From: Verrucomicrobiota bacterium
GTDB lineage: Bacteria; Verrucomicrobiota; Verrucomicrobiia; Limisphaerales; PALSA-1396
Reading direction: 5' to 3'
Assembly (NCBI GenBank): GCA_016200005.1
Contig: JACQFP010000047.1
Span: 124,001 to 188,000, forward strand
Length of the DNA stretch: 64,000 bases
A model generated the notes under the pieces. The model saw only the letters and a program-made list of their open reading frames with translations. It was not told the DNA's origin and made no database searches. Below are positions 1-64,000 of the stretch, in pieces; within the stretch, counting starts at the first letter, position 1, and every line of letters begins with the position of its first letter. Made by a program: the position numbers and the translations under genes.

Positions 1-1
1 G

Positions 2-649
2 CACAATCAGTTTCACACCGGCTGCGTCATCGGCGATGCGCCGCAGGACTTGAAATACAACGGCGAACCGACGCGGTTGCGCATTGGCGATCACAATGTC
101 TTTCGCGAGCACGCGACGGTGAACCGCTCCAACAAGTTGAAGGAGGAAACCCTCATCGGTTCGCACAATTTTCTGATGGCGAACAGTCACGTGGGTCACA
201 ACGTTTGTCTGGGGGACAACATCGTGCTGGCGAATGGCGCGTTGCTGGCCGGGCATGTGACCGTGGGCGACCGGGCGTTCATTTCAGGCAATTGTCTGGT
301 GCACCAGTTCTGCCGTGTCGGAGAACTGGCCTTCATGCAGGGCGGGTCGGCCATCAGCATGGATTTGCCGCCGTTCACCGTCGCGAGCCGTTCCAACGAC
401 ATGTGCGGGCTGAACACCGTGGGTCTGCGCCGGGCAGGTTTTACCGCGGAGGAGCGGCAGGAATTGAAGCAGCTTTACAACGCCTTGTTTCGGAGCGGGC
501 GGAATTTGCGCGAGGCGCTGGCAGCGGCGGAAAAAGAATTTGCCAGCGCACCGGCGAAGGTCCTGCTGGAATTCATCGCGTCCTCCAAACGCGGCATTTG
601 TTCCGACGTGGGCGGCCTTCGAGATTCGAATAACGAGGACGAACAGTGA
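2..649 (+). CDS. lpxA: UDP-N-acetylglucosamine acyltransferase LpxA (5' end missing)
   Basis: LpxA catalyses the first step of lipid A synthesis, transferring a 3-hydroxyacyl chain from ACP to UDP-GlcNAc in the cytoplasm. The reading frame is open from base 2, so the gene starts before the window; 215 residues are visible of a family length near 260. The fragment begins with HNQFHTGCVIGDAPQDLKYN, matching the family GDxPQDLKY block, and continues through left-handed beta-helix hexapeptides (IGDHNVFREHATVNR, IGSHNFLMANSHVGHN, VGDRAFISGNCLVHQFCRVG). FTVASRSNDMCGLNTVGLRR is the family's transition into the C-terminal helical part. The Ala-, Glu- and Lys-rich C-terminus extends slightly beyond the usual end. 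Presence of this gene implies an LPS-type outer membrane. Confidence 0.93.
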   Translation, partial: HNQFHTGCVIGDAPQDLKYNGEPTRLRIGDHNVFREHATVNRSNKLKEETLIGSHNFLMANSHVGHNVCLGDNIVLANGALLAGHVTVGDRAFISGNCLVHQFCRVGELAFMQGGSAISMDLPPFTVASRSNDMCGLNTVGLRRAGFTAEERQELKQLYNALFRSGRNLREALAAAEKEFASAPAKVLLEFIASSKRGICSDVGGLRDSNNEDEQ

Positions 650-711
650 AGCGTCTATTCTGATTTGAACTTTGACTAACAAACGTGGTCAAAGTATCGT
701 TAGCCAATCAA

Positions 712-1779
712 ATGTGTTACAGCGCCAAACAATCGTCTCCGCGGATTCACCTGATGGGGGTGGGGGTTGCCCTGGGTTGCCTCGCCGCGGCCACGGTTCT
801 GGCCCAGCGCGGCCAGCCGATTGAGTTTTCCGCACCGCAAGATGTCACGGTGAGTTCCAATTTGAACCAACTGAGGCCGCAACCCGCCAATTTGCGACAG
901 TTGGAGGAGGAGACGTCCAAGCCGTTCGAATCGCTTAATCCCGACAGCTCGCTTGGCCCGGTCATCACCACCCCGTTTCGACCGCCCCCGCGCCCGGCAG
1001 TGCGGAGCAAACGCGCCAAGGACCGCGAGGAATTGCTCAAGAACTGGGTGTTCATGAACCCGGACGATTTGACCAAGGGGCCGACGCCCGAGGAGATTTT
1101 CAAAGTCAAAGAGTATGAGAAGAATGGCCAGGAAAAGAAACCTCTGTCCGCGTTCGAAAGGTATAATCAGAATCCTGATCGCACGCAAGGTGGCGACAAA
1201 AAGAAAGACAAAGGCGACTCCGTCGCCGACAAGGAGAAGGACAAGTTCAACTCGTCGCGCTCCCATGACCGTCCCGAAACGTTGCAAGGTGACCTCAACA
1301 ACCCCGAAAAGTTATCGCAAGGTTTTCTTCCTTCGGATTTGAGCGATAAAACTGAGATTCCTTCGACGACGCTCACGGGCACTCCTTTTCCAAGCCTGCT
1401 GAAGGACAGCTTTCAAACCAGCCGGGACACCGCCCGCGAGGCGCGGATGGAGGAGTTCAAACAATTGTTGGAGCCGCACACCGTTTCTTCCCCCATTTTG
1501 GGTTCATTGGATCCGTTGAATCAGCAGGTCGATGCCGCACGGGCCTTGCCCAACCCTGCAAGAAGTTTGGAAGGGTTGACGGCGCCAACCCAGCAGGATC
1601 CCTTCAATCCGATCCAGAGCGGGTTCAATCCGAGCACTGTCTTTCAGCCGGGTTTACTGCAGGATTTCAGTGCAAGACCGTTTGGACAATCAAGTCTGAC
1701 GCCTGCGTTGCAGCCCAGCCCGACCCCGAAGGTGCAACCGCCGCAGCCAAACTTCACGTTCCCGACGCGCAAGTTCTAG
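712..1779 (+). CDS. Secreted Lys/Pro-rich protein of unknown function
   Basis: I do not recognise a family. The 355-residue product starts with a probable signal peptide (MGVGVALGCLAAATVLAQ, about residues 15-32), followed by a low-complexity, charged region. Around residues 100-190 it is rich in Lys, Asp and Glu (DKKKDKGDSVADKEKDK), and the C-terminal third is rich in Pro, Gln, Phe and Asn, ending in a Pro/Gln stretch. This composition suggests a largely disordered exported protein. A GTG at 685 gives a longer frame and ATG 754 a shorter one that begins directly at the hydrophobic segment; 712 is a compromise. It lies 62 bp downstream of lpxA on the same strand and could share its transcript. 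Confidence 0.6.
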   Translation: MCYSAKQSSPRIHLMGVGVALGCLAAATVLAQRGQPIEFSAPQDVTVSSNLNQLRPQPANLRQLEEETSKPFESLNPDSSLGPVITTPFRPPPRPAVRSKRAKDREELLKNWVFMNPDDLTKGPTPEEIFKVKEYEKNGQEKKPLSAFERYNQNPDRTQGGDKKKDKGDSVADKEKDKFNSSRSHDRPETLQGDLNNPEKLSQGFLPSDLSDKTEIPSTTLTGTPFPSLLKDSFQTSRDTAREARMEEFKQLLEPHTVSSPILGSLDPLNQQVDAARALPNPARSLEGLTAPTQQDPFNPIQSGFNPSTVFQPGLLQDFSARPFGQSSLTPALQPSPTPKVQPPQPNFTFPTRKF

Positions 1780-1795
1780 TCGGCGTGCGCGGCCG

Positions 1796-3001
1796 TCATT
1801 CCCAGCGCATCACGCTCACCGTCGTTCCCGGAGCCAGAGTGGTGCTGGGTGGCACGTCCACCAGGCCGTTGGCGGCCGCCAGCGAACCGAGGCAGTGCGA
1901 AGCCTGCGTGCCGGCAGACCGGATGTTTCCCGCGTCATCGACCACGACCCGCATGAAATGCCGGCGCTCACCGCGGTTGGTCAATGTTTCAGCCAACACT
2001 CCGGGATGCGCGGGCAGATTCACATCGCGGGCGCCCTGCCAGCGCAACAAGGCCGGTCGCACTAACAACAGGAAAGTGACGAACGCAGAAACCGGATTGC
2101 CGGGCAGACCGAACAAAAGCTTCTCCTGACAGCGGCCAAAAACAAATGGCCGGCCCGGCCGGATCGCAACCTTCCAGAATTGCAGCTCGCCGCCCATCTG
2201 CTCAAAGGCGCGTTTGATAAAATCCATCTCCCCCACCGAAACACCGCCCGACGTGACCACGGCATCGCATTGGTTGAACGCCATTTCCAGCGCGCTGCGC
2301 GTGGCGGTCAAAGTGTCCGGGACAAGCGGAAACATTTTCGAAATTCCGCCTGCCCTCGATAGGAGTGTCGCCAGACCAACACGATTGCTCTCGTAAATCT
2401 GGCCGGGCGACAGGGTTTGCCGCGCTTCCCGCAATTCCGAACCGCTGGCCAGCAAGCCAACGTCCGGTCGGCGACCGACCTTCACTTGCGTCAACCCCAC
2501 TGCCGCCAGCAGACTCACGCGCCCAGCCGTCAAACAATCTCCCGGCTGGCCGAGCATGGCGCCGCGCTGCACATCCTCGCCCCGCAAGCGAACGTTTTCC
2601 CACGGCTTCACCTGGTCAAGAAACAAAACCCCTTCCGGATCGTTGGCCTCGGTGCGAGTGTCCTCCTGCATCATCACGGCGTCCGTGCCAAGCGGCAGCC
2701 GCGAACCGGTGAACAGACGCACACACATTCCGGGTTGAACTTCACCGTCAAACACCGTGCCCGCCGCGACTCTACCGCAAAGTCGTAACCGGACGGGGCA
2801 ATCGCTGTGGGCGGCGGCGACATCGCTGGCGCGGACAGCGTAGCCATCCATCGCTGAGTTGTCGAAGACCGGGAGATCAAGCGGCGAAAGGATTTGTTCG
2901 GCCAACACGCGCCCGTGCGCCTGCGCCAATGGAATTTTTTCCGGCTCCGGTGCCGGGAGGGCGGAGAGAATTCGCGTCAAAGCATTTTCAAGTTCGAGCA
3001 T
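1796..3001 (-). CDS. moeA: Molybdopterin molybdenumtransferase MoeA
   Basis: MoeA inserts molybdate into adenylylated molybdopterin, the last step of molybdenum cofactor synthesis in the cytoplasm. The 401-residue length is typical. The N-terminal MoeA domain contains PVFDNSAMDGYAVRASDV and RLFTGSRLPLGTDAVMMQED. The central MogA-like domain carries DAVVTSGGVSVGEMDFIK and LFGLPGNPVSAFVTF, the cofactor-binding glycine-rich loops. The C-terminal domain (from about residue 325) includes RRHFMRVVVDDAGN and ends in a beta-rich segment. No other molybdenum-cofactor gene is visible nearby. It is convergent with the upstream plus-strand gene, 16 bp apart. Confidence 0.95.
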   Translation of the reverse strand: MLELENALTRILSALPAPEPEKIPLAQAHGRVLAEQILSPLDLPVFDNSAMDGYAVRASDVAAAHSDCPVRLRLCGRVAAGTVFDGEVQPGMCVRLFTGSRLPLGTDAVMMQEDTRTEANDPEGVLFLDQVKPWENVRLRGEDVQRGAMLGQPGDCLTAGRVSLLAAVGLTQVKVGRRPDVGLLASGSELREARQTLSPGQIYESNRVGLATLLSRAGGISKMFPLVPDTLTATRSALEMAFNQCDAVVTSGGVSVGEMDFIKRAFEQMGGELQFWKVAIRPGRPFVFGRCQEKLLFGLPGNPVSAFVTFLLLVRPALLRWQGARDVNLPAHPGVLAETLTNRGERRHFMRVVVDDAGNIRSAGTQASHCLGSLAAANGLVDVPPSTTLAPGTTVSVMRWE

Positions 3002-3040
3002 AACGACGATGGGGCTGAAGTTGGGAGTAGCCGGTGGAGC

Positions 3041-3102
3041 TCGCCCTGTGGAATAGTGGCGGTAGCTGCCGGGCGTGAGTTCGCATTTATTCCACAGGGC
3101 GA
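3041..3102. repeat. 62-bp palindromic repeat, intergenic copy
   Basis: The ends are perfect 15-base inverted repeats (3041-3055 and 3088-3102) around a centre that contains GGTAGCTGCC. The reverse complement aligns without gaps over all 62 bases to 7613-7674 inside the debranching-enzyme gene. It sits between moeA and the pilB-type gene. The size and structure suit a non-autonomous palindromic element (REP/MITE-like). Confidence 0.8.
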
Positions 3103-3113
3103 AGTGGCTTGGT

Positions 3114-4856
3114 TCAATGCGCGGCGGCGGTCAAGACCAGCACTTGCTCCAAAGTCGAAATGCCATCGCGTGCCCGTTCCAACGCCACCATGCGCAAGGT
3201 CCTCATACCTTCGCCGATGGCGACCTTGGCCAGGTCCGACGAATTGGCGTGCGCGATGATGAGCTTGCGGATTTGATCGGTCACCGTCATCGCTTCGATG
3301 ATGGCCAGCCGTCCCGCATAGCCGGAATTCTTGCAACGCTCGCACCCCCGTCCGCGGAACAGGACAACTCCATCGAAGAGACTCGGATCAATGCTGAGGT
3401 CTTCGTACATTTTGGAAGGGTAAGTGACCGGTTCTTTGCAGTGCGAACAGATGCGCCGCATCAAGCGTTGCGCGGCGGCCAGGATTACGGAGGAGGATAT
3501 AAGAAATGGCGCAATGCCCATGTCATCCAGACGGGCGATGGCGCCGGCGGCGTCGTTGCAGTGCATGGTGCTCAAGACCTGGTGGCCGGTGAGCGCCGCT
3601 TCGACGGCGATTTCAGCCGTCTCGGTATCACGAATCTCGCCGATCATCACGATGTCCGGGTCCTGTCGCAGAATGGAGCGGAGGGCATTGGCGAAGGTCA
3701 ATCCGATTTCTTTTCGGACGGGCACCTGGTTGATGCCGGGAATTTGATATTCCACCGGGTCTTCGACGGTGACGATGTTGTATTCCGGGTTGTTGAGTTC
3801 ATTGAGCGCCGAGTAAAGGGTGGTGGTCTTGCCGGAGCCGGTCGGACCCGTCACCAGGATCAGTCCATGCGGCGCATTCACGGCAGTCTTGAACTGTTGA
3901 AAGGTGTCGGGGTCCAAACCCAGCTTGTCGATGCTGGCGGAAAGACTGGTCTTGTCGAGCACGCGGAGCACGCATTTCTCGCCGTGCACGGTGGGCAGAA
4001 AGGAAACACGCAAGTCAAAATCCTTGCCCGCCACGCGCACGCGCATGCGACCGTCCTGGGGCAGACGGCGCTCAGCAATGTCAAGGTTGCTCATGATTTT
4101 GAGACGGGAGGTGAGGGCGACGGCCATTTTTGAAGGCGGGGGCGTCATGTCCACCAGTGAACCGTCGATGCGGTAGCGCAAGCGGACCATTTTTTCGAAC
4201 GGTTCGATGTGGATATCGCTGGCGCGGTCTTTGATGGCTTGCACCAGAATGAGGTTGGCCAGTTTGATGACCGGCGCTTCCTCGCTGGAGGCGGCCAGTT
4301 GGTCGAGGTTGACTTCCTCGATCGTTTCCCGGGCCACTTCCAGATTATCGGCCTCGGCGTCCACGTCCGCCTTCTTCTGGGCGTCCTGGATGATGTCCTC
4401 CATGCTGCCGCCCTTGACGCTTTCCAGGTTGGTCAGCTTGTCGAGGATCGCCTTTTCCGAGGCGATCAGCGGTGTGATTTCCAGTTTGGTGATCCGCCGG
4501 ACGTCGTCGATGGCCAGCACGTTCAACGGGTCGGCCATCGCCAGATACAATTTATTGTCCAGCCGCGAGACGGGCAGGACTTTGTGGCTGTGGGCCACGT
4601 CGCGGGGCAGCAGGTCCGCCACGTCCTGGGCAATGCCCATGCGCGCGAGGTTGACGGGCGGCGTATGCAACACCCGCCCCATGGAGACGGCCAGGTCCAC
4701 CTCGCTGACGTACGCTTTTTCGACGACGAGTTTGAGCAGGCGGGTGCCTTCTTTCTTTTGTTGTTGCAACAACTCTTCCACCTGCTTGGGCGAGAGCAAA
4801 CCGTCTTCCACCAGGGCGTCGGCGATTCGTTCTCCAAAAGATTTAAGCGGTGGCAT
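3114..4856 (-). CDS. pilB: Type IV pilus / type II secretion ATPase, PilB/GspE family
   Basis: This is a hexameric cytoplasmic ATPase that powers pilus extension or pseudopilus assembly. The 580-residue length is typical. It has an N-terminal MshEN-type domain (about residues 10-160), a linker, then the motor domain: Walker A GPTGSGKTTTL near residue 340, Asp box EDPVEYQIPG, Walker B DPDIVMIGEIRD and the His-containing TGHQVLSTMHCNDA. A C-terminal zinc-binding pair of CxxC motifs (ICSHC and CERCKNSG) is typical of PilB/GspE. The upstream gene ends 16 bp before the start and carries a related N-terminal-type domain, so the two are probably co-transcribed. Whether it serves pili or type II secretion cannot be told from this window; PilC and PilT are not present here. 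Confidence 0.92.
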   Translation of the reverse strand: MPPLKSFGERIADALVEDGLLSPKQVEELLQQQKKEGTRLLKLVVEKAYVSEVDLAVSMGRVLHTPPVNLARMGIAQDVADLLPRDVAHSHKVLPVSRLDNKLYLAMADPLNVLAIDDVRRITKLEITPLIASEKAILDKLTNLESVKGGSMEDIIQDAQKKADVDAEADNLEVARETIEEVNLDQLAASSEEAPVIKLANLILVQAIKDRASDIHIEPFEKMVRLRYRIDGSLVDMTPPPSKMAVALTSRLKIMSNLDIAERRLPQDGRMRVRVAGKDFDLRVSFLPTVHGEKCVLRVLDKTSLSASIDKLGLDPDTFQQFKTAVNAPHGLILVTGPTGSGKTTTLYSALNELNNPEYNIVTVEDPVEYQIPGINQVPVRKEIGLTFANALRSILRQDPDIVMIGEIRDTETAEIAVEAALTGHQVLSTMHCNDAAGAIARLDDMGIAPFLISSSVILAAAQRLMRRICSHCKEPVTYPSKMYEDLSIDPSLFDGVVLFRGRGCERCKNSGYAGRLAIIEAMTVTDQIRKLIIAHANSSDLAKVAIGEGMRTLRMVALERARDGISTLEQVLVLTAAAH

Positions 4857-4872
4857 GGTTCAAAAAAAAATT

Positions 4873-5724
4873 CTAACGGAAGATTCGTTGCAGGGTGTGC
4901 ACGAGGTCAAAGGGCGGGGTCAAGTACCATAACAGCCGGTTGTGGGTCGCCTCCTGGAGTTCCTTGGCGGCCTGGCGATTGAACGGGTTGGCCGTGGCCA
5001 CCAGCACGGACTTGCTCATGCGATCAAAGGGCAGCACACACCAGCGCTGGCAGGTCTCCGCCGGAAAACTGTGCGCCAATTCCATGTCGATCTCGTACTT
5101 GTCCAGCGGCAGAAAGGCCAGCCGCAGTTTGTCCGCCAGAATTTTCACACATTTGTTGGCGGCCATGATCCCCTTGGTTTCCAACACCTGGATGAAGGGC
5201 TCGATCACTCCGTTCGGCGGACTTGATAAATCCGCTTTGGCCCAGCACAGATCGAAATCGCCCGCGGAGATGAGCTTGCTCTCCACAAAAATCTTGTACA
5301 TCTCCTGGCGGCCATCTTCGACCTCCAAGGACGCCGGTTTGGCGGAAGGTTTTTTGATGCGGTTGGTGCCCCCAGGCGCTTTGTTCAGCATCGTCGTGCC
5401 GCCCGGCGAAGTCTCGACGGCCAGCTTGTTGGCCTTGTTCTCGATTTCCTTCAAGGCGGCTTGCACATCCGGATCGCCCGGAAAACGTTGGAGGATGGTT
5501 TCGTACTCCAGAATGGCCGAGGAAAGCTGGCCCAATTGCACATAAGCCTGGGCAATCCGTTTGGAAGTGCTCGCCACATCCTGTTCCCGGCCCAGCTTGA
5601 AGTAGGCTTCCTTCAGGATTTCCAACGATTGATAATCCAGCGGCTGCGATTGAGTGATGACCTCAAACATCTCAATCGTCTGGCCCAACTGGGCTTCTTC
5701 ACTGCTGGTCAATGTGCCGGCCAT
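4873..5724 (-). CDS. TPR plus MshEN-domain protein linked to the PilB-type ATPase
   Basis: The 283-residue protein has tetratricopeptide-like helices at about residues 15-110 (EILKEAYFKLGREQDVAS, QAYVQLGQLSSAILEYETIL), a linker rich in Lys, Pro and Ala, and a C-terminal domain from about residue 140 that resembles the MshEN/GspE N-terminal fold (LPLDKYEIDMELAHSFPAET and CVLPFDRMSKSVLVATANP). It has no Walker motifs, so it is not itself a motor. MshEN domains bind cyclic di-GMP in some ATPases; whether this one does is inference. It is the first gene of a two-gene unit with the ATPase. It may be a regulatory or scaffold partner of the pilus motor. Confidence 0.75.
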   Translation of the reverse strand: MAGTLTSSEEAQLGQTIEMFEVITQSQPLDYQSLEILKEAYFKLGREQDVASTSKRIAQAYVQLGQLSSAILEYETILQRFPGDPDVQAALKEIENKANKLAVETSPGGTTMLNKAPGGTNRIKKPSAKPASLEVEDGRQEMYKIFVESKLISAGDFDLCWAKADLSSPPNGVIEPFIQVLETKGIMAANKCVKILADKLRLAFLPLDKYEIDMELAHSFPAETCQRWCVLPFDRMSKSVLVATANPFNRQAAKELQEATHNRLLWYLTPPFDLVHTLQRIFR

Positions 5725-5944
5725 GACAATTTATTTCTTTCAACCATCCCGCCGCGCCCGGCCTCACGCCCGAGGAACACGGCCATTGAACTTTCGCCGC
5801 AAACTCGGAAACAATAATAGCGGGTTGTCTCTGCCAACGCAACCTTCCTTTTCCAAACCGCTCGAGCTGCGGAATTGCAATTCGCGTTCGGATTGAGGAG
5901 GCTCGGCTTGGACCGGGCCGGGAAGCCGGCCCACAGCATCAACC

Positions 5945-8900
5945 ATGCATGAACTGTCGCCAATCATGATTCCCGCGGCGGGCGAACGATCCCAACGCTT
6001 CGTCGGCGACCGCGTCCGCTTCACGCTGCGCGACCGCGAAGGCCGACCGTTGCCCGCCGGCTGGTGCGCCCGGCTGCGCACCAATCTGGGCCGCGCCGAG
6101 GTGTTGCGCAGCGAAATCATCCAGGCCCACACGAAGAAACTGCCGCTCGCCGGCGGCTCCTGGCGCGACCTGCCGATGACGCAGCAGGAACAGGAATGGC
6201 AACTGGAACTGCCGCTGACCGAGGTCGGTTATTTCAAGGCCAAGGCTTACGCCGTTGATCCGCGCGGCTGGCAACACTGGCCCGGGGGTCCGGACGTCGG
6301 CCTTTCCGTTCAGCCGGACGCCTGCCGCACGGCCAACACGATTTACTGCGCCTTCTCGCGCATGTTTGGCGGCACCAAAAACTTTGTCACCACGCAGGAC
6401 GAAAAACTGGAGGTGCAGTTCCGTCAGTTGGAGCGGCAAGGTTACACCGTCATTCCGCCTTCGGGAAAACTGCGCGACCTGCTTCAGCAACTTCCTCACA
6501 TCGTCGATACCCTCGGCTGCCGCATTCTGCATCTGTTGCCGGTGAATCCCGCACCCACCACTTACGCCCGCTTCGGTCGATTCGGCAGTCCCTATGCCAG
6601 TCTGGATCTCACCGCCATTGATCCCGCGCTGGTGGTGTTTGACCGCCGCACGACGGGCGTCGATCAATTCCGCGAGTTGACCTACGCAGCCCATCTCAAA
6701 GGTGGGCGCGTGTTTCTGGACATCGTCATCAACCACACCGGTTGGGGCGCGACGCTGCAGGAAAAGCACCCCGATTGGTATCTGCGTGATGCCGCCGGCA
6801 ATTTCGTCAGCCCGGGCGCCTGGGGCGTGGTGTGGGAGGACCTGGTGGAACTGGAACACCGGCACGTCGCGCTGTGGGACGAACTCGCGGAAGTTTTTTT
6901 GATCTGGTGCCGGCGCGGCGTGGATGGTTTTCGCTGCGATGCCGGCTACAAAGTTCCGGTACACGCCTGGCGCTACCTCATCGCCCGCGTGCGCCAGGAA
7001 TTTCCGGAAACAATTTTTTTACTCGAAGGTCTCGGCGGCGCCTGGGAGACCACGGAGATTCTGCTGAGCGAGGGCGGCATGCAGTGGGCCTATTCCGAAC
7101 TCTTTCAAAACCATTCCGGGCGCGAGGTGGCCCAGTATCTCGATCACAGCCTTCATCAAAGCGATCGGGTGGGTGCCCTCGTCCATTACAGCGAAACACA
7201 CGACAATGACCGCCTCGCCGCGCGCAGCCGCGCTTGGTCGCTCCTCCGAAACCGCCTCTGCGCATTGACCAGCGTCAACGGCGGCTACGGCTTCACCTGC
7301 GGCGTCGAATGGCTCGCCACCGAAAAAATCAACGTCCATTCCTGTGGCGGTCTCGCGTGGGGCGGCCAAGATAACCTCGTCACCGAACTTGCCCGACTGA
7401 ACAAACTGCTCGCCGATCATCCATGTTTCTTTGACGGCGCGAGACTGACGCGGCTCAGTCCCATTGACTCGCCCGTTTACGCCCTGTTGCGTGAATCGGC
7501 CGAAGGCAAAGACCGCGTGCTCGTGCTCGTCAACAACGACCTCGAGAATGAGCAAAAATTCTCTCTCGCTACGAATCTCCTCTCATCCAGCGAAGAGGTC
7601 ACCCTCTCCCCCTCGCCCCGTGGAATAAACGCTTCGCGACCTCCGGCAGCTACCCTGGCTATTCCACGGGGCGACGAGGGGGAGAGGGACGGGGTGAGGG
7701 GGGAACGGCCTACCTACAAGTGTGATCTGCTCGGTCAATCTTTACCTGAACTGAAGCGAAGCCACGATGGCGCAATCCATTTCAACCTGAAACCCGGCGC
7801 GGCGTTTTGTCTCTCCGCCACTGATGGGCCGCAGGGCTTGAGCGGCGATGCCTACCGCAGGGCCAGAGCACAGGCCGCCTTTGCTCTCACTGCTTTGAGC
7901 CGTCTCTTCGCGGTGGAGGCGATTGGCCCTTGCGATTGGCGCTCGTTGGCGCAATGCGTCCATGCCAACCCCCGACAATTTCTGGCCTCCCTGTTTCATC
8001 TGGACCGCGCCTTGATGCGGGTTGACCTGCGCGCCGCGTTGCTAAAAGCCGGTGGCGAAAAACATTTTCCGAAAGTGGTGACCTGGACACCGCCCGACGC
8101 CCAACGCATCGTCCTCGTTCCGCCGGAACACTGGTTGCTGCTTCAAGATGCGGCGCCCTTTCGTGCCGCGTTGAATTTCAACGACGGCGGCCAATCACAA
8201 CCTGCCCAGTCCATTCAAGTCCGGGATGGCCACGTCACTTGCTTCGCGCCGCGCCCGACCGCCGCCCACGCCGAACTTGTCCTTGAGCGCTTTGCAACTG
8301 GTGAGCCACACGTTGTGGCTGCTATTCGATACCTGTCGCCACTGCCAGATGTTGCGCGCACCGCACTGGCCACTCCGCATTCAGACGACCTCGTGCTGCT
8401 GACCAACGGCCTCGGCGGCATGGCGCGAATGTGCGTCGATCTTGGCTGCGTGAATTCCAAATACGATTGCGTGCTGGGCGCGAACCTTCATCCCACGCTG
8501 CCGGTTGACCGGCACATTTTCGTGAAGCGTGTGCGCGTCTGGGTCAACGCCGACGGCTTCATCACGCCGTTGAATGGCGAGAATCTTGTGGCCTTCGAGG
8601 CAGGTCCTCCTGCTGGCTGGCGTTTTGTGGCCAACGCTGGCGACGCTCGCAGTGTCGAAATCCATCTTCGCGCGAGCATGGTGCCTCAGCGCAACACCAC
8701 GGTGTTGTGCTTCCAGCGACCTCCATCCGCGCCACCGCTCGGCAAGGATTTGCCGGCGCAATGCGATGTCCGGCTCACGGTCCGGTTCGATATTGAAGAC
8801 CGAAATTTTCACACGGAGACCCACCGCAACGGCGGTGCGGACCATCACTTCACAACACACACCCATCCGCTTGACGACCAGACCGGTTTTGCCTTCACGC

Positions 8901-10378
8901 CAGCCATCGACCGTCAACTCCGCGTGTTCAGTGACGGCGGTCTTTACCACGCTGCCGAGGAATGGTCAGAAAACATTCCCCATCCGGTGGAACAATCGCG
9001 CGGGCAGACGGCCAGCGGCGACGCCTGGAGTCCCGGCTGGTTCGATTTACCAATCCCCAAAGGCGAATCGGTGACACTCGTGATCACCGCTGAGACTGAC
9101 GAACCGGCCACGAACGAATTGCCGATTACCAATCACGAATCACCAGTCTCCCAGCCCGGCGACGCTTTCGCCCAACAGCTCGCGCGCGCGGCTCGCGCCT
9201 TTGTCGTCCGCCGCAACGGTGGCAAAACCGTGATCGCCGGTTATCCGTGGTTTCTCGATTGGGGACGAGATTCACTCATCTGCGCGCGCGGCCTGCTCGC
9301 CGCCGGCCTGATTGACGAGGTCACGCAATTGCTGGTCACCTTCGCGCGCTTCGAGGAGAACGGCACGCTGCCGAACACCCTCAACGGCGACAACGCATCC
9401 AACCGCGACACATCCGACGCGCCGTTGTGGTTTGGAATCGTCTGCGAGGAGACCGCCGCAGCCACAAACGCGACATTTTACGAGACGAAGGTGGACAAAC
9501 GCGGACGGACCATCGCCGATGTGCTGCGCAGTATTGGCGTGAACTACAAAACCGGCACCCAGAACGGTATTCGAATGGATGCCGCTTCCGGCTTGATCTG
9601 GAGTCCCAGCCATTTCACGTGGATGGATACGAATTTTCCCGCCTGCACGCCGCGGGAAGGTTATCCGGTGGAAATTCAGGTGCTTTGGATTCGACTCTTG
9701 CGCCTGCTCGAACGGCTCCGTGTCAAGCCCGACGACGAGGCGTGGGGTGCCATCGCCGATCGTGCCGAAGCGTCCCTGCACAGTCTTTACTGGCTGGAGG
9801 ATGGCGGTTACTTGGCTGATTCACTCGTTGCCAAGGCCGGGCAACCCGCCCGCTCCTCGCCACCGGACAATTCACTGCGGAGCAATTACCTGTTGGCGGT
9901 GAGTCTCGGCTTGGTCAATGGCGAACGGGCGCAACGTTGCGTCGATGCCGCATTGCGTCACCTCGTCGTGCCGGGAGCCTTGCGCTCACTGGCACCGCTG
10001 CCGGTTTCGCCACCGCTGCCCATCCACAGTCACGACGGCAAGTTGTTGAATAATCCCATCGAGCCGTATTGGGGCCGTTACGAAGGCGACGAAGACACCC
10101 GGCGCAAGCCGGCTTACCACAACGGCACCGCCTGGACGTGGACATTCCCGATTTTTTGTGAGGCGTTGGCGCGCGCATGGGATTTTTCACCGGCCGCCGT
10201 CGCCGCCACCAAAGCCTACCTCGGCAGCCTGGATCGGCTCATGGCCGAGGGTTGCCTCGGACACCTGCCCGAGATTCTCGATGGCGATGCGCCGCATCAA
10301 CCGCGCGGTTGCGACGCGCAAGCCTGGGGCGTGACCGAAGCCTTGCGGGTTTGGAAATTGCTCAACGAGTTTCGGTAA
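5945..10378 (+). CDS. Bifunctional glycogen debranching enzyme (GH13 plus amylo-1,6-glucosidase domain)
   Basis: The 1477-residue protein combines an N-terminal alpha-amylase-type barrel with a C-terminal amylo-alpha-1,6-glucosidase domain, as in eukaryotic-type debranching enzymes that remove glycogen branches. In the barrel, VFLDIVINHT, DGFRCDAGYK (Asp332), FLLEGLGG (Glu361) and SETHDNDR (Asp420) fit the nucleophile, acid/base and third carboxylate. The C-terminal part (about 1055-1470) has AGYPWFLDWGRDSLICARGL, TLPNTLNGDNASNRDTSDAP and HFTWMDTNFPACTPREGYP. Residues about 551-591 are translated from nested palindromic DNA and look unlike the rest. ATG 5945 is the first good start; a second ATG lies at 5966. 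The gene stands alone on its strand. Confidence 0.9.
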   Translation: MHELSPIMIPAAGERSQRFVGDRVRFTLRDREGRPLPAGWCARLRTNLGRAEVLRSEIIQAHTKKLPLAGGSWRDLPMTQQEQEWQLELPLTEVGYFKAKAYAVDPRGWQHWPGGPDVGLSVQPDACRTANTIYCAFSRMFGGTKNFVTTQDEKLEVQFRQLERQGYTVIPPSGKLRDLLQQLPHIVDTLGCRILHLLPVNPAPTTYARFGRFGSPYASLDLTAIDPALVVFDRRTTGVDQFRELTYAAHLKGGRVFLDIVINHTGWGATLQEKHPDWYLRDAAGNFVSPGAWGVVWEDLVELEHRHVALWDELAEVFLIWCRRGVDGFRCDAGYKVPVHAWRYLIARVRQEFPETIFLLEGLGGAWETTEILLSEGGMQWAYSELFQNHSGREVAQYLDHSLHQSDRVGALVHYSETHDNDRLAARSRAWSLLRNRLCALTSVNGGYGFTCGVEWLATEKINVHSCGGLAWGGQDNLVTELARLNKLLADHPCFFDGARLTRLSPIDSPVYALLRESAEGKDRVLVLVNNDLENEQKFSLATNLLSSSEEVTLSPSPRGINASRPPAATLAIPRGDEGERDGVRGERPTYKCDLLGQSLPELKRSHDGAIHFNLKPGAAFCLSATDGPQGLSGDAYRRARAQAAFALTALSRLFAVEAIGPCDWRSLAQCVHANPRQFLASLFHLDRALMRVDLRAALLKAGGEKHFPKVVTWTPPDAQRIVLVPPEHWLLLQDAAPFRAALNFNDGGQSQPAQSIQVRDGHVTCFAPRPTAAHAELVLERFATGEPHVVAAIRYLSPLPDVARTALATPHSDDLVLLTNGLGGMARMCVDLGCVNSKYDCVLGANLHPTLPVDRHIFVKRVRVWVNADGFITPLNGENLVAFEAGPPAGWRFVANAGDARSVEIHLRASMVPQRNTTVLCFQRPPSAPPLGKDLPAQCDVRLTVRFDIEDRNFHTETHRNGGADHHFTTHTHPLDDQTGFAFTPAIDRQLRVFSDGGLYHAAEEWSENIPHPVEQSRGQTASGDAWSPGWFDLPIPKGESVTLVITAETDEPATNELPITNHESPVSQPGDAFAQQLARAARAFVVRRNGGKTVIAGYPWFLDWGRDSLICARGLLAAGLIDEVTQLLVTFARFEENGTLPNTLNGDNASNRDTSDAPLWFGIVCEETAAATNATFYETKVDKRGRTIADVLRSIGVNYKTGTQNGIRMDAASGLIWSPSHFTWMDTNFPACTPREGYPVEIQVLWIRLLRLLERLRVKPDDEAWGAIADRAEASLHSLYWLEDGGYLADSLVAKAGQPARSSPPDNSLRSNYLLAVSLGLVNGERAQRCVDAALRHLVVPGALRSLAPLPVSPPLPIHSHDGKLLNNPIEPYWGRYEGDEDTRRKPAYHNGTAWTWTFPIFCEALARAWDFSPAAVAATKAYLGSLDRLMAEGCLGHLPEILDGDAPHQPRGCDAQAWGVTEALRVWKLLNEFR
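7602..7688. repeat. Nested palindromic repeat inside the debranching-enzyme gene
   Basis: An outer inverted repeat (CCCTCTCCCCC at 7602-7612; GGGGGAGAGGG at 7678-7688) encloses a 62-base palindrome (7613-7674) with perfect 15-base ends. The inner unit is the same element as 3041-3102 in the opposite orientation. The whole block is read through in frame and adds about 30-40 low-complexity residues (SPSPRGINASRPPAATLAIP) between the amylase-like part and the rest of the protein. Confidence 0.85.
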
Positions 10379-10403
10379 TCCTTCGTGGCCGCTGAACCGA
10401 TTA

Positions 10404-11261
10404 TTAACGAACGCTCACCCTACGATTCGGCCTGTGCTCGCGAAGCACGCGCGTCAAGTTGTCGTGCATGATGCGGCATAAATCGCTGGCGGGCCACCCG
10501 AGTTGAAAGAGAACGTCAATCGTTTGCGGAAACGAAACGTGTTCCAAGGCGGGACTGAAGTCTGAGCCCCAATACAATCGCTCCGGGCCAAAGTCATCAT
10601 AAAGTTGCAAAAGAAAGGGACGGGCGCTGCGATGCGGATAGGCGTGCGACGGTTCGCTGAGGGCATACAAACCGGAAAGTTTCACGCCCACTTGCCGCAA
10701 CTTCGCCAAGGACCGAAGCGGCTGCAAAATCTTCCGCGCCTCGCGCTGGGAAGGTGGCGCTGTGTAACGACCGGGCAATCCCAAATGGCTGATCAGCGTC
10801 GGGCATTGATCCAGCTTCGCCAGGAACGGCTTGAGCTGTGCGAGGGCTTCGGGCCGCGCATTGAAGCTGAGGATTTGCCGATGCTCATTGAGCCATTGCA
10901 ACGCGGAGATCGACCAGCAGTTCAGCGGTTCCGCATCAGCCACGGTCAGGACGTACAGCGCGAGGCCGGCAAAACCCTGCCCAAGCCGCGCCTCAAGAAG
11001 TTTGACCGTCGGTGGGGATGTGACCGGCAGAAATGCTAGTGGGGTGATCCAGGGATGTTTTCTTGCCCAAGCCGCGAGGTCACGATTGTTGCCGCGAAAC
11101 GCCGGCCGGCCCTCGTATCCAATCACCAGTCCGCTCTCGATACCATGCACCCGGCGGAATGTTTCGTAAAGTTGAAGTTCGTGTGGGTTCACCCAAGCCG
11201 CACCGTAACGTCCGGCATAGCCCTGGCGAAAAAGATGCAAATGCGCATCGGCTAGTTTCAT
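10404..11261 (-). CDS. Amidohydrolase-family protein (TIM-barrel metal-dependent hydrolase)
   Basis: The 285-residue protein begins MKLADAHLHLF, the N-terminal HxH metal motif of the amidohydrolase-2 family. LISHLGLPGRYT supplies a further His. Near the C-terminus ERLYWGSDFSPALEHV provides the conserved GSDFP-like Asp that ligates metal, and the tail IDVLFQLGWPASDLCRIMHD matches the usual final helices. The substrate is unknown. The longer open frame upstream to 11573 is antisense overlap with the preceding gene. The start at 11261 is supported by a 4-base ATGA overlap with the stop of the aminotransferase gene, implying translational coupling. It is last in a three-gene unit. Confidence 0.85.
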   Translation of the reverse strand: MKLADAHLHLFRQGYAGRYGAAWVNPHELQLYETFRRVHGIESGLVIGYEGRPAFRGNNRDLAAWARKHPWITPLAFLPVTSPPTVKLLEARLGQGFAGLALYVLTVADAEPLNCWSISALQWLNEHRQILSFNARPEALAQLKPFLAKLDQCPTLISHLGLPGRYTAPPSQREARKILQPLRSLAKLRQVGVKLSGLYALSEPSHAYPHRSARPFLLQLYDDFGPERLYWGSDFSPALEHVSFPQTIDVLFQLGWPASDLCRIMHDNLTRVLREHRPNRRVSVR

Positions 11262-12472
11262 CGGGAGCGGAGGACCTTGCGTCGCCGCCGACGTGAGGAG
11301 GCGGACGGGTGAGGAACCAAGGTAATCCGCCTCCGCACGCCGGCGGCTACGGTCGGGTTCAGGAAGAGCTTCAGCGTTTTGAGGAAGCGCTCCACGTCGT
11401 AAACCGTGTTGTAGCCGTGCAGCGAGATTCGCAACCGGCCCGCGTGGTGCATGACGTGAATATTGGCGCGTTCCAACGCGGCATGAATCGCGGCATTTTG
11501 CGGATGAACAAAGGCCACGATGCCAGAGCCGCCGCGTTGGGGCGGGGTCATCGGCCTCACACGCAATTCGCACAAGCCCTGCTGAAGTTGCGCCACCAGT
11601 GGATCAGCGTGACGCGCGATGTTCCCAACCCCAACCGCATTCACGTAACGCAGCGCGGCGTTCAATGCATAAATCGCCGCGAAGTTCGGCATGCCGACCG
11701 AAAAACTGGGCGCGCCTGGCTTGGGCGCGACTCGTTCGAAGCGGTCGGCTTCAAACGCGTTCAGCAGATGAAACCAGCCGCCGGCCCGGGTAGTGAGTTG
11801 TTCGGCACGTTTCCTGGGGATGCCGACGATACAACCGCCGTGGATGCCGAGCACCCATTTGTGTGTGCTCGAAATGAGGCAATCCGCATCCTGGCAATCC
11901 AGCACCACGCGCCCCAACGCTTGCGTGACATCTACTGAGATCAACGCGCGCGGCGCGCGGCTTCGCACCGCGTTTCGAAACGCGGCCCAGTCGAGACGAT
12001 GGCCGTTGACAAAGCTCACGAGCGACGTCTGCGCGAGACGGGTTCGTTCATTCAGCAACGGCAGCAAGTCCTCGACGAGGAGCGCGCCATCGCGTGACTT
12101 CCAGACTTTCACTTTGCAATCGCGCGAAAGCCACGGCGTCGCGCCGGAAGGAAAATCCAGGTCGTTCACGACCACTTCGTGACGCGGCTGCAATTTCAGC
12201 GCAGTGGCCAGCAGGTTGTAGGCTTCGGCGCTGCTGGAACAGAACGAAACCTCGGAGGGCCGGCGATGAATCATGCGCGCGGCGATTTCGCGACACTCCT
12301 CCAAGCGCGCAAAGTGCGCGTCGCGCCCCTTCATGCCGTGCAGTTTGTCGCGCCAATAATCCTGCAACGCTTCGCCAACGCAGGCCGGCGGAATGCTTTC
12401 GGCGGCGGTGTTCAAGTAAGACTGTTTGTCCAGGCCGGGAAAATCCCGCGCGCGAGTTTCAGCAGTTAACAT
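11258..12472 (-). CDS. Class V aminotransferase (cysteine-desulfurase-like), PLP-dependent
   Basis: The 404-residue protein is a fold-type I PLP enzyme. SYLNTAAESIPP opens the fold, SFCSSSAEAYNLLATALKL binds cofactor phosphate, SVDVTQALGRVVLDCQDADC holds the ring-contacting Asp, and SSTHKWVLG contains the Schiff-base Lys (about residue 205). Close relatives include selenocysteine lyases, cysteine desulfurases and isopenicillin-N-epimerase-like proteins; no conserved active-site Cys loop is obvious, so the reaction is undefined. The C-terminal 30 residues are Arg/Ser-rich and are mostly encoded by a palindromic repeat at 11281-11350. It lies 39 bp after the Gfo/Idh gene and overlaps the amidohydrolase start. 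Confidence 0.85.
   Translation of the reverse strand: MLTAETRARDFPGLDKQSYLNTAAESIPPACVGEALQDYWRDKLHGMKGRDAHFARLEECREIAARMIHRRPSEVSFCSSSAEAYNLLATALKLQPRHEVVVNDLDFPSGATPWLSRDCKVKVWKSRDGALLVEDLLPLLNERTRLAQTSLVSFVNGHRLDWAAFRNAVRSRAPRALISVDVTQALGRVVLDCQDADCLISSTHKWVLGIHGGCIVGIPRKRAEQLTTRAGGWFHLLNAFEADRFERVAPKPGAPSFSVGMPNFAAIYALNAALRYVNAVGVGNIARHADPLVAQLQQGLCELRVRPMTPPQRGGSGIVAFVHPQNAAIHAALERANIHVMHHAGRLRISLHGYNTVYDVERFLKTLKLFLNPTVAAGVRRRITLVPHPSASSRRRRRKVLRSR
11281..11350. repeat. Palindromic repeat overlapping a coding 3' end
   Basis: The 25-base arms 11281-11305 (GTCGCCGCCGACGTGAGGAG...) and 11326-11350 are imperfect inverted repeats with about four mismatches around a 20-base centre. The core CCGACGTGAGGAGGC recurs in the arm at 30487-30513, so it belongs to that family. 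It is translated as roughly residues 375-397 of the aminotransferase. Confidence 0.7.
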
Positions 12473-12511
12473 AAGATCGGTTCACGGTTCAGCGGTTTGA
12501 GACGACAGCGG

Positions 12512-13498
12512 CTATGAGTTGACAGCGCGCTTGGATTGCGCGGATTTCAAAAGCTCTTCCATCCAGCGCTGGACCTGCACGGCGTCCTCGAGCCGGCAAC
12601 CGGCGGGAACGGGTGCGCCGTGACAGGCTGCGATGAACGAGCGCAGTTCTTCAGCCAACATTCCAGTCGGACGACCGTGGGTCGTTGAGATTTCGAGCGC
12701 GACCGGCCACGTGACTTTGTCCTCAGTCCAGGTCCAGTTCTGTGGATTGGTGTCCACCCGCGTATGATAAGATTCGCCAAATACTTCCAGCCAGTCGAAT
12801 CCGTCGCCCGGTGAGCCGTCCGGCAAAATCCAGTGCGAATGAAACGTGGCCACGCGGCCATCGCTCCAGCGAAACGTGGCCCAGGCGTGATCCGCTTTCC
12901 CACCGGGATTCAGCGCGTCCAAGGCGTCGAAAGCTTCCGGTTCAGCGCCGCCGGCCATCTGCGCGGCCATGTAGAGATCGTGCACCATCGTCAAGGTGAT
13001 CGGATGTTCCTCTGGAAAGAGTTTCACAATCCGGGCCGGACGATGACGGACAAAATGCGCCGAGCGGAAACCCCTACGCTGCACTCGCTCAATGAGCGGA
13101 GCGACGAGCGAATGAAACATGCAGATGTGCCCCGCCATGGCGACGCGGTCGGATTTGCGGCAAACGTCGGCCAGACTCCGCGCGTCGGCGAGGTTGCCGG
13201 CGAGCGGCTTCTCAATCAGAACATGCATTCCTGCGACCAGGGCTGCTTTCGCCATGGGCACGTGGGTCTCGGTGTTCGTCGCGATGATGAGGGCGTCCGC
13301 AACTTTTCTCTCAATCAATTCCTCGACCGCGCCGAAGACGTGCGAGACCCTGAGTTCGCGGGCCAAGTGTTCGGCTTTTGAACGCGTGCGATTCCCGAGC
13401 GCCACCAACTGGGCTTCGGGCAGTGCGTTGAGCGTTCTGGCGTGCAACGCTCCGAAGGCGCCCACGCCCATGACGGCAATCTTGATCGGCTCTTTCAT
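12512..13498 (-). CDS. Gfo/Idh/MocA-family oxidoreductase
   Basis: The 328-residue protein has an N-terminal Rossmann fold (IAVMGVGAFGALHARTL, residues 7-23), the DALIIATNTETHVPMAKAAL segment and the diagnostic HVLIEKPLAGN motif (EKP, catalytic-region Lys) near residue 98. The C-terminal alpha/beta domain includes a HDLYMAAQMAGG segment that fits the family's metal-independent active site. The substrate is probably a sugar or cyclitol, but nothing here defines it. It is first in a minus-strand unit with the aminotransferase and amidohydrolase, so all three may act in one catabolic or modification pathway. Confidence 0.9.
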   Translation of the reverse strand: MKEPIKIAVMGVGAFGALHARTLNALPEAQLVALGNRTRSKAEHLARELRVSHVFGAVEELIERKVADALIIATNTETHVPMAKAALVAGMHVLIEKPLAGNLADARSLADVCRKSDRVAMAGHICMFHSLVAPLIERVQRRGFRSAHFVRHRPARIVKLFPEEHPITLTMVHDLYMAAQMAGGAEPEAFDALDALNPGGKADHAWATFRWSDGRVATFHSHWILPDGSPGDGFDWLEVFGESYHTRVDTNPQNWTWTEDKVTWPVALEISTTHGRPTGMLAEELRSFIAACHGAPVPAGCRLEDAVQVQRWMEELLKSAQSKRAVNS

Positions 13499-13518
13499 TG
13501 GGAGCAGGTTGTCTGAGG

Positions 13519-13591
13519 TTGGAGTTCAAGCTTTAGCTTGCGGTCCGAGTGGCTTTCAGCAGCAGGGGGCAAGCTGAAGCTTGAACTCCAA
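13519..13591. repeat. 73-bp inverted repeat between Gfo/Idh and M20 genes
   Basis: The 23-base arms 13519-13541 (TTGGAGTTCAAGCTTTAGCT...) and 13569-13591 differ at about one position and enclose a 27-base spacer. It lies in the 164-bp gap between two minus-strand genes. The transcript would fold into a long hairpin without a following U-run, so it resembles a dispersed palindromic element more than a terminator. Confidence 0.75.
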
Positions 13592-13662
13592 CGGGACTGG
13601 AATATCAAACATCTCATCTGCTCTTTGGGTTGCGTTTCTGACATGTTGAGTTCATCTGTCGT

Positions 13663-14823
13663 TCAGTGCGGTTGCGGACCGGGCGGCATCAGTCTCTGAG
13701 CAAGCCGCACATACGTGTCAGCGCCTGCTTCCAGTTCATCCACGGCAATGGATTCGTCGGCGGTGTGGGCGGCGGCAATGTCTCCCGGCCCAAGAATGAT
13801 GCACGGGACGTCTTTCTCGGCGATCTTGCTCGCGTCGCACGAATAAAACACCACTTCCGATTCGCCCATGCCCACAACCGCGCACGCGTGACGAACCAAC
13901 GCGCTGTTGGCGGACATTTCATAGCCGGCATCAATCACGCCCGGTGGTTCAAAAATCCATTCGATGTCCTTCACGTTGTTCAAGCGACTGCGGAGGGTGG
14001 ATTCGATTTCGCGATGCGTTGCGTTTGCGTCCTGACCGGGAAGAAGTCGGACATCCACCTGGATGTGGCAATCTTCCGGGACAATATTGATTCCCGATCC
14101 GCCTTCAATCAAACCAATCGAGCCGGTGCTGCAACCGAAATCCGGATGGCGAATCTGCGCCAGGCGTTCTTGGAAAAAAGTTTCCAACTCCAGAATCGCG
14201 CGGGCCATGGCTACAATGGCGCTGCGTCCCTGTTCCGGTTTGGAACTGTGGGCGGCGCGTCCGTGTGCGCGAATCGAAAATCGCAAGCAACCCTTGCAGC
14301 CCCGCACGACGCGCAGCGAAGTCGGTTCACCGACCACGGCGAAGTCCGGCTGGTCGAGCTGCTCCATCAACGCCAGCGTGCCGCGAAACTTAAATTCCTC
14401 GTCCACGACGCAAGCCACCGTGAGCGTGCCTCTCCACGTCGCCAGCGCTTGGCGGAGCTGCCCCGCGGCCGCCAACATGCACGCCAGCGGCCCTTTCATG
14501 TCCGCCGCCCCGCGACCCCGGAGTCGTCCCGCACGCACGTCGCCGGCAAACGGCGGGATGCTCATGCCCGCCACGCCGACGGTGTCCGTGTGGCCGTTGA
14601 GCAGGAGATGCGGATGGTCGGCGCCGTTACGAAGTCGGAGGATGACGTTCGCGCGCTCCTCGAGCACCGGTTGGGTGCGCGTTTCAAAATCGTGTTCCTC
14701 TCCCCAGGACTGAATCCACGCGGCGACGTCCTTTTCCGCGCGGCTTGCGGGATCGTAATTCGGATTCACGCTGGGAATCCGGACCAGCGCCTGCGCGATT
14801 TCGAGTGGCGTCGTGGGTTTCAT
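13663..14823 (-). CDS. M20-family metallo-deacylase (ArgE/DapE-like)
   Basis: The 386-residue protein is a dinuclear zinc hydrolase of the acetylornithine deacetylase / succinyl-diaminopimelate desuccinylase family. It shows LLLNGHTDTVGV (first His and Asp), GRGAADMKGPLACMLAA (bridging Asp), CVVDEEFKFRGT (catalytic Glu-Glu), AVVGEPTSLRVVRGCKG and the dimerisation-domain sequence FSIRAHGRAAHSSKPEQGRS. A His near the C-terminus (GPGDIAAAHTADESI) completes the site. Start 14823 gives MKPTTPLEIAQALVRIPSVN, matching family N-termini; an upstream start at 14850 is possible. Arginine or lysine biosynthesis cannot be separated, and a general N-acyl amino acid deacylase is also possible. Confidence 0.88.
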   Translation of the reverse strand: MKPTTPLEIAQALVRIPSVNPNYDPASRAEKDVAAWIQSWGEEHDFETRTQPVLEERANVILRLRNGADHPHLLLNGHTDTVGVAGMSIPPFAGDVRAGRLRGRGAADMKGPLACMLAAAGQLRQALATWRGTLTVACVVDEEFKFRGTLALMEQLDQPDFAVVGEPTSLRVVRGCKGCLRFSIRAHGRAAHSSKPEQGRSAIVAMARAILELETFFQERLAQIRHPDFGCSTGSIGLIEGGSGINIVPEDCHIQVDVRLLPGQDANATHREIESTLRSRLNNVKDIEWIFEPPGVIDAGYEMSANSALVRHACAVVGMGESEVVFYSCDASKIAEKDVPCIILGPGDIAAAHTADESIAVDELEAGADTYVRLAQRLMPPGPQPH

Positions 14824-14859
14824 GGCTTGGAGCGCAGCTGAGAATTCCACCGTGAACTT

Positions 14860-14964
14860 CGTAGCGCAACCGTCCCGGTTGCGAGTTCGGGCGGCGTCTC
14901 GCCGCTCGAAGGAATACGGGGCGGGACGCCCCGTGAACTCGCAGGCGAGGACGCCTGCGCTACG
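14860..14964. repeat. Composite repeat of four short hairpins within an inverted repeat
   Basis: The outer arms CGTAGCGCA (14860-14868) and TGCGCTACG (14956-14964) enclose four GC-rich mini-hairpins: 14866-14882, 14891-14905, 14916-14934 (8-bp stem, GGA loop) and 14941-14958 (7-bp stem, AGGA loop). They are separated by GAGTTC/GAACTC-like linkers arranged symmetrically. It fills the gap between the M20 gene and the small membrane-protein gene. Confidence 0.75.
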
Positions 14965-14992
14965 TCACGGGCCGGGTTCTGAAAGAAGCTCT

Positions 14993-15154
14993 TCATTCCT
15001 TCGCTTTCGCAGGCGGCTTTCGCGATTCGAGAGTGCGGGCCAATTGGCCGATTTCCTTCCAGGCTTTGATCCCGATGTAAAACAACAGGAAGCCGTACCA
15101 GGCGATCGAGCCAAAGATTATTGCCGTCCAAAAGACGATCCACAATTGTGTCAT
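14993..15154 (-). CDS. Small membrane protein, probable partner of the sodium:solute symporter
   Basis: The 53-residue product MTQLWIVFWTAIIFGSIAWY... has one transmembrane helix (about residues 4-27) followed by a short basic, Lys-rich cytoplasmic tail ending in KPPAKAKE. Its ATG is two bases beyond the stop of the symporter gene on the same strand, so the pair is almost certainly co-transcribed. Small single-helix partners accompany some SSS-family transporters; this role is inferred from position, not from recognised homology. It is too short to have been called confidently without that context. Confidence 0.65.
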   Translation of the reverse strand: MTQLWIVFWTAIIFGSIAWYGFLLFYIGIKAWKEIGQLARTLESRKPPAKAKE

Positions 15155-15156
15155 AG

Positions 15157-16674
15157 TCAAATCTCCGAAGCGGACGGTTTCGGTCTTGGCCCCAGCCACG
15201 AGCCGACGACCATGCCCAAAAACGCCAGCGCAATCGAGGAAAAGCCGGCGACCTGCGGAGCGATCTGGTTTTCTTTCGCCACGAAGGCGTTCACGACTAG
15301 AAACGTGACCGGGCCGATCGCGCCCAAAATAATGGCCGCAATCCCGCCCCACGAATTGGCGCGCGGCCAGTAGAGTCCCGCCACCAGCAGCGTGAACAGG
15401 CTGGCCAGATAAATGTTCGCCGTCACGCCCAGGTAATCCCACGCGTTGCCGGGAATTTCATACCACAAGCCGAAGAACAGCAGGAACACGCCTATCAACA
15501 GCACCAGCGTGCGCGTGATGAGCAACCGGTTCATTTCTGAGAGCGGACGCTTCACGCAGGGCAGGATCAGATCGTTGTAGATGACCGTGGCCCACGTCAA
15601 CATGTAGCCGCTGTCGGTGGACATTTCGGCGGCCAGCATCGCGGCGATCACGATGCCGATAAGGCCGACGGGCAAAAGCGTTTTGAGATACGCCGGCATC
15701 GCCGTCAAACTCGTGAGGTCCGCCGGCAACCCGCCGTGGTTGGTGAAATAAATCAGCGCCGCCGCGCCCCACAATCCCGGCAGCGCAAAACGCCCGACAA
15801 AATAAAACGCCGTGCGCCGGTACATCTTTTTCGCCGTCGCCTCGTTCTTGGAAGCGAGCACGCGTGTTACCATCGTCTGCCACGTTGTTACAGCACTCAG
15901 AATGAGGATCATCTGCCAGAGCAAGTAGCCGCTGCCAAAGCTAGTGGCATGAAATGGATTGAAGGGATGCGCGGCTTTCACCGTTGCGTCGGCGACCACG
16001 CTTGCCGGAGCGGCCAGCCAATGATTCCAAAGGCCGTTCACCAAATCCGTCCAGCCAACCTGCATTACTACGAGGATTGAAGTGATGACAATGCCCAGAC
16101 CCATCACGATGAATTGCAGGAAATCCGTCACGAGCACCGACAACATGCCGCCCAGCACCGTGTAAACGAGCACGAGGCCCAGCAACGCGGTCATCACCCA
16201 TTGCAGACTCGCCACGGGCATGCCGGTCACGTGGACGAGAAACTCGCCGCCGAGCCGAAGGTAGATTCCCATGTTGAGGATGCCGCCCACCGCGACAAAA
16301 AAACCGGCCAGGATGCGGACCTTGACGCCGAACCGTTTTTCAAACAGTTCCGGAATCGTCACCACGCCCGCCGCCCGCAACGGGCCGATGACAAATCCGG
16401 TGGCGCCGACCAGATATAAACAAATCGCCCAGATCACCCCGATGGTCGCGCCGGCAAATCCTTTTTCGAAGCCGAGCTGCGCCGTGTACATGATCGTGAC
16501 CAGACCCATCTCCGTGGCCGCCAGCGAAGCGATGCCCAGATTCACGTCCACCTCGCGCCCGGCCACCGTGAAATCGTCCACGTGCGAGATATAGCGCCGC
16601 ATCCAGATGCCCGCGACCATGCACCCGACGAGGTAAACCACGATGATTGCCCAATCCAAAGGCGCCAATGTCAT
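15157..16674 (-). CDS. Sodium:solute symporter (SSS family)
   Basis: The 505-residue inner-membrane protein has about 13-14 hydrophobic helices typical of the SSS/LeuT-fold symporters, which couple substrate uptake to Na+ entry. Recognisable parts are DWAIIVVYLVGCMVAGIWM, DDFTVAGREVDVNLGIASLA (the family motif after helix 1), FEKRFGVKVRILAGFF, YTVLGGMLSVLVTDFLQFIV and the AAEMSTDSGYMLTWATVIYN segment near the sodium site. ATG 16674 (MTLAPLDWAII) is chosen because upstream residues are not membrane-like. The substrate (sugar, solute or carboxylate) is not determinable. A 53-residue membrane protein gene follows directly. Confidence 0.92.
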   Translation of the reverse strand: MTLAPLDWAIIVVYLVGCMVAGIWMRRYISHVDDFTVAGREVDVNLGIASLAATEMGLVTIMYTAQLGFEKGFAGATIGVIWAICLYLVGATGFVIGPLRAAGVVTIPELFEKRFGVKVRILAGFFVAVGGILNMGIYLRLGGEFLVHVTGMPVASLQWVMTALLGLVLVYTVLGGMLSVLVTDFLQFIVMGLGIVITSILVVMQVGWTDLVNGLWNHWLAAPASVVADATVKAAHPFNPFHATSFGSGYLLWQMILILSAVTTWQTMVTRVLASKNEATAKKMYRRTAFYFVGRFALPGLWGAAALIYFTNHGGLPADLTSLTAMPAYLKTLLPVGLIGIVIAAMLAAEMSTDSGYMLTWATVIYNDLILPCVKRPLSEMNRLLITRTLVLLIGVFLLFFGLWYEIPGNAWDYLGVTANIYLASLFTLLVAGLYWPRANSWGGIAAIILGAIGPVTFLVVNAFVAKENQIAPQVAGFSSIALAFLGMVVGSWLGPRPKPSASEI

Positions 16675-16717
16675 GTCGGTGAAAGAATGTGCGGTGAATG
16701 TTTCATCGTGTTGGCGG

Positions 16718-16931
16718 TCAACGGTAACTTGTGAAACAGGTAAACCTGCCGGCGCAAACGATGCAAAACAATTCAACCAGGAATACGGTCAGCGCCCTCA
16801 CCGCCATGGCCGTGGAATACTGGATGGTCCTGGCGAACACGGCTTCGATGTAGGCCACGCTACGCGCCAGCAACACGCCGCATTGATAAGCGAATCCCGG
16901 CAGAAAGCCGCGCTCCGAATCCGGTGATAGT
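16718..16931 (-). pseudogene. Remnant of an MFS transporter C-terminus (copy of the gene at 22.6-23.8 kb)
   Basis: Reverse-complement translation gives LSPDSERGFLPGFAYQCG... and VAYIEAVFARTIQYSTAMAV, almost identical to the last 60 residues of the MFS transporter at 22614. About 150 bases (16782-16931) match 22688-22837 with some nine in ten bases equal by eye; the match starts and stops abruptly. There is no start codon or upstream part of the gene. The last residues differ and the frame stops at 16718. Confidence 0.8.
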
Positions 16932-16956
16932 TTTTCTGTGGTTTACGGACGGGAGT

Positions 16957-18780
16957 TCAGCGGGGCTTTTGTGAGCAGAGCTTTCGGATTCTCGCGGCAG
17001 TAAGAGCCTGGTTGTAAATCCGAACTTCAGAAATCTTGCCGGAGAAGTAATCGGTCTGACCGAAACCAATGCGCAGAGGCTGATCGGTTGAGACGTTATA
17101 GTCAGCCGGATCGAAGGACGAGGATTTCGCCGCCAATTTGCCGTCCACGTAGAGCTTCAGCCGGCCGCGCTCGCGGACGGCCGCGATGTGTTTCCAACCG
17201 GGACCTAAATCGTCGTCGTACGACGCGCACTTGCCCGCCTCCATGCTGAATACTTTGCCGAGCACATCGGCGGGGTCGGCGGGCTTGTCCACCACGGCAC
17301 TCGTGCAACTGCCGATGCCCGCGAAAAGTCTCCCCTCATGAATCGCGAGGCAGGTCAAGCGGCTCCATTGGTTGACCTCCTTCCTCGTCGGCTTGGCCGG
17401 CCCCGCCGGCTGCCAGCCGGCCGGCGAGTAAAAGCGCTTCAGCGAGGTCCAGCGGGGCGCGCCATCGTAGCGGCAAACCTCAGCCCGCGGAATCGAGCCG
17501 CCGTAAAGTTTCCCATTATAGACGGCCAGCGCGTTGACCTCGGTGCCGTCTTCGCCAACCCTGCCAAACTCCTGCCAGTCTTCTCCGCCGAGGTAACGGG
17601 CCACTTTCGCCTCCGGCCAGGTTCCGGCGCAGAGCTTCCCTTGATACACCGTGAGGGAATGAGTCTGGAGCGAAGGGATTGTGTCCAGCGGACCGGGCAG
17701 GCCGGCGTAAGTCCATTCGTTGCCGTCGAACGAGTACACCGCAGGGTACGCCGTGAACAGTTTTCCGTTGTACCGGCTCATGGGGTGCGGAAACAGCCTG
17801 CGCGCTCCTTGATTGGGGAAAATTTTGGACGCTTTCCAGAGGTTGACTCCTTCCTGAACAAAGACACCCCAGGTGTTTGGCCCGCCTCCGACGTAGAGTT
17901 TGCCCTTGTAGCTGGCCGCGCAGTTCAACGTGCGATTATCGCTGGGTTGGCCGCAGTCTTGCCACCGCGTGCCGCCGGCGTAGCGATAGACGCGCCCCGC
18001 GTCGTAGTTGGTGGAATTCACCCGCGTCCAATCGTAAGTCCACGTCACCGCGTACAACCCGCCGTCATGAACGATGAGCGGGCCGACGCCGGGAGTTCTA
18101 CCGGTGCCTACGCGCCCGCAGTCGGTCCACTTCTGCTTTCCTTCGTAGCGGAAAACGTGACACCAGTCCTGCTCGGCTTTCGCGTCCGTGATGGCCGCGT
18201 ACAGCTTGCCTTGGTAAACCAGCATCGAGTTGCTGATGTGTGAACTGGTCGGGCTCGGTCTGCCGCAATCCTGCCAGTCGCTCACGCGGGCGTTGTCGAT
18301 GCCAAAGCAAACGTGGCGGTCGCTTCCCTGTCCTTGATATCCGCTGCCGCTCGAATAGACGGAAAGAGTAATGCCCTTTCGGAGAGAAGGGTCGTAGAGG
18401 TCGAGGACATCGCCCAGTACGTCGTCGAGCACTTTGTCAGTATAGATCCAAGCGCACAGCGCGAAGTCCCCCGTGCCGAGCTGGAGCGAAGCACTACTGG
18501 GAACCTCGATATGCGCACTGATGCCGTCGAACGCGCCGCTGTCAAGATTGACGCCGTGATTGACTCCATGATTGCCGTGGCCGGAGTAGTCACGACAGTC
18601 GCCGCGGAGTTTCCAGTAGCCGACGAGTCCTGTTTCCGTGTTGACGTGAACCGGAGCATCTTTGTTTTTCAAAGTGTTTTCAGGTTTTCTATCGAGTGAT
18701 TGCGCCGCACTGTAGCCAACAAGATGTGCGAAGACAGCAGCGACGCACGCCAACGAGACTCGTTTCATTTGTATATTCAT
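16957..18780 (-). CDS. Secreted LamG-domain protein interrupted by a propeller-like repeat region
   Basis: The 607-residue protein starts MNIQMKRVSLACVAAVFAHL, a signal peptide cut near SAAQ. A concanavalin/LamG jelly roll begins at about residue 38 (GLVGYWKLRGDCRDYSGHGN, HIEVPSSASLQLGTGDFALC). Before it is complete, a region of about 350 residues with repeating YxGKLYAG-type strands intervenes (LVYQGKLYAAITDAKA, SYKGKLYVGGGPNTW, TVYQGKLCAGTWPEAK, AVYNGKLYGGSIPRAE), typical of a beta-propeller. The LamG strands then resume (WKHIAAVRERGRLKLYVDGK, LRIGFGQTDYFSGKISEVRI). It is likely extracellular and carbohydrate-related; function unknown. Starts upstream of 18780 would precede the signal peptide. 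Confidence 0.8.
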   Translation of the reverse strand: MNIQMKRVSLACVAAVFAHLVGYSAAQSLDRKPENTLKNKDAPVHVNTETGLVGYWKLRGDCRDYSGHGNHGVNHGVNLDSGAFDGISAHIEVPSSASLQLGTGDFALCAWIYTDKVLDDVLGDVLDLYDPSLRKGITLSVYSSGSGYQGQGSDRHVCFGIDNARVSDWQDCGRPSPTSSHISNSMLVYQGKLYAAITDAKAEQDWCHVFRYEGKQKWTDCGRVGTGRTPGVGPLIVHDGGLYAVTWTYDWTRVNSTNYDAGRVYRYAGGTRWQDCGQPSDNRTLNCAASYKGKLYVGGGPNTWGVFVQEGVNLWKASKIFPNQGARRLFPHPMSRYNGKLFTAYPAVYSFDGNEWTYAGLPGPLDTIPSLQTHSLTVYQGKLCAGTWPEAKVARYLGGEDWQEFGRVGEDGTEVNALAVYNGKLYGGSIPRAEVCRYDGAPRWTSLKRFYSPAGWQPAGPAKPTRKEVNQWSRLTCLAIHEGRLFAGIGSCTSAVVDKPADPADVLGKVFSMEAGKCASYDDDLGPGWKHIAAVRERGRLKLYVDGKLAAKSSSFDPADYNVSTDQPLRIGFGQTDYFSGKISEVRIYNQALTAARIRKLCSQKPR

Positions 18781-18787
18781 GATAGCG

Positions 18788-19627
18788 CTATGGTCTGCGC
18801 GCCGTGGAGTGTTCGAACAACCACCTGACATCCCTGCTGTTTGGAGCAAAGGCTTGCCAGGTAGAGGGGCCTTCGGTTCCGGTTGGCGGTATTTTTGTTT
18901 CCGCCTCCAGCCACTTGTGTATTTCCGCATGCCCATCCGCGAATCCAAAACCACAGGCACCGTTGTGGTAGCTGGCAGCCAGGTCACCGAAGGCTTGACC
19001 GTCGCTTACAACCGACATCATCCATGTATCATTGATTGAATCAGGGTGTTCATCCACTACCACAAAGAGTGAGCTGGGGTTGGGATTGATGATGTCATTC
19101 ATTTTGTCGTATCTGAAGAACTGGGGAAACCAGACCGAACCCCCGGAAGGACTCTCATAAACTCCTCCTTCAATATATCCATTCATGGCCACACTGCGGA
19201 CCCGCGGATATCTTCTTGAAAAAATCCTGGCGGTCAACGTGTCCGCCGGGCATTTGTAAATCTTGTAGGCGCGCGCGGAATAAGGCCCCAACTTGGATTG
19301 GGTCAAATGCAGGGTGTTGGTATTATCGGTATTGTCGATCGTGAAGGTCATCCAACCGCGGCACCAAGAATTCGGCTCGTCATAGACACCGTTCATCACC
19401 AAACGGTCGTTGAAATCATCGGCATATAGTTTCCACGCGAGAGTCAGTTGCTGGTTGTTGTTCAGGCAATAGATTCCCTGCGCTTTCTGTTTGGCTTTGG
19501 TTAAAGCCGGCAGGAGCAAGCCGGCCAGGATCGCAATGATTGCAATCACCACCAATAGTTCGATCAGAGTAAAGGCAGCACCCAATTCCGGCGGGCGGTG
19601 CCGATAGAATGGAAGCCCTTGCCTCAT
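18788..19627 (-). CDS. Prepilin-like secreted protein (N-terminal methylation motif)
   Basis: The 279-residue protein begins [20 protein letters not shown] followed by [20 protein letters not shown], a class III prepilin signal: cleavage before Phe, Glu at +5, then a hydrophobic helix. The remainder ([20 protein letters not shown] and a C-terminal [11 protein letters not shown]) is the H-X9-DG type domain of planctomycete/verrucomicrobial pseudopilins, which occur in large families of unknown role. Start 19627 places the motif at residue 20. It would be processed by a prepilin peptidase and assembled or anchored at the inner membrane. It lies between two secreted-protein genes on the same strand. 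Confidence 0.88.
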
Positions 19628-19656
19628 TGTATCAGCCCGCCCTTTCCAGCCACGCC

Positions 19657-21861
19657 TTACTGCTGGAACAATTGGAAGAACACGCTGCCATTTGCCGGAT
19701 CGATTGGAAGGGTCACTTGGTTTGCAACCACGCCCGGTACCAATCCCCAGTTGGTGCGCAAACCAATCGTGATAGGGTTGGTCTGGCCGTAGAGCGCGAA
19801 GCTGGTGTAGGCGGTGGGCCACGACAGACTGATGGTCGTCGGAGAGTTGCTTGCTGTAATGGTCGGTGGCGTCGTCGGTTCGCCGCAACCGCAGGAGACG
19901 ACTTCGATGCTACCATCAACAAAGACCTTATTATTCCATGCCAGACCGGAGCCAGGCGGCGGGAGTATGACGGTCGGGGCCGAGTTTACCGGAACTGCGG
20001 CAAAGAGAGTGAATTTATCACCTACCACCAGGTTGTCGTGGCTTCCAGAGAATGTCACTTTCAACGTGCCACCCAAATTAACAACTCCGGTTGCGCTCAC
20101 CACATCATTCGCCAGGGTGGCGCCGTTCTTGCCGATATCCAGGAGGGTAGTGCCGCGCAACGTGAGATCGCCAGCGACATCCAGCGGGCCGAGGGTTCCC
20201 ACGCGAGCCGCAGCGATCGCCTGGCCGGGATAAACTGTAAACAACGTCCCGCCCGCGGGGAAAGTGATGTTTGTCAGCGAGAGAGTTCCATAATTGGTGA
20301 TGATGCCATCACTGATGTTTAGAATATTTATCGACACATTGCCCGGTGTTGCATCTCCCGCCGGCTTCATGTCCAATTTACCGCCGTTGTTGAGATTGAT
20401 GATGGCGGTGCCGCCCCCGGGACCCCCAGAAACGATGTCACCGGCGACCGCCACGGTGCTGCCGTCGTTAACATTGATCGTCCCCTGGCTGCCGGTGGCG
20501 TCGGGAGTGTTCGGTGATGTGCCGGGGCTGATGGGATATTGCACGGCCATAACGATGTTGCTTCGCACGTTGAGCAACGCCGGACCGACACCGGCGTCGT
20601 TATTCACATTAATTGTCCCGCGACCCACGCTGCCGCCAATGTATGGGCCAGGGTATTGGATGCCCATCTGGAGATTGTTCGCATCAACGGTGCCGCCCCC
20701 GAAAGTAAGGGAGCCGACTCCGTCGCCGGCTCGATTATTAGTAGCAACCTGAATCTGGCCGCGTCCGAGAGTGATTAGGTCCACCAGCGCGTCCACGTTT
20801 GCGCCCGACAGGTCGATGGTCCCGGTCGCATTGCCGCTGGAAAAAAATCCGATGGTATTTGTGTTCGGCTCGAACATGTCGCCGATTTCCCACGAGATTT
20901 GCCGGCCGGTTCCGACCGTGTTGCGGAAAGTCAGCGCCGGAGTAGCGAGCCCCGGCGTCATGTCAAGCGTGCCGTTGTTCTTGTGCACACCGATTCTGAG
21001 CTTGTCCGCATTAACGGTGTTGGCCTGTCCGAGGTGAATAAAGGAGGGGCCTCCGGCGTTCTGGTAAACACTAGCCACAGTAATGAGATGGGTTGTTATC
21101 GAATTAGTCTTTGCTAGAAAGAGCGTCCCGGTTGGCCGCCACGCGTGGTCAACGATGGTGAAGTTATGACCTACGAGCACATTGGAAACCACGCAGTTGA
21201 ATGTGTTTAGCGGTGTTAGATCCAGGGTGGCCCGGTGGGCGCCAGAGGTGGTGCTGATTTGGGTGACGCCCAAGTTGGCGTTCTCGTTGCTCACCGTCAG
21301 TGAGTCCCCGATGATCGTCGCATAAACGCTGTCATCTTTGCCGTCCTGCCACTGGTTGCTTCCGACGAAAAAGACTGAGGGCTGTCCGTCATCCGCGATG
21401 CTCGCCACATCGGTTGCCGAAGTGCTGAGTACACTGAGATTGTTTATGATCTGGGAGTTGTGAAAACCATTCGTATTCATGTAACCCAGCGAATTGATAC
21501 TGTTCAAGAAGCCTGCATCCACCACGTTGTTAACCGCGCCGCCGTTCACGTAGAAATCGGCCGCTACGCCGTCATTAGTAAATGCCACATTATCACTCAC
21601 CCCAGGGGCGCCGGCTAGCGACCAGTTTCCACCGGACGACCAAAAGGTGTCACCTGCCAAGCCATTCCACAGTTTTTGTGCAGCCGAGGCCGAGGATGCT
21701 GCGGCAAGCACGCCTGCGAGCAGCGTGCCGCTTATGAGAAGACGGTGCAGGTTCTTCACCTGGCAAACTCCGAAAACTGATTTTCGGATTAGGGGTGATG
21801 ATGGACGTTCGGGTTTTGGTGTCGCTGCCTTCAGGGTCGAGCCTTCGCTTGATGCATTCAT
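19657..21861 (-). CDS. Large secreted passenger-like beta-strand repeat protein
   Basis: The 734-residue protein has a signal peptide ending in [13 protein letters not shown] 21861 leaves a 40-residue leader; GTG 21759 ([20 protein letters not shown]), preceded by GGAG, may be the true start. The body repeats Gly/Asn/Thr-rich strands ([60 protein letters not shown]), as in autotransporter-associated and PEP-CTERM-linked beta-helix proteins. No translocator barrel is present. The C-terminus ([19 protein letters not shown], then FFQLFQQ) belongs to a module shared with three other proteins in the window. Probably a cell-surface or extracellular structural protein. Confidence 0.75.
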
Positions 21862-22281
21862 GATTTTTGATTCTTTGTTCTTTGTTTGTTTTCGGTCGTA
21901 TCGTGTCTTAACTTCGCTTTGTCAGCGCCGCTCTACCCTTAACGGGCCAGAGCCCAAATCGCTTCGATCAACCAGTTGGCCGCCGCTCCATGGTAACGCA
22001 GAAGAAACCCTTTTCTCAGTGCCTCGTGTAGCCGAAGAGACACTTGAAGCGCGCGTGAATCCTGAACTCCTGCCTTGGTATCTTCTGCTCGCTCTGCAAG
22101 GGACGCTTGCACTTCGCCTCCAGTCATGGCACGTACAGTTTCGAAAAAACCAGTGTTTGGTGCCGATGGGTGACATGTGATGCCATGAAGAATAGAACCC
22201 ATTCTCTTCCGTGACAACTTCATTTTTGAGCTATTCGAAAATGGTGTGGAGTATAAAGTTTTCGGCGGTGCCATTGAGTCG
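21862..22281. other. Stretch without a recognisable gene
   Basis: This 420-bp stretch precedes the passenger-like gene. Short frames exist (for example 21939-22274 on the minus strand, 111 codons) but none has a recognisable motif or good start. It adjoins decayed gene fragments at 22282-22574 and may itself be decayed sequence. Confidence 0.4.
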
Positions 22282-22574
22282 TCACCACTTCAGCATGTTC
22301 GCGCAGAGGAAGTCCTGAAGTCGAATCGGCTCCGGGAGGTTGTCCACCTGGTGTAACGCTCCCAATCGGTCCGGGCGTATTCGACAGCTACGTACCCTCC
22401 GTGGTCGGCTTTCGTCATCGCACGAAGGGCACCTGCGTAGTCGATGGTGTTTTGTTGAGAGGAGGTTTGCAAACGGCCTTTGCCCAGGTCGCGAGCATGG
22501 AAGTTAGGTGCGTGGAGAATGCGCGGGTTATTTCTGCTCCCTCCGATATGGAAGCCGGGCTTCTGTACGAGCAT
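22282..22574 (-). pseudogene. Frameshifted fragment of a sugar-phosphate isomerase/epimerase
   Basis: Reverse translation from 22515 gives NFHARDLGKGRLQTSSQQNT, then IDYAGALRAMTKADHGGYVA and VEYARTDWERY. A one-base shift near 22345 is then needed to continue VDNLPEPIRLQDFLCANMLK, ending W-stop at 22282. This matches the last 80 or so residues of xylose-isomerase-like TIM-barrel proteins (HARQ, ENTIDFA, GYxGWxxVEY, DWE, NVSETILxRDFLR). The front two-thirds of the gene is missing. Confidence 0.65.
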
Positions 22575-22613
22575 CGCTGGTCTCGCAATTCTCGTTCAAC
22601 TTTCAAATCTGAC

Positions 22614-23804
22614 TCATGGCTTCACGCCGAACGTCGTCCCTTTCTTTTCCGTTCCGAGCACGATCACAACGATTCCGATCAAGAAAACGGTCAACGCCGT
22701 CACCGCCATGGCCGTGGAATACTGCATGGTCCTGGCGAACACGGCTTCGATGTAGGCCACACTGCCGGCCAGCAACACGCCGCACTGATAGGCGAACCCC
22801 GGCAGAAAACCGCGCACTGAATCCGGCGACAGCTCCATGATGTGGGCGGGGATGACGCCCCACGCGCCTTGCACCATGAATTGCATGAGGAACGCGCCAG
22901 TCACGAGCAGCACCGTGTTCGGCGCAAACGCCCAAAGCGGAATCATTAACACGGCAAGCGACAAGGCCAGGACCATTCCCCGCCGCCGACCGAAACGGTC
23001 CGAGAAAAACCCGAACAGAATTCCGCCGGTCACGGCGCCAAGATTGTAAATGACTGCTATGATCGCAACCTGCTGAGGCGTGAAACCGCGTTGTTCCTTC
23101 AGAAACGTCGGATACATGTCCTGTGTCCCGTGCGAGATGAAATTCATCATCATCATGAGCGCGGTGAGGTACAAAAAGAGTTTCCAATGCGACGCGATTC
23201 CGCGGAAAAGAGTTCTCCAATCCCGCGCGCGAGTTTGTTCCCAGACCGCGGATTCCTTGACTTTAAATCGCACGAACAACGCCAGGAGCGCCGGCAAACC
23301 GCCGACGAAGAACATCGGTCGCCAGCCCCATTGCGGGTACACGAAGAAGTAACAGCACGCGGCCAGCAGATAACCCACGGCGTAACCTTCCTGCAACACA
23401 CCGGAGAGCACGCCCCGCCATTTGGGCGGCACTTTCTCCATCGCCAGCGACGCGCCGACGCCCCATTCCGCGCCCATCCCGATGCCGAAGAGCGCGCGCA
23501 GCACCATGAAGGTCGCGTAATTGGGTGCTAGCCCGGAGAGCACTTCGATCACCGAGAAGAAAACCAGATCCAGCATCAACGGCAACCGGCGTCCGTAACG
23601 ATCCGCCAGCAACCCAAAGATGAATGCGCCCACCGGTCGAAACGCGAGCGTGACGGTGATCGACGCGGCGATGGCCGGAATATCCATGTTGAATTCCTTC
23701 GCCACGCCCGGCATGACAAAAACCAGAATGAAGAAATCAAACGCATCGAGGGTCCAGCCCAGGAAGCTCGCCACCAACGCATACACATAATCCTTTTGGC
23801 TCAA
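22614..23804 (-). CDS. Major facilitator superfamily transporter (metabolite:H+ symporter type)
   Basis: The protein of about 396 residues has 12 hydrophobic segments. WTLDAFDFFILVFVMPG opens helix 1; GLLADRYGRRLPLMLDL is the classic loop 2-3 motif; GIGMGAEWGVGASLAMEKVP and KWRGVLSGVLQEGYAVGYLL match the sialate/aromatic-acid/sugar-phosphate symporter branch; GFFSDRFGRRRGMVLAL repeats the motif in the second half. It likely imports an organic acid or sugar by proton symport. The start is uncertain: the frame is open to 24080 with no nearby ATG; TTG 23804 gives LSQKDYVYALVASFLGW, a family-like N-terminus. A fragment of its 3' end recurs at 16718-16931. Confidence 0.85.
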   Translation of the reverse strand: MSQKDYVYALVASFLGWTLDAFDFFILVFVMPGVAKEFNMDIPAIAASITVTLAFRPVGAFIFGLLADRYGRRLPLMLDLVFFSVIEVLSGLAPNYATFMVLRALFGIGMGAEWGVGASLAMEKVPPKWRGVLSGVLQEGYAVGYLLAACCYFFVYPQWGWRPMFFVGGLPALLALFVRFKVKESAVWEQTRARDWRTLFRGIASHWKLFLYLTALMMMMNFISHGTQDMYPTFLKEQRGFTPQQVAIIAVIYNLGAVTGGILFGFFSDRFGRRRGMVLALSLAVLMIPLWAFAPNTVLLVTGAFLMQFMVQGAWGVIPAHIMELSPDSVRGFLPGFAYQCGVLLAGSVAYIEAVFARTMQYSTAMAVTALTVFLIGIVVIVLGTEKKGTTFGVKP

Positions 23805-23983
23805 GGCTTCTGAAGCGGGTTGGTTTCTGAATTGAGCAGGCCCATCGCGACCCGACGTTAAATCAAACCCGCCGCGGGAACAAACCTTTGTTGCAGCCGG
23901 GAGGTCGCCTCGGTAAACGTCGTTCTCTTGGCTTGCATTGTTCGGTTTGGCTCGGCTATGAATCGGGTCAGCCACCGGATTGC

Positions 23984-24766
23984 ATGCATAATTTCTCTCT
24001 AACGTGCCTCGGCGTGGGCGACGGCTGGCCTTGCGCCGACCGCAAGCACGCCGCTTTCCTTTATCGCTTCGCAAACGCAACGATTTTGATTGATTGCGGT
24101 GAACCCGTCAGTTGCAGTTACAAGGCCAGCGGATTGAACTACGACACGATCGACCGGATTTTCATTTCGCATCTGCATTCGGATCATATCGCCGGTTTTT
24201 TTATGCTGATGCAGGGTTTCTGGCTGGAGCAGCGCCAAAAGGATCTGCCGGTGCATTTGCCCGCCGACGGTATCAAGCCACTTCGCCAGATGCTCGATGC
24301 GGTATATCTCTTTGATGAACTGCTGGCGTTTCGCCTGTTGTTCGAACCGTTGCAAGCCGGTCGGCCGGTGGTCACCCACAACGTCCGCGTCACCCCGTTT
24401 CGTTCATCGCACCTGGACAGTTTGCGCGCCTCGTTTCAGAAAACATATCCGCAGGATTTTGCATCGTTTTGTTTTCTGCTCGAATCGGACCGGCTGCGCG
24501 TTGGGCACAGCGCGGACATCGGGAAGCCGGAGGATCTGTCGCCGTTGCTGGAAAAACCGCTCGACCTGCTGGTGTGTGAACTGGCGCATTTCAAACCGCA
24601 GGATTTGTTTCGCTATCTGAACGGACGCGCCATCAAGCGCATTGTTTTCACGCATGTCGGGCGGCGGTATTGGAACGATTTGGAGGAGACGCGCCTGCTC
24701 GCCGCCAAAACGCTGCCGGACATTCCGTTTTCCTTCGCGCATGACGGCGAAGAGATCACGCTTTGA
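23984..24766 (+). CDS. Metallo-beta-lactamase-fold hydrolase
   Basis: The 260-residue cytoplasmic protein resembles the ribonuclease Z-like branch of the metallo-beta-lactamase fold. MHNFSLTCLGVGDGWPCADR opens the fold, ILIDCG precedes the metal site, and FISHLHSDHIAGFF is the HxHxDH motif. RVGHSADIGKPEDL supplies the bridging Asp and IVFTHVGRRYWND the last His. ATG 23984 is chosen because the upstream extension (from 23888) is basic and unlike the family. RNase Z, a phosphodiesterase or a general hydrolase are all possible. It is transcribed away from the MFS gene. Confidence 0.82.
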   Translation: MHNFSLTCLGVGDGWPCADRKHAAFLYRFANATILIDCGEPVSCSYKASGLNYDTIDRIFISHLHSDHIAGFFMLMQGFWLEQRQKDLPVHLPADGIKPLRQMLDAVYLFDELLAFRLLFEPLQAGRPVVTHNVRVTPFRSSHLDSLRASFQKTYPQDFASFCFLLESDRLRVGHSADIGKPEDLSPLLEKPLDLLVCELAHFKPQDLFRYLNGRAIKRIVFTHVGRRYWNDLEETRLLAAKTLPDIPFSFAHDGEEITL

Positions 24767-24800
24767 TCCTGCGCACCGCAACCTCAACCACGCTCCCGCA

Positions 24801-24882
24801 GAACCTCGCAGCAGCGGACGTGAGTCCGCTCCATCCTTTTCGAGGGGAAGTTTGAGCCGACTCACGTCGGCTGCTGCGGTTC
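24801..24882. repeat. 82-bp inverted repeat upstream of murJ
   Basis: Arms 24801-24831 and 24854-24882 pair over about 29 bases with one bulge and two mismatches; the core is GCAGCAGCCGACGTGAGTCG. The spacer is 22 bases. The ACGTGAG core resembles the family at 30434-30513 but the flanks differ. It lies in the 198-bp gap between the hydrolase gene and murJ. Confidence 0.78.
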
Positions 24883-24964
24883 AGAGTTTCAACGAACGGA
24901 GGTTACTTTCGGCGACGGCTATAAACTTTGCACTTTGGATTTGGTCCTCTAAACTCGCGACCCG

Positions 24965-26551
24965 ATGTCGCAAATGCTCAAGTCCTCCGGCGCGATGGCC
25001 GCCGCCACGCTGACCAGTCGCGTGCTCGGCATGGTGCGCGAAATGGTCTATGCGCGGTTCATGGGCACGAGCTGGGTGGCGAGCGCGTTTATACTGGCAT
25101 TCCAAGTTCCCAATTTGTTCCGGCGGTTGCTCGGCGAAGGCGCGTTGACTGCGGCGTTCATCCCGATTTTCAAGGAGAAGGAAAAACTCGATGGCGACCA
25201 GGCCATGTGGCAGGCCGCCAACGCGGTGATTTCCGGTCTGATGATTTTTACCTGCATTGTGGTGGCCGTGGGCTTGGTGATCGTATCGGCGGCGTTGGTC
25301 TTCGGCGGGCAGACCGAACATGGAGTGACGCGTTTCACAGGCAAAACTCTTCTCATGCTGGAACTGGTGCGAGTGATGTTGCCGTATCTGCTGCTGGTTT
25401 GTCTGGCCGCTGTGTTCATGGGGATGCTCAACGCGCGCGGGCATTTCTTCATTCCGGCCTTAGGCGCGGCGACGCTCAACGTGGTGATGATCGCGTCCGT
25501 GCTCTGGCTCGCGCCGCATATGGGACGCGAGTTGCACGAACAGATTCTCGCGCTGGCCATCGGCGTGGTGGCGGCGGGCGTGGCGCAGGCTGCGTTTCAA
25601 CTGCCGTCACTGCGGCGCGAAGGCTTTGCCTATCGCTGGGTTGCACCGTGGAAGGACGAAACTGTCCGCCGGGTCGTGAAACAAATGCTGCCGGCCACCA
25701 TTGGCGTGGCGGCGTTTCAAATCAACGTCGTGCTCACGCAAGGATTGGCTTACTGGGTGGACGATTACATCGTGGCGTCCTTCCAATACGCGGTTCGCCT
25801 GATGGAATTGCCGCAAGGGTTGTTCGGTATTTCGCTGGCGACCTACCTCCTGCCAACGCTCTCCGGTCTGGCTGCTGAAAAGAATTATGACTCGTTTCGC
25901 AGCGAACTGCGCCAGGGTCTGGGCTATCTGGTGTTCGCCAACCTCATTGCGTCCGTGCTGCTCCTGGTGCTGGCCGAGCCGATCATCCGTTTGTTGTTCG
26001 AACGCGGGAAATTCGATGCCATTTCGACAAACCAGTCGGCATTGGCGCTGATGTGTCTCGCGCCGGGACTCGTGGCGTTCTCCGTGGTAAATGTACTTGC
26101 GCGAACATTCTACGCGCTGGGCGATACAAAAACGCCGATGAAAACGAGCGTGTTTTGTCTTGTGTTGAACTTGCTCTTGGCCGTGATGTTGGTGTGGCGC
26201 TACAAGCAAGCCGGGCTGGGTATCGCGAACACCGTCACCTCACTGGTCAACGTTGGACTTCTGTTGTACGCCTTGCGACGCAAGCTCAGGAAACTGGAAA
26301 TGGCATCGCTGCGCGCGGAACTGTTGCCGTTGGCTTTGGCTGGGACGGTGGCGGGACTGATTGCCTGGTACGGCTGGCGCTTCTGGGAAAATTCACTCGG
26401 CCACGGAACCCTCGCGTTGAAAATCGGTGCGGTCTTTGTGCCTGCAACGGTGGCCGGCTTGGTTTACCTGCTTGCAACCGCTTGGGCCAAGGTGGGACAC
26501 ACGCAAGAAATCGCGCAGTTGATTCTTGGAAAATTTAAACACCGACGGTAA
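24965..26551 (+). CDS. murJ: Lipid II flippase MurJ (MviN)
   Basis: MurJ flips lipid-linked peptidoglycan precursors across the inner membrane. The 528-residue protein has about 14 helices. The N-terminus MSQMLKSSGAMAAATLTSRV with LGMVREMVYARFMGTSWVAS and FQVPNLFRRLLGEGALTAAF, IPIFKE is diagnostic of MviN/MurJ. Later family landmarks are FQINVVLTQGLAYWVDDYIV, ELPQGLFGISLATYLLPTLS and ARTFYALGDTKTPMKTS. An Arg pair in the central cavity region fits the substrate-binding site of characterised MurJ. It stands alone between a palindromic repeat and a convergent secreted-protein gene. Confidence 0.95.
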   Translation: MSQMLKSSGAMAAATLTSRVLGMVREMVYARFMGTSWVASAFILAFQVPNLFRRLLGEGALTAAFIPIFKEKEKLDGDQAMWQAANAVISGLMIFTCIVVAVGLVIVSAALVFGGQTEHGVTRFTGKTLLMLELVRVMLPYLLLVCLAAVFMGMLNARGHFFIPALGAATLNVVMIASVLWLAPHMGRELHEQILALAIGVVAAGVAQAAFQLPSLRREGFAYRWVAPWKDETVRRVVKQMLPATIGVAAFQINVVLTQGLAYWVDDYIVASFQYAVRLMELPQGLFGISLATYLLPTLSGLAAEKNYDSFRSELRQGLGYLVFANLIASVLLLVLAEPIIRLLFERGKFDAISTNQSALALMCLAPGLVAFSVVNVLARTFYALGDTKTPMKTSVFCLVLNLLLAVMLVWRYKQAGLGIANTVTSLVNVGLLLYALRRKLRKLEMASLRAELLPLALAGTVAGLIAWYGWRFWENSLGHGTLALKIGAVFVPATVAGLVYLLATAWAKVGHTQEIAQLILGKFKHRR

Positions 26552-26572
26552 ACGAGCGCCCGCTGGAGAAAA

Positions 26573-27178
26573 TCACTTCTTCTGCAACTCGGTGGCAATC
26601 GCCTTGAGGTCATTGTTGATCTTCAGGGCATCGTCTTTGGAGATGCCGCTGTATTTAAGAATCATCTGCGCGCTGTTGAGCGCGGCTTGCGAATCCGCGG
26701 CGGAGATGTTGGCGCTGTTCATCACCGCGTTGAGGTCCTTGGCCAGAAACGTCTGCTCCTGCGGATTGAGTTTTTGAGCGGCCCAGGCTGCCGACAAATC
26801 ATTGGCCAGTTTATTGACCGATCCCTCGGAAGGCTTTTTCGCTCCCTCGGCGGCGGCCAACAAATCTGTTTTCAATTTCTGTTTCTGTTCCGCTGTCGCC
26901 GATGATTTGAGTTTGATGGATTTCAAGTCGGCGACCAGTTGATTGATGTTCTGTTGCTGCGCCTCGTTGATTTTCGGTGTGGCGGGTGCCGCTGTTTGCG
27001 GGGTTTGCGCCGGTGGCGTCGCCGGCCTTGCTGGTTGTGCAGGTGTCACGCCTTGATTGATGGAGTTCTGGTTCGAGAAATCCTTGGCTTTCTTCTTGAT
27101 GATCGCGCCTTGGGCGCTGGCCATGACATTGGTCGAACAGAGAACTGACAACAGGAACACCGCAATCAATGGTTTCAT
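26573..27178 (-). CDS. Small secreted helical protein of unknown function
   Basis: The 201-residue protein starts MKPLIAVFLLSVLCSTNVMA, a signal peptide with cleavage at about residue 22. A Pro/Ala/Thr-rich linker (residues 45-75, TPAQPARPATPPAQTPQTAA) follows, then a helical, Lys/Ala/Gln-rich domain (LVADLKSIKLKSSATAEQKQ, KLKTDLLAAAEGAKKPSEGS) to the end. It is probably periplasmic and may bind another macromolecule through its helices. I do not recognise a named family. A start at 27205 (MTKFSEIFF) is possible. It converges on murJ with a 21-bp gap. Confidence 0.65.
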   Translation of the reverse strand: MKPLIAVFLLSVLCSTNVMASAQGAIIKKKAKDFSNQNSINQGVTPAQPARPATPPAQTPQTAAPATPKINEAQQQNINQLVADLKSIKLKSSATAEQKQKLKTDLLAAAEGAKKPSEGSVNKLANDLSAAWAAQKLNPQEQTFLAKDLNAVMNSANISAADSQAALNSAQMILKYSGISKDDALKINNDLKAIATELQKK

Positions 27179-27345
27179 AAAAAATATTTCGCTGAATTTG
27201 GTCATACCTTGCACCTTGCACTGCCCATTGTCAACGGTCGGCGATGTCCAGACCGACCGGAACGATTTGCAGTCGCCAGTGGCTTCATTTAGACTTGGAT
27301 TCGAGCTTGGCCACGACAATCAATGACATTTCAAAATCCATTCAC

Positions 27346-27741
27346 ATGAGCAATGCGGAACCAAAGTTACGGGTGCTGGTGCGTCACGAAAGCGATTCGC
27401 CCAAGGAACGCAGCACGTGCGGTTGGCGGCATCTCCTGGTCAGCCGGCAGGACAAGGACAAGGGCGTGGCGGCGTGGGCGCACGCGGTGGACATCGACGG
27501 TGCCCGCGAGCATTACCACAAACGCAGCACCGAACTTTACTACGTGCTGGAGGGCGAAGGCACGGTCACGCTTGACGGTGTGGAACACGCCGTACGCAAA
27601 GGCTCGCTCGTCCACATTCCACCGGGAGTGGTTCACGGCGCCAAAGGCCGCGTGCGGGTGCTGGTCGTCGGCATTCCCGATATCGCCGATGACGATTTGT
27701 TTTTTCTGGAGGCGAAGCAATCGAGCGCGGGCAAAATTTAA
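27346..27741 (+). CDS. Cupin-domain protein
   Basis: The 131-residue protein is a single-domain cupin. HYHKRSTELYYVLEGEGTVT gives the first motif (HxH, Glu) and HIPPGVVHGAKGRVRVLVVG the second (PPGxxH). These side chains form the usual metal site. Start 27346 (MSNAEPKLRVLV) is preferred over 27244, which adds an unrelated leader. It is six bases upstream of a Gfo/Idh oxidoreductase gene, so the two are one operon; sugar isomerases, epimerases and binding proteins share this fold. Cytoplasmic. Confidence 0.88.
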   Translation: MSNAEPKLRVLVRHESDSPKERSTCGWRHLLVSRQDKDKGVAAWAHAVDIDGAREHYHKRSTELYYVLEGEGTVTLDGVEHAVRKGSLVHIPPGVVHGAKGRVRVLVVGIPDIADDDLFFLEAKQSSAGKI

Positions 27742-27747
27742 TAGGCC

Positions 27748-28731
27748 ATGAGCGACAAGATACGTTGGGGCATTTTAGGAACTGGAAGAATCGCCCGGCA
27801 GTTTGCGGAAGGGTTGAAAGTCTTGCCGGACGCCAAACTGGTCGCTGTCGGCTCGCGAACCGCCGATCCAGCGAATGCTTTCGGGAAGGAATTTGGTGTT
27901 TCGCATCGACATGCCAGTTACGAGGCGTTGGTGAATGATCCCGAAGTCGATGTGATCTACGTGGCCACGCCGCACTCTTGCCACAAGGAAAACTCGCTGC
28001 TCGCGTTGGCTGCCGGCAAGGCCGTGCTGTGCGAGAAACCTTTTGCCATCAATGCCCGCGAAGCCGGCGAAGTCATCACGTTTGCGCGGCAGAAGAAACT
28101 CTTCCTGATGGAAGCCATGTGGACGCGCTGCTTTCCGTTGATGGTCAAGTTGCGCGAGTTGCTCAAAGCACAAGCCATCGGTGAAGTCCGGATGGTGACG
28201 GCGGATTTCGGTTTTCGCGCGGAGTATCACGAAGAAGAGCGATTGTTTAATCCCGCGTTCGGCGGCGGGGCATTGCTGGATGTGGGAGTTTATCCAGTGT
28301 CGCTGGCCTCCATGATTTTTGGAACACCGACACGGATCACCAGTCTTGCTCACTTGGGAAAGACCGGCGTGGACGAAGAAGCGGCGATCATCCTCGCGCA
28401 CGGCCAAGGTCAACTGGCCGTCCTGCACACCGCCATCCGCGTGGAAACTCCGCAGGAAGCCGTCATCATGGGCACAGCGGGGCGCATCCGCATCCATCGC
28501 GAATGGTGGCGACCGAGGGCAATGACGCTGTCGCTGGATGGCAGGCGCGATGAAACGACGAAGTTTCCGTTGAAAGGAAACGGCTACCAGTTTGAGGCGG
28601 CTGAAGTCATGAATTGTCTGCGCGCCGGGAAATTGGAAAGCAGCGTGATGCCGCTCGACGAGACACTTTCGATCATGAAAACTCTGGACGCCATCCGCGC
28701 TCAATGGGGATTGAAATATCCGATGGAGTAA
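27748..28731 (+). CDS. Gfo/Idh/MocA-family oxidoreductase (dihydrodiol-dehydrogenase-like)
   Basis: The 327-residue protein has the Rossmann motif WGILGTGRIARQFAEGL, the VIYVATPHSCHKENSLLALA segment, and KAVLCEKPFAINAREAGEVI with the EKP motif. EAMWTRCFPLMVKLRELLKA and GGGALLDVGVYPVSLASMIF are characteristic of the branch containing dimeric dihydrodiol/xylose dehydrogenases, with the Tyr as a likely general acid. NAD(P)-linked oxidation or reduction of a sugar is probable. It follows the cupin gene by six bases and precedes the dimethylformamidase-like gene by 41. Confidence 0.9.
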   Translation: MSDKIRWGILGTGRIARQFAEGLKVLPDAKLVAVGSRTADPANAFGKEFGVSHRHASYEALVNDPEVDVIYVATPHSCHKENSLLALAAGKAVLCEKPFAINAREAGEVITFARQKKLFLMEAMWTRCFPLMVKLRELLKAQAIGEVRMVTADFGFRAEYHEEERLFNPAFGGGALLDVGVYPVSLASMIFGTPTRITSLAHLGKTGVDEEAAIILAHGQGQLAVLHTAIRVETPQEAVIMGTAGRIRIHREWWRPRAMTLSLDGRRDETTKFPLKGNGYQFEAAEVMNCLRAGKLESSVMPLDETLSIMKTLDAIRAQWGLKYPME

Positions 28732-28772
28732 TCCGCTCGGTTCTGGCAAATTCTGCCTGAACTCATTCACAC

Positions 28773-30350
28773 ATGAAACCGTCAAAGAAAAATCTTCAGC
28801 CCACGGCATCGCCAGTAAACCCCGGCCTCACCCGGCGCGACCTCCTCAAAGGCGTGGCTGGCTTGGGTGCCATTGCCGCGCTTGCGAGCTGCACTTCCAT
28901 CACCAAGGATTCCGGCGGTAAAACCAAGACTTCGATTCCGCCGCTCAAGGATTTGATTCAGCGTGAGAACGAAAAACCCGGCACGCGCGACTGGCTGCTT
29001 ACGAACGCCCGCATCGATCCGGTGACCAAGTATCGCTGTCCTTGGATCGAAGGTTACTGTTCGCGGACCAGCGTTCGCGCCGGAGAGAGCATCCGCTTTC
29101 ACGTCAGCACCAATCCGGCTTCGCCGTTCACGCTGGATATTTATCGCATGGGTTATTACGGCGGCACCGGTGGGAGACACGTCACGACACTTGGGCCGTT
29201 CAAGGGACAGATTCAACCCGACCCGCCGATTGGAAAAAATCGTTTGCGCGATTGTCGGTGGTCACCGTGTGCGACCTTCAAGATCCCGCGGGACTGGGTC
29301 AGCGGAGTTTACGTGGGCAAGCTCACGGTCGAACGCGAGAAACTTCAAAGCTTTGTGATTTTCATCGTGCGAGACGACCGGCGCGCGGATTTCATTTTCC
29401 AATGTTCCGACACAACCTGGCAGGCATACAATCGCTGGCCGAATCAGTTTGCTCTCTATGACGACGGGAAGGATCAATGGTATTGGGGGGGGGGTGTGGA
29501 TGTCAGCTTTAACCGGCCATACGGAAAATACTGCCAGATCCTCGACGCGCCGCTCTCCACGGGTTCGGGCGAATGGTTTCTCTGGGAGTTTCCCATCGCG
29601 TACTGGTTGGAGTCGCGAGGTTATGATGTCACCTACATTTCCAATCTCGACACGCACACGGACCCCAAAGGTCTTTTGCGGGCGAAAGGATTTCTGTCCG
29701 TTGGGCACGATGAATATTATTCCATCGAAATGTATGAAAATCTCCAGCGCGCAATCGCCGGTGGTCTGAGCGTCGCGTTTCTCTCCGGCAACACCTGCTG
29801 CGGTCGCATCAATCCGCGGCCGGACGCCCGCGGTGCGGCGAACCGTATTTTCGGGCGCATTGGTGTCTTCGGGCCGCCGGGCGGCATGAGAGATTTTGTG
29901 GCGATGAAGTCGCTCCCGCACGAACGCCCGTACGCCAACGAACTGGTTGGCGCGCACAGCACCGGACAAGTGACCGGCGGCGCGGATTGGATGTGTTCAA
30001 AACCGGACCATTGGATTTTTGAAGGCACTGGAATGAAACTGGGCGACGCCATTCCCGGGCTGGTCGGTTGGGAATGGCACGGCGATCCGGCGCAGATTCT
30101 TGGCCTCGAAGTGGTCTCCACGGCGCCGACGCAATCCAAACCCGGCGAACTCAACGGCGGCACTTATACCGCCACCATCTATCCCGGACCGAAAAAGAAC
30201 CTTGTCTTCAACGCTTCGACTTGCTGGTGGGCGGATGGATTGTCGGAGCCGCCCGGCTACGTGCGACCGTCCGTTTACACGACGCCGAAAGGTCCTGACC
30301 CTCGCGCCCAGCGAATTACTGAAAATATTCTCAAACGCATGCTCGCCTGA
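28773..30350 (+). CDS. Exported N,N-dimethylformamidase large-subunit-like protein
   Basis: The 525-residue protein begins with a Tat-type signal (TRRDLLKGVAGLGAIAALAS, Arg-Arg at 21-22) and a lipobox Cys at residue 40, so it is likely a Tat-exported lipoprotein. From about residue 85 it resembles the catalytic region of N,N-dimethylformamidase beta subunits: FIFQCSDTTWQAYNRWPNQF, GRIFGRIG-like blocks, SVGHDEYYSIEMYENLQRAI and GLSVAFLSGNTCCGRI. An iron site with Tyr ligands is known for that family. The true substrate is uncertain. A run of ten G at 29475-29484 lies in the coding sequence (WGGGVDV) with the frame intact. It is third in the cupin/Gfo operon. Confidence 0.8.
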   Translation: MKPSKKNLQPTASPVNPGLTRRDLLKGVAGLGAIAALASCTSITKDSGGKTKTSIPPLKDLIQRENEKPGTRDWLLTNARIDPVTKYRCPWIEGYCSRTSVRAGESIRFHVSTNPASPFTLDIYRMGYYGGTGGRHVTTLGPFKGQIQPDPPIGKNRLRDCRWSPCATFKIPRDWVSGVYVGKLTVEREKLQSFVIFIVRDDRRADFIFQCSDTTWQAYNRWPNQFALYDDGKDQWYWGGGVDVSFNRPYGKYCQILDAPLSTGSGEWFLWEFPIAYWLESRGYDVTYISNLDTHTDPKGLLRAKGFLSVGHDEYYSIEMYENLQRAIAGGLSVAFLSGNTCCGRINPRPDARGAANRIFGRIGVFGPPGGMRDFVAMKSLPHERPYANELVGAHSTGQVTGGADWMCSKPDHWIFEGTGMKLGDAIPGLVGWEWHGDPAQILGLEVVSTAPTQSKPGELNGGTYTATIYPGPKKNLVFNASTCWWADGLSEPPGYVRPSVYTTPKGPDPRAQRITENILKRMLA

Positions 30351-30433
30351 CTTGGTTGTGTAGCTGCGCTCGTGAGAACGCGGCAATCATCACCCGCCCG
30401 CAACAATCTTCGCGATTTCCGGACCAACGACGT

Positions 30434-30513
30434 GTAGGAGACGACGTAAGGAGTCTCTAATCGAATTCGGAGATCGCGATGTTCAGTCAGAGCCTCCTCA
30501 CGTCGGTTCCTAC
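30434..30513. repeat. 80-bp inverted repeat downstream of the DMFase-like gene
   Basis: Arm 30434-30459 (GTAGGAGACGACGTAAGGAG...) pairs imperfectly with 30487-30513 (reverse complement GTAGGAACCGACGTGAGGAG...). The same GTAGGAGACG start and TCTCTAA end occur at 46762-46834. It lies between the DMFase-like gene and the convergent thiS. Confidence 0.78.
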
Positions 30514-30516
30514 CGA

Positions 30517-30726
30517 TCACCCTCCGGCGACGATCTTCACAATTTCCAATCGATCACCGGTCTTGAGTTGACGTTTGGAGAATTCCGACGGCGCGACGGC
30601 CTCGCCGTTGTGCTCTACTACAACGCTGCGCGGCAATAGATTTTGCGCGACGAGAAACTCCTCAATCGTGCAAGGCAACTTGGATTCTGCCGGGTTACCG
30701 TTCGCGATGATGCATGACTTGTTCAC
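30517..30726 (-). CDS. thiS: Sulfur carrier protein ThiS
   Basis: ThiS carries the sulfur for the thiazole ring of thiamin as a C-terminal thiocarboxylate. The 69-residue product with GTG start (30726) reads NKSCIIANGNPAESKLP, then LPRSVVVEHNGEAVAP and ends DRLEIVKIVAGG; the terminal Gly-Gly is the functional signature. The GTG start is supported by a 4-base GTGA overlap with the stop of the upstream gene. An in-frame ATG at 30771 would give an 84-residue form with an atypical N-terminus. It is third in an operon with thiH, with a pilin-like gene in between. Confidence 0.88.
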   Translation of the reverse strand: MNKSCIIANGNPAESKLPCTIEEFLVAQNLLPRSVVVEHNGEAVAPSEFSKRQLKTGDRLEIVKIVAGG

Positions 30727-31178
30727 TTCGGAGATACTGGCTGCGCTGATAGCAAGTTCGTTGACTGCCAAGGTTGCGCGAATGTGATGTCATCGGCGTC
30801 GCCAAAAGCACGGTTCTGGCCAGCCGAGCTGATGACTACAACGTTTTGATTTGTCATTAGGATTTGGAAAGGCGTTCCCCATGAGTCAACGAATTGGCCG
30901 GCAGAGTTGATTTGTTTTGCTCCTACTGCGAGGAAAACAATTTTGTTGGGGTTCTCGCCGCTTAGAGACGCAAAAACTGTCGCGGCGTTGCCTTTCGGTA
31001 AAGTACCGTACGTGTTCGCGTAATTGGTCATCGCAGCAAGAAAGCTTATCATCTCCGTAACTGCCATCGCGCGGTTCGCTGCCACTTGGAACGTTCTTAG
31101 CGAAGAAGCGGTTGGAATCAAGAGAGCTAGGAATACTGCCAGCGCCAAAAGCCAGCCAATGGGAAAACGCTCGTTCAT
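30723..31178 (-). CDS. Pilin-like membrane-anchored protein between thiH and thiS
   Basis: The 151-residue protein begins MNERFPIGWLLALAVFLALL, a hydrophobic helix at residues 6-28. The rest (NYANTYGTLPKGNAATVFAS, SAGQFVDSWGTPFQILMTNQ, GQNRAFGDADDITF) resembles the C-terminal domain of type II secretion pseudopilins, including the DxWGxP and DDI calcium-type region. It lacks the Gly/Phe cleavage site and Glu+5 of a class III signal, so processing by prepilin peptidase is doubtful. It follows thiH by 5 bp and overlaps thiS by 4 bp. No link of a pilin to thiamin synthesis is known to me. Confidence 0.65.
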   Translation of the reverse strand: MNERFPIGWLLALAVFLALLIPTASSLRTFQVAANRAMAVTEMISFLAAMTNYANTYGTLPKGNAATVFASLSGENPNKIVFLAVGAKQINSAGQFVDSWGTPFQILMTNQNVVVISSAGQNRAFGDADDITFAQPWQSTNLLSAQPVSPK

Positions 31179-31183
31179 AATAG

Positions 31184-32377
31184 TCAAACCATTAGCGCTT
31201 TGTCCCAATCCTTCCACACCGGTTCGTAGCCGAGATGTTGAATCCGTTTTGCCACTTCGCCGGCAGAGCGTTCGTCGGCGATGTCGAATTGGCCGGTCGC
31301 GTTGGTCGCGTGGCCATTGGTCGCCCATTCACTCGCGCCAACTTCCACGATTCGTCCGCGTACGGTTTGATGCAGGTGTTCCTTGCCCGCACCGGTGTAA
31401 CCGCCCGGTTCCGTGTGGCTGCCCGCGCTCATCAATGTGATGCCGAGCGGGATCAAGCCGTCGCGCAGATTTGCCGGTTCGCGCGTCGAGAGTACGAGGC
31501 CTACATCCGGAAACATCAGGCGAAACGCGCAGACCAGTTGCACGAGTTCGCGGTCGCTGATGTGTGAGAGCGGCTCGAACTCGCCTGCGCTCGGACGCAA
31601 GCGCGGCAGCGAAATCGTCAGTTGTGCCTTCCAACAATTCCGCAACAAGTATTCGGCGTGCGCGGCCACCGCGAGGGCTTCCATCCGCCAATCGCCCAAA
31701 CCGAACAACGCTCCGATGCCCAGCCGGCGAAAGCCAGCGGCATACGCCCGTTCGGCCGTTTCCAGTCGCCAATCGAAATTCCGTTTCGGGCCGGCGGTGT
31801 GCATCGCGGAATAAATCTCGCGGTCGTAAGTTTCCTGATACACCACCAACCCATCCGCGCCCGCTGCTACGAGCGGATGATAATCTTCCGTCTCCATCGG
31901 CCCGACTTCGAGCGAGATGCTGGGAATTTCTTCGTGGAGCGCGGCGACGCAATCGCGCAAATAATTATTTGAGACGAATTTCGGATGCTCGCCCGCCACG
32001 AGCAGGATGTTGCGGAAACCTTGCGTGGCGAGCGCTGCCGCTTCGCGTTTGACTTCTTCAACCGTGAGAGTGACGCGCAGGATGGGATTGTCGCGCGAGA
32101 AGCCGCAGTATTTGCAGTTGTTGATACACTCATTGGAAAGATAGAGAGGGGCAAATAAGCGGATGACTTTGCCGAAGCGTTGCTGGGTGAGTTGCTGCGA
32201 ACGCCGGCAAAGCGGCTCCAAAAGATCCGCCGCCGCCGGCGAAATCAGGTGCGCGAAATCGGTCAGCGACAGCGACAATTTCGCCAGACTTTCGCGCGCG
32301 AGGGCAGAACTGGTCGCGAGTGAACATTCCAACGGCGATTCCAGCGGCAGCGAATTGAACTCAGCAACAAAACTCAC
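31184..32377 (-). CDS. thiH: 2-iminoacetate synthase ThiH
   Basis: ThiH is a radical SAM enzyme that cleaves tyrosine to dehydroglycine for thiazole synthesis in anaerobe-type thiamin pathways. The 397-residue protein has LYLSNECINNCKYCGFS with the CxxxCxxC iron-sulfur motif, ILLVAGEHPKFVSNNYLRDC, SISLEVGPMETEDYHPLVAA, VVYQETYDREIYSAMHTAGP and the C-terminal SLPRLRPSAGEFEPLSHISD followed by MSAGSHTEPGGYTGAG. These match ThiH closely; the HydG and tryptophan lyase branches differ in the C-terminal part. It is first in the operon with the pilin-like gene and thiS; thiG and thiF are not in the window. Confidence 0.92.
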   Translation of the reverse strand: MSFVAEFNSLPLESPLECSLATSSALARESLAKLSLSLTDFAHLISPAAADLLEPLCRRSQQLTQQRFGKVIRLFAPLYLSNECINNCKYCGFSRDNPILRVTLTVEEVKREAAALATQGFRNILLVAGEHPKFVSNNYLRDCVAALHEEIPSISLEVGPMETEDYHPLVAAGADGLVVYQETYDREIYSAMHTAGPKRNFDWRLETAERAYAAGFRRLGIGALFGLGDWRMEALAVAAHAEYLLRNCWKAQLTISLPRLRPSAGEFEPLSHISDRELVQLVCAFRLMFPDVGLVLSTREPANLRDGLIPLGITLMSAGSHTEPGGYTGAGKEHLHQTVRGRIVEVGASEWATNGHATNATGQFDIADERSAGEVAKRIQHLGYEPVWKDWDKALMV

Positions 32378-32464
32378 GAAGGAAACCTAGCAAATGGGAA
32401 GCGAATGTCGAGGCGCGCGACGTGAACTTAGTTTTTCTTCCACCCAAGCCAGCCCGCAGTGAAC

Positions 32465-33034
32465 TCAGCCAACCGGATTGAAAATCTGGCTCAACTTGCA
32501 TTTGAACACCGGCACGACATGGCCGCCGGTCAGCACATCGTTGGGCCGGGTCAGCGCTTCGATGGAATCGGGCGTGTAGATGTGCACCTGTTCCTTGCGC
32601 CAGTTGACCAGCCACGCAAGCCGGGTGCCGTGCTCGAAGTAGTGATCCAGTTTGCGGTTGATCTGCACCAGGCGGTCACTCGGCGACAAAACTTCAACAA
32701 CCAAATCCGGCACGCCGTAGAGGAACTTGTCCGGCGCGACCAGGATTTTCTTCAACCTGGCCTTGCTGACAAACGCAATGTCCGGACACAGCACAACGGA
32801 CTCGGACAAACGAAAACCTGTGCCCCCGCCGAACACCTCACCACACCGTTGCGTTGAAACGAACTGGCCAACGCACCAACGCAGGCGTCCGCAAGTCAGT
32901 CCGTGTCCGGCGCATAGCAGACTCTTGACTAACTGGTCATCGAGCAACTCATGTCGGTAGCCGTCGTCCGGGATCGCCTCCAAAGTCGCGTCCGTCCAGA
33001 ACCGGCGTTTCGTTGTAAGCGTCGCGACTGCCAT
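32465..33034 (-). CDS. Uma2-family (DUF820) putative endonuclease
   Basis: The 189-residue protein has the PD-(D/E)xK arrangement of the Uma2 family: LCPDIAFVSKARL and VPDLVVEVLSPSDRLVQINR with the Asp, Glu-x-Lys-like catalytic spacing, then KLDHYFEHGTRLAWLVNWRK and QVHIYTPDSIEALT. These proteins are abundant in planctomycetes, cyanobacteria and verrucomicrobia; most have no known substrate. The start ATG 33034 gives MAVATLTTKRRFWTDATLEA, a typical N-terminus. It stands apart from its neighbours, with 87 bp before thiH on the same strand. Confidence 0.85.
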   Translation of the reverse strand: MAVATLTTKRRFWTDATLEAIPDDGYRHELLDDQLVKSLLCAGHGLTCGRLRWCVGQFVSTQRCGEVFGGGTGFRLSESVVLCPDIAFVSKARLKKILVAPDKFLYGVPDLVVEVLSPSDRLVQINRKLDHYFEHGTRLAWLVNWRKEQVHIYTPDSIEALTRPNDVLTGGHVVPVFKCKLSQIFNPVG

Positions 33035-33149
33035 GCCACAAAACTAGGCCAAATCGCGCGCAGATCAATCCCTACCTCAGCACCAAGGACCGTCCGCGGT
33101 CCGGATTCTGCACTTGCGAAAGTGCGGGCTGTCGGGACAATTGCGCCCC

Positions 33150-33449
33150 ATGTTTTCACACATCGTAATTTTCTGGACCGACCCGGCGCAGCCAAACGCC
33201 ACGGATGAATTGCTCGCCGGCGCGGACAAGTATTTGAAGCCGATTCCCGGCGTGCTGTCATTTCACGTCGGCAAAATGGTGCCGAGTCATCGTCCGGTGG
33301 TGGAGCAATCTTATCAAGTCGCTTTGAACCTCGTGTTCGCCGACAAGCAGGCGCAGGACGATTATCAGACGCATCCGTTGCACGTCGAGTTTGTCGAAAA
33401 GGTGCTGAAGCCGTTCGTTAAGAAAGTCTTGGTTTACGATTTTGAGTGA
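33150..33449 (+). CDS. Dabb-family (stress-response A/B barrel) protein
   Basis: The 99-residue protein matches the small dimeric alpha/beta-barrel (Dabb) family: MFSHIVIFWTDPAQPNAT, KYLKPIPGVLSFHVGKMVPS, QSYQVALNLVFADKQAQDDY and THPLHVEFVEKVLKPFVKKV with the conserved HPxHxxF. Start 33150 is chosen because family members begin MF(K/S)H(I/V). Known members include stress-response proteins and polyketide cyclases. It is a single gene transcribed between the Uma2 and lipoprotein genes. Confidence 0.88.
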   Translation: MFSHIVIFWTDPAQPNATDELLAGADKYLKPIPGVLSFHVGKMVPSHRPVVEQSYQVALNLVFADKQAQDDYQTHPLHVEFVEKVLKPFVKKVLVYDFE

Positions 33450-33541
33450 GCGACAGCACAAATATCCTTTTATTAGTCGATGAGAAAAATCCGAAAACCG
33501 GCGAGGTGTGACGGGAAAAGCAATTCTTGGCCAAAAACGAA

Positions 33542-34687
33542 TTACTCCTTCTCTCCCGGCTTCAAAAAGAGAATTTCCCAACGCGATTGCCCGCGCGCGA
33601 AGAGTCGTGCCACGCGCCCAGCCAGTTTGTCGGTCTCGTGTTTCGATCGGTCCAGACCGAGCACCTGCGGATACCAGGCCAGCTTGTCCTCGGCCAGCGG
33701 GATTTTTTGAGGCGGTGACCAGCCCGACGGATTGCGCAAGTCGCGGTTGAATGTGACGTAGATGCCTTCCTGGGTCCAACGGCTGTCTTTGGCGCGGTTC
33801 AACAGAATCACGTATTGGCGTAAATGTGTGTTCCAGTGAATGGACGGTCCCCAAGGCGCATCGGCATCCGCCCGATTCCAATCGGTCGTCACCTGAAAAA
33901 CCGGAGTCACATGCCCGCCAAGCCCTGGCTCGCGCCACTGGCGGTCATGCCACTTCCAAACCTTTCCCACGGGCTGGTCACGGTCAGCCCACCGCATCCG
34001 CGCCACGGCCACTCCCTGCTCGGGGACATTCTTCGGATAATTGCTGAAGAAGAAATAGAGAAACTCCTTCTTCGCATCGAGCATCACGGAAAAATCGCCG
34101 TTCCCGCCGGCGAAGTAATAATTCTTCGTGTCGCACTTGAGCATGTCAGGCGGCGCTTCCAGCACAATGCCGAGGTCGTGCCACGTCGCGCCGTTGTCGC
34201 TGGACTTCACCGCGCCGATTCTGGGTGCCGTCAGGTTCATCTTGGGCGAGTCCGGATGCGCGCCTGGACAGATGCCAGTCGGCTCGAAGTGATACCAGCC
34301 GTAAAGCGTGCCATCCTCGACCTTCCACGTGCACTCAATCCAGCGCCCGCCGCTGGCTTTGTTGTCGTATTCGCAACGCACGTAATTTGTCTGAATATGG
34401 AAGAGGTCGGGACCGGAGCTGCGCCATGGGTGCCCGGCGGAATTGAAGACGTAAAGCGTTTCGCCGTCCCAATGCGCCGGGTTGTTGCAGTCGCACTCGC
34501 CTGGCTTGTCCGGGCTGGCGCTGTTCGCGCCGCGGAACTGGACGGGTGGTGCTTCGCGCAATTTCACCACCAGCGTTCCCGCTTCGCGTTTGGTGGCAGT
34601 CGGTGATTGGCAGCCCAACAAGACAACCAGAGTCGCCGTGGAACTCAGCCGCAACGTTACCCGAAACAGGGGGCGTATCTTTGGCAC
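33542..34687 (-). CDS. Lipoprotein with propeller-like domain (paralogue A)
   Basis: The 381-residue protein starts MPKIRPLFRVTLRLSSTATL with lipobox VLLGC (Cys 25). The body has recurring strands (DGETLYVFNSAGHPWRSSG, SGGRWIECTWKVEDGTLYGW, FAGGNGDFSVMLDAKKEFLY, YVILLNRAKDSRWTQEGIYV), as in five-bladed glycosyl-hydrolase-type propellers; there is no decisive active-site triad. It is clearly homologous to the first 350 residues of the protein at 36408 (GWYHNEPGGLCPG versus GWYHFEPTGICPG; WKWHDRQWREPGLGG versus WKWNNGDWQEPGLGG), which is encoded on the other strand. Probably an outer-membrane-anchored or periplasmic sugar-related protein. Confidence 0.72.
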   Translation of the reverse strand: MPKIRPLFRVTLRLSSTATLVVLLGCQSPTATKREAGTLVVKLREAPPVQFRGANSASPDKPGECDCNNPAHWDGETLYVFNSAGHPWRSSGPDLFHIQTNYVRCEYDNKASGGRWIECTWKVEDGTLYGWYHFEPTGICPGAHPDSPKMNLTAPRIGAVKSSDNGATWHDLGIVLEAPPDMLKCDTKNYYFAGGNGDFSVMLDAKKEFLYFFFSNYPKNVPEQGVAVARMRWADRDQPVGKVWKWHDRQWREPGLGGHVTPVFQVTTDWNRADADAPWGPSIHWNTHLRQYVILLNRAKDSRWTQEGIYVTFNRDLRNPSGWSPPQKIPLAEDKLAWYPQVLGLDRSKHETDKLAGRVARLFARGQSRWEILFLKPGEKE

Positions 34688-35020
34688 GAAAACCTTCGTA
34701 ACCGTATTGGCAAATTATTGCAATGTAACTTTCTGCGCGTCAAAGGCGGAAAACTCTGCCCAAGCGAGGCGAGCCGAAAAGAGTAGTGCCGACAGTGGCC
34801 CCGTCGTGAAAATGGGGGTGATGTTGATCAGAGTTGCTGTCGCAAACGCGGAAACTTTCCGACCAATTCCGGAAAGTCCAATCCAATCATAATTATTCTT
34901 GACAAGGTTGCAAGGGGCTGGAGATTAAGCACGCATAGCTTTTCCTTCCAAACCATAGCTTTGGCACAGACGGATGCTGCGCTGAACTCTTGCACAAACT
35001 AAAATCTCAGAAAGGTTATT
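34688..35020 (+). other. Intergenic region upstream of two divergent secreted-protein genes
   Basis: A 333-bp gap between the divergent lipoprotein and the jelly-roll genes. It contains no coding signal I can recognise. A TTGACA box at 34899-34904 followed after 17 bases by AGATTA (34922-34927) is the best promoter-like feature; the -10 match is weak. Confidence 0.45.
34899..34927 (+). promoter_or_regulatory. Possible sigma-70 promoter for the jelly-roll gene
   Basis: TTGACA (34899-34904) is a perfect -35 box, with a 17-base spacer and AGATTA as a poor -10 box. It lies 94 bases before the ATG at 35021. Inference only. Confidence 0.3.
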
Positions 35021-36298
35021 ATGAAGAACATGACAATTCTTGCGATGGCCGTCAGCCTTGGCCTCGCGTTTACCCCAAAGGCTCAGGCTTGGTTTGCCTA
35101 TCTTGATGGCTCGGCGCTGCCGGAAAGCCCTCCGTGGGTAACAAACTTTTTCAATGAAGGCAGCACGGTGGTTGTGGACATCGGCGGTGGTAACTTCGCG
35201 TTGGAGATGGACTCCCCGTTCCACACGCTTGCCGAAGATCCCCACAAGTCGGGCAATTTCTATAACGAGTATTACATCAACTTCAGCGGCGACTTGGAAA
35301 AGGTCGGCGCCACGCGCTTCCGATTGGCTGGATTCACCCCCACTGGCATGGAAAACATCTTGTCGCCTTCCACACCTCAGATCTCGCCCGGCATCGTTGT
35401 CTCGAACGGCCAATTCTGGGTGTGGAGCATGATCAATGATGCGCCGATCTTTCACCTCGGGCCGGCGGTGACCAATGAATGGCACACGGTTTACATCTGG
35501 ATTCGCCCCGACTACACAGCCCGTGTTATTTGGGACGGCGTGACTGTGTTCGACGGGACGGTCGCCGACGACAATCCGGCCTACGGTGGCTACATGGAAT
35601 TTGGCAGCGGCACCTATTGGGAAACGGACGCCGGCACCACAGTGGATTTCGATTGGGTCGGTTGGGGCGATGCCAGCGATCTGCCGCGCCCAACTCTCTC
35701 CATCGCAAGCGGCGGAAGTGTCGTGCTCTCCTGGTCAACCAACGATCTTGGCTTCGTTCTCCAATGCACTGCCAATCTGACATCAACCAATTGGGTCAAC
35801 GTGACCAATGCTGTCAGCGTGGTCGGCACGCAATACACGGTGACCAACGCAACCACCGACCTGGCCAAATACTATCGCCTCAGCGCGAGACCCCTGGCAT
35901 TCTTGGAAGCCACTGTCACTTTTGATGACGCGCCGACTCCAGCCGAGAATATCCCCAGTCCTTATAATGGATTGGACTGGTCCGCGGCGTGGTTTTATGA
36001 GAGCGATGCGTACGGGGGCTTCGGCCCTCAAGCCTATCTGGATCCGGCCGGCGGTACCACCGCCACCATCTCAGGTGGAGCCGGTGGAGCATTTTTGCTC
36101 AAGAGCCTGCTCGCGTCAGGAAGCGGTACGCTCAGCCTGACCAATAACGGTGCTGGCGAGTCAGCTAGCTTGGTGCTTGGCGCCTCCCCCGCAATGCTGA
36201 CGACCGGCTGGACCAATCTTTCGACCAGCGTGGATGTGACCTCGACCACCGGGTTCGCCGACTTTCCGGCCATCGACGACATCAGGTATCGCCGGTAA
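35021..36298 (+). CDS. Secreted jelly-roll protein with shared C-terminal module (paralogue B)
   Basis: The 425-residue protein begins MKNMTILAMAVSLGLAFTPK, a signal peptide. Residues about 25-220 form a LamG/concanavalin-like domain (AWFAYLDGSALPESPPWVTN; VTNEWHTVYIWIRPDYTARV; YMEFGSGTYWETDAGTTVDF). Residues about 228-295 are the shared module (VLSWSTNDLGFVLQCTANL, then TNWVNVTNAVSVVGTQYTVT and YYRLS). A C-terminal domain of about 130 residues follows (GGTTATISGGAGGAFLLKSL), resembling a further beta-sandwich. The first two parts are homologous to the C-terminal half of the protein at 36408. Probably extracellular, sugar- or surface-binding. Confidence 0.7.
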   Translation: MKNMTILAMAVSLGLAFTPKAQAWFAYLDGSALPESPPWVTNFFNEGSTVVVDIGGGNFALEMDSPFHTLAEDPHKSGNFYNEYYINFSGDLEKVGATRFRLAGFTPTGMENILSPSTPQISPGIVVSNGQFWVWSMINDAPIFHLGPAVTNEWHTVYIWIRPDYTARVIWDGVTVFDGTVADDNPAYGGYMEFGSGTYWETDAGTTVDFDWVGWGDASDLPRPTLSIASGGSVVLSWSTNDLGFVLQCTANLTSTNWVNVTNAVSVVGTQYTVTNATTDLAKYYRLSARPLAFLEATVTFDDAPTPAENIPSPYNGLDWSAAWFYESDAYGGFGPQAYLDPAGGTTATISGGAGGAFLLKSLLASGSGTLSLTNNGAGESASLVLGASPAMLTTGWTNLSTSVDVTSTTGFADFPAIDDIRYRR

Positions 36299-36407
36299 CG
36301 ATGCGCGAGGCAACTTGGTGCACTTCATCTGAACGGCGTGGCAAACCTGGGTGGGTGACCGCCACGGCGGGACTTGCGCTGGAACAGGCGGTGACTTTTT
36401 CTTCAGC

Positions 36408-38273
36408 ATGTTCAAAATGCCCAATTTCAAAGAAACGCTATCAATGCTGACCGCACTCGTTGCTGCGACTGCATCCGCCCTTCCGCCCACGCTGCGACCT
36501 GCCTCTCATTTGCAGTTTCCACATGCCACGGATTCCAACAGTCCCGGGCACTGGGATGGCCCGACGTTTTACCTCTTCAACTCGACCGGCCATCCCTACC
36601 GCAGTGACGGCAGCAACATTTTTTCTTTGGGCAACACCGCCGCGGTGACGTTCGACAATACCGTCAACGGCGGACGCTGGATGGAAGCCACGTGGCGCGA
36701 TACGAACGGCACTCTGTACGGCTGGTATCACAACGAGCCGGGCGGCCTCTGTCCGGGCACGAGCTTGACGGCGCCGAAGATCGGCGCGGCCAAATCCACT
36801 GACAACGGAGCGAACTGGATCGATCTCGGCATTGTTTTGGAAGCCCGTACCAACACGCTGCGCTGCGATGCGCAGAATGGATATTTCGCCGGCGGCAACG
36901 GCGATTTCAGCGTCATGCTCGACGCTGCACAACAGTACCTTTACTTGTTCATCAGCACCTATGCCGGCGACGTAACGGAACAAGGCGTTGCGATTGCCCG
37001 CATGGCTTGGAGTGACCGCGATGTGCCGGTGGGCAAGGTTTGGAAATGGAACAACGGCGATTGGCAGGAACCGGGTCTCGGCGGTCTTGTGACACCGATA
37101 TTCCCCGCGACCGTTGCTTGGGAGCGGGCGGACTGCGAGGCGTTTTGGGGACCATCAGTCCATTGGAACACCTATCTTCAACAATACGTCATGTTGTTGA
37201 ACCGCGCGAAAGGAGCCGGCTGGATACAAGAAGGCATTTATATCAGTTACTCGACCAATCTCGCCGACCCGCTGAACTGGTCCGCGCCGGAAAAAATCCT
37301 GAACGGTGGTGCGTGGTACCCGCAGGTCATCGGGCTGGAGCAGGGTCCGGGAACGGACAAGTCGGCGGGGGCCTTGGCCCGGTATTTCCAGGGCGGCGTC
37401 TCGGATTTTGAAATCTGCTTTGCACCGTCTGGCTGTCCGCCCTCGCCCTGTCTGTGGAATCAGTTCCTCGACGGTTCGAGCCTGCCCGCATCGCCGTGGT
37501 TCTTCTATCAGACAGGAGGCACAGAAGGTAGCACGTCAATCGTTAACTTTTACGATCCGGACATTGGTGGGACGAATCACGCCCTGCGGATCAACTCCGG
37601 CGCGAATTCCACCGAATGGTATCTCGGACCACTTTTCACGGATGAAGTTGTCGCCGCCGCGCGGTTCAGAACCGTTGCGTTCTCCGGTACGAGTGCGGAG
37701 AATTTACTGTGCGCCGAAGTTGGCGGATCGGGTGACCATTGCGCCGCGCCGGCGATTACCATCGTGACCAATCGTTACAAACTGTGGAGCTACACAGAAG
37801 GGACCTTTGGCTCAGGGACAGGCGGCAGCCAGATTCTGGATATTGGCCCAGTGCTGTTGGACCAGTTTCACACGGCATACATTTACGCGCACAAGAGTGG
37901 TCTGATCCGGCTTTGGTGGGACGGCAAACTGATCTTTGACGGGTTGTCGCCGATGGTTCCCAACTATGACGGCTTTATGGAGTGGGGAAGCGGCTCGTGG
38001 CAGTTTACCGCCGCAACCACCGTGGACTTCGACTGGGTCGGCTATGGCAACGCATGCAATCTTCCCCAACTGCTGAGAATCACCCATTCCGATAACTTCA
38101 TCGTTATCTCGTGGCCCACCCAGGCAGTCGGTTTTGTGCCCCAGTCAACTGAAATTCTCGCCCCCGCAAATTGGATGGATATGACCAACACCGTCAGCGT
38201 GGTTGGTTCGGAAAACACCGTCACAAACGACTTGCCAGATACGGCCAGATTTTTCCGTCTGCGTAAACTCTGA
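36408..38273 (+). CDS. Chimeric secreted protein: propeller domain plus jelly roll plus shared module
   Basis: The 621-residue protein starts MFKMPNFKETLSMLTALVAA, a signal peptide. Residues about 30-340 match paralogue A at 33542 (GRWMEATWRDTNGTLYGWYH; FAGGNGDFSVMLDAAQQYLY). From about residue 355 it matches paralogue B at 35021 (FLDGSSLPASPWFFYQ; YDGFMEWGSGSWQFTAATTV; DFDWVGYGNACNLP), ending with the shared module (VISWPTQAVGFVPQSTEIL, NWMDMTNTVSVVGSENTV) and FFRLRKL. It therefore joins the two neighbours' architectures in one polypeptide. The longer frame to 36351 lacks a signal peptide at its start. Probably secreted or surface-bound. Confidence 0.72.
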   Translation: MFKMPNFKETLSMLTALVAATASALPPTLRPASHLQFPHATDSNSPGHWDGPTFYLFNSTGHPYRSDGSNIFSLGNTAAVTFDNTVNGGRWMEATWRDTNGTLYGWYHNEPGGLCPGTSLTAPKIGAAKSTDNGANWIDLGIVLEARTNTLRCDAQNGYFAGGNGDFSVMLDAAQQYLYLFISTYAGDVTEQGVAIARMAWSDRDVPVGKVWKWNNGDWQEPGLGGLVTPIFPATVAWERADCEAFWGPSVHWNTYLQQYVMLLNRAKGAGWIQEGIYISYSTNLADPLNWSAPEKILNGGAWYPQVIGLEQGPGTDKSAGALARYFQGGVSDFEICFAPSGCPPSPCLWNQFLDGSSLPASPWFFYQTGGTEGSTSIVNFYDPDIGGTNHALRINSGANSTEWYLGPLFTDEVVAAARFRTVAFSGTSAENLLCAEVGGSGDHCAAPAITIVTNRYKLWSYTEGTFGSGTGGSQILDIGPVLLDQFHTAYIYAHKSGLIRLWWDGKLIFDGLSPMVPNYDGFMEWGSGSWQFTAATTVDFDWVGYGNACNLPQLLRITHSDNFIVISWPTQAVGFVPQSTEILAPANWMDMTNTVSVVGSENTVTNDLPDTARFFRLRKL

Positions 38274-38296
38274 GCGATCCACGTTTGAAACCAATC

Positions 38297-39217
38297 TCAG
38301 CCGCGCGGATGATACTTCCGATGCACCTCGCGCAAGCGCTGGCTGGCGACGTGGGTATAAACTTCCGTGGTGCTGATGCTGGCGTGGCCCAGCAACTCCT
38401 GAATGACGCGCAAATCCGCCCCGTGCTCGAGCAAGTGCGTGGCAAAGCTGTGCCGCAGCATGTGCGGCGTGATGTTGCGGGCAATGCCGGCGCGGCGAAC
38501 GCGATTCTTGATTCGCAACCAGAGCGTGACGGACGCGAAGGGTGTGCCGCGTTTGCTCAGGAAAACATTCGCGGGCGACTTGGGCGTGATGAGCTTGGGC
38601 CGTCCACTGTCAATGAAGCGGTTCAACGCTTCCACGGCTTTGCGGCCTACCGGCACGATGCGCTCCTTGTTGCCTTTGCCGATAACATTGATAAAGCCGG
38701 CGTCAAGGTGGAGTTGTTCGAGGCGCAGATTTTTCAACTCGGACAGACGCAGCCCGGAGGCATAAGCGAGTTCGAGCACCGCCTGGTCACACAGCGTGTG
38801 CGATGTGGCAGGTGTTTCGGGTGTGAGCAGTTTTTCGATCTCCGAGTTCGTGAGCGATTGGGGAAGGCGTTTCCAGCGTTTGGGCAGCGATAGATTTTCC
38901 GCGGCGTTGGCGGGCAAGAGTTTTTCCGTCTCGGCGAAATTGTAAAACGCCCGCAAGGCGGCAATTTCCAGATACACACTCTCGCTGCTCAAGCGGCGCG
39001 TGGATTCCTTCGGCTCGTTGGCGAGGTTACGCGAGCGCTCGTGTTGAAAAAACGCCATGAGGTGTTTCAGCTCCACCTGTTTCCAGTCGGTGATTTTGTT
39101 TTCGCCCGCCCATGTGGTGAATTTTTTGAGCAACCCGGCGTAAGTTTTCTGGGTGTGCTCCGCCTGCCCGCGCTCGTGGCGGAGGTATTGCAGAAAATCT
39201 TCGACGAGGGTTTGCAT
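38297..39217 (-). CDS. xerD: Tyrosine recombinase XerD-like
   Basis: XerD resolves chromosome dimers at dif with XerC. The 306-residue length is typical. The N-terminal SAM-like domain starts MQTLVEDFLQYLRHERGQAE. The catalytic domain shows ELAYASGLRLSELKNLRLEQ (first Arg), a Lys in GKGNKERIVPVGRKA, ITPHMLRHSFATHLLEHGAD (HxxR), LLGHASISTTEVYTHV (His and nucleophilic Tyr). The start ATG 39217 follows the stop of the acetyltransferase gene by one base, so it is co-transcribed with purC and that gene. XerC or a phage-type integrase are alternatives, but the core-genome setting favours Xer. Confidence 0.88.
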   Translation of the reverse strand: MQTLVEDFLQYLRHERGQAEHTQKTYAGLLKKFTTWAGENKITDWKQVELKHLMAFFQHERSRNLANEPKESTRRLSSESVYLEIAALRAFYNFAETEKLLPANAAENLSLPKRWKRLPQSLTNSEIEKLLTPETPATSHTLCDQAVLELAYASGLRLSELKNLRLEQLHLDAGFINVIGKGNKERIVPVGRKAVEALNRFIDSGRPKLITPKSPANVFLSKRGTPFASVTLWLRIKNRVRRAGIARNITPHMLRHSFATHLLEHGADLRVIQELLGHASISTTEVYTHVASQRLREVHRKYHPRG

Positions 39218-39218
39218 C

Positions 39219-39785
39219 TTACTTATGGCGAATTCCGCGCCAATCCTCCGCCAATAGCGCCCAGCGTTCGTGGTCGCGCCATCTACCGGCGATCTTAACA
39301 TAGCGCCGCGAGAGGCCTTCGCATGAAAATCCCGCCCGTCTTACCAGGGCGATGGAAGGAATGTTGCCCGGCTGAATGTCGGCTTCGACGCGATGAAGCC
39401 TGACTTTGGTGAACGCAAATCGAATCATCAACCGGAGCGCTTCCGTGGCGAAGCCTTGGCGGGCATAGGATGCGCCGATGAGGTAGCCTAGGCAGGCGCT
39501 TTGCAATCCCCGGCGGATGATATGGAACAAATTGATATTACCAACGATGGTGCGATCCTCATTCCTGCAAATCAAAAAGCCGAAAAAATCGTCGCGGCGG
39601 CAACGGTTGAGGTAATCGTCAAACTGCTTTCTACCCTTGAAGCGCGGGACCAAGCTGCGATAGGCCTTGACGTTCGCCTTCATCATATGGGCGTACTCCC
39701 GGTAATCGCCAGTCCTTGGCGGTCGGAGAAAAATCTTCTTTCCGCGAAGCGGAATTTGCAGCGGTGTGGCGGATTTGCAGCGCAT
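39219..39785 (-). CDS. GNAT-family N-acetyltransferase (RimJ-like)
   Basis: The 188-residue protein belongs to the RimJ/RimL branch of N-acetyltransferases that modify ribosomal-protein N-termini. KIFLRPPRTGDYREYAHMMK opens the fold, DRTIVGNINLFHIIRRGLQS is the acceptor-side sheet, YLIGASYARQGFATEALRLM has the acetyl-CoA pyrophosphate loop (R/Q-x-x-G-x-A), and VEADIQPGNIPSIALVRRAG and GFSCEGLSRRY are motif B. The start overlaps the stop of purC by one base (TGATG), so the three genes form a minus-strand unit. Confidence 0.88.
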   Translation of the reverse strand: MRCKSATPLQIPLRGKKIFLRPPRTGDYREYAHMMKANVKAYRSLVPRFKGRKQFDDYLNRCRRDDFFGFLICRNEDRTIVGNINLFHIIRRGLQSACLGYLIGASYARQGFATEALRLMIRFAFTKVRLHRVEADIQPGNIPSIALVRRAGFSCEGLSRRYVKIAGRWRDHERWALLAEDWRGIRHK

Positions 39786-40690
39786 CAGAGCTTCCGTCCC
39801 GTCAGCCGCTCGTAAGCCTCCAAATACTTCGCCGTCGTTTTGGCGATGACATCGTCGGGCAGGCGCGGTCCGGGCGGCGTTTTGTTCCAGTCGAGGGTTT
39901 CGAGGTAGTCGCGGACGAATTGTTTATCGAAGCTCGGCTGGCCGCGCCCGGCTTGATACTGGTCGGCGGGCCAGAAGCGCGAGGAGTCGGGCGTCAGGAC
40001 TTCGTCAATGAGGATGAGCTGGCCGTCGCTCTGGCCGAACTCGAATTTGGTGTCGGCGATGATGATGCCGCGCTGGCGGGCGTAGTCGCGGGCGGCCTTG
40101 TAAATCTTCAGGCTCAAATCGCGCGCTTTGGCGGCGATTCCCTCGCCAACGATCTTCTCGGCCTCGTCGAAGGGAATGTTTTCGTCGTGGCCGGCTTCGG
40201 CTTTGGTGGATGGCGTGAAGATGGGTTCGGGCAACTCGGCGGATTCGGTCAGGCCAGCAGGGAGTTTGATGCCGCAAACGGTCTGTGACTTTTTGTATTC
40301 CTTCCAGCCGCTTCCCGAAAGGTAGCCGCGCACGATACATTCGATGGCGAGCGGCCTGGCTTTTTTGACAAGCATGGAGCGGCGTTGCAAGTCGGCGAGC
40401 TGCGCCGCGGGCAAGCCGGCGAGCGCGGGAATGTTAAACGGTTCATTCGCGCCAGCGAGCAGGTGATTCGGCACAAGCGAAGAGAATTTCTCGAACCAAA
40501 AATGCGAAATCTGCGTGAGCACTTCGCCTTTGCGCGGGATGCCGTTGGGCATGACGACGTCGAAGGCAGAGATGCGGTCGCTGGCGACCAGGAGGAAGCG
40601 GTCGCCGAGGTCGAAGACTTCGCGGACTTTGCCGCTGCGGAGTTTTTTGATGCCGGGCAGGTCGAGTTGGAGTAAGGGCGCGTTAGTCAT
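39785..40690 (-). CDS. purC: Phosphoribosylaminoimidazole-succinocarboxamide synthase PurC
   Basis: PurC (SAICAR synthetase) joins aspartate to CAIR in purine synthesis. The 301-residue length suits the larger bacterial/yeast-type enzymes. LRSGKVREVFDLGDRFLLVA (ATP Gly/Lys loop), DRISAFDVVMPNGIPRKGEV, ECIVRGYLSGSGWKEYKKSQ, KLPAGLTESAELPEPIFTPS, DYARQRGIIIADTKFEFGQS and LILIDEVLTPDSSRFWPADQ are diagnostic in order. It is first in a unit with the acetyltransferase and xerD. Its neighbour upstream is divergent. Confidence 0.96.
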   Translation of the reverse strand: MTNAPLLQLDLPGIKKLRSGKVREVFDLGDRFLLVASDRISAFDVVMPNGIPRKGEVLTQISHFWFEKFSSLVPNHLLAGANEPFNIPALAGLPAAQLADLQRRSMLVKKARPLAIECIVRGYLSGSGWKEYKKSQTVCGIKLPAGLTESAELPEPIFTPSTKAEAGHDENIPFDEAEKIVGEGIAAKARDLSLKIYKAARDYARQRGIIIADTKFEFGQSDGQLILIDEVLTPDSSRFWPADQYQAGRGQPSFDKQFVRDYLETLDWNKTPPGPRLPDDVIAKTTAKYLEAYERLTGRKL

Positions 40691-40831
40691 GGCGAAATAA
40701 TGACGTTCACCATTTAGAGTTCAAAGTTCAAAATTTTGCATTCTCTCTATTTCGACACGGTGCAAGATTTACTTTTGTGTTTTCTGAAATCGCTTCCTTG
40801 AACTGCCGGCCTGACGTATTGTCCAACGCCA

Positions 40832-42139
40832 ATGTTCTCAGGACAATCTGAAAAGCCAGCCGTGTCACCGGCACAACGCACGTCTTTTTTTCGCCAGAGC
40901 GGCTGGCTGATGTTCGCCACCATCGCCGGCGGCATGTTGATGTGGGCCGTGCATTTTCTCGCCAAGCAAATGCACGCACCAGAGCAGGTGCGCGCGGAGG
41001 AGTATGGCCTGTTCGTCGCGTTTCTGTCCGTGGCGATGTGCATTCCGGCTTTGCCGCTGCAAATGGTCATGGCGCATCAAACCGCTCAAGCGCTGGCGCG
41101 AAAACGGGAACGCGAACTGTCGGGCACAATCCGGATGGTCTGGCTGGGAACGTTTGCGCTCTGGCTGGTGGCATCGATTGTGGTGATCGCTCTGCGGGAA
41201 AAAATCCTGGGCCAGTGGCAGATCACGAATCCGGCGGGATTGTGGGTGACGCTGGTGGCGTTGTTGTTCACGTTCTGGTTTCCATTGTTCGCCGGCGTAT
41301 TGCAGGGGCAGCAGAGTTTTCTCTGGCTGGGCTGGACGATGATCCTCAACGGCGTCGGGCGGGTCGGCGTGGCGGCTATCGCGGTGCTGGTGCTGGGCGG
41401 GTTGGCCGCGGGCATGATGACGGGCGTATTGCTGGGGCTGGTGTTGGCGGTGCTGATTGCATTGTGGCAGACGCGCTCGCTCTGGTTGGCGCCTCCACTT
41501 CCGTTCGACTGGCATAATCTGCTGCGGGAAATGATCCCGCCGATGCTCGGTTTCGGCGCGTTTCAATTCCTGTTCACGGCGGACACGATGTTCGTCAAGG
41601 CGTATTTCGGCGGCGGCGAAACAGGTTTTTACGGCAGCGCCGGCACTTTGTCGCGCGCCTTGATGTGGCTGGTGGGGCCGTTAACGGCGGTGATGTTTCC
41701 GCGCATCGTTCATAGCGCAACCAAATCGGAGAAATCGAACCTGGTGGGCATGGTGCTGTTGGGCACCGGTGTGGTGGCGGCCTGCGGCGCTCTCGGCCTG
41801 TGGGTTCTCGGCCCGTGGGTGGTCAAACTGGTCTGGGGCGCGGACTACGTGCAGATCGCTTCCGAGGTGCTCCCCTGGTACGCCGGCGCGATGGTGCCGT
41901 TGTCGCTGGCCAATGTGTTGCTGAGCAATTTGCTGGCGCGCTCCCAGTTCGGCCTGGTGCCGTGGCTGGTCGCATTGGCGGTCGCCTATGGTCTGGCTTT
42001 GACGCATTTCAATCGCAGTTTGGTGACGGTTTTGCAAACGTTCGGCGTTTCAAATCTTGTGCTGTTGGTCATTTGCGCAGTGTTTACCTGGAAACACCGG
42101 AATGAAGTGGTGAACAGCGCCCCACCGTCACCGCTTTGA
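40832..42139 (+). CDS. Polysaccharide flippase / membrane export protein (Wzx-MATE-like)
   Basis: The 435-residue inner-membrane protein has about 12 helices in the MOP-superfamily pattern: GWLMFATIAGGMLMWAVHFL, VAFLSVAMCIPALPLQMVMA, AVLVLGGLAAGMMTGVLLGL, GFGAFQFLFTADTMFVKAYF (a family-like segment), GLVPWLVALAVAYGLAL. It likely flips an undecaprenyl-linked polysaccharide or related lipid. The convergent neighbour is a glycosyltransferase; the 12-base overlap of their 3' ends links them only by position. O-antigen, exopolysaccharide and glycolipid export are all possible. Confidence 0.85.
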   Translation: MFSGQSEKPAVSPAQRTSFFRQSGWLMFATIAGGMLMWAVHFLAKQMHAPEQVRAEEYGLFVAFLSVAMCIPALPLQMVMAHQTAQALARKRERELSGTIRMVWLGTFALWLVASIVVIALREKILGQWQITNPAGLWVTLVALLFTFWFPLFAGVLQGQQSFLWLGWTMILNGVGRVGVAAIAVLVLGGLAAGMMTGVLLGLVLAVLIALWQTRSLWLAPPLPFDWHNLLREMIPPMLGFGAFQFLFTADTMFVKAYFGGGETGFYGSAGTLSRALMWLVGPLTAVMFPRIVHSATKSEKSNLVGMVLLGTGVVAACGALGLWVLGPWVVKLVWGADYVQIASEVLPWYAGAMVPLSLANVLLSNLLARSQFGLVPWLVALAVAYGLALTHFNRSLVTVLQTFGVSNLVLLVICAVFTWKHRNEVVNSAPPSPL

Positions 42140-42973
42140 TTGCCTGTTTCCGTCTTCCTTTGTCGCCGAACGCGGTGGCGGGGCCTTGAGCTTCTTGTAA
42201 ACCCAGTTTTCCAGCGGACGCAATGGCAGCAGCCAACGATAGCACGGCGAATAAATCAGCCGCAATCGCACCACGGACAGAAACATCACCAGCGAACTTC
42301 GCAACAGGCGTTGCGTCACCTTGGAGCCGATTTTGTCCGTCCATTCAGTCGGCACTTCGCGAACGACAAATTTCTCCCGTTTCAGGCAATAGAGCAGGTT
42401 CACATCGAACGCCAGGTCGGCGATGCGCAGCGAGGAATGAATTTTCTCGACCGCGGCCCGGCGCATGACCTTGGCCGGGCATTGCGTGTCTTTGATGTTC
42501 ATCCAAAGCAAGACCTGCACGATGGCGTGAAAGGCGCGGCTGGTGAAGCGACGCAGCCGGGTCTGGCTCTGGTGCAGAATCGCTCCCGGCAACCAGCGCG
42601 AGCCGATGACGCAATCCGCCCCATCCATCTTCCGCACCAAAGTGTGCAGGGCCTTGGGCGACGTGGCACCGTCGGCATCGACGTAGCCGATCAAGTCCGC
42701 GAGCGGCGCCAGTTTCAGCCCTTCGATCAACGCGCCGCCTTTTCCGATTGGTTCGGGAAAATCCAGAGCGCTGACGGTGGGAAATTCCGCTGCGACCCGT
42801 TGCACGACGCCGAGGGTGTTGTCCTTGCAACCGTTGAGCACGACGACGAGTTGGAATTTACCCTTGTAATGCTCGTGGAAATACTGGGCGTACTCGCGCA
42901 ACACCGGTTCGATCCGCTGTTCTTCGTTGTACGCTGGAATGAGGAGCAACAGGCTAGGCTCGGTCACGCACAA
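42128..42973 (-). CDS. Glycosyltransferase family 2 (dolichyl-phosphate glucosyltransferase-like)
   Basis: The 281-residue protein is a GT-A enzyme. LLLLIPAYNEEQRIEPVLRE opens the fold, FQLVVVLNGCKDNTLGVVQR and PIGKGGALIEGLKLAPLADL are nucleotide-binding regions, and LIGYVDADGATSPKALHTLV holds the DxD motif. DCVIGSRWLPGA is the acceptor-side segment. The C-terminal 80 residues contain a membrane-associated region (KVTQRLLRSSLVMFLSVVRL). Family relatives transfer glucose to polyprenyl phosphate. It lies convergent to the flippase, suggesting a cell-surface glycan role. Confidence 0.88.
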   Translation of the reverse strand: MCVTEPSLLLLIPAYNEEQRIEPVLREYAQYFHEHYKGKFQLVVVLNGCKDNTLGVVQRVAAEFPTVSALDFPEPIGKGGALIEGLKLAPLADLIGYVDADGATSPKALHTLVRKMDGADCVIGSRWLPGAILHQSQTRLRRFTSRAFHAIVQVLLWMNIKDTQCPAKVMRRAAVEKIHSSLRIADLAFDVNLLYCLKREKFVVREVPTEWTDKIGSKVTQRLLRSSLVMFLSVVRLRLIYSPCYRWLLPLRPLENWVYKKLKAPPPRSATKEDGNRQSKR

Positions 42974-43018
42974 TGGATTAGCAGAGTTTTAACGAAATGC
43001 AACTGCGGCGGACGGGGA

Positions 43019-43085
43019 ATGGAGCGATGGAGAAATGGAGTGGTGGAGTGACGGCTCAACACTCCAATACTCCAGCACTCCATTA
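43019..43085. repeat. Short tandem/inverted GGAGT-type repeat
   Basis: ATGGAGtggTGGAGTG (43034-43050) and CACTCCaaTACTCCagCACT (43060-43079) form an imperfect inverted repeat built from repeated 8-10-base GGAG(T) units. It fills most of the gap between the glycosyltransferase and the NtrC-type gene. No U-run follows on either strand. Confidence 0.6.
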
Positions 43086-43100
43086 CCACAGTCTTCACTG

Positions 43101-44534
43101 TCATTTTATTGACACCTCGCGCCGGATTTTGAATTTCTCGACGCGCTTGCGCAGTGTGGCGCGAGTGATGCCCAGGAGTCTGGCAGCCTGCACTTGATTG
43201 CCACTGGTTTCCTTGAGGGCTTGAATGATCAACTCGCGCTCGACCGCCGGAATCACCTTGCGTTTGTTGTCCTGGCGCGCCCAGCGGAACAATTGAACCG
43301 CCAGTGCATCCAGGTCGTGGTTCTCGCCGGTTGACACCGCCGCAGTCGTGGCCGCCAAAATTTGTTGACCGGTGATTTCCGGGGGCAAGTCGCCGGGCAG
43401 TATCGCATCGCCCTTGGCCACCACCAGCGCCCGTTGAATCACGTTCTCCAATTCCCGCACGTTGCCAGGCCAATGATACCGCTCCAGCGCCTTGATGACG
43501 CCAGGCGATATGGACTTGGGCGGTCGCTGTTGATCGCGCGAGAATTTTTGCAGGAAATAATTGACGAGCAAACGAACATCATCCCGCCGTTCACGCAGTG
43601 GCGGAAGTTGGACGCGCACGACGTTCAAGCGGTAAAACAAATCCTCCCGGAATCGGCGTGCCGCCACCGCCTGCTCCAACGGCTTGTTCGTGGCGGCGAT
43701 GACGCGGACATCCACCTGAATCGGCTGATTGCCACCGACCCGCTCGAAAGTGCCTGATTGCAACACGCGCAGGATCTTGGTCTGGGTGGCGGGCGTCATG
43801 TCGCCAATTTCGTCCAGGAAAATGGTGCCATGATTGCATTGCTCGAATTTGCCGATGCGCTGTGCCGCGGCGCCGGTGAATGCGCCCTTCTCGTGGCCAA
43901 ACAATTCGCTTTCCAACAAATTGTCCGGAATGGCGGCGCAATTGATCGCGAGAAAAGGTTGTTTACTTCGTTCGCTGTGGCTGTAAATGGCGCGCGCGAC
44001 AAGCTCCTTGCCGGTGCCACTTTCGCCCGTGATGAGCGCAGTGGCATCCGACGCGGCCAGTTGCCCGATCAATTTGAAAACCTGCTGCATCCCGTCGCTG
44101 CGCCCAACGATGCCCAGATCGTAATCTTCCGATTCCAGCAAGGGTTGATACGAAACGACCTGTTTCATGTCGCGCGCGGCCTTGAGCGCGCCGGTCACGA
44201 TTTCCTTGAGCTTGGGAACGTCGAACGGTTTGAGCAGATAATCGTAGGCGCCGAGCTTCATCGCCTCGATGGCCGTCTGCGTGGTGCCATAAGCGGTCAT
44301 CAGAATCACGAGCAATTTGGAATCGATCTGCCGCAGGCGACGCAACGTCTCCAGCCCGTTGATGCCGCCCATGCGCACGTCCATGATAACGAGGTCGGGT
44401 TTGAGTTTGGGGATCAGTTTCAGCCCCTCTTCGCCGCTGGAAGCCGTGGCGAGTTCGATCTCCTGCGAGTCAAAGATCCGCCGGAACGAGTATTGCACGT
44501 CCGCTTCGTCGTCGATGAGGAGGAGCTTGTTCAT
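43101..44534 (-). CDS. NtrC-family sigma-54 response regulator
   Basis: The 477-residue protein has three domains in the usual order. Receiver: NKLLLIDDEADVQYS, KPDLVIMDVRMGG (phosphorylated Asp about residue 52), LKPFDVPKLKEI. AAA+: TGESGTGKELVARAIYSHSE (Walker A), GHEKGAFTGAAAQRIGKFE with the GAFTGA loop that contacts sigma-54, GTIFLDEIGDMTPATQTKI (Walker B), and the Arg finger PPLRERRDDVRLLVNYF. C-terminal Fis-type helix-turn-helix: NQVQAARLLGITRATLRKRV. It activates sigma-54 promoters after phosphorylation by a sensor kinase; its partner kinase is not adjacent. Cytoplasmic. Confidence 0.95.
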   Translation of the reverse strand: MNKLLLIDDEADVQYSFRRIFDSQEIELATASSGEEGLKLIPKLKPDLVIMDVRMGGINGLETLRRLRQIDSKLLVILMTAYGTTQTAIEAMKLGAYDYLLKPFDVPKLKEIVTGALKAARDMKQVVSYQPLLESEDYDLGIVGRSDGMQQVFKLIGQLAASDATALITGESGTGKELVARAIYSHSERSKQPFLAINCAAIPDNLLESELFGHEKGAFTGAAAQRIGKFEQCNHGTIFLDEIGDMTPATQTKILRVLQSGTFERVGGNQPIQVDVRVIAATNKPLEQAVAARRFREDLFYRLNVVRVQLPPLRERRDDVRLLVNYFLQKFSRDQQRPPKSISPGVIKALERYHWPGNVRELENVIQRALVVAKGDAILPGDLPPEITGQQILAATTAAVSTGENHDLDALAVQLFRWARQDNKRKVIPAVERELIIQALKETSGNQVQAARLLGITRATLRKRVEKFKIRREVSIK

Positions 44535-44591
44535 TAAACATTTCCCATGCGAACAATAATCAAACTGGCTGAAACAAACAGAGAAATCTGA

Positions 44592-45815
44592 TCAATCACT
44601 AGGACGTGGAAACTCACTACCCTGCTTCGGAAATTCGCGATATGGCTTCTTTTGTTCGTAAAGTTCGATTCGCTCTTGCGCTTCAGCGCGATCTTTGTTG
44701 GTCAAACCGTCCATGCTCAGGGCTTGTTTTTGAACTCGGATCGCCTGATCGAAATCGCCGACCTCGGCATACGCTGCTCCGAGTGCGCCGACGGAATGCC
44801 ATTCCTTCCAGTTCGTCAATTCGCAGGCTTTCGTAGCCAACTCCACCGCTTCTTTCCCATTTCGAATTGAAGCAGTAGGACATGTAGCTCGAAGCCATGC
44901 CAGCCCATTGTAGGCAAAACTATTTGTTGGATTAATTCGAATCGCGTCATGAAGATCGTCGAGCGCTTTTTCGATATCGCCTTTCCGATAGTGAGCATGC
45001 GCGCGACTCTCGTAAGCCAAATCATTTTTGGGGTCGAGTCCAATGGCTGCGCTGTAGTCAGCGATCGCTTTGTCTAAATCGCCTTTAAGCCCATAAGTAT
45101 GGCCACGCCCGCCGTATGCTCCGGCGTTTTTTGGATTGAGTCGAATCGCTTCGTTGAAATCTTTGATTGCCTCGTCGAAGTCGCCTTTCTTGTTGTAAGC
45201 AATTCCCCGACTGTAATGAGCCGCGAAATATGTCGGCTCAAGTGAAATAGCTTCATTGAAATCCCTGATCGCCTTCTCCAAGTCGCCTTTGTCGTAGTGG
45301 ACAAGCCCACGATTGTAATATGCTCTATTTGCCTTCGCATTGAGTCGGAGCGCTTCGTTGAAGTCGCTCAGTGCTTGGTTTAGATCGCGTTTTTTATAGA
45401 AGGCGAAACCACGATTGTTGTAGGCTGCGAACTCCTTTGGATTGAGTCGTATCGTTTCGGTCCAGTCACGAATTGCTTGGTCCAAATCCCCTTTGTGGTT
45501 ATAACTGTTACCGCGATTGTAAAAGGCTTCAGCATCTTTTGGATCGAGCAAAATAGCAGTTTTGTAGTCATCAATCGCGTTATCGAATTTACCTTTACCG
45601 TCGTACGCGAGTCCGCGGTTATCGTAGGCAGCCGCAATTCTTGGATTCATTTCCAAAACTTCATTCATACGGGAAATGACCGTGTCGTAGTCACCTCTAT
45701 CTTGCGCTTGTTTGGCTTGTTGGAACAGCTTGTGGATTTTTCCACGATCGCTGCATCCCGCGACCATGGTTGAGGCAAATAACGCGAGCAAGAGATTATG
45801 CATTTTAATTGTCAT
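44592..45815 (-). CDS. TPR-repeat lipoprotein
   Basis: The 407-residue protein starts MTIKMHNLLLALFASTMVAG with lipobox VAGC (Cys 21). From about residue 30 it is an array of at least eight tetratricopeptide repeats of 34 residues with the consensus AAYDNRGLAYDGKGKFDNAI, AFYNRGNSYNHKGDLDQAIR, AAYNNRGFAFYKKRDLNQAL, ending in a less regular C-terminal helix region. TPR arrays bind protein partners; the lipid anchor puts it on the periplasmic face of a membrane. It is separated from the sigma-54 regulator gene by 57 bp and might belong to the same transcript. Confidence 0.88.
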   Translation of the reverse strand: MTIKMHNLLLALFASTMVAGCSDRGKIHKLFQQAKQAQDRGDYDTVISRMNEVLEMNPRIAAAYDNRGLAYDGKGKFDNAIDDYKTAILLDPKDAEAFYNRGNSYNHKGDLDQAIRDWTETIRLNPKEFAAYNNRGFAFYKKRDLNQALSDFNEALRLNAKANRAYYNRGLVHYDKGDLEKAIRDFNEAISLEPTYFAAHYSRGIAYNKKGDFDEAIKDFNEAIRLNPKNAGAYGGRGHTYGLKGDLDKAIADYSAAIGLDPKNDLAYESRAHAHYRKGDIEKALDDLHDAIRINPTNSFAYNGLAWLRATCPTASIRNGKEAVELATKACELTNWKEWHSVGALGAAYAEVGDFDQAIRVQKQALSMDGLTNKDRAEAQERIELYEQKKPYREFPKQGSEFPRPSD

Positions 45816-45837
45816 ACCATTCCGCCAGTAGGCGCTG

Positions 45838-46521
45838 CTATCTTTCTCCCGGCAATTTCAAATTCGCCAACCGGGTTTTAAGCGTAGGATCGCCGTCATC
45901 GTGACGGCTGCGTGCCAATGCGGGACGGATGATCGCAGCGCGCACGTCAATTTCCTTATTCCAAAGCGTTTGCCAGAGAAGGCGCGTGTTCATCATCATG
46001 TCGCCGCGGGCCGTTTCCTCGTCGAACTTCGGGCGATACAAGTCCACCGCCTTTTGGAGATGGGCGCCAAATTCCTCCTCAGTGGGATGGCCCGTCCGCT
46101 CCATCACCAGTTTGAATGCTTGAATGTCTTTTGGATCAAGCCGCTGAAGTTTGCTGACCAAAATGTCCCACGGATGCGGAAAAATAAAAAGATGTCCCTG
46201 TCGCTCCGCTTGCACCGCGCGCGACATCCAGTCCTTCGTCGTGCGAAAGGCCAGATGGTCACAAACCTGGATGTAAAAATCGCTTTGTCCTTTGGCCCAT
46301 CCTTTTTCCGCCACGAGGCTGGTGAGGAGATCGTAAGCCTCTTCCGGGGGCGAAATATCAATGTCCTCGCTTAAGAAGGTGCGCTCGACGAGCAATTGCA
46401 ACGGCGCGGAACCAAAAACGGTGAGTTCCAGACGCGGTCGTTGGGGCAGAGCACGCGCCAGTTCGTCAAGCCGTTGGCCAGCGCTCGCGTTCCAGTCTAA
46501 GTTTTTTGCCGCGTATTCCAT
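45838..46521 (-). CDS. Nucleotidyltransferase-fold protein (AbiEii/MNT-like)
   Basis: The 227-residue protein has the nucleotidyltransferase signature: FGSAPLQLLVERTFLSEDID, that is Gly-Ser followed 15-18 residues later by an acidic D-x-D-type pair (EDID). The later GHLFIFPHPWDILVSKLQRL and LDPKDIQAFKLVMERTGHPT resemble the helical part of AbiEii-like proteins, which are toxins in type IV toxin-antitoxin systems. Whether this one is a toxin is inference. ATG 46521 is preferred; TTG 46536 is upstream. It overlaps by 56 bases the 3' end of a 75-codon gene on the same strand, probably its partner. Confidence 0.6.
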   Translation of the reverse strand: MEYAAKNLDWNASAGQRLDELARALPQRPRLELTVFGSAPLQLLVERTFLSEDIDISPPEEAYDLLTSLVAEKGWAKGQSDFYIQVCDHLAFRTTKDWMSRAVQAERQGHLFIFPHPWDILVSKLQRLDPKDIQAFKLVMERTGHPTEEEFGAHLQKAVDLYRPKFDEETARGDMMMNTRLLWQTLWNKEIDVRAAIIRPALARSRHDDGDPTLKTRLANLKLPGER

Positions 46522-46693
46522 GAATGGCCTGGTCAATCAGTCGCGGCAGTACTTCGACATCCGCCGCCAGTTTGCGTGCCAGCGCGACATCGCGCTGGGT
46601 AAGCTTGCCCGCTTCCTCGCGCAATAAAATCCGCGCGGCGATGCGCGACTTGCGCCAGCAGGTGTCGTGACGTGGCTTGCCCTTTTTCCGCAT
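46466..46693 (-). CDS. Small protein, possible partner of the nucleotidyltransferase
   Basis: The 75-residue frame MRKKGKPRHDTCWRKSRIAA... is Arg/Lys-rich with two helical stretches (RILLREEAGKLTQRDVALAR and KLAADVEVLPRLIDQAIHGI). It lies immediately upstream of the nucleotidyltransferase and overlaps it. Size, charge and position fit an antitoxin or DNA-binding partner, but no recognised fold supports this. It could be a non-coding open frame. Confidence 0.4.
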   Translation of the reverse strand: MRKKGKPRHDTCWRKSRIAARILLREEAGKLTQRDVALARKLAADVEVLPRLIDQAIHGIRGKKLRLERERWPTA

Positions 46694-46761
46694 GCTTCAT
46701 TCATATCGCGGGAAGGGACTTCCGTCAAAAGGAAAACCGGCTTTTCTGCTCCTTCAATGAT

Positions 46762-46834
46762 GTAGGAGACGAGGTGACAAGACGCTGACTGTCTTCGATT
46801 GTTAAAATTAGAGACTCGTCACCTCGTCTCCTAC
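46762..46834. repeat. 73-bp inverted repeat touching the pcnB stop codon
   Basis: Arm 46762-46786 (GTAGGAGACGAGGTGACAAG...) pairs with 46808-46834 (reverse complement GTAGGAGACGAGGTGACGAG...). The same family as 30434-30513. Bases 46831-46833 are at once the last bases of the repeat and the TAG stop of the neighbouring gene. Confidence 0.75.
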
Positions 46835-48153
46835 TTTTTGAAGCTGCGCTTCACCCACTCGCGCGCTTCGTCAGCCGTTTTCAATTCATCAGCCAATTGC
46901 TTTTCGCGAATCTCGCTCAGCAATTCACCCATCGCCGGCCCGGGCTTCATGCCCAACTTGATCAAATCATTGCCCGTCAATAGCGGCGGCCGGATGGCCG
47001 GCTGTGCTGCCAGTTGCGCCGCCTGCTCCACAAGAAATTCGTAGTGGTCCAGTTGCCCGTGCGAGCCGAGGCAATCCAGCCGGTGCAGTTCCAGTTCGAG
47101 CGGAAATGTTTCGCGGAGGAGCAGCCGTCGCAACGTTGCCTTGCGCATGTTCATTACGTCCTTGAACTGCATGTGCTGCAGCACGCACGCGACGATTTCA
47201 TCCGTTTGTTTGCGCGGGAATTTCAGCCGTTGCAACAACGCCTCCGCCATTTCCGCGCCCACTTTTTCGTGGCCGTAAAAGTGGATGCTGCCATTGGCCG
47301 GATCGGGAGCGGCGGTGACGGGCTTGGCCACGTCGTGGAGCAGCACCGCCCACGGCAGGGAAGGCGGCGCATCGGCCGGCAACTGGTCGAGCATCAGCCG
47401 CAAGTGATTGAAGACCGTGCCTTCGGGATGAAAATCGGGTGATTGTTTGCAGGAAACTGTCGCGGCGATTTCCGGCAACACCTGGACCAACAAACCGCTC
47501 TCGCGCAACAATTCCAAACCACGGGCCGCGTGCGGTGCGCGGAACAGTTTGATGAGTTCTTCGCGAATCCGCTCCGCGCTGATGGTCAGAATCTGTGGCG
47601 CGTTGGCCTTCAACGCAGCGAAGGTTTCGGATTCGATTTGAAAATCGAGTTGCGCCGCGAGGCGAACGGCGCGCAGCAACCGCAAGTGATCTTCAGCGAA
47701 CCGTTCCGCTGGCGAGCCGATGGTGCGGAGAATTTTCCCGCGCAAATCCGCTTCGCCACCCACCCAGTCGTGGAGTTGTTTGCGAATCGGATCGTAGAAC
47801 AAACCGTTGACGGTGAAATCGCGGCGCAAGGCGTCGGCGCGCGCGTCGCCAAAACTGATTATTTCCGGATGCCGCCCGTCTTGATAATCCGATTCCGCGC
47901 GGAAGGTGGCCACCTGAAATTGGTGACCCTGTTCAACGACGAGCATCACTCCAAACTTGCGCCCGACAGCAATGGTGCGGGAAAAGAGTTTTTCAATCTG
48001 CTCCGGCACCGCGTTGGTGGCGACGTCGTAATCTTCCGGTTCGCGTCCGAGCAAGAAATCGCGCACGCAACCGCCGACCCAGTAGGCGACAAAATCGGCG
48101 GTTTGCAGGCGATGAACAATTTCTATTGCGACGGAGCGCAGGGAGTCGCTCAT
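46831..48153 (-). CDS. CCA tRNA nucleotidyltransferase / poly(A) polymerase family protein
   Basis: The 440-residue protein is a class II nucleotidyltransferase. YWVGGCVRDFLLGREPEDYD is the head motif (GGxVRDxLLGR then DxD), FGVMLVVEQGHQFQVATFRA and RRDFTVNGLFYDPIRKQLHD continue the palm, and AERFAEDHLRLLRAVRLAAQ is the neck. The C-terminal part contains an HD-type segment (LPWAVLLHDVAKPVTAAPD). It adds CCA to tRNA or poly(A) to RNA; the HD domain favours the bacterial CCA-type, but PcnB-like polymerases look similar. Its stop codon lies in a palindromic repeat. Confidence 0.88.
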   Translation of the reverse strand: MSDSLRSVAIEIVHRLQTADFVAYWVGGCVRDFLLGREPEDYDVATNAVPEQIEKLFSRTIAVGRKFGVMLVVEQGHQFQVATFRAESDYQDGRHPEIISFGDARADALRRDFTVNGLFYDPIRKQLHDWVGGEADLRGKILRTIGSPAERFAEDHLRLLRAVRLAAQLDFQIESETFAALKANAPQILTISAERIREELIKLFRAPHAARGLELLRESGLLVQVLPEIAATVSCKQSPDFHPEGTVFNHLRLMLDQLPADAPPSLPWAVLLHDVAKPVTAAPDPANGSIHFYGHEKVGAEMAEALLQRLKFPRKQTDEIVACVLQHMQFKDVMNMRKATLRRLLLRETFPLELELHRLDCLGSHGQLDHYEFLVEQAAQLAAQPAIRPPLLTGNDLIKLGMKPGPAMGELLSEIREKQLADELKTADEAREWVKRSFKK

Positions 48154-48223
48154 AATTTGGGATTAACGAGTGCGCTGTAAGACGCCGCGCAAATCGTAAA
48201 TCGTAAATCGTAAATTCACACGC

Positions 48224-49138
48224 TCATTCATCGCCCCAAATCCCCTTCACGTGAGCGACGCCGCTTTTAAGTTCCTCAACGGTGAGGGCGGGGCTGAATT
48301 CAAATACTTTGATGTGCTGCCTTTTCACCATCGGTTTGAGCGCAGCGAAGTCAATCGTGCCGGAGCCGGGGGCGCAGTGATCGCGTCCGGGAAACTGCAC
48401 ATCGTGAATGTGAAAGCCAAAAAGCCGGTCTCGCAGAGACTCCAAATGGGTCGCATGATGAATGAAGCCAAGATTATCCTTGATTTGCGCGTGGCCGGAG
48501 TCGTGCCAATAAACGATGGCCGGGCTGGAAAATTCGTCGAAGAACAACTGGAAATCGCTTTCCAGCGGGATTTCTTCCAGCGCTTCCCGGTTTTCGATGC
48601 CCAGTTTAAGTCCGTGCTTTTCGGCCTCTGGCAGGAAGCGGCGCAACATCTCGTGGGTTCGCTCGACGAATTTTCCTTTTCTGGCTTCGCGTTTTTGAGT
48701 GAGTTCCGCGCACAGCTTCGCGTATTTGGGTGATTTCTTTTCGCCGCGCCCGACCATGTCGATGAGTTTGTCGGTGTAGTCCTTCATATCGATGCTGCCG
48801 AGGTGCAGCACGACGAGGGGCGCTTTCACGCGCACAGCGAATTCAAAAGTCTTGAGGGTGTGGCGGTGGGCGTTTTCGCGTTCGCGGGGGGACTCGGCGG
48901 AGAACTGATAGAGATTGGGCGCGGAGTAATTGACGCCCATGGGCAGCGGACAGAAGTTATGCAGGCTGGAGATTTTGATTTCGCCGGCGTCCACGGCCTC
49001 AAGGATGCCGGGCAACAGGCTGATGCGGGTGCCGTGACTCAATTCAGCGAACTCAAAGCCCAGATCGCGAAGCTCGCGCAACATGGCGCGGCCATCGGTG
49101 TGGCGATGGGAATTCCAGCAGGTGGAAAGTGAGTACAT
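48224..49138 (-). CDS. Sugar-phosphate isomerase/epimerase (TIM barrel)
   Basis: The 304-residue protein has the xylose-isomerase-like TIM barrel: MLRELRDLGFEFAELSHGTR, KAPLVVLHLGSIDMKDYTDK, GLKLGIENREALEEIPLESD, VYWHDSGHAQIKDNLGFIHH and FGFHIHDVQFPGRDHCAPGS, with the His and Glu side chains that form the metal site. The C-terminus (VFEFSPALTVEELKSGVAHV) is typical. The substrate is undefined. Start MYSLSTCWNSHRHTDG (49138) is chosen; ATG 49147 is also possible. It lies between pcnB-like and rpsU genes on the same strand. Confidence 0.88.
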   Translation of the reverse strand: MYSLSTCWNSHRHTDGRAMLRELRDLGFEFAELSHGTRISLLPGILEAVDAGEIKISSLHNFCPLPMGVNYSAPNLYQFSAESPRERENAHRHTLKTFEFAVRVKAPLVVLHLGSIDMKDYTDKLIDMVGRGEKKSPKYAKLCAELTQKREARKGKFVERTHEMLRRFLPEAEKHGLKLGIENREALEEIPLESDFQLFFDEFSSPAIVYWHDSGHAQIKDNLGFIHHATHLESLRDRLFGFHIHDVQFPGRDHCAPGSGTIDFAALKPMVKRQHIKVFEFSPALTVEELKSGVAHVKGIWGDE

Positions 49139-49183
49139 AAAAAACAAAAGCCGAGTGCAGTTGGGTTTTCGACCGCACCCGGC
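49137..49183 (-). terminator. Rho-independent terminator for rpsU
   Basis: On the minus strand GCCGGGTGCGGT (49183-49172) pairs with ACTGCACTCGGC (49161-49150) through a 10-base loop; two positions pair as G-U. TTTTGTTTTTT follows. It ends just before the TIM-barrel gene's start and is in the correct place for rpsU. Confidence 0.75.
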
Positions 49184-49200
49184 CCGAAGAGTTCAAACCA

Positions 49201-49398
49201 TTACAGGTCCGCGTAGCGAGCGCTCAACATCGCGGAAAACCGGGCCGCTTTCATCTTGCGACGGCGGCGTTCGCTGGGTTTCTCAAAATGGCGGCGGCTG
49301 CGCACTTGTTTCATCGTACCTTCGCGGTCGATTTTTTTCTTCATGCGCCGCAACGCGCGGTCAACTGATTCGCCTTTTTTTAATCTGATTTCAGTCAA
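49201..49398 (-). CDS. rpsU: 30S ribosomal protein bS21
   Basis: bS21 is a small basic protein of the ribosomal platform that helps mRNA binding. With TTG start at 49398 it is 65 residues: TEIRLKKGESVDRALRRMKK, then KIDREGTMKQVRSRRHFEKP and SERRRRKMKAARFSAMLSAR. This order is nearly the family consensus. AGAGGAAG lies about ten bases before the TTG. ATG 49450 would add 17 residues not seen in the family. A clear terminator follows. It is separate from rpoD. Confidence 0.92.
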   Translation of the reverse strand: MTEIRLKKGESVDRALRRMKKKIDREGTMKQVRSRRHFEKPSERRRRKMKAARFSAMLSARYADL

Positions 49399-49572
49399 GA
49401 CTGATTCACTTCCTCTCGGTGACTTCGGAATCGAAAGGGCCACCATGGCCGCTCTGTTCACTTAAGTCAGGGGCTGGAGGGTATTTTTGCGCGCGGTCAG
49501 TGTCAATCGGCAAAAAAGCTTTGGCAAAAAAGCCTCCAAACCCCAATAAACAACGGCCGTTTCCTGTTGTCC
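49399..49572 (-). other. Region between rpoD and rpsU
   Basis: A 174-bp gap that would contain the rpsU promoter. I see no strong -35/-10 pair. No other gene is evident. Confidence 0.35.
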
Positions 49573-51447
<1,875 letters not shown>

Positions 51448-51614
51448 ATCTTTTATATGGGTGCGTCGCATTTGCGCTGCAAAAACAGCCTCCCAGTATG
51501 CCTGAACACCGTGGTCGAGTCAAGCAATGTAGTAAACGGCAGCGCTACCAAACGGTTACAACGCCCAAACCGCCGCGTCATTATTGGGCGTTTTGGACGC
51601 GATCCAAGGTCTTC

Positions 51615-52385
51615 CTAGAGGGTAACGGCTTCGCCCTTCACCACGCCGTCATAACCGTTTTCTTCCAATTCCAACGCGAGTTCCTTGCCGCCGGAGCGAA
51701 CGATCCGGCCATCGACAAGCACATGGACGTAATCGGGAACAATGAAATTCAGGAGCCGCTGATAATGCGTGATGACGAGTTGGGCATTGTCGGCCCGTCT
51801 CAATTTGTTGACGCCTTCGGACACGACCTTCAACGCGTCAATGTCGAGACCGGAATCGGTTTCATCGAGAATCGCGAGCTTCGGTTCGAGCACGGCCATC
51901 TGGAAAATCTCGTTCCGCTTCTTTTCACCGCCGGAAAAACCGTAGTTCACCGGACGCTTCAAAAAATCCTCCGACAAACGCAGAATCTTCATCCGTTCCT
52001 TCACCACTACGAGAAACTCCATGGCGTCGAGTTCTGGCAGACCTCGGTGCTTGCGGACTTCGTTGAGGGCCGATTTCAAAAAGTAAGTGCTGTTCACCCC
52101 GGGAATCTCCACCGGGTATTGGAACGCGAGAAAAATCCCTTCGCGAGCGCGCTCTTCCGGATCGAGCTCGAGCAAGTCCTGGCCGCAGTAAATCACTTCA
52201 CCCTGCGTCACTTCGTAACCGTCGCGGCCGGCCAGGATTTGCGAAAGCGTGCTCTTGCCGCTGCCATTCGGCCCCATGATGGCATGGACTTCGCCCGCGT
52301 TGATCGTGAGGTTGACGCCATTGAGGATTTGTTTGGCCTCGACTCCGGCGTGCAGATTCTTGATTTCAAGTATCGGTTGATTCAT
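51615..52385 (-). CDS. sufC: Fe-S cluster assembly ATPase SufC
   Basis: SufC is the ABC-type ATPase of the SUF iron-sulfur assembly scaffold. The 256-residue protein has LEIKNLHAGVEAKQILNGVN, Walker A GPNGSGKSTLSQILAGRDGY, the Q-loop region, the ABC signature YGFSGGEKKRNEIFQMAVLE, Walker B KLAILDETDSGLDIDALKVV and the switch His (VITHYQRLL). SufC-specific GVNSTYFLKSALNEVRKHRG is present. Start 52385 gives MNQPILEIKNLH. It follows sufB by 125 bp; sufD and sufS are not found. Confidence 0.95.
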   Translation of the reverse strand: MNQPILEIKNLHAGVEAKQILNGVNLTINAGEVHAIMGPNGSGKSTLSQILAGRDGYEVTQGEVIYCGQDLLELDPEERAREGIFLAFQYPVEIPGVNSTYFLKSALNEVRKHRGLPELDAMEFLVVVKERMKILRLSEDFLKRPVNYGFSGGEKKRNEIFQMAVLEPKLAILDETDSGLDIDALKVVSEGVNKLRRADNAQLVITHYQRLLNFIVPDYVHVLVDGRIVRSGGKELALELEENGYDGVVKGEAVTL

Positions 52386-52510
52386 TTCTGTTCGTTCAAT
52401 TTCTAATGCGATCGGTATTGGCTCGATATTCAATTCCCCGCCTAGCTTCCGCCCTATAAACCGTAGTTAACGAGACCACGGACAGAAATCGAAAGACGGT
52501 TCTGGGACGT

Positions 52511-53959
52511 TCAGCCCACGCTACCCTCAAGGCTCACCCCAAGCAGTTTCTGCGCTTCGACGGCGAATTCCATCGGCAGTTCCTTGAACACTTCCTTGCA
52601 GAAGCCGTTGACGATCATGTTCACCGCGTCCTGCGTAGAAATGCCCCGCGCGTTGCAATAAAAAATCTGGTCCTCGCCAATCTTGGAAGTCGAGGCTTCG
52701 TGCTCGACGCTCGCGGTGGTGTTCTTCACTTCGATGTAAGGGAATGTGTGCGCACCGCACTTGTTGCCCAGCAGCAGCGAATCGCACTGGGAAAAATTCC
52801 GTGCGTTCGTGGCGCCCTTCTGAACTTTCACCAGGCCGCGATAACTATTCTGGCCGTGCCCGGCGGAAATGCCTTTCGAGATGATGGTGCTGCGCGTGTT
52901 CTTGCCGATATGAACCATCTTCGTGCCGGTGTCAGCCTGCTGATAATTGTTCGTCACCGCAACGGAATAAAATTCGCCGATGGAATTCTCACCTTGCAAA
53001 ATGCAGCTCGGATATTTCCAGGTGATGGCCGAACCCGTTTCCACTTGCGTCCAGGAAATCTTCGAGTTTCGACCTTTGCACAACCCGCGCTTCGTCACAA
53101 AATTGTAAATGCCGCCTTTGCCGTTCTCGTCGCCGGGATACCAATTCTGCACGGTGGAGTATTTGATTTCCGCCTTGTCGAGCGTGATCAACTCGACGAC
53201 CGCGGCGTGAAGCTGATTCTCGTCGCGCATCGGCGCCGTGCAACCTTCGAGGTAGCTCACATAGGCGCCTTCCTCAGCAATGATGAGCGTGCGCTCAAAC
53301 TGGCCGGTGTTCGCCGCGTTGATGCGGAAGTAAGTCGAGAGCTCCATCGGGCAACGCACGCCCTTGGGGATGTAGCAAAACGAGCCGTCCGTGAAGACTG
53401 CCGAATTCAACGCCGCGTAAAAATTGTCCGTGTACGGCACGACCATGCCCAGATATTTCCGCACGAGCTCGGGATGTTCCTGCACCGCTTCGCTGAACGA
53501 ACAGAAGATGACGCCTTTCTCACCGAGTTGTTTCTTGAAAGTGGTGCCGACGGAAACGCTGTCAAACACCGCGTCCACCGCCACGCCCGCCAGCCGTTCC
53601 CGTTCGCGCAACGGAATGCCGAGCTTCTCGTACGTTTCCAACAGCTTCGGATCGACTTCGTCCAGACTTTTCGGGCCGTCGCCTTTCTTCTTCGGCGCGG
53701 AGTAATAAACGATGCTTTGGTAATCGATGACTTCGTGATGCACCTTTGGCCACGTCGGCTCCGTCATGGTCAGCCAATGCCGATACGCCTTGAGCCGCCA
53801 CTCCATCAGCCATTCCGGCTCGTTCTTCTTGCGCGAGATGAGACGAATCGTGTCCTCGCTCAAACCGGGCGGCGCGGAATCGGTTTCGACATCCGTGTAA
53901 AAACCGTATTTGTATTCCTGCTTGACCAGGCCTTCGATGGTTTCCGTTGCTGTACTCAT
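52511..53959 (-). CDS. sufB: Fe-S cluster scaffold protein SufB
   Basis: SufB is the scaffold on which SUF iron-sulfur clusters form. The 482-residue length is typical. [20 protein letters not shown] and [20 protein letters not shown] open the protein, [40 protein letters not shown] and [20 protein letters not shown] form the core, [20 protein letters not shown] carries a conserved Cys, and the C-terminal [40 protein letters not shown] ends it. It follows the Fur-like regulator by 30 bp. Confidence 0.96.
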
Positions 53960-53989
53960 GGCAAAAAACTCGTTAAAGCATTGCGGCGT

Positions 53990-54430
53990 TCATTTCCGTT
54001 TCTTCCCCGCGCAATCGGCGCACAGGCCATGAACGGCGATGTCGTAATGATCCACCTTGAAGCCCTTCGGGCGCGGTACGCTCGGCGAATCCGCCGGCAG
54101 CGCCACGTCAAAAACCGCCGCGCATTCATCGCAGTAATAGTGGCAATGCTCTTCCATGTTCGGACAGAACCGCGTCGCCCCGCGTTGAAGCTGGACCTGC
54201 CGCACCAGACCGGACTGCACCAACGCAGCGAGGCAATTGTAGACCGTCGCCATCGAGATGTCCGGCAGCGCGCGTTTGGCACGGATAAAAACCTCTTCCG
54301 CCGTCGGATGATCGAGCTTTTGGAGCAACACGTCATAAACCTGCTGCCGCTGGGACGTGAAACGAAATCCGTTCGTTGCCAGCCGCTCGGTCAGTTGCCG
54401 CTCATTCTTTTTGTTTCCCAAAAGATTCAT
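53990..54430 (-). CDS. Fur/PerR-family transcriptional regulator
   Basis: The 146-residue protein is a Fur-family metalloregulator. The winged helix comprises NERQLTERLATNGFRFTSQR, QQVYDVLLQKLDHPTAEEVF, IRAKRALPDISMATVYNCLA and ALVQSGLVRQVQLQRGATRF. The dimerisation part has HCHYYCDECAAVFDVALP and HYDIAVHGLCADCAGKKRK, with two CxxC motifs for structural zinc. Start 54430 is the first ATG; longer frames lack Fur-like sequence. Its position 30 bp before sufB and the operator upstream suggest it controls Fe-S assembly, in the manner of PerR or Fur; which metal it senses is not visible. Confidence 0.9.
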   Translation of the reverse strand: MNLLGNKKNERQLTERLATNGFRFTSQRQQVYDVLLQKLDHPTAEEVFIRAKRALPDISMATVYNCLAALVQSGLVRQVQLQRGATRFCPNMEEHCHYYCDECAAVFDVALPADSPSVPRPKGFKVDHYDIAVHGLCADCAGKKRK

Positions 54431-54442
54431 CAGGTCACGCCA

Positions 54443-54471
54443 ATTTAACCGGCGAAGAGCGGGCTTGTCAA
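54443..54471 (-). promoter_or_regulatory. Sigma-70 promoter of the Fur/sufB operon
   Basis: On the minus strand TTGACA (54471-54466) and TTAAAT (54448-54443) are separated by 17 bases, a near-ideal spacing, 13 bases before the ATG at 54430. It lies immediately downstream of the palindromic operator. Confidence 0.7.
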
Positions 54472-54474
54472 TAT

Positions 54475-54489
54475 TTGGAATTATTCTAA
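54475..54489. promoter_or_regulatory. Fur/PerR-type operator
   Basis: TTAGAATAATTCCAA read on the minus strand is a 7-1-7 inverted repeat with one mismatch, close to the PerR box (TTATAATNATTATAA). It ends three bases before the -35 box, where a Fur-family protein would repress transcription. Autoregulation by the adjacent regulator is inference. Confidence 0.68.
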
Positions 54490-54675
54490 ATAAAGGCGGC
54501 CCAAGCCCGACCAGTGCCGGGCGGAAGAAATCAGATGACGCTCCTCCCCACAAAGTTCCCCTCCAGGGAGGGGGTCAGGGGTGGGTTTCGTTTGCCCGGT
54601 CGATTTTACAAAACCGTGACATTTATGCTCCCCAGCCTTGCTTAACCTGGGTATCAATTAACGATACCAACAGTC

Positions 54676-55899
54676 ATGACTCGATTAAGCTTTAACAAGA
54701 AACCGACCTTCCTCTGGCAAGGCTTGTTGATTGTGCTTCCCGTCGTGGTGCTGGCGGCGGTTGGCATCTTCTCTCTGCGTCAGGACAAGATTTTGGCTCA
54801 ACACGAAGCAACCGAGCGCGCCCAAGCCATCGCGGACGATCTCCTCCCCAAAATCTGGACCGCATTAACAGCAACGAACGACTCCAACCTCTTCAAGCAT
54901 CACGCCTTTCAGATTGATCAAACGGGTGAACTGATTTTCCCGCGACCTTTCGACCCTATTCCACGGCCGCTGAGTTCAACAGAATTACCGTCGGACAATT
55001 CCCAAGCCATCGCGAAATACAACGACGCTGTCTTGCTGGCGCGGCAGGGGAAATTTCAAGAAGCTGCGAACACATTCAAAATCGTCGTGGATAAATTTCC
55101 AGACGCAATCGGCGACACGGGTCTTGAACTTGGGCCGCTGGCCCAATGGAAATTGCTCGAACTACAAAACCTCGAAACCAATCGCAGTGTCCTAAACTCT
55201 CCCAGCACAGCGGACTCCTTTTGGTCGAGCGCCATCTATCATCCCACTCCGTTGACCCCTTATTTTCTGCAACTTGTCTCGGAAGATGACCGTAACGTGC
55301 AAGAAATCTGGCAACGGCTCTGGGAGGAACACGAATTGTCGCGGGCGTTGTATTCTGCGGCGCGCGAACATCTCGGCGTCACGACGAGTCCCAAACCACC
55401 ACTCCTGACAATCCAAGGTAAAGAGGCAGAATTGAAATCGGCGACAGTCGCTGCGGCAAGCATTGTGATACCCCGCTTATTCTGGTTCCAGCACTGGTTG
55501 GCCGTCCGTTACGACGGCATCCCTTCTGAAGCCGCCGATCGAACGGGGCTGACAGCTCGTGAAGCAAAACGCCAGGTCAATAGCGGATTTGACAGCAGTT
55601 TGATAGGCTCAAAAAATATAATTACCCGTGAAAACAGAATGAGCCTTGATGCGGCAGGCACACCCCGTGCGGTCACACTCGATAATCAGGAAGCCGTTCT
55701 TTCAAAGACCCCGGCAAAGCCGATCTTCCCCAAGAAGTCTAAAGGCAGAAACATTCCTGACTTGGAAGTGGTGGAAGGGCCGACTAGCTCCGAGTCCGAC
55801 AGCCGTTCGGCCATGCCAACCAACTTTTGGTTCGTTTACCGCGCTGAGTCCGAACTCGGCTCACAAGTGACTGCCTTGGTGAAGGCCACGCAGATTTGA
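54676..55899 (+). CDS. Membrane-anchored sensor-like protein, probably truncated
   Basis: The 407-residue protein begins MTRLSFNKKPTFLWQGLLIV with a helix at residues 11-31. A long extracytoplasmic part with TPR-like (LLARQGKFQEAANTFKIVVD) and alpha/beta sequence follows, then FWFVYRAESELGSQVTALVK. This resembles the input region of large verrucomicrobial sensor kinases, but no HAMP, PAS or kinase domain is present; the frame stops at ATQI just where the neighbouring convergent gene begins to overlap. It may be the 5' part of a kinase gene truncated by a rearrangement. Divergent from the Fur-like gene. Confidence 0.55.
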   Translation: MTRLSFNKKPTFLWQGLLIVLPVVVLAAVGIFSLRQDKILAQHEATERAQAIADDLLPKIWTALTATNDSNLFKHHAFQIDQTGELIFPRPFDPIPRPLSSTELPSDNSQAIAKYNDAVLLARQGKFQEAANTFKIVVDKFPDAIGDTGLELGPLAQWKLLELQNLETNRSVLNSPSTADSFWSSAIYHPTPLTPYFLQLVSEDDRNVQEIWQRLWEEHELSRALYSAAREHLGVTTSPKPPLLTIQGKEAELKSATVAAASIVIPRLFWFQHWLAVRYDGIPSEAADRTGLTAREAKRQVNSGFDSSLIGSKNIITRENRMSLDAAGTPRAVTLDNQEAVLSKTPAKPIFPKKSKGRNIPDLEVVEGPTSSESDSRSAMPTNFWFVYRAESELGSQVTALVKATQI

Positions 55900-58327
55900 T
55901 GCCCCACTTGTGCGAACCATCCGCGGCGTTGAGGCAAAGCAGCGTGCCGTTCAAGACAGGTACGCCGATTTCCAACTTGCCGTCGCCATCGAAATCACCG
56001 ACCGGCCCCAAGCCGTTGGAGCCTTCGTCGTTGTTGTGAAACTCTGCCCAAAGCGGTTTGCCGTCGGCGTGAACGGCGGCATACCCGCCGCGCGCGTAAG
56101 AGCGGGCGTTGAGATAGGCATCTAATCTGCCGTCGCCGTTGAGGTCGGCTACGCTTGGTTCGGAGTACGCAAGCCACTTGCCGAAGTAATTGGTACTCGT
56201 CACGAAGGCAGGCGGAAAAATTGGCTCGCCTGTTTTACCGCTGATGACCCCGTAAATCGTGAAGAACATCTGCACAAGGTCATCGATGCCATCGCCGTTC
56301 ATGTCCGCCACGGATGGAATTCCGCCCCCGAATGGCATGGCAGATTCCTTGGCAACCAGTCCTTTGCGCTGCCAGACGACTTCGCCCGTGTCGCCGCGCA
56401 ACACCCAACCTTCACCGCTGCCCTTGGAGCGGCGGTGCAGGTCAACATAAACATCCAGTCCGCGCCGCCGGCCCGTGAAATGTCCGAACGTCCAATGGTC
56501 AATGCCCGCCTGCAACCCGCCCCACGGACACCCTTCGATGGAACGACGCCACTTGATCTTACCTCGCGCGTTCACACAGACAAGCGAACTCAATCCGTGC
56601 TCGTCCTCCGCCGCGAACAGGACTTCGGGACGTCCGTCGCCATCCAAGTCCGCGGCCTGCGGGCAACGCGCGCCATTCAGTGCGTAGCCAGGGGACAAGC
56701 CCATCCCCACGCCGGGCAATGACCAGAGAATCGTCGGCGGTGACGAGTGCTCCTTCCCCGGCTTAAGCACGACGATTTCCCCCGCTGCATTCTGCACGAT
56801 GATTTCGTTTCGCCCATCGCCGTCCAAGTCAACGGCGATAGGAATCGTTGTGAAGCCGCCTGATTTTCCCAAATCGGATTGATGGGTAACTTTACCTTTC
56901 GTGTCAACGGTCAGCGCCTTGCCCGCCGTCAGGTCGCGAATGTGAACTTCATTAGCACTGGCAAAGACGAGGTTCAAGCGGTGACCGGGTTGCGCAAACT
57001 TCCAAGTCCGTTTCACACTCCCGTCAGGCATCAGCGAAGCAGCGCGAAAAGTGTCTTCAAACCGGCCCGCGTTGCTTTTCTCAGCGAAGAAGAAGTCGGG
57101 TCTGCCGTCGCTGTCGATGTCGGCGCGCAAAATATCCAATGAACCTTCGTCGGCAATCGTGTTCGCCGTGGGCGGCAGCGTGGCATTCATGAGCACCGGA
57201 CGGACTCGCTTGAGCACAGCGAGGTCGATGAGCTTGTGTCCCTCGAGACGGCCGATATGCAGGTCGCAGTAAGTCGGCGGACGCTTTTCGCGCGTCGGCG
57301 TGTAGATGAGCTCCGAGACGCCGTCTCCATTCAGATCAGTGATCGACCACAACCACACGCCGGCGATGTCCGCCTTCACTTTACCCGTCTCACAATCTCG
57401 GACGATGAGATGCCATTGATCATCCACCTCCCCGTCCACCAGCATGTAGGCCATCTCGTCCTGGCCATCGCCGTCGAGGTCCGTCACCGGATTCGGTCCG
57501 ACGTGGAGGTAATTGGGCCGGCCCTCCGGACGCGGCGCATTTTCGTTTTCGAGATACTTGTGTCCCCAGGCGTGAACCCATTTTCCGTTTTCAAAGCGAA
57601 CACACTCAACGTGCAATACGAAATCGCTGATGACGAAGATGTCCTTTTGCGGCCGGTCGTGGCGGAGGCGGCTGAGCAACATGCCGTAGTTTCTACCTTT
57701 GGCCACGGGCACTTCGGCTTTCAAGTCGCCGGTTTGGCCGTTGAAAATCTGCACGCGATAATGCGGCGCGGTGACAATCTCCGGCAAGCCGTCGCCGTCC
57801 ACGTCGTCCACGATGAGCGTCGGCGCGTATTGATCCTTGAGCGGGCCGGTCGTCCACGCCAGTTCGCCGTGCGGTGCGCCTTTGTCGAACGTGAAGCAAT
57901 ACCCCTGTCCTTCGCCCGTGTCCATGCGATGCGAGAAGGAGATGATCTGCATTCCCTTGCGATCGGGAAACAATTTGCACACGCGGACATTGCCGCCCAG
58001 TGGAAAACCATTCACGGTGAATGACCACAGCCGCTTGCCGGACAAGTCCGTGACCTCAATCGTTTTGCCAGTCAACGAAAACTTCTCCAGCGTGCCGTCG
58101 CCATCGAGATCGGCCACATTCGAGGGTTCATCGTTTTTGTTGGCCGCGATGCCAACGAATGGAGCGCCGAGGTAATACTCCCACTTGATTTCAGGTGTCA
58201 CGATTCGGCCCTTGGCGGGCGTGACTCCGGAGAGCGCGACATCGTGGCGATAAACCGGCCAGTCATTGGTGGGCGCGCCAACGGCGATGCCCAAGGTGAG
58301 ACCAAAGAGCAGTGCGGCAATTTTCAT
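55784..58327 (-). CDS. Secreted FG-GAP/VCBS-repeat propeller protein, C-terminus probably lost
   Basis: The 847-residue protein starts MKIAALLFGLTLGIAVGAPT, a signal peptide. The body has many FG-GAP repeats with Ca2+-binding D-x-D-x-D-G loops (NVADLDGDGTLEKFSL, VDDVDGDGLPEIVTAP, PVTDLDGDGQDEMAYM, ITDLNGDGVSELIYTP, AADLDGDGRPEVLFAA, VADMNGDGIDDLVQMF, VADLNGDGRLDAYLNA), as in integrin-like propellers, and probably lies outside the cell. After LCLNAADGSHKW the sequence becomes basic and unrelated (SRVRTQRGKRTKSWLAWPNG) and is read from the antisense of the sensor-like gene, so the natural C-terminus seems to have been replaced. Confidence 0.75.
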   Translation of the reverse strand: MKIAALLFGLTLGIAVGAPTNDWPVYRHDVALSGVTPAKGRIVTPEIKWEYYLGAPFVGIAANKNDEPSNVADLDGDGTLEKFSLTGKTIEVTDLSGKRLWSFTVNGFPLGGNVRVCKLFPDRKGMQIISFSHRMDTGEGQGYCFTFDKGAPHGELAWTTGPLKDQYAPTLIVDDVDGDGLPEIVTAPHYRVQIFNGQTGDLKAEVPVAKGRNYGMLLSRLRHDRPQKDIFVISDFVLHVECVRFENGKWVHAWGHKYLENENAPRPEGRPNYLHVGPNPVTDLDGDGQDEMAYMLVDGEVDDQWHLIVRDCETGKVKADIAGVWLWSITDLNGDGVSELIYTPTREKRPPTYCDLHIGRLEGHKLIDLAVLKRVRPVLMNATLPPTANTIADEGSLDILRADIDSDGRPDFFFAEKSNAGRFEDTFRAASLMPDGSVKRTWKFAQPGHRLNLVFASANEVHIRDLTAGKALTVDTKGKVTHQSDLGKSGGFTTIPIAVDLDGDGRNEIIVQNAAGEIVVLKPGKEHSSPPTILWSLPGVGMGLSPGYALNGARCPQAADLDGDGRPEVLFAAEDEHGLSSLVCVNARGKIKWRRSIEGCPWGGLQAGIDHWTFGHFTGRRRGLDVYVDLHRRSKGSGEGWVLRGDTGEVVWQRKGLVAKESAMPFGGGIPSVADMNGDGIDDLVQMFFTIYGVISGKTGEPIFPPAFVTSTNYFGKWLAYSEPSVADLNGDGRLDAYLNARSYARGGYAAVHADGKPLWAEFHNNDEGSNGLGPVGDFDGDGKLEIGVPVLNGTLLCLNAADGSHKWGIKSAWPSPRQSLVSRVRTQRGKRTKSWLAWPNGCRTRS

Positions 58328-58604
58328 AGGAACAAACTTTCGTCCGACTTGCCCGGTCGCTTCGTCACCTTCCAACCGGAGCCAGCCGGCGTTTCCAGAC
58401 GGGTGACTTTGTGTTCGCATCTTCGGTCGCCTTCGTGTCCTGTCCAGTCCAAACCGTTGAGTGATCAAGGCTCACCATGAATCCAAACCGCACTGGAGCG
58501 TCGCTGCGTGAGAGGGTGGACGTCGCGAAAGCGGGATTCGACTTTTCGCAAGCCGTGCATAATACTCGCTCGGTCCGGCATTTTTGCCGCGCAACAGAAA
58601 TACC

Positions 58605-59954
58605 ATGAAACAATTAACCCGCAGACAATTCACCAAAACTCTGGCCGCCGCAGGAACGGCGGCCGCCTTCTCGCAACTGCGCGTGTCCGGCGCGAATGAC
58701 CGCGTGCGCCTCGGCTTCATCGGCGTCGGCAATCGCGGTGACCAGGTGCTCGACGCGTTTCTCAAACAGCCGGATGCGGAAGTTGTCGCGGTTTGCGACA
58801 TTTACCAGCCGTACGTCGATTTCTCGGCGAAGAAGATCGGCACGAATCCAAAAAAGTTCAAAGACTACCGGCGTTTGCTTGCATTGAAGGAGGTTGATGC
58901 CGTCGTCATCGCCACCCCCGACCATTGGCACGCGTTGCAGACCATTCACGCCTGCGAAGCCGGCAAGGATGTCTATGTGGAGAAACCGCTGTCGCTGTGC
59001 GTGGCGGAAGGACGCGCGATGGTCGAGGCCGTGCAGCGGCACCAGCGCGTTTGCCAGGTCGGCACCAATCGCCGGTCCTCGCGCATGTGCCGCGAGATGG
59101 CGGAGTTCATCCGTGGGGGCGGTATTGGGAAGATCACGGTGGCGCGCGCATTTCACATTCAAAATGAATGGCCCAAAGGTATCGGTCAATCGCCGGACCG
59201 TGAACCGCCACCGGATTTGGATTGGGAGGCGTGGCTCGGGCCGGCGCCGAAAGTTCGTTTCAACCCGAATCGCGGGCTGTATCGCTTCCGCTGGTTCTAC
59301 GATTATTCCGGCGGTCAGGTCACCAACATGGGCGTGCACTATCTCGACCAGATTCATTGGGCGCTGGGCCACGATGCGCCCCTGGCAGTCGCTGCGCTGG
59401 GCGGTCGCGTCGCTGAAATTGATGACAACCGGGAAATCCCCGACACGCTCGAAGTCACCTGGCAGTATCCGGGCGGCACGCTGGTGACGTTCTCGCAGTT
59501 CAATGCGACTGCCGCGCCGGCCGCTTTTCGCAAATGCGAAATTGAGTTCCGCGGCACGAAGGGCACGCTGTATCTGAACAGCAGCGGCTGGGAAGTCGTG
59601 CCCGACGCGATCACTTCCAATGCGTTTCCGGTGCGTTCGCCCATTGATCGTAAAGGGGAACGGGGCTGGCGCATGGGGGAGAGGCCACTGATCGAGCCAA
59701 AGCAGGTCAGCGGCGATTCCGACACCGGTCCGCACGCGCGCAATTTTCTCGATTGCGTCAAGAGCCGCGCTCGCTGCAATGCCGACGCCGAAACCGGCCA
59801 CCGGAGCACAACGACCACGCTGCTCGCCAACATAGCGCTCAAAACCCGCGCCTTGTTGGAATGGGACGCGCAGGCGGAAAAGTTTACCCACCACGCTGTC
59901 GCCAACGACCTGCTGCGCTACCATTACCGCGCGCCGTACCGATTCCCGGGCTGA
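58605..59954 (+). CDS. Tat-exported Gfo/Idh/MocA-family oxidoreductase
   Basis: The 449-residue protein begins [20 protein letters not shown], a twin-Arg signal (Arg 6-7). The Rossmann fold follows ([20 protein letters not shown]), then [20 protein letters not shown] and [20 protein letters not shown] with the EKP motif. [20 protein letters not shown] and [20 protein letters not shown] are family landmarks. Periplasmic members with Tat signals are frequent in planctomycetes and verrucomicrobia and often act on glycans. It is transcribed away from the FG-GAP gene, 277 bp apart. Confidence 0.88.
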
Positions 59955-60075
59955 CGTCAATAGCAAGGACCGAAAAACAAGTTGAGGGTACACCCGTGGC
60001 CCACCGGACCGGGGTGTCCGAAGGTCATTTGCGCGGGCGAGAATCCGATTGACTCGGTGGGTTGCCCGCTCAAGC

Positions 60076-61395
60076 ATGGTTTTATTGCGTGAGTCCCCAA
60101 AAATTCGCAGCCGCTACCCCACTTCGGCGCGAGCGGGAGCGCGAGTACAGGTTTCGGCCTTGTCACCGTCGCGCCGACACCGCTATGGCTGTGTTTTGGC
60201 GCTAACCGGGATTTTACTGTCGGGACTGGTTCACGCCCAGGACACAAATGAATTCCGCCCCTACCTTCAATGGCGGGTGGGCGAATTTGCGCCCAAATGG
60301 GGGGTGCTGGACTTGCGCGGAATCAGCTTGGGCGCGGACTTCAACCAGCACTGGAGTGCGGAGCTGGCGCTCGACGCCTGGCAACTGAATTTCGAACCGC
60401 TCCACTCCGGAGTGGTGTTCGGCGAAGAACAGGTCTTTACGCTCGCTCCGCAAGCGCGATTCCGAATTCCCGTCGGGTCGGATCGCCTGTTGCTCTACTC
60501 CATCGTGGGCGTCGGCGGATCGTGGATTCAATTCAACGACCGCAAGGCGGAAGGCATTGGGCACCGGATTGACGCCGACGGCATGACCTTCTCCGCAACC
60601 GCGGGTCTGGGTTTCGACTATCTGCTGGCGCCCAACATCGCTTTCAACCTCGAAGGCAAATATGTCTGGTGCGATCCCATCGGAATCCGGATTGACGGCC
60701 GAAGACAGGACTGGGATGCGTCGTCATTTCTCGCCACGCTGGGTTTGCGGATTTATTTCGACAAACAGCCGCCGGAAATGCTGTTGAGCAAGGCGGGCGT
60801 CTTCAAACCCGTGCGCTTCTATTTCGGCACGCAAGGCGGATTCACGGTTTTGACCGATGGCGAATGGGTTTCAGGCGCCGAACTGGTGCCGAAACTCAAT
60901 GCGCTCGGCGGCACGCTCAATTTGAATTACACCATCGCGCTGGGAGCGGATTTTGGCGAACACCTCGGCGGCGAACTCGCGCTGGCACACACGGAATATT
61001 CGCTGTTTCTGCCGGGAAATGGCCCGGTCGGCGAATACTCGATGTACTCAGCGATCCCGATGTTGCGGCTGCGATTTCCCTCTGCCAGCGGTCGCTGGGT
61101 GCCCTACGCGATCGCCGGGGCGGGGGTCGTCTATGGCGAGTTCCACGATGTGAAACCGGCCGGCGTTGGTCTTGGGATTCGCGCCAAAGGCACTTCGCCC
61201 GCGTTCGTCGCCGGTGCAGGGGTGGATTACTTCATCGCTCGTAATCTTTCTCTGACCTTTGAAAGCCGCTGGCGATATGCCTTGGACCAGAAGCTGGCTG
61301 TCCCGGGCGGTCCGACAGGTAAAGGAGACACCTCAGAAATTCAATTCACAGTTGGATTCCGCGCGTACCTGTTTGAATTCGGAAAGCGGAGGTGA
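60076..61395 (+). CDS. Outer-membrane beta-barrel protein with two homologous halves
   Basis: The protein (439 residues from ATG 60076) contains a signal-peptide-like stretch RHRYGCVLALTGILLSGLVH, ending in AQ; because it is far from that ATG, TTG 60160 (LSPSRRHRYGCVLALTG) may be the true start. After it come alternating amphipathic strands in two halves: FRPYLQWRVGEFAPKWG to LGLRIYFDKQ and RFYFGTQGGFTVLTDGEWVS to VGFRAYLFEFGKRR, each about 180 residues with the same order (SAELALDAWQ / GGELALAHTE; YSIVGVGGSW / YAIAGAGVVY; LGFDYLLAPN / AGVDYFIARN). This suits two eight-stranded barrels of the OmpA/OmpW type. A TTG start at 60049 is the longest frame. Confidence 0.75.
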   Translation: MVLLRESPKIRSRYPTSARAGARVQVSALSPSRRHRYGCVLALTGILLSGLVHAQDTNEFRPYLQWRVGEFAPKWGVLDLRGISLGADFNQHWSAELALDAWQLNFEPLHSGVVFGEEQVFTLAPQARFRIPVGSDRLLLYSIVGVGGSWIQFNDRKAEGIGHRIDADGMTFSATAGLGFDYLLAPNIAFNLEGKYVWCDPIGIRIDGRRQDWDASSFLATLGLRIYFDKQPPEMLLSKAGVFKPVRFYFGTQGGFTVLTDGEWVSGAELVPKLNALGGTLNLNYTIALGADFGEHLGGELALAHTEYSLFLPGNGPVGEYSMYSAIPMLRLRFPSASGRWVPYAIAGAGVVYGEFHDVKPAGVGLGIRAKGTSPAFVAGAGVDYFIARNLSLTFESRWRYALDQKLAVPGGPTGKGDTSEIQFTVGFRAYLFEFGKRR

Positions 61396-61743
61396 CTACG
61401 GGGGCGATCAAGGGCAAAGGCGCGTTTCAGAACTTCAAAGACACGGCCAGCCGCCTGGGCTTGCTGAAACTTTCGTGTCGGCATCGGGGCGCGGCCATGA
61501 GAGAATTCGTCGTGGCGTGAGCTGAAGCCAGCCAAGTCCGCTGCGAAAATGACATCAAGAATCGAGAATAGAAACGGCGCGGGGTTCGCAGTGGCCGACC
61601 CTACTGAAGCGCGACTGGCTGCTTCGCAGGGCAGGTGGAGGCGCCCCGCGCTCCCTCTGGGTTCGGCGTTGCGACGTCCTTGTCCCACAAGATTCAATCG
61701 GCAAATCGCCATGAGAAACGTCAATCGCGTTGAGTGAATTCAC
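61396..61743 (+). other. Intergenic region without a recognised gene
   Basis: A 348-bp stretch between the barrel gene and a lipoprotein gene. Short frames in it show no motif. I found no clear terminator or inverted repeat in it. Confidence 0.4.
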
Positions 61744-62193
61744 ATGAAATGTTTCTTCTTTCTCTTTGGGGCGCTGCTCGCGTCGTGGGTCCTAGCAGGT
61801 TGTCAATCGCCGCCACCCGCGGCCGAAGGCAGCCTCGCGTGGGTGGAGATTGACGGACGCACAGGTGCCGAAATCCGGCAGGCGACCGTCGAGGTGTTCA
61901 AGGACGAAAGTTATCGCTTAAAAACCAATACCGTTTTGCAAGTGACCTTCGAAAAGCCCGGCGGCGCAGTGAACAACCTCGCTTACGGCGGCTGGGACTC
62001 CGGTGTGACGATCCGCGTGATTGTCCACGTCAATGTCCAAAACAACGGCTCGCACTTGCTGCATTGCACGGTATTCCGGGTGCGCGATCCCGGCGACCGC
62101 TCGGTGGAGGAGGCACGGCCCATTCATCTCGGGCGCGGGCCGTATCAGGAGTTGTTGAAGCGCGTCAAAGAAAAACTCCGCTCCGGCCCATGA
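61744..62193 (+). CDS. Small lipoprotein of unknown function
   Basis: The 149-residue protein begins MKCFFFLFGALLASWVLAGC with a lipobox (LAGC, Cys 20), so it is probably membrane-anchored in the periplasm. The rest is a single compact alpha/beta domain (VEIDGRTGAEIRQATVEVFK, YGGWDSGVTIRVIVHVNVQN, LHCTVFRVRDPGDRSVEEAR). I do not recognise the family. It overlaps the next gene by 4 bases (ATGA), so the two are probably translated together. Confidence 0.7.
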   Translation: MKCFFFLFGALLASWVLAGCQSPPPAAEGSLAWVEIDGRTGAEIRQATVEVFKDESYRLKTNTVLQVTFEKPGGAVNNLAYGGWDSGVTIRVIVHVNVQNNGSHLLHCTVFRVRDPGDRSVEEARPIHLGRGPYQELLKRVKEKLRSGP

Positions 62194-63152
62194 AACAACT
62201 TGTTGTCACGATCTTCGCGGCGCTCATTCTTCACGGCAGTCTCTCCTTGGCAGACGGTCTGAAGCTCGAGACGGTTGCGCTGCCTGCATTGCGAATCAAC
62301 GGACAGGCGGCCAGGGCGCACACGCAGGGACTGGAAATCGCGGCCGGCAAATATTATGTCACCGCGCGTCGGGAGGACGTCCGGCCGAGGCGCGCATTGC
62401 TGCTGCGAACCGAGCCAGCCGGAACGAACTGGGATGTCTGGGACATCACATCTGTTGACGCCGCTGGAAAGGTGATGGCGCTGGATCATCCCGGCGGAAT
62501 GCAGTCGGACGGGAAGCGTTTGTGGATTCCAGTTGCCGAGAGCAAACGTCATGGGCGCAGCCGCATTTGCGTTTTTGCTCTGGAGGGCATGGTGGCCGGC
62601 AAGCCGCTGAAACCGGTATTTGAGTTCTCCGTCAACGATCACATCGGCGCGCTGGCGGTCGAGAGCGGGCACGGGTTGGTGTTCGGCGCAAATTGGGATA
62701 CGGAAACGGTTTATGTTTGGGACCTCGAAGGTCGCCTGAAACGGACGTTGACCGGTGCCGAACTCAAGGCGCGCGACTTGGGCGTGGTCACCAGCGGTGA
62801 GGTCCGTGCGGGTGTCGCGGTTCAGGATTGGAAGGTTGTTGGCGATCGCCTCTTTGCCTCCGGCCTCTTTCGCGCGCCTGAATCGGTCAAAGTGTCGCCG
62901 AAAAGCCGCTGGATTTCCTTCGCCAATTTTTTGGAAACGGATTTCCAGCGCAGGATTTGCTTTCCACCTTTGCAGGACGGAGTCGAGCTCGCGCGTGAAG
63001 CCATGGCCGTTTTTGACGGTCTGGTTTATTTCCTGCCTGAAGATTTGGGTGCCCGCAACCGGCTCTTCCGCGTCGCTCTGGCGGACCTCCTGAAACGTGG
63101 CGTGGCTAAGGAGGCCCGCGCTTCGCAGAATCAGGGACGCATCAGCCGGTAA
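62190..63152 (+). CDS. Secreted propeller-like protein (DUF6454-like)
   Basis: The 320-residue protein starts MKQLVVTIFAALILHGSLSL, a signal peptide. The body has repeated four-stranded blocks (TQGLEIAAGKYYVTARREDV, WDVWDITSVDAAGKVMALDH, PGGMQSDGKRLWIPVAESKR, VFEFSVNDHIGALAVESGHG, GLVFGANWDTETVYVWDLEG), which fit a six-bladed propeller. Function unknown. ATG 62190 is supported by the ATGA overlap with the lipoprotein gene; the earlier frame from 62064 lies within it. Its 3' end overlaps the convergent neighbour by 22 bases. Confidence 0.7.
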   Translation: MKQLVVTIFAALILHGSLSLADGLKLETVALPALRINGQAARAHTQGLEIAAGKYYVTARREDVRPRRALLLRTEPAGTNWDVWDITSVDAAGKVMALDHPGGMQSDGKRLWIPVAESKRHGRSRICVFALEGMVAGKPLKPVFEFSVNDHIGALAVESGHGLVFGANWDTETVYVWDLEGRLKRTLTGAELKARDLGVVTSGEVRAGVAVQDWKVVGDRLFASGLFRAPESVKVSPKSRWISFANFLETDFQRRICFPPLQDGVELAREAMAVFDGLVYFLPEDLGARNRLFRVALADLLKRGVAKEARASQNQGRISR

Positions 63153-64000
63153 AAGCTATTCCCCGCCAACGGCGGAAGTATGACCTGATTGTTGGTGCCC
63201 ACGACAGTAACGGCGTTGGTCACGTCGTTCCAGTTGGTGGTGCCGAGCCTGAAGTTTTGTTGGAGCACGAAGCCACTGGAGTTGGTCGGCCAGGTGAGGG
63301 CCATCGCGTTGCTCTGCGGCATTGAAACCGACAGCCACGGCACGGCGACAAAATTGGCAACCAGCGAGCGGTTCAAGATATTGGTGAACTGGTAGCTGGA
63401 CGCACTGCTCACGACGGTGTCGTTCTCCGTCCAGTTGACAAACTTGAACCCGGCGTTCGGCGCGGCGGTGACGGTCGCCGTTGTGCCGTTGGTATAAACG
63501 CCATCGCCGGTACAGATGCCGCCGTTGGTGGGTGAAGCGGTCGTGTCCACGGAACTGTGTGGCGGCAGGACTTCGTTCGCGGCCGCGACGATGATTGGAT
63601 ATTTTTTCGTGAGGACCGGATTGTTGCTGGCGGTGGCAGTGACCGTGAGCATGAATACGCCGGCTTCGTTCGGTGTGCCATAAACCCAGCCCGTGGCAGG
63701 ATCGAAGGCCATTCCGGCGGGCAGATCGCCGGAACTGGTTGCGGTGAAATTTGTGTCACTGGCAATGACCAGGCTGCGGGTAGGATACTCAACCCCAACC
63801 TCACCGTCGGGGAGATGATCGATCAATCCGATGGGTGGCGCCGCTACCATGGCCGACATTTGTGCGCCCAGGAATTTGCCGACGACTTCGACCGTTGAGA
63901 GGTCAATCGGATCCCCATTGCCGTTCGTATAAACTCCAACCCCATGAATGCCATCCGGCGCGACTCGTTCCGCCATCGCTTGATGCGTGTCCCAGTCCGC
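63131..64000 (-). CDS. Secreted Ig-like/repeat protein with shared C-terminal module (5' end missing)
   Basis: The frame is open past base 64000, so only the last 289 residues are visible. They contain a putative-Ig (He_PIG-like) domain (VGVEYPTRSLVIASDTNFTA, DLPAGMAFDPATGWVYGTPN), an InlB-B-repeat-like domain (TVTAAPNAGFKFVNWTENDT) and the shared module at the end (ALTWPTNSSGFVLQQNFRL, TTNWNDVTNAVTVVGTNNQV, then FYRLMRP). It is the closest relative of the module copy at 35021. Probably an extracellular protein of the same class as those in 33-38 kb. Confidence 0.75.
   Translation of the reverse strand, partial: ADWDTHQAMAERVAPDGIHGVGVYTNGNGDPIDLSTVEVVGKFLGAQMSAMVAAPPIGLIDHLPDGEVGVEYPTRSLVIASDTNFTATSSGDLPAGMAFDPATGWVYGTPNEAGVFMLTVTATASNNPVLTKKYPIIVAAANEVLPPHSSVDTTASPTNGGICTGDGVYTNGTTATVTAAPNAGFKFVNWTENDTVVSSASSYQFTNILNRSLVANFVAVPWLSVSMPQSNAMALTWPTNSSGFVLQQNFRLGTTNWNDVTNAVTVVGTNNQVILPPLAGNSFYRLMRP

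Follow-up and report, generated by a model that had tools for sequence, protein, structure and literature searches.

In a 64,000-nucleotide stretch of DNA (the window), three neighboring genes, here called A, B, and C, encode proteins with shared domains. Protein C is a real fusion of an ordinary kind, and its propeller part is not of local origin. It is probably a modular, secreted, glycan-active protein built from three independently circulating modules, not one shuffled together locally. The propeller of C would have been acquired separately, by horizontal transfer or as an ancient paralogue, and not copied from A, because it branches outside the group formed by A and the verrucomicrobial lipoproteins. 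The ConA-like jelly roll is present in the order on other putative exoenzymes as well, and the tail is carried by dozens of the order's secreted proteins.

Organization of the three genes

An ORF check found A, B, and C all present, within 5 kb and with A on the opposite strand, as originally described (Table 1). The original prediction held that C is an A-like domain fused to a B-like jelly roll plus module, and pairwise comparison bore this out. A and C were identical at 192 of 360 positions (53%; E 6e-131 as a single comparison; A 19-378 against C 10-342), and B and C were identical at 109 of 292 (37%; E 6e-47; B 19-287 against C 345-618). Alignment at the fusion point, as had been proposed, located the join in C at residues 342-346 (window about 37434-37440). 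The region common to B and C was found to consist of two modules, the jelly roll and a tail of ~68 residues. Since the tail module occurs 57 times in the genome, part of the B-C similarity is common to dozens of genes.

Protein A is a stand-alone five-bladed propeller (residues about 40-381). The order of parts in C is signal peptide, propeller, jelly roll, and C-terminal tail module, while that in B is signal peptide, jelly roll, an internal copy of the tail module, and about 135 more residues that are absent from C. The anatomy assigned earlier to the three proteins, namely, lipid anchored, secreted, and combined, was real. As read from the sequence, the signal peptide of A ends in a lipobox Cys (lipobox-like LLGC at Cys26), and similar sites were present in L028, L029, L046, and L051; B and C have an N-terminal hydrophobic stretch without a lipobox. 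A promoter and terminator scan of the A-B-C region gave nothing usable.

Table 1. Positions of the three genes and their modules in the window
Feature	Position	Strand	Basis or remark
A, predicted lipoprotein, 381 aa	33542..34687	-	ORF; model; lipoprotein relatives 63-66% identical
B, predicted secreted protein, 425 aa	35021..36298	+	ORF; homology to C
Jelly-roll module of B	35075..35674	+	Same as G000:C47:159075-159674
Tail module inside B	35678..35884	+	137 residues before stop; unusual position
C, predicted secreted fusion protein, 621 aa	36408..38273	+	ORF; homology to A and B
Propeller domain of C, residues 24-342	36477..37433	+	A-C alignment, relatives, tree
Jelly-roll (ConA-like) module of C, residues 345-550	37440..38057	+	Homology, model
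Tail module of C, residues 551-620	38058..38267	+	One residue before stop codon
Further tail-module copy	63140..63325	-	C-terminal in an unrelated ORF, of which 63131-63976 lies inside the window

Distribution and phylogeny of the propeller

The propeller was detected at nine places in 7 of 146 genomes of the order. Seven of these were stand-alone-sized frames (390-495 aa, including A), one was C, and one was in genome G053, in which the propeller end runs into a GH127 enzyme. The C query matched 20 of 201 genomes of the Armatimonadota-labelled phylum at 23 places (21 propellers in open frames of 317-393 aa, 1 jelly roll, and 1 fragment) and 2 of 246 genomes of the Planctomycetota-labelled phylum. 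Across the window's phylum, which is Verrucomicrobiota to judge from the named relatives of its genome, a sample of 387 genomes gave 1 match, and this was the window's genome itself. Judged by these frames, the family is mostly encoded as stand-alone proteins. According to the original prediction, no local shuffling would be needed if separate and fused forms were each old and widespread; on the sequences compared, this held for the separate propeller but not for the fusion of propeller and jelly roll, which appears to be known only from C so far, no jelly roll having been found in the other propeller frames fetched.

The propeller of C was up to 66% identical to stand-alone Armatimonadota-labelled proteins, compared to 53-58% identical to A, while stand-alone proteins from four genomes of the window's order shared 63-66% identity with A. 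In a 27-row tree without long branches, A and 14 others formed a clade excluding C (support 98/95), and by sequence A groups with stand-alone lipoproteins of other Verrucomicrobiota. Constraining A and C to be sisters gave a lnL that was 31.9 worse and was rejected by the AU test (p-AU 0.00023). The C propeller branch was longer than that of A (0.52-0.54 versus 0.30), and the deep placement of C was modestly supported. Fifteen loci were omitted from the first propeller tree (contigs fetched more than once, the copy from the window itself, and fragments L034 and L084), and five long-branch rows (L032, L033, L050, L066, and L083) were also omitted from the 27-row tree; the Armatimonadota-labelled places G907:C73 and G944:C257 had no locus and were not in the propeller trees.

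Three indels were common to A and five verrucomicrobial stand-alone lipoproteins, and all were absent from C: an insertion of ten residues ahead of the invariant Asp66, a single inserted residue near position 102, and additional residues ahead of Trp338. This grouping of A apart from C is independent of the tree model. The ten-residue insertion was also present, whole or in part, in L079 and L082, and hence is not unique to Verrucomicrobiota; a shorter one was present in L083. Non-synonymous distances were 0.36 for A-C, 0.24 for A-L046, and 0.28 for C-L067. Synonymous distances were 1.69 for A-C, 2.83 for C-B, and infinite in three other comparisons with C; with synonymous sites saturated, no date can be given for any duplication. 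The AU test, the three indels, and the closer relatives elsewhere indicated that the propellers of A and C are not local duplicates, and the sequences carry a suggestion of transfer of the C propeller from an Armatimonadota-like source.

Horizontal transfer would be superfluous if the propellers of A and C were ancient vertical paralogues that were lost in most lineages, an explanation that we regard as possible but doubtful. The tree rejects a recent duplication and not an ancient one, and two different propellers coexist in genome G128 and in two Armatimonadota-labelled genomes. However, the occurrence of the propeller in the four sets of genomes searched is patchy, and vertical descent would need many losses.

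Relatives of the jelly roll and clustering of the locus

Four jelly rolls were present in the window's genome (G000), those of B and C and two on contig C22. Within this genome, the C jelly roll matched C22:227247 at 56%, C22:136072 at 53%, and B at 39% identity; overall, identities were 53-57% to the C22 copies versus 37-43% to B, and the non-synonymous distance was 0.37 to a C22 copy versus 0.61 to B. The tail of C was similarly 54% identical to the copy at C22:227841 and 42% identical to that of B. Relatives of the C jelly roll were found in 6 further genomes of the order (146 searched) at 48-60% identity, and the Armatimonadota-labelled genome G532 encodes a 250-aa jelly roll that stands alone. 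In the C22 genes and in those related to them, further large domains are attached to the jelly roll, in frames of 1040 and 517-595 aa, and Pfam gave no match above the cutoff for these domains in the C22-type proteins scanned.

A clade of the B and C jelly rolls was not rejected by the AU test, with p-AU values of 0.10 with an outgroup and 0.31 without, because B has a long branch (1.19-1.5), which exceeds those of all other verrucomicrobial jelly-roll rows. These trees were small and omitted the duplicates L052-L054 (with outgroup) and also L063 (without outgroup). It is conceivable, although unlikely, that only the propeller came from elsewhere and that the jelly roll and tail of B and C are a local duplicate pair, of which B then diverged fast. 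The adjacency of B and C, the order of jelly roll and then tail in both, the outcome of the AU test, and the length of the B branch are all in keeping with such a history. Nevertheless, the C jelly roll is closer to the C22 copies and to those of other genomes than to B, and the C22:227247 gene has a jelly roll and then a tail, in the order seen in C, so that adjacency is not needed to explain this order.

Both propellers and two of the four jelly rolls of this 6.54-Mb genome lie within 5 kb of each other. Arithmetic from their positions put the chance of such clustering at roughly 0.001 for the propellers and 0.004 for the jelly rolls. This non-random clustering counts against a non-local account, in which it is explained only by an assumed selection for co-location. 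A blastn search (word size 7) of A-B, B-C, and the outer flanks of A and C detected no shared flanking DNA. The original prediction of local duplication and recombination, in which a neighboring copy of A became joined to a duplicate of the B jelly roll and tail, gains from the closeness of three domain-sharing genes, from their clustering, and from the unrejected B+C clade, but is very improbable given the rejected A+C clade, the indels that place A with other Verrucomicrobiota and exclude C, the greater closeness of both the jelly roll and the tail of C to a contig C22 gene than to B, and the blastn result; it failed for the propeller, whereas for the jelly roll the C22 copies were closer and a B+C pairing was not rejected.

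Predicted structures and likely activity

Aligning C over its whole length with the two families put the jelly-roll rows in the wrong place; that alignment was set aside, and the propeller and jelly roll were modelled separately. The model of A (ma0f82ddbc90f; mean pLDDT, 82.6; pTM, 0.83) was a five-bladed propeller, with blades counted from DSSP. Its best solved matches were GH183, GH159, GH43, GH62, and GH32 enzymes (Z 19-21), and the top structural match was EndoMA1 (PDB 8hhv; Z 21.5, 3.6 A over 273 residues, 10% identity). Polar or aromatic residues were conserved at 27 positions in 31 or all 32 of the family members compared, and A and C keep all 27. This set includes D66, E118, H133, E135, D198, and E307 (A numbering), of which D66 is invariant and E307 is present in 31 of 32 members. 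A similar chemistry for A and C is plausible from these residues, and the modelled fold points to a GH43/GH183-like glycan enzyme that is probably catalytic.

EndoMA1 is a GH183 endo-D-arabinanase in which a five-bladed propeller is followed by a sugar-binding beta-sandwich domain, with Asp33, Asp51, and Glu243 as the GH183 catalytic set (PMC10509167). Like EndoMA1, C is predicted to pair a five-bladed propeller with a binding beta-sandwich. Unlike EndoMA1, the family has no near-invariant Asp or Glu at A 67-117, the place where an Asp51-like acid/base would be expected if the two regions are equivalent. Membership of GH183 (DUF4185, PF13810) was rejected at the Pfam cutoff, with no match for A and 20.7 bits for C against a threshold of 39.5. 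The DUF4185 match of C had 21.9 bits in a genome-wide search, and an hhalign comparison of the propeller with six DUF4185 proteins of the order was collinear over 223 columns with a probability of 6 and an E of 0.0062.

In common with GH43, GH62, and GH32 enzymes, the propeller has a five-bladed fold and an invariant Asp early in blade I (A66), which may be the counterpart of the GH43 base. A Pfam search for GH43, GH62, and GH32 in A and C gave no match. C also resembles Vibrio cholerae and trypanosome-type sialidases in combining a propeller and a ConA-like domain, and the propeller profile matched GH33 over an Asp-box stretch (E 0.00036, about 88 positions only). Sialidase propellers have six blades and several Asp boxes; the model has five and a single Asp-box-like stretch, and GH33 was rejected.

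A glycan role is favored by the G053 propeller that runs into a GH127 enzyme and by genes near a stand-alone propeller of G128 for a sulfatase, a 3-keto-disaccharide hydrolase, and a protein with BNR_2 and ConA-like parts; the G128 genes also encode a DUF4832 protein, a gamma-glutamyltranspeptidase, and a ceramidase-like protein. Against such a role, the direct neighbors of other stand-alone propellers are often of a non-carbohydrate kind, such as gamma-glutamyltranspeptidase and a metallo-beta-lactamase fold protein.

The jelly-roll model (mda66822c98ab) was of moderate quality, with a mean pLDDT of 66.7 when the tail was included; within residues 11-210, most blocks had values of about 65-90. 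A jelly-roll fold spanned model residues of about 10-207, and its best match was the Vibrio cholerae sialidase lectin domain (Z 16.7, 2.6 A over 175 residues). From this model, the domain is probably a ConA-like carbohydrate-binding module. Pfam gave no match for B and none above the cutoff for the C jelly roll; PF21340 (Cip1-like) on the related L036 protein, with an E of 0.029, was below the cutoff. Solved-structure searches with two jelly-roll proteins gave nothing useful. No relation to clostridial neurotoxins is proposed, as the Foldseek matches to their binding domains were only 5-13% identical and reflected the general ConA-like fold.

The C-terminal tail module

The tail ends with FYRL-K/R just before the stop codon. 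A profile built from seven copies gave 57 matches in the window's genome; at an E of 0.001 or better, it matched 55 of the 58 genomes searched in the order. In the window's genome, 20 of 21 tail matches (in 20 fetched regions) ended 0-3 residues before the stop, and the same was true for 19 of the best matches in 20 other genomes. In the exception, G020, at least three copies form an array that continues past the end of that piece of sequence. The tail is internal in B and near the N terminus in the C22:136072 gene, which indicated that it is not solely a terminal signal. As judged visually and from hydropathy, most carriers have a hydrophobic segment at the N terminus, and they include RCC1, NHL, SBBP, DUF5122, and sortilin-type propellers. 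The tail region was poorly modelled (pLDDT about 30), and no fold is claimed for it.

These features resemble those of the T9SS CTD and PEP-CTERM, in that the tail is terminal on otherwise unrelated signal-peptide proteins and has many copies per genome. In contrast to both, it has no curated-model match and no linked secretion machinery here. A Pfam and NCBIfam search of the seven copies gave no match above the cutoff for any of them, and membership of the T9SS CTD or PEP-CTERM groups was rejected, as no curated model was reached. A search for SprA had no hits in 58 genomes; the control genomes were likewise silent, and this result is uninformative.

The tail is probably a surface-sorting or anchoring domain. 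More tentatively, it may be an unmodelled, order-wide domain of this type that marks a dedicated export or anchoring route, with C being an enzyme domain brought in from a different phylum and dressed with this tail and a binding module. In the modular explanation that we favor for C, the protein would be exported via Sec, the jelly roll would keep it on a polysaccharide on which the propeller would act, and the tail would fix or sort it at the cell surface. A may then exert the same activity from a lipid anchor, and B may be a binding protein without a propeller.

Significance

No description of the propeller family, the fusion, or the tail was found in a search of openly accessible papers. 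The locus offers a corrective to a tempting inference, in that shared domains in neighboring genes need not mean local duplication. In addition, it brings out three module families of uncultivated bacteria for which curated models are lacking: a multi-phylum five-bladed propeller, a ConA-like module, and a C-terminal tail. The tail is a better lead than the fusion and deserves a study of its own. If it is a sorting signal, the secreted and surface proteome of the order would be predictable from sequence and the machinery that reads the signal could be searched for.

Position and distribution of the tail module

The tail module, of ~68 residues, ends in a closing FYRL/FFRL-K/R motif and was detected by profile search in 55 of the 58 genomes searched in the order. 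A C-terminal position was found for 20/21 matches in the fetched regions of the window's genome and for 19/20 in other genomes. None of the seven copies scanned was matched above cut-off by a Pfam or NCBIfam model. At one locus (L161, G020:C310), at least three copies were present in a tandem array.

In the jelly-roll protein B, the module is internal. The last ~135 residues of B had no match in a Pfam/NCBIfam scan, and no counterpart is present in the propeller-jelly roll fusion protein C.

Features and their locations
Feature	Location	Strand	Basis
Tail module, window	38058-38267	+	
Tail module, window	35678-35884	+	
Tail module, window	63140-63325	-	
Tail module, listed loci	L091-L110; L145-L164		
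Last ~135 residues of B, after tail module	window 35888-36295	+	Pfam/NCBIfam scan; comparison with C
Jelly-roll proteins, ~520-595 aa	L036 8442-10223; L037 5656-7407; L038-L041		
A-family propeller end + GH127-like enzyme	L034 (G053:C100) 2-2203		
Very divergent, long-branch propeller	L033 9091-10575; L032 5450-6655		

Other contexts of the jelly roll and propeller

In the proteins of loci L036 to L041, which occur within the same genus and also in another family, there in four genomes, the jelly roll forms the very C terminus and the middle domain has no family assignment; the L036 protein carries a tail-type module close to its N terminus. At L034, a GH127 beta-L-arabinofuranosidase-like enzyme follows in frame the end of a propeller of the family of lipoprotein A, the start of which lies beyond the contig end. 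The divergent propeller type was near-identical in two genomes of the order from different genera (tree branches of 0.01 and 0.11), and this near-identity suggests recent transfer.

Follow-up and report, generated by a model that had tools for sequence, protein, structure and literature searches.

Placing or holding exported proteins at the bacterial cell surface is a job done in different settings by Por tails, PEP-CTERM domains and lipid anchors. The T9SS type A sorting domain (Por_Secre_tail, TIGR04183) is a C-terminal beta-sandwich carried by many exported proteins, and propellers are a partner kind common in T9SS cargo. Other small domains are known for their folds or ligands, e.g., the fibronectin type III (FN3) fold, with ~90 residues in seven strands (A, B, C, C', E, F and G), the discoidin domains, which are discoidin-like jelly rolls, and the carbohydrate-binding modules (CBMs), which occur at either end of secreted enzymes. 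PEP-CTERM, a multi-copy C-terminal homology domain of proteins with signal peptides, was first seen in Verrucomicrobium spinosum (PMC1569441).

Here we describe a homologous domain of ~70 residues that Verrucomicrobiota attach to many exported proteins, four of which lie in the window, i.e., the whole stretch of 64,000 nucleotides that was analysed. The genomes of one order carry this domain, hereafter the module, in tens of copies each; it is scattered through the phylum and is not covered by Pfam or NCBIfam, no model of which matched it above its own cut-off. In the literature searched, neither titles nor abstracts named a domain of this kind, and the papers searched held no experimental localisation of any module protein. 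The module marks a large extracellular proteome that would otherwise be annotated as hypothetical, and should it serve for targeting or attachment, it would give a handle on how Verrucomicrobiota place their surface proteins, with one profile sufficing to list the cargo in each genome.

Like PEP-CTERM (TIGR02595), the module is multi-copy, C-terminal and found on proteins with signal peptides, but the residue frequencies of 136 modules give no sign of a PEP motif, a hydrophobic helix or a basic anchor. Exosortase (TIGR02602) and PEP-CTERM tails are both present in this genome, the former in 18 of 20 genomes searched, and 8 PEP-CTERM matches at E ≤ 1 compare with 76 modules at E ≤ 0.001 (95 at E ≤ 0.1). 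Module counts per Mb did not follow exosortase or PEP-CTERM counts when genome size was allowed for, and PEP-CTERM identity was rejected on the missing motif and helix together with this independence. The module is likewise similar to Por_Secre_tail in length, in its predicted C-terminal beta-sandwich, in its many exported hosts and in having propellers among its partners, but its motif is different. TIGR04183 had no match in this genome and was above cut-off in 1 of 20 genomes (some control genomes did match), while SprA was found in 0 of 20 genomes, although no control genome matched either; the T9SS cargo reading was rejected for want of any Por_Secre_tail match in this genome. The initial annotation was right that the module is unlike both kinds of tail in sequence.

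One homologous domain in four window proteins

The module has the consensus P-x-L-x-I ... VxLSWP...tGFxLQ...L...W..V...g....V......FFRL[RK]xP. To avoid circularity, a profile was built from 81 modules of other genomes and zero sequences from this one, and it recovered all four window copies (E 1.3e-20 to 3e-5) as well as 73 modules in the loci fetched from this genome. These matches are well beyond chance, including that of the diverged passenger-like protein. Searching this genome with the module of the 63131 protein alone (proteins are named by their first coordinate) yielded 52 matches at E ≤ 10, which included the 35021 copy (7.7e-10) and the 36408 copy (1.7e-8), and the A1 profile had no match in window frames outside the four proteins (Table 1).

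Table 1. Proteins and module copies in the window, with one protein from another locus of the same genome (last line).
Feature	Position	Strand	Remarks
35021 protein	35021..36298	+	Signal peptide, ConA-like domain, module, further C-terminal region
Module of 35021 protein, internal	35678..35884	+	VVLSWSTNDLGFVLQ...KYYRLS; independent profile iE 2.2e-19
36408 protein	36408..38273	+	Signal peptide, DUF4185-like domain, ConA-like domain, module
Module of 36408 protein, C-terminal	38058..38270	+	LRITHSDNFIVISWPTQAVGFVPQ...ARFFRLRKL-stop; independent profile iE 3.7e-18
19657 protein	19657..21861	-	Passenger-like, with module; likely start is a GTG near 21759
Diverged module of 19657 protein, C-terminal	19660..19875	-	...VFFQLFQQ-stop; independent profile iE 3e-5
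63131 protein	63131..64000, continues past window	-	He_PIG Ig domain, Flg_new_2 repeat, module
Module of 63131 protein, C-terminal	63134..63346	-	LSVSMPQSNAMALTWPTNSSGFVLQ...SFYRLMRP-stop; independent profile iE 1.3e-20
Lipoprotein-like paralogue of the first domain of the 36408 protein, without module	33542..34687	-	VVLLGC lipobox
L006 protein	L006:5442-7223		N-terminal module, unmatched middle, the window's ConA-like domain at C-terminus

The initial annotation had claimed a shared segment in four otherwise different proteins, C-terminal in three of them, followed by another domain in the 35021 protein and diverged in the passenger-like one. The independent profile bears out the segment, its placement (~137 residues lie behind the 35021 copy) and its divergence. 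That the proteins are otherwise different holds for hosts in general, which are varied, but not for the 35021 and 36408 proteins, which are 37% identical over 292 residues comprising both the ConA-like domain and the module. These two are thus neighbouring paralogues in this part, and because they share both domains they are not independent of each other. The label 'ConA-like' is itself our reading of the sequence, as Pfam had no match on this stretch of the window proteins, and the DUF4185-like domain of the 36408 protein matched at E 2.7e-4, below the Pfam cut-off. The first domain of the 36408 protein has an adjoining relative (53% identity over 360 aa) that lacks both the ConA-like domain and the module, so that one of this pair carries a lipobox and the other a module.

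For the passenger-like protein the drawn ATG is probably upstream of the real start, since the GTG opens a clear signal peptide. The 63131 protein extends beyond the window in a stop-to-stop frame of 626 aa, and shortly past the window edge, near G000:C47:189004-190086, a second frame (361 aa) also carries a module.

Conserved residues and predicted fold

Across 136 aligned modules W19 is invariant, W39, R67 and L68 are kept in 97-98%, P4, L6, L28 and [QE]29 in more than 90%, and [FY][FY] stands directly before RL. In C-terminal copies the tail after RL is mostly 2-3 residues long and mostly basic, and its last residue is proline in 82 of 137 copies (60%), as against 42 of 298 control frames (14%).

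AlphaFold2, run on the 63131 module with 44 sequences (pLDDT 90, pTM 0.76), placed six strands of at least three residues at 8-13, 16-22, 29-33, 48-51, 54-59 and 67-71. The module is thereby predicted to be a small six-strand beta-sandwich resembling FN3, and on the FN3 plan its strands would correspond to A, B, C, C', E and F, with the chain stopping where strand G would come. A second model, of the internal 35021 copy, bears on the question of strand G: the module part has a pLDDT of ~95, a short strand follows at residues 92-96, where confidence falls, and the region behind it is mostly below 60. Judging by strand alternation, a conserved patch made up of F65, R67 and Q/E29 may be exposed.

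FN3 domains were prominent among the Foldseek matches in the PDB (cytokine receptors, tenascin-derived Tencon, ROS1 and sDscam), with probabilities of up to 1.00 and TM scores of 0.5-0.62 but nothing at E ≤ 0.001; weaker matches included CBM56 and CBM21 structures, and a viral fold library gave nothing below E 0.001. Like FN3 (PF00041), the predicted sandwich has its Trp on strand B and the motif aromatic-x-R-L on strand F, but the module is shorter, at ~70 residues, and is predicted without strand G. In profile searches the Pfam fn3 model touched 1 of 49 module members (E 0.084, short of its cut-off), and hhalign of the module against five FN3-type domains of this genome gave a probability of 4.5%, which is not significant, in an alignment that preserves this register and likewise stops short of strand G. 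Membership of the known FN3 family was rejected on these searches. The convincing fn3 domains of this genome are also mostly far from a stop codon, unlike the module. Five other loci of this genome (L163, L165, L167, L170 and L172) show Pfam fn3 hits in frames with translations unlike those of real proteins; these may be artefacts of antisense reading and would then make fn3 counts too high.

The only PDB matches by sequence were discoidin-type domains of chitosanases and glucanases (best E 0.002). The module shares with the discoidin, or F5/8 type C, domains of the Paenibacillus enzymes (4zy9, 2rv9 and 4zxe) the pattern W...Y-x-I-Q...W-x-x-V over 60 residues, but differs from discoidin and CBM32-like domains in its FN3-like predicted fold, and no discoidin is named among the 50 Foldseek matches listed. 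Homology was rejected as weak and not borne out by the predicted fold, and the common pattern is likely convergent. With DUF4232 (PF14016), 5 of the 49 members gave matches at E up to 1, the best at 3.2e-5, all short of its cut-off; two members that were re-scanned scored 20.2 and 13.6 bits on part of the profile, against a cut-off of 27.

Placement, export and spread

Of the 66 strong copies in this genome, 58 have no more than 6 residues between their end and the stop codon, where uniform placement would give 1.4, and the same is true of 42 of 46 copies taken from 40 loci in 40 other genomes, the loci having been chosen for holding good matches. Exceptions among the latter include L131, in which two copies precede a third, C-terminal one, and L155, where 10 residues separate the copy from the stop codon. 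In this genome the eight exceptions comprise three internal copies (the 35021 protein, L012 and L041, the last being the first of a C-terminal tandem pair) and five N-proximal ones (L003, L006, L014, L015 and L043), which start within ~11 residues of the heuristic end of the signal peptide or, in L015, are overlapped by it. A weaker copy, L020 (iE 1.5e-3), is also near the N-terminus. In a tree of poor resolution, seven independent changes are required to account for the copies that are not C-terminal, and long branches lead to most of the N-proximal copies, which would fit a loss of the tag role there; Haft and co-workers made the same long-branch remark about misplaced PEP-CTERM tails (PMC1569441). 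The module and the ConA-like domain stand in reversed order in the L006 protein, which indicates that the domain moves as a unit.

Module proteins are enriched in signal peptides, with 58 of 78 module frames positive as against 100 of 272 control frames (p = 6e-9) by a crude rule that misses some signal peptides visible by eye and places cleavage points approximately. The host proteins vary widely and beta-propellers are prominent among them: Pfam partners are RCC1, NHL, SBBP, Sortilin/BNR and DUF5122 propellers as well as HYR, Ig and Big_7 domains, and N-terminal modules have partners that include 3-keto-disaccharide hydrolase and FGE-sulfatase. A lipobox was found in the signal peptide of 1 of 57 module proteins and of 8 of 100 controls; its depletion as a general rule is suggestive but not significant (p = 0.16).

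Within the order, 38 of 39 relatives carry the module, with up to 51 copies in one genome, and it was found in 60 of 289 genomes sampled across the phylum, at most 20 candidates being scored in each. Larger genomes tend to have more copies (rho 0.65). A scan of a genome-contig collection with the A2 subfamily only gave 42 loci, all Verrucomicrobia by title, and tblastn of a typed consensus against a plasmid collection gave no match, which says little about other phyla. At L023 (G000:C22:311000-330900) a recent local expansion is seen as a cluster of at least four genes, whose modules share 83-88% identity with the first.

These results uphold the view of the initial annotation that the module is a mobile, lineage-wide domain of exported proteins, and a mostly C-terminal position and co-occurrence with signal peptides, which it had proposed as checks, were both observed. 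It had also named an opposing outcome, a known Ig/FN3-type family with no bias to C-termini. Neither part of this was obtained, as no model was above cut-off and the bias is extreme, but the FN3-like predicted fold does place the module within the broad Ig/FN3 class of folds. A signal that has to be read at the C-terminus is not established, given the minority of copies directly behind a signal peptide, and a sorting or anchoring role is what we infer.

Candidate roles of the module

The explanation we favour, at somewhat under an even chance, is that the folded module acts as a tag at the protein terminus, by which exported proteins are sorted or attached and so placed or held at the cell surface. 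The host protein would be exported by Sec, the module would then fold, and the folded module would be recognised by a surface receptor, an envelope polysaccharide or export machinery, by which extracellular proteins, often beta-propellers, would be placed or held at the surface. A folded tag is supported by the C-terminal placement, the precise end, the signal peptides, the varied partners and the spread through the phylum, and a tag role also by the lipoprotein-like nature of the module-free paralogue of the 36408 first domain. Copies directly behind a signal peptide argue against a signal that is read only at the C-terminus, unless the role has been lost there. No receptor or protease for the module was found.

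Copies behind the signal peptide also leave room for rival readings, the first being an accessory module that binds polysaccharide or another polymer in the manner of a CBM and has no part in sorting, which we consider rather unlikely. As in CBMs, the module can come first or last in the mature protein and can be repeated in tandem (L131 and L041), its partners include the hydrolase, FGE-sulfatase and ConA-like domains, CBM56 and CBM21 are among its weaker structural matches, its PDB sequence matches are discoidin-type, and the putative exposed patch may be a conserved surface. A strictly fixed C-terminal end with a proline tail would, however, be unexpected for a CBM, many partners are propellers without known catalytic role, and no structural match is strong. 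An element of folding or stability that closes the C-terminal side of its host and shields the terminus from proteases, with no targeting role, would account for the compact, confidently predicted fold, the proline-terminated, mostly basic tails and the frequency of beta-propellers. Such a cap is unlikely, as a domain-specific one would be expected on one partner family while the module rides on many, it also occurs directly behind signal peptides, and a paralogue such as the window lipoprotein manages without it.

It is improbable that the module is a passive relic, i.e., one FN3-like domain spread as a C-terminal fusion by gene duplication, its position reflecting history and no common function. 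The modules of three Sortilin/BNR-type proteins (L031, L036 and L039) and two others do form one supported group, the L023 cluster consists of recent paralogues and copy number follows genome size, but those of SBBP-type proteins are spread over the (poorly resolved) tree, and the near-invariant residues and fixed tail, kept across the phylum at roughly 25-50% identity, imply purifying selection.

In a more specific form of the favoured surface tag, which we regard as quite doubtful, the module would mark the substrates of an undescribed pathway by which Verrucomicrobiota secrete proteins or target them to the surface, and would so be a counterpart of the T9SS C-terminal domain. A dedicated receptor would dock the folded FN3-like domain by its empty strand G site and fixed [FY][FY]RLxxP end, perhaps by donor-strand completion.

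Two further frames of the window may be mentioned. That at 60049-61395 (+) apparently consists of two similar outer-membrane-barrel-like halves, judged by eye only. That at 18788-19888 (-), which adjoins the passenger-like module gene, has a prepilin-type N-terminus inside the frame, and its TTG start is probably too early.
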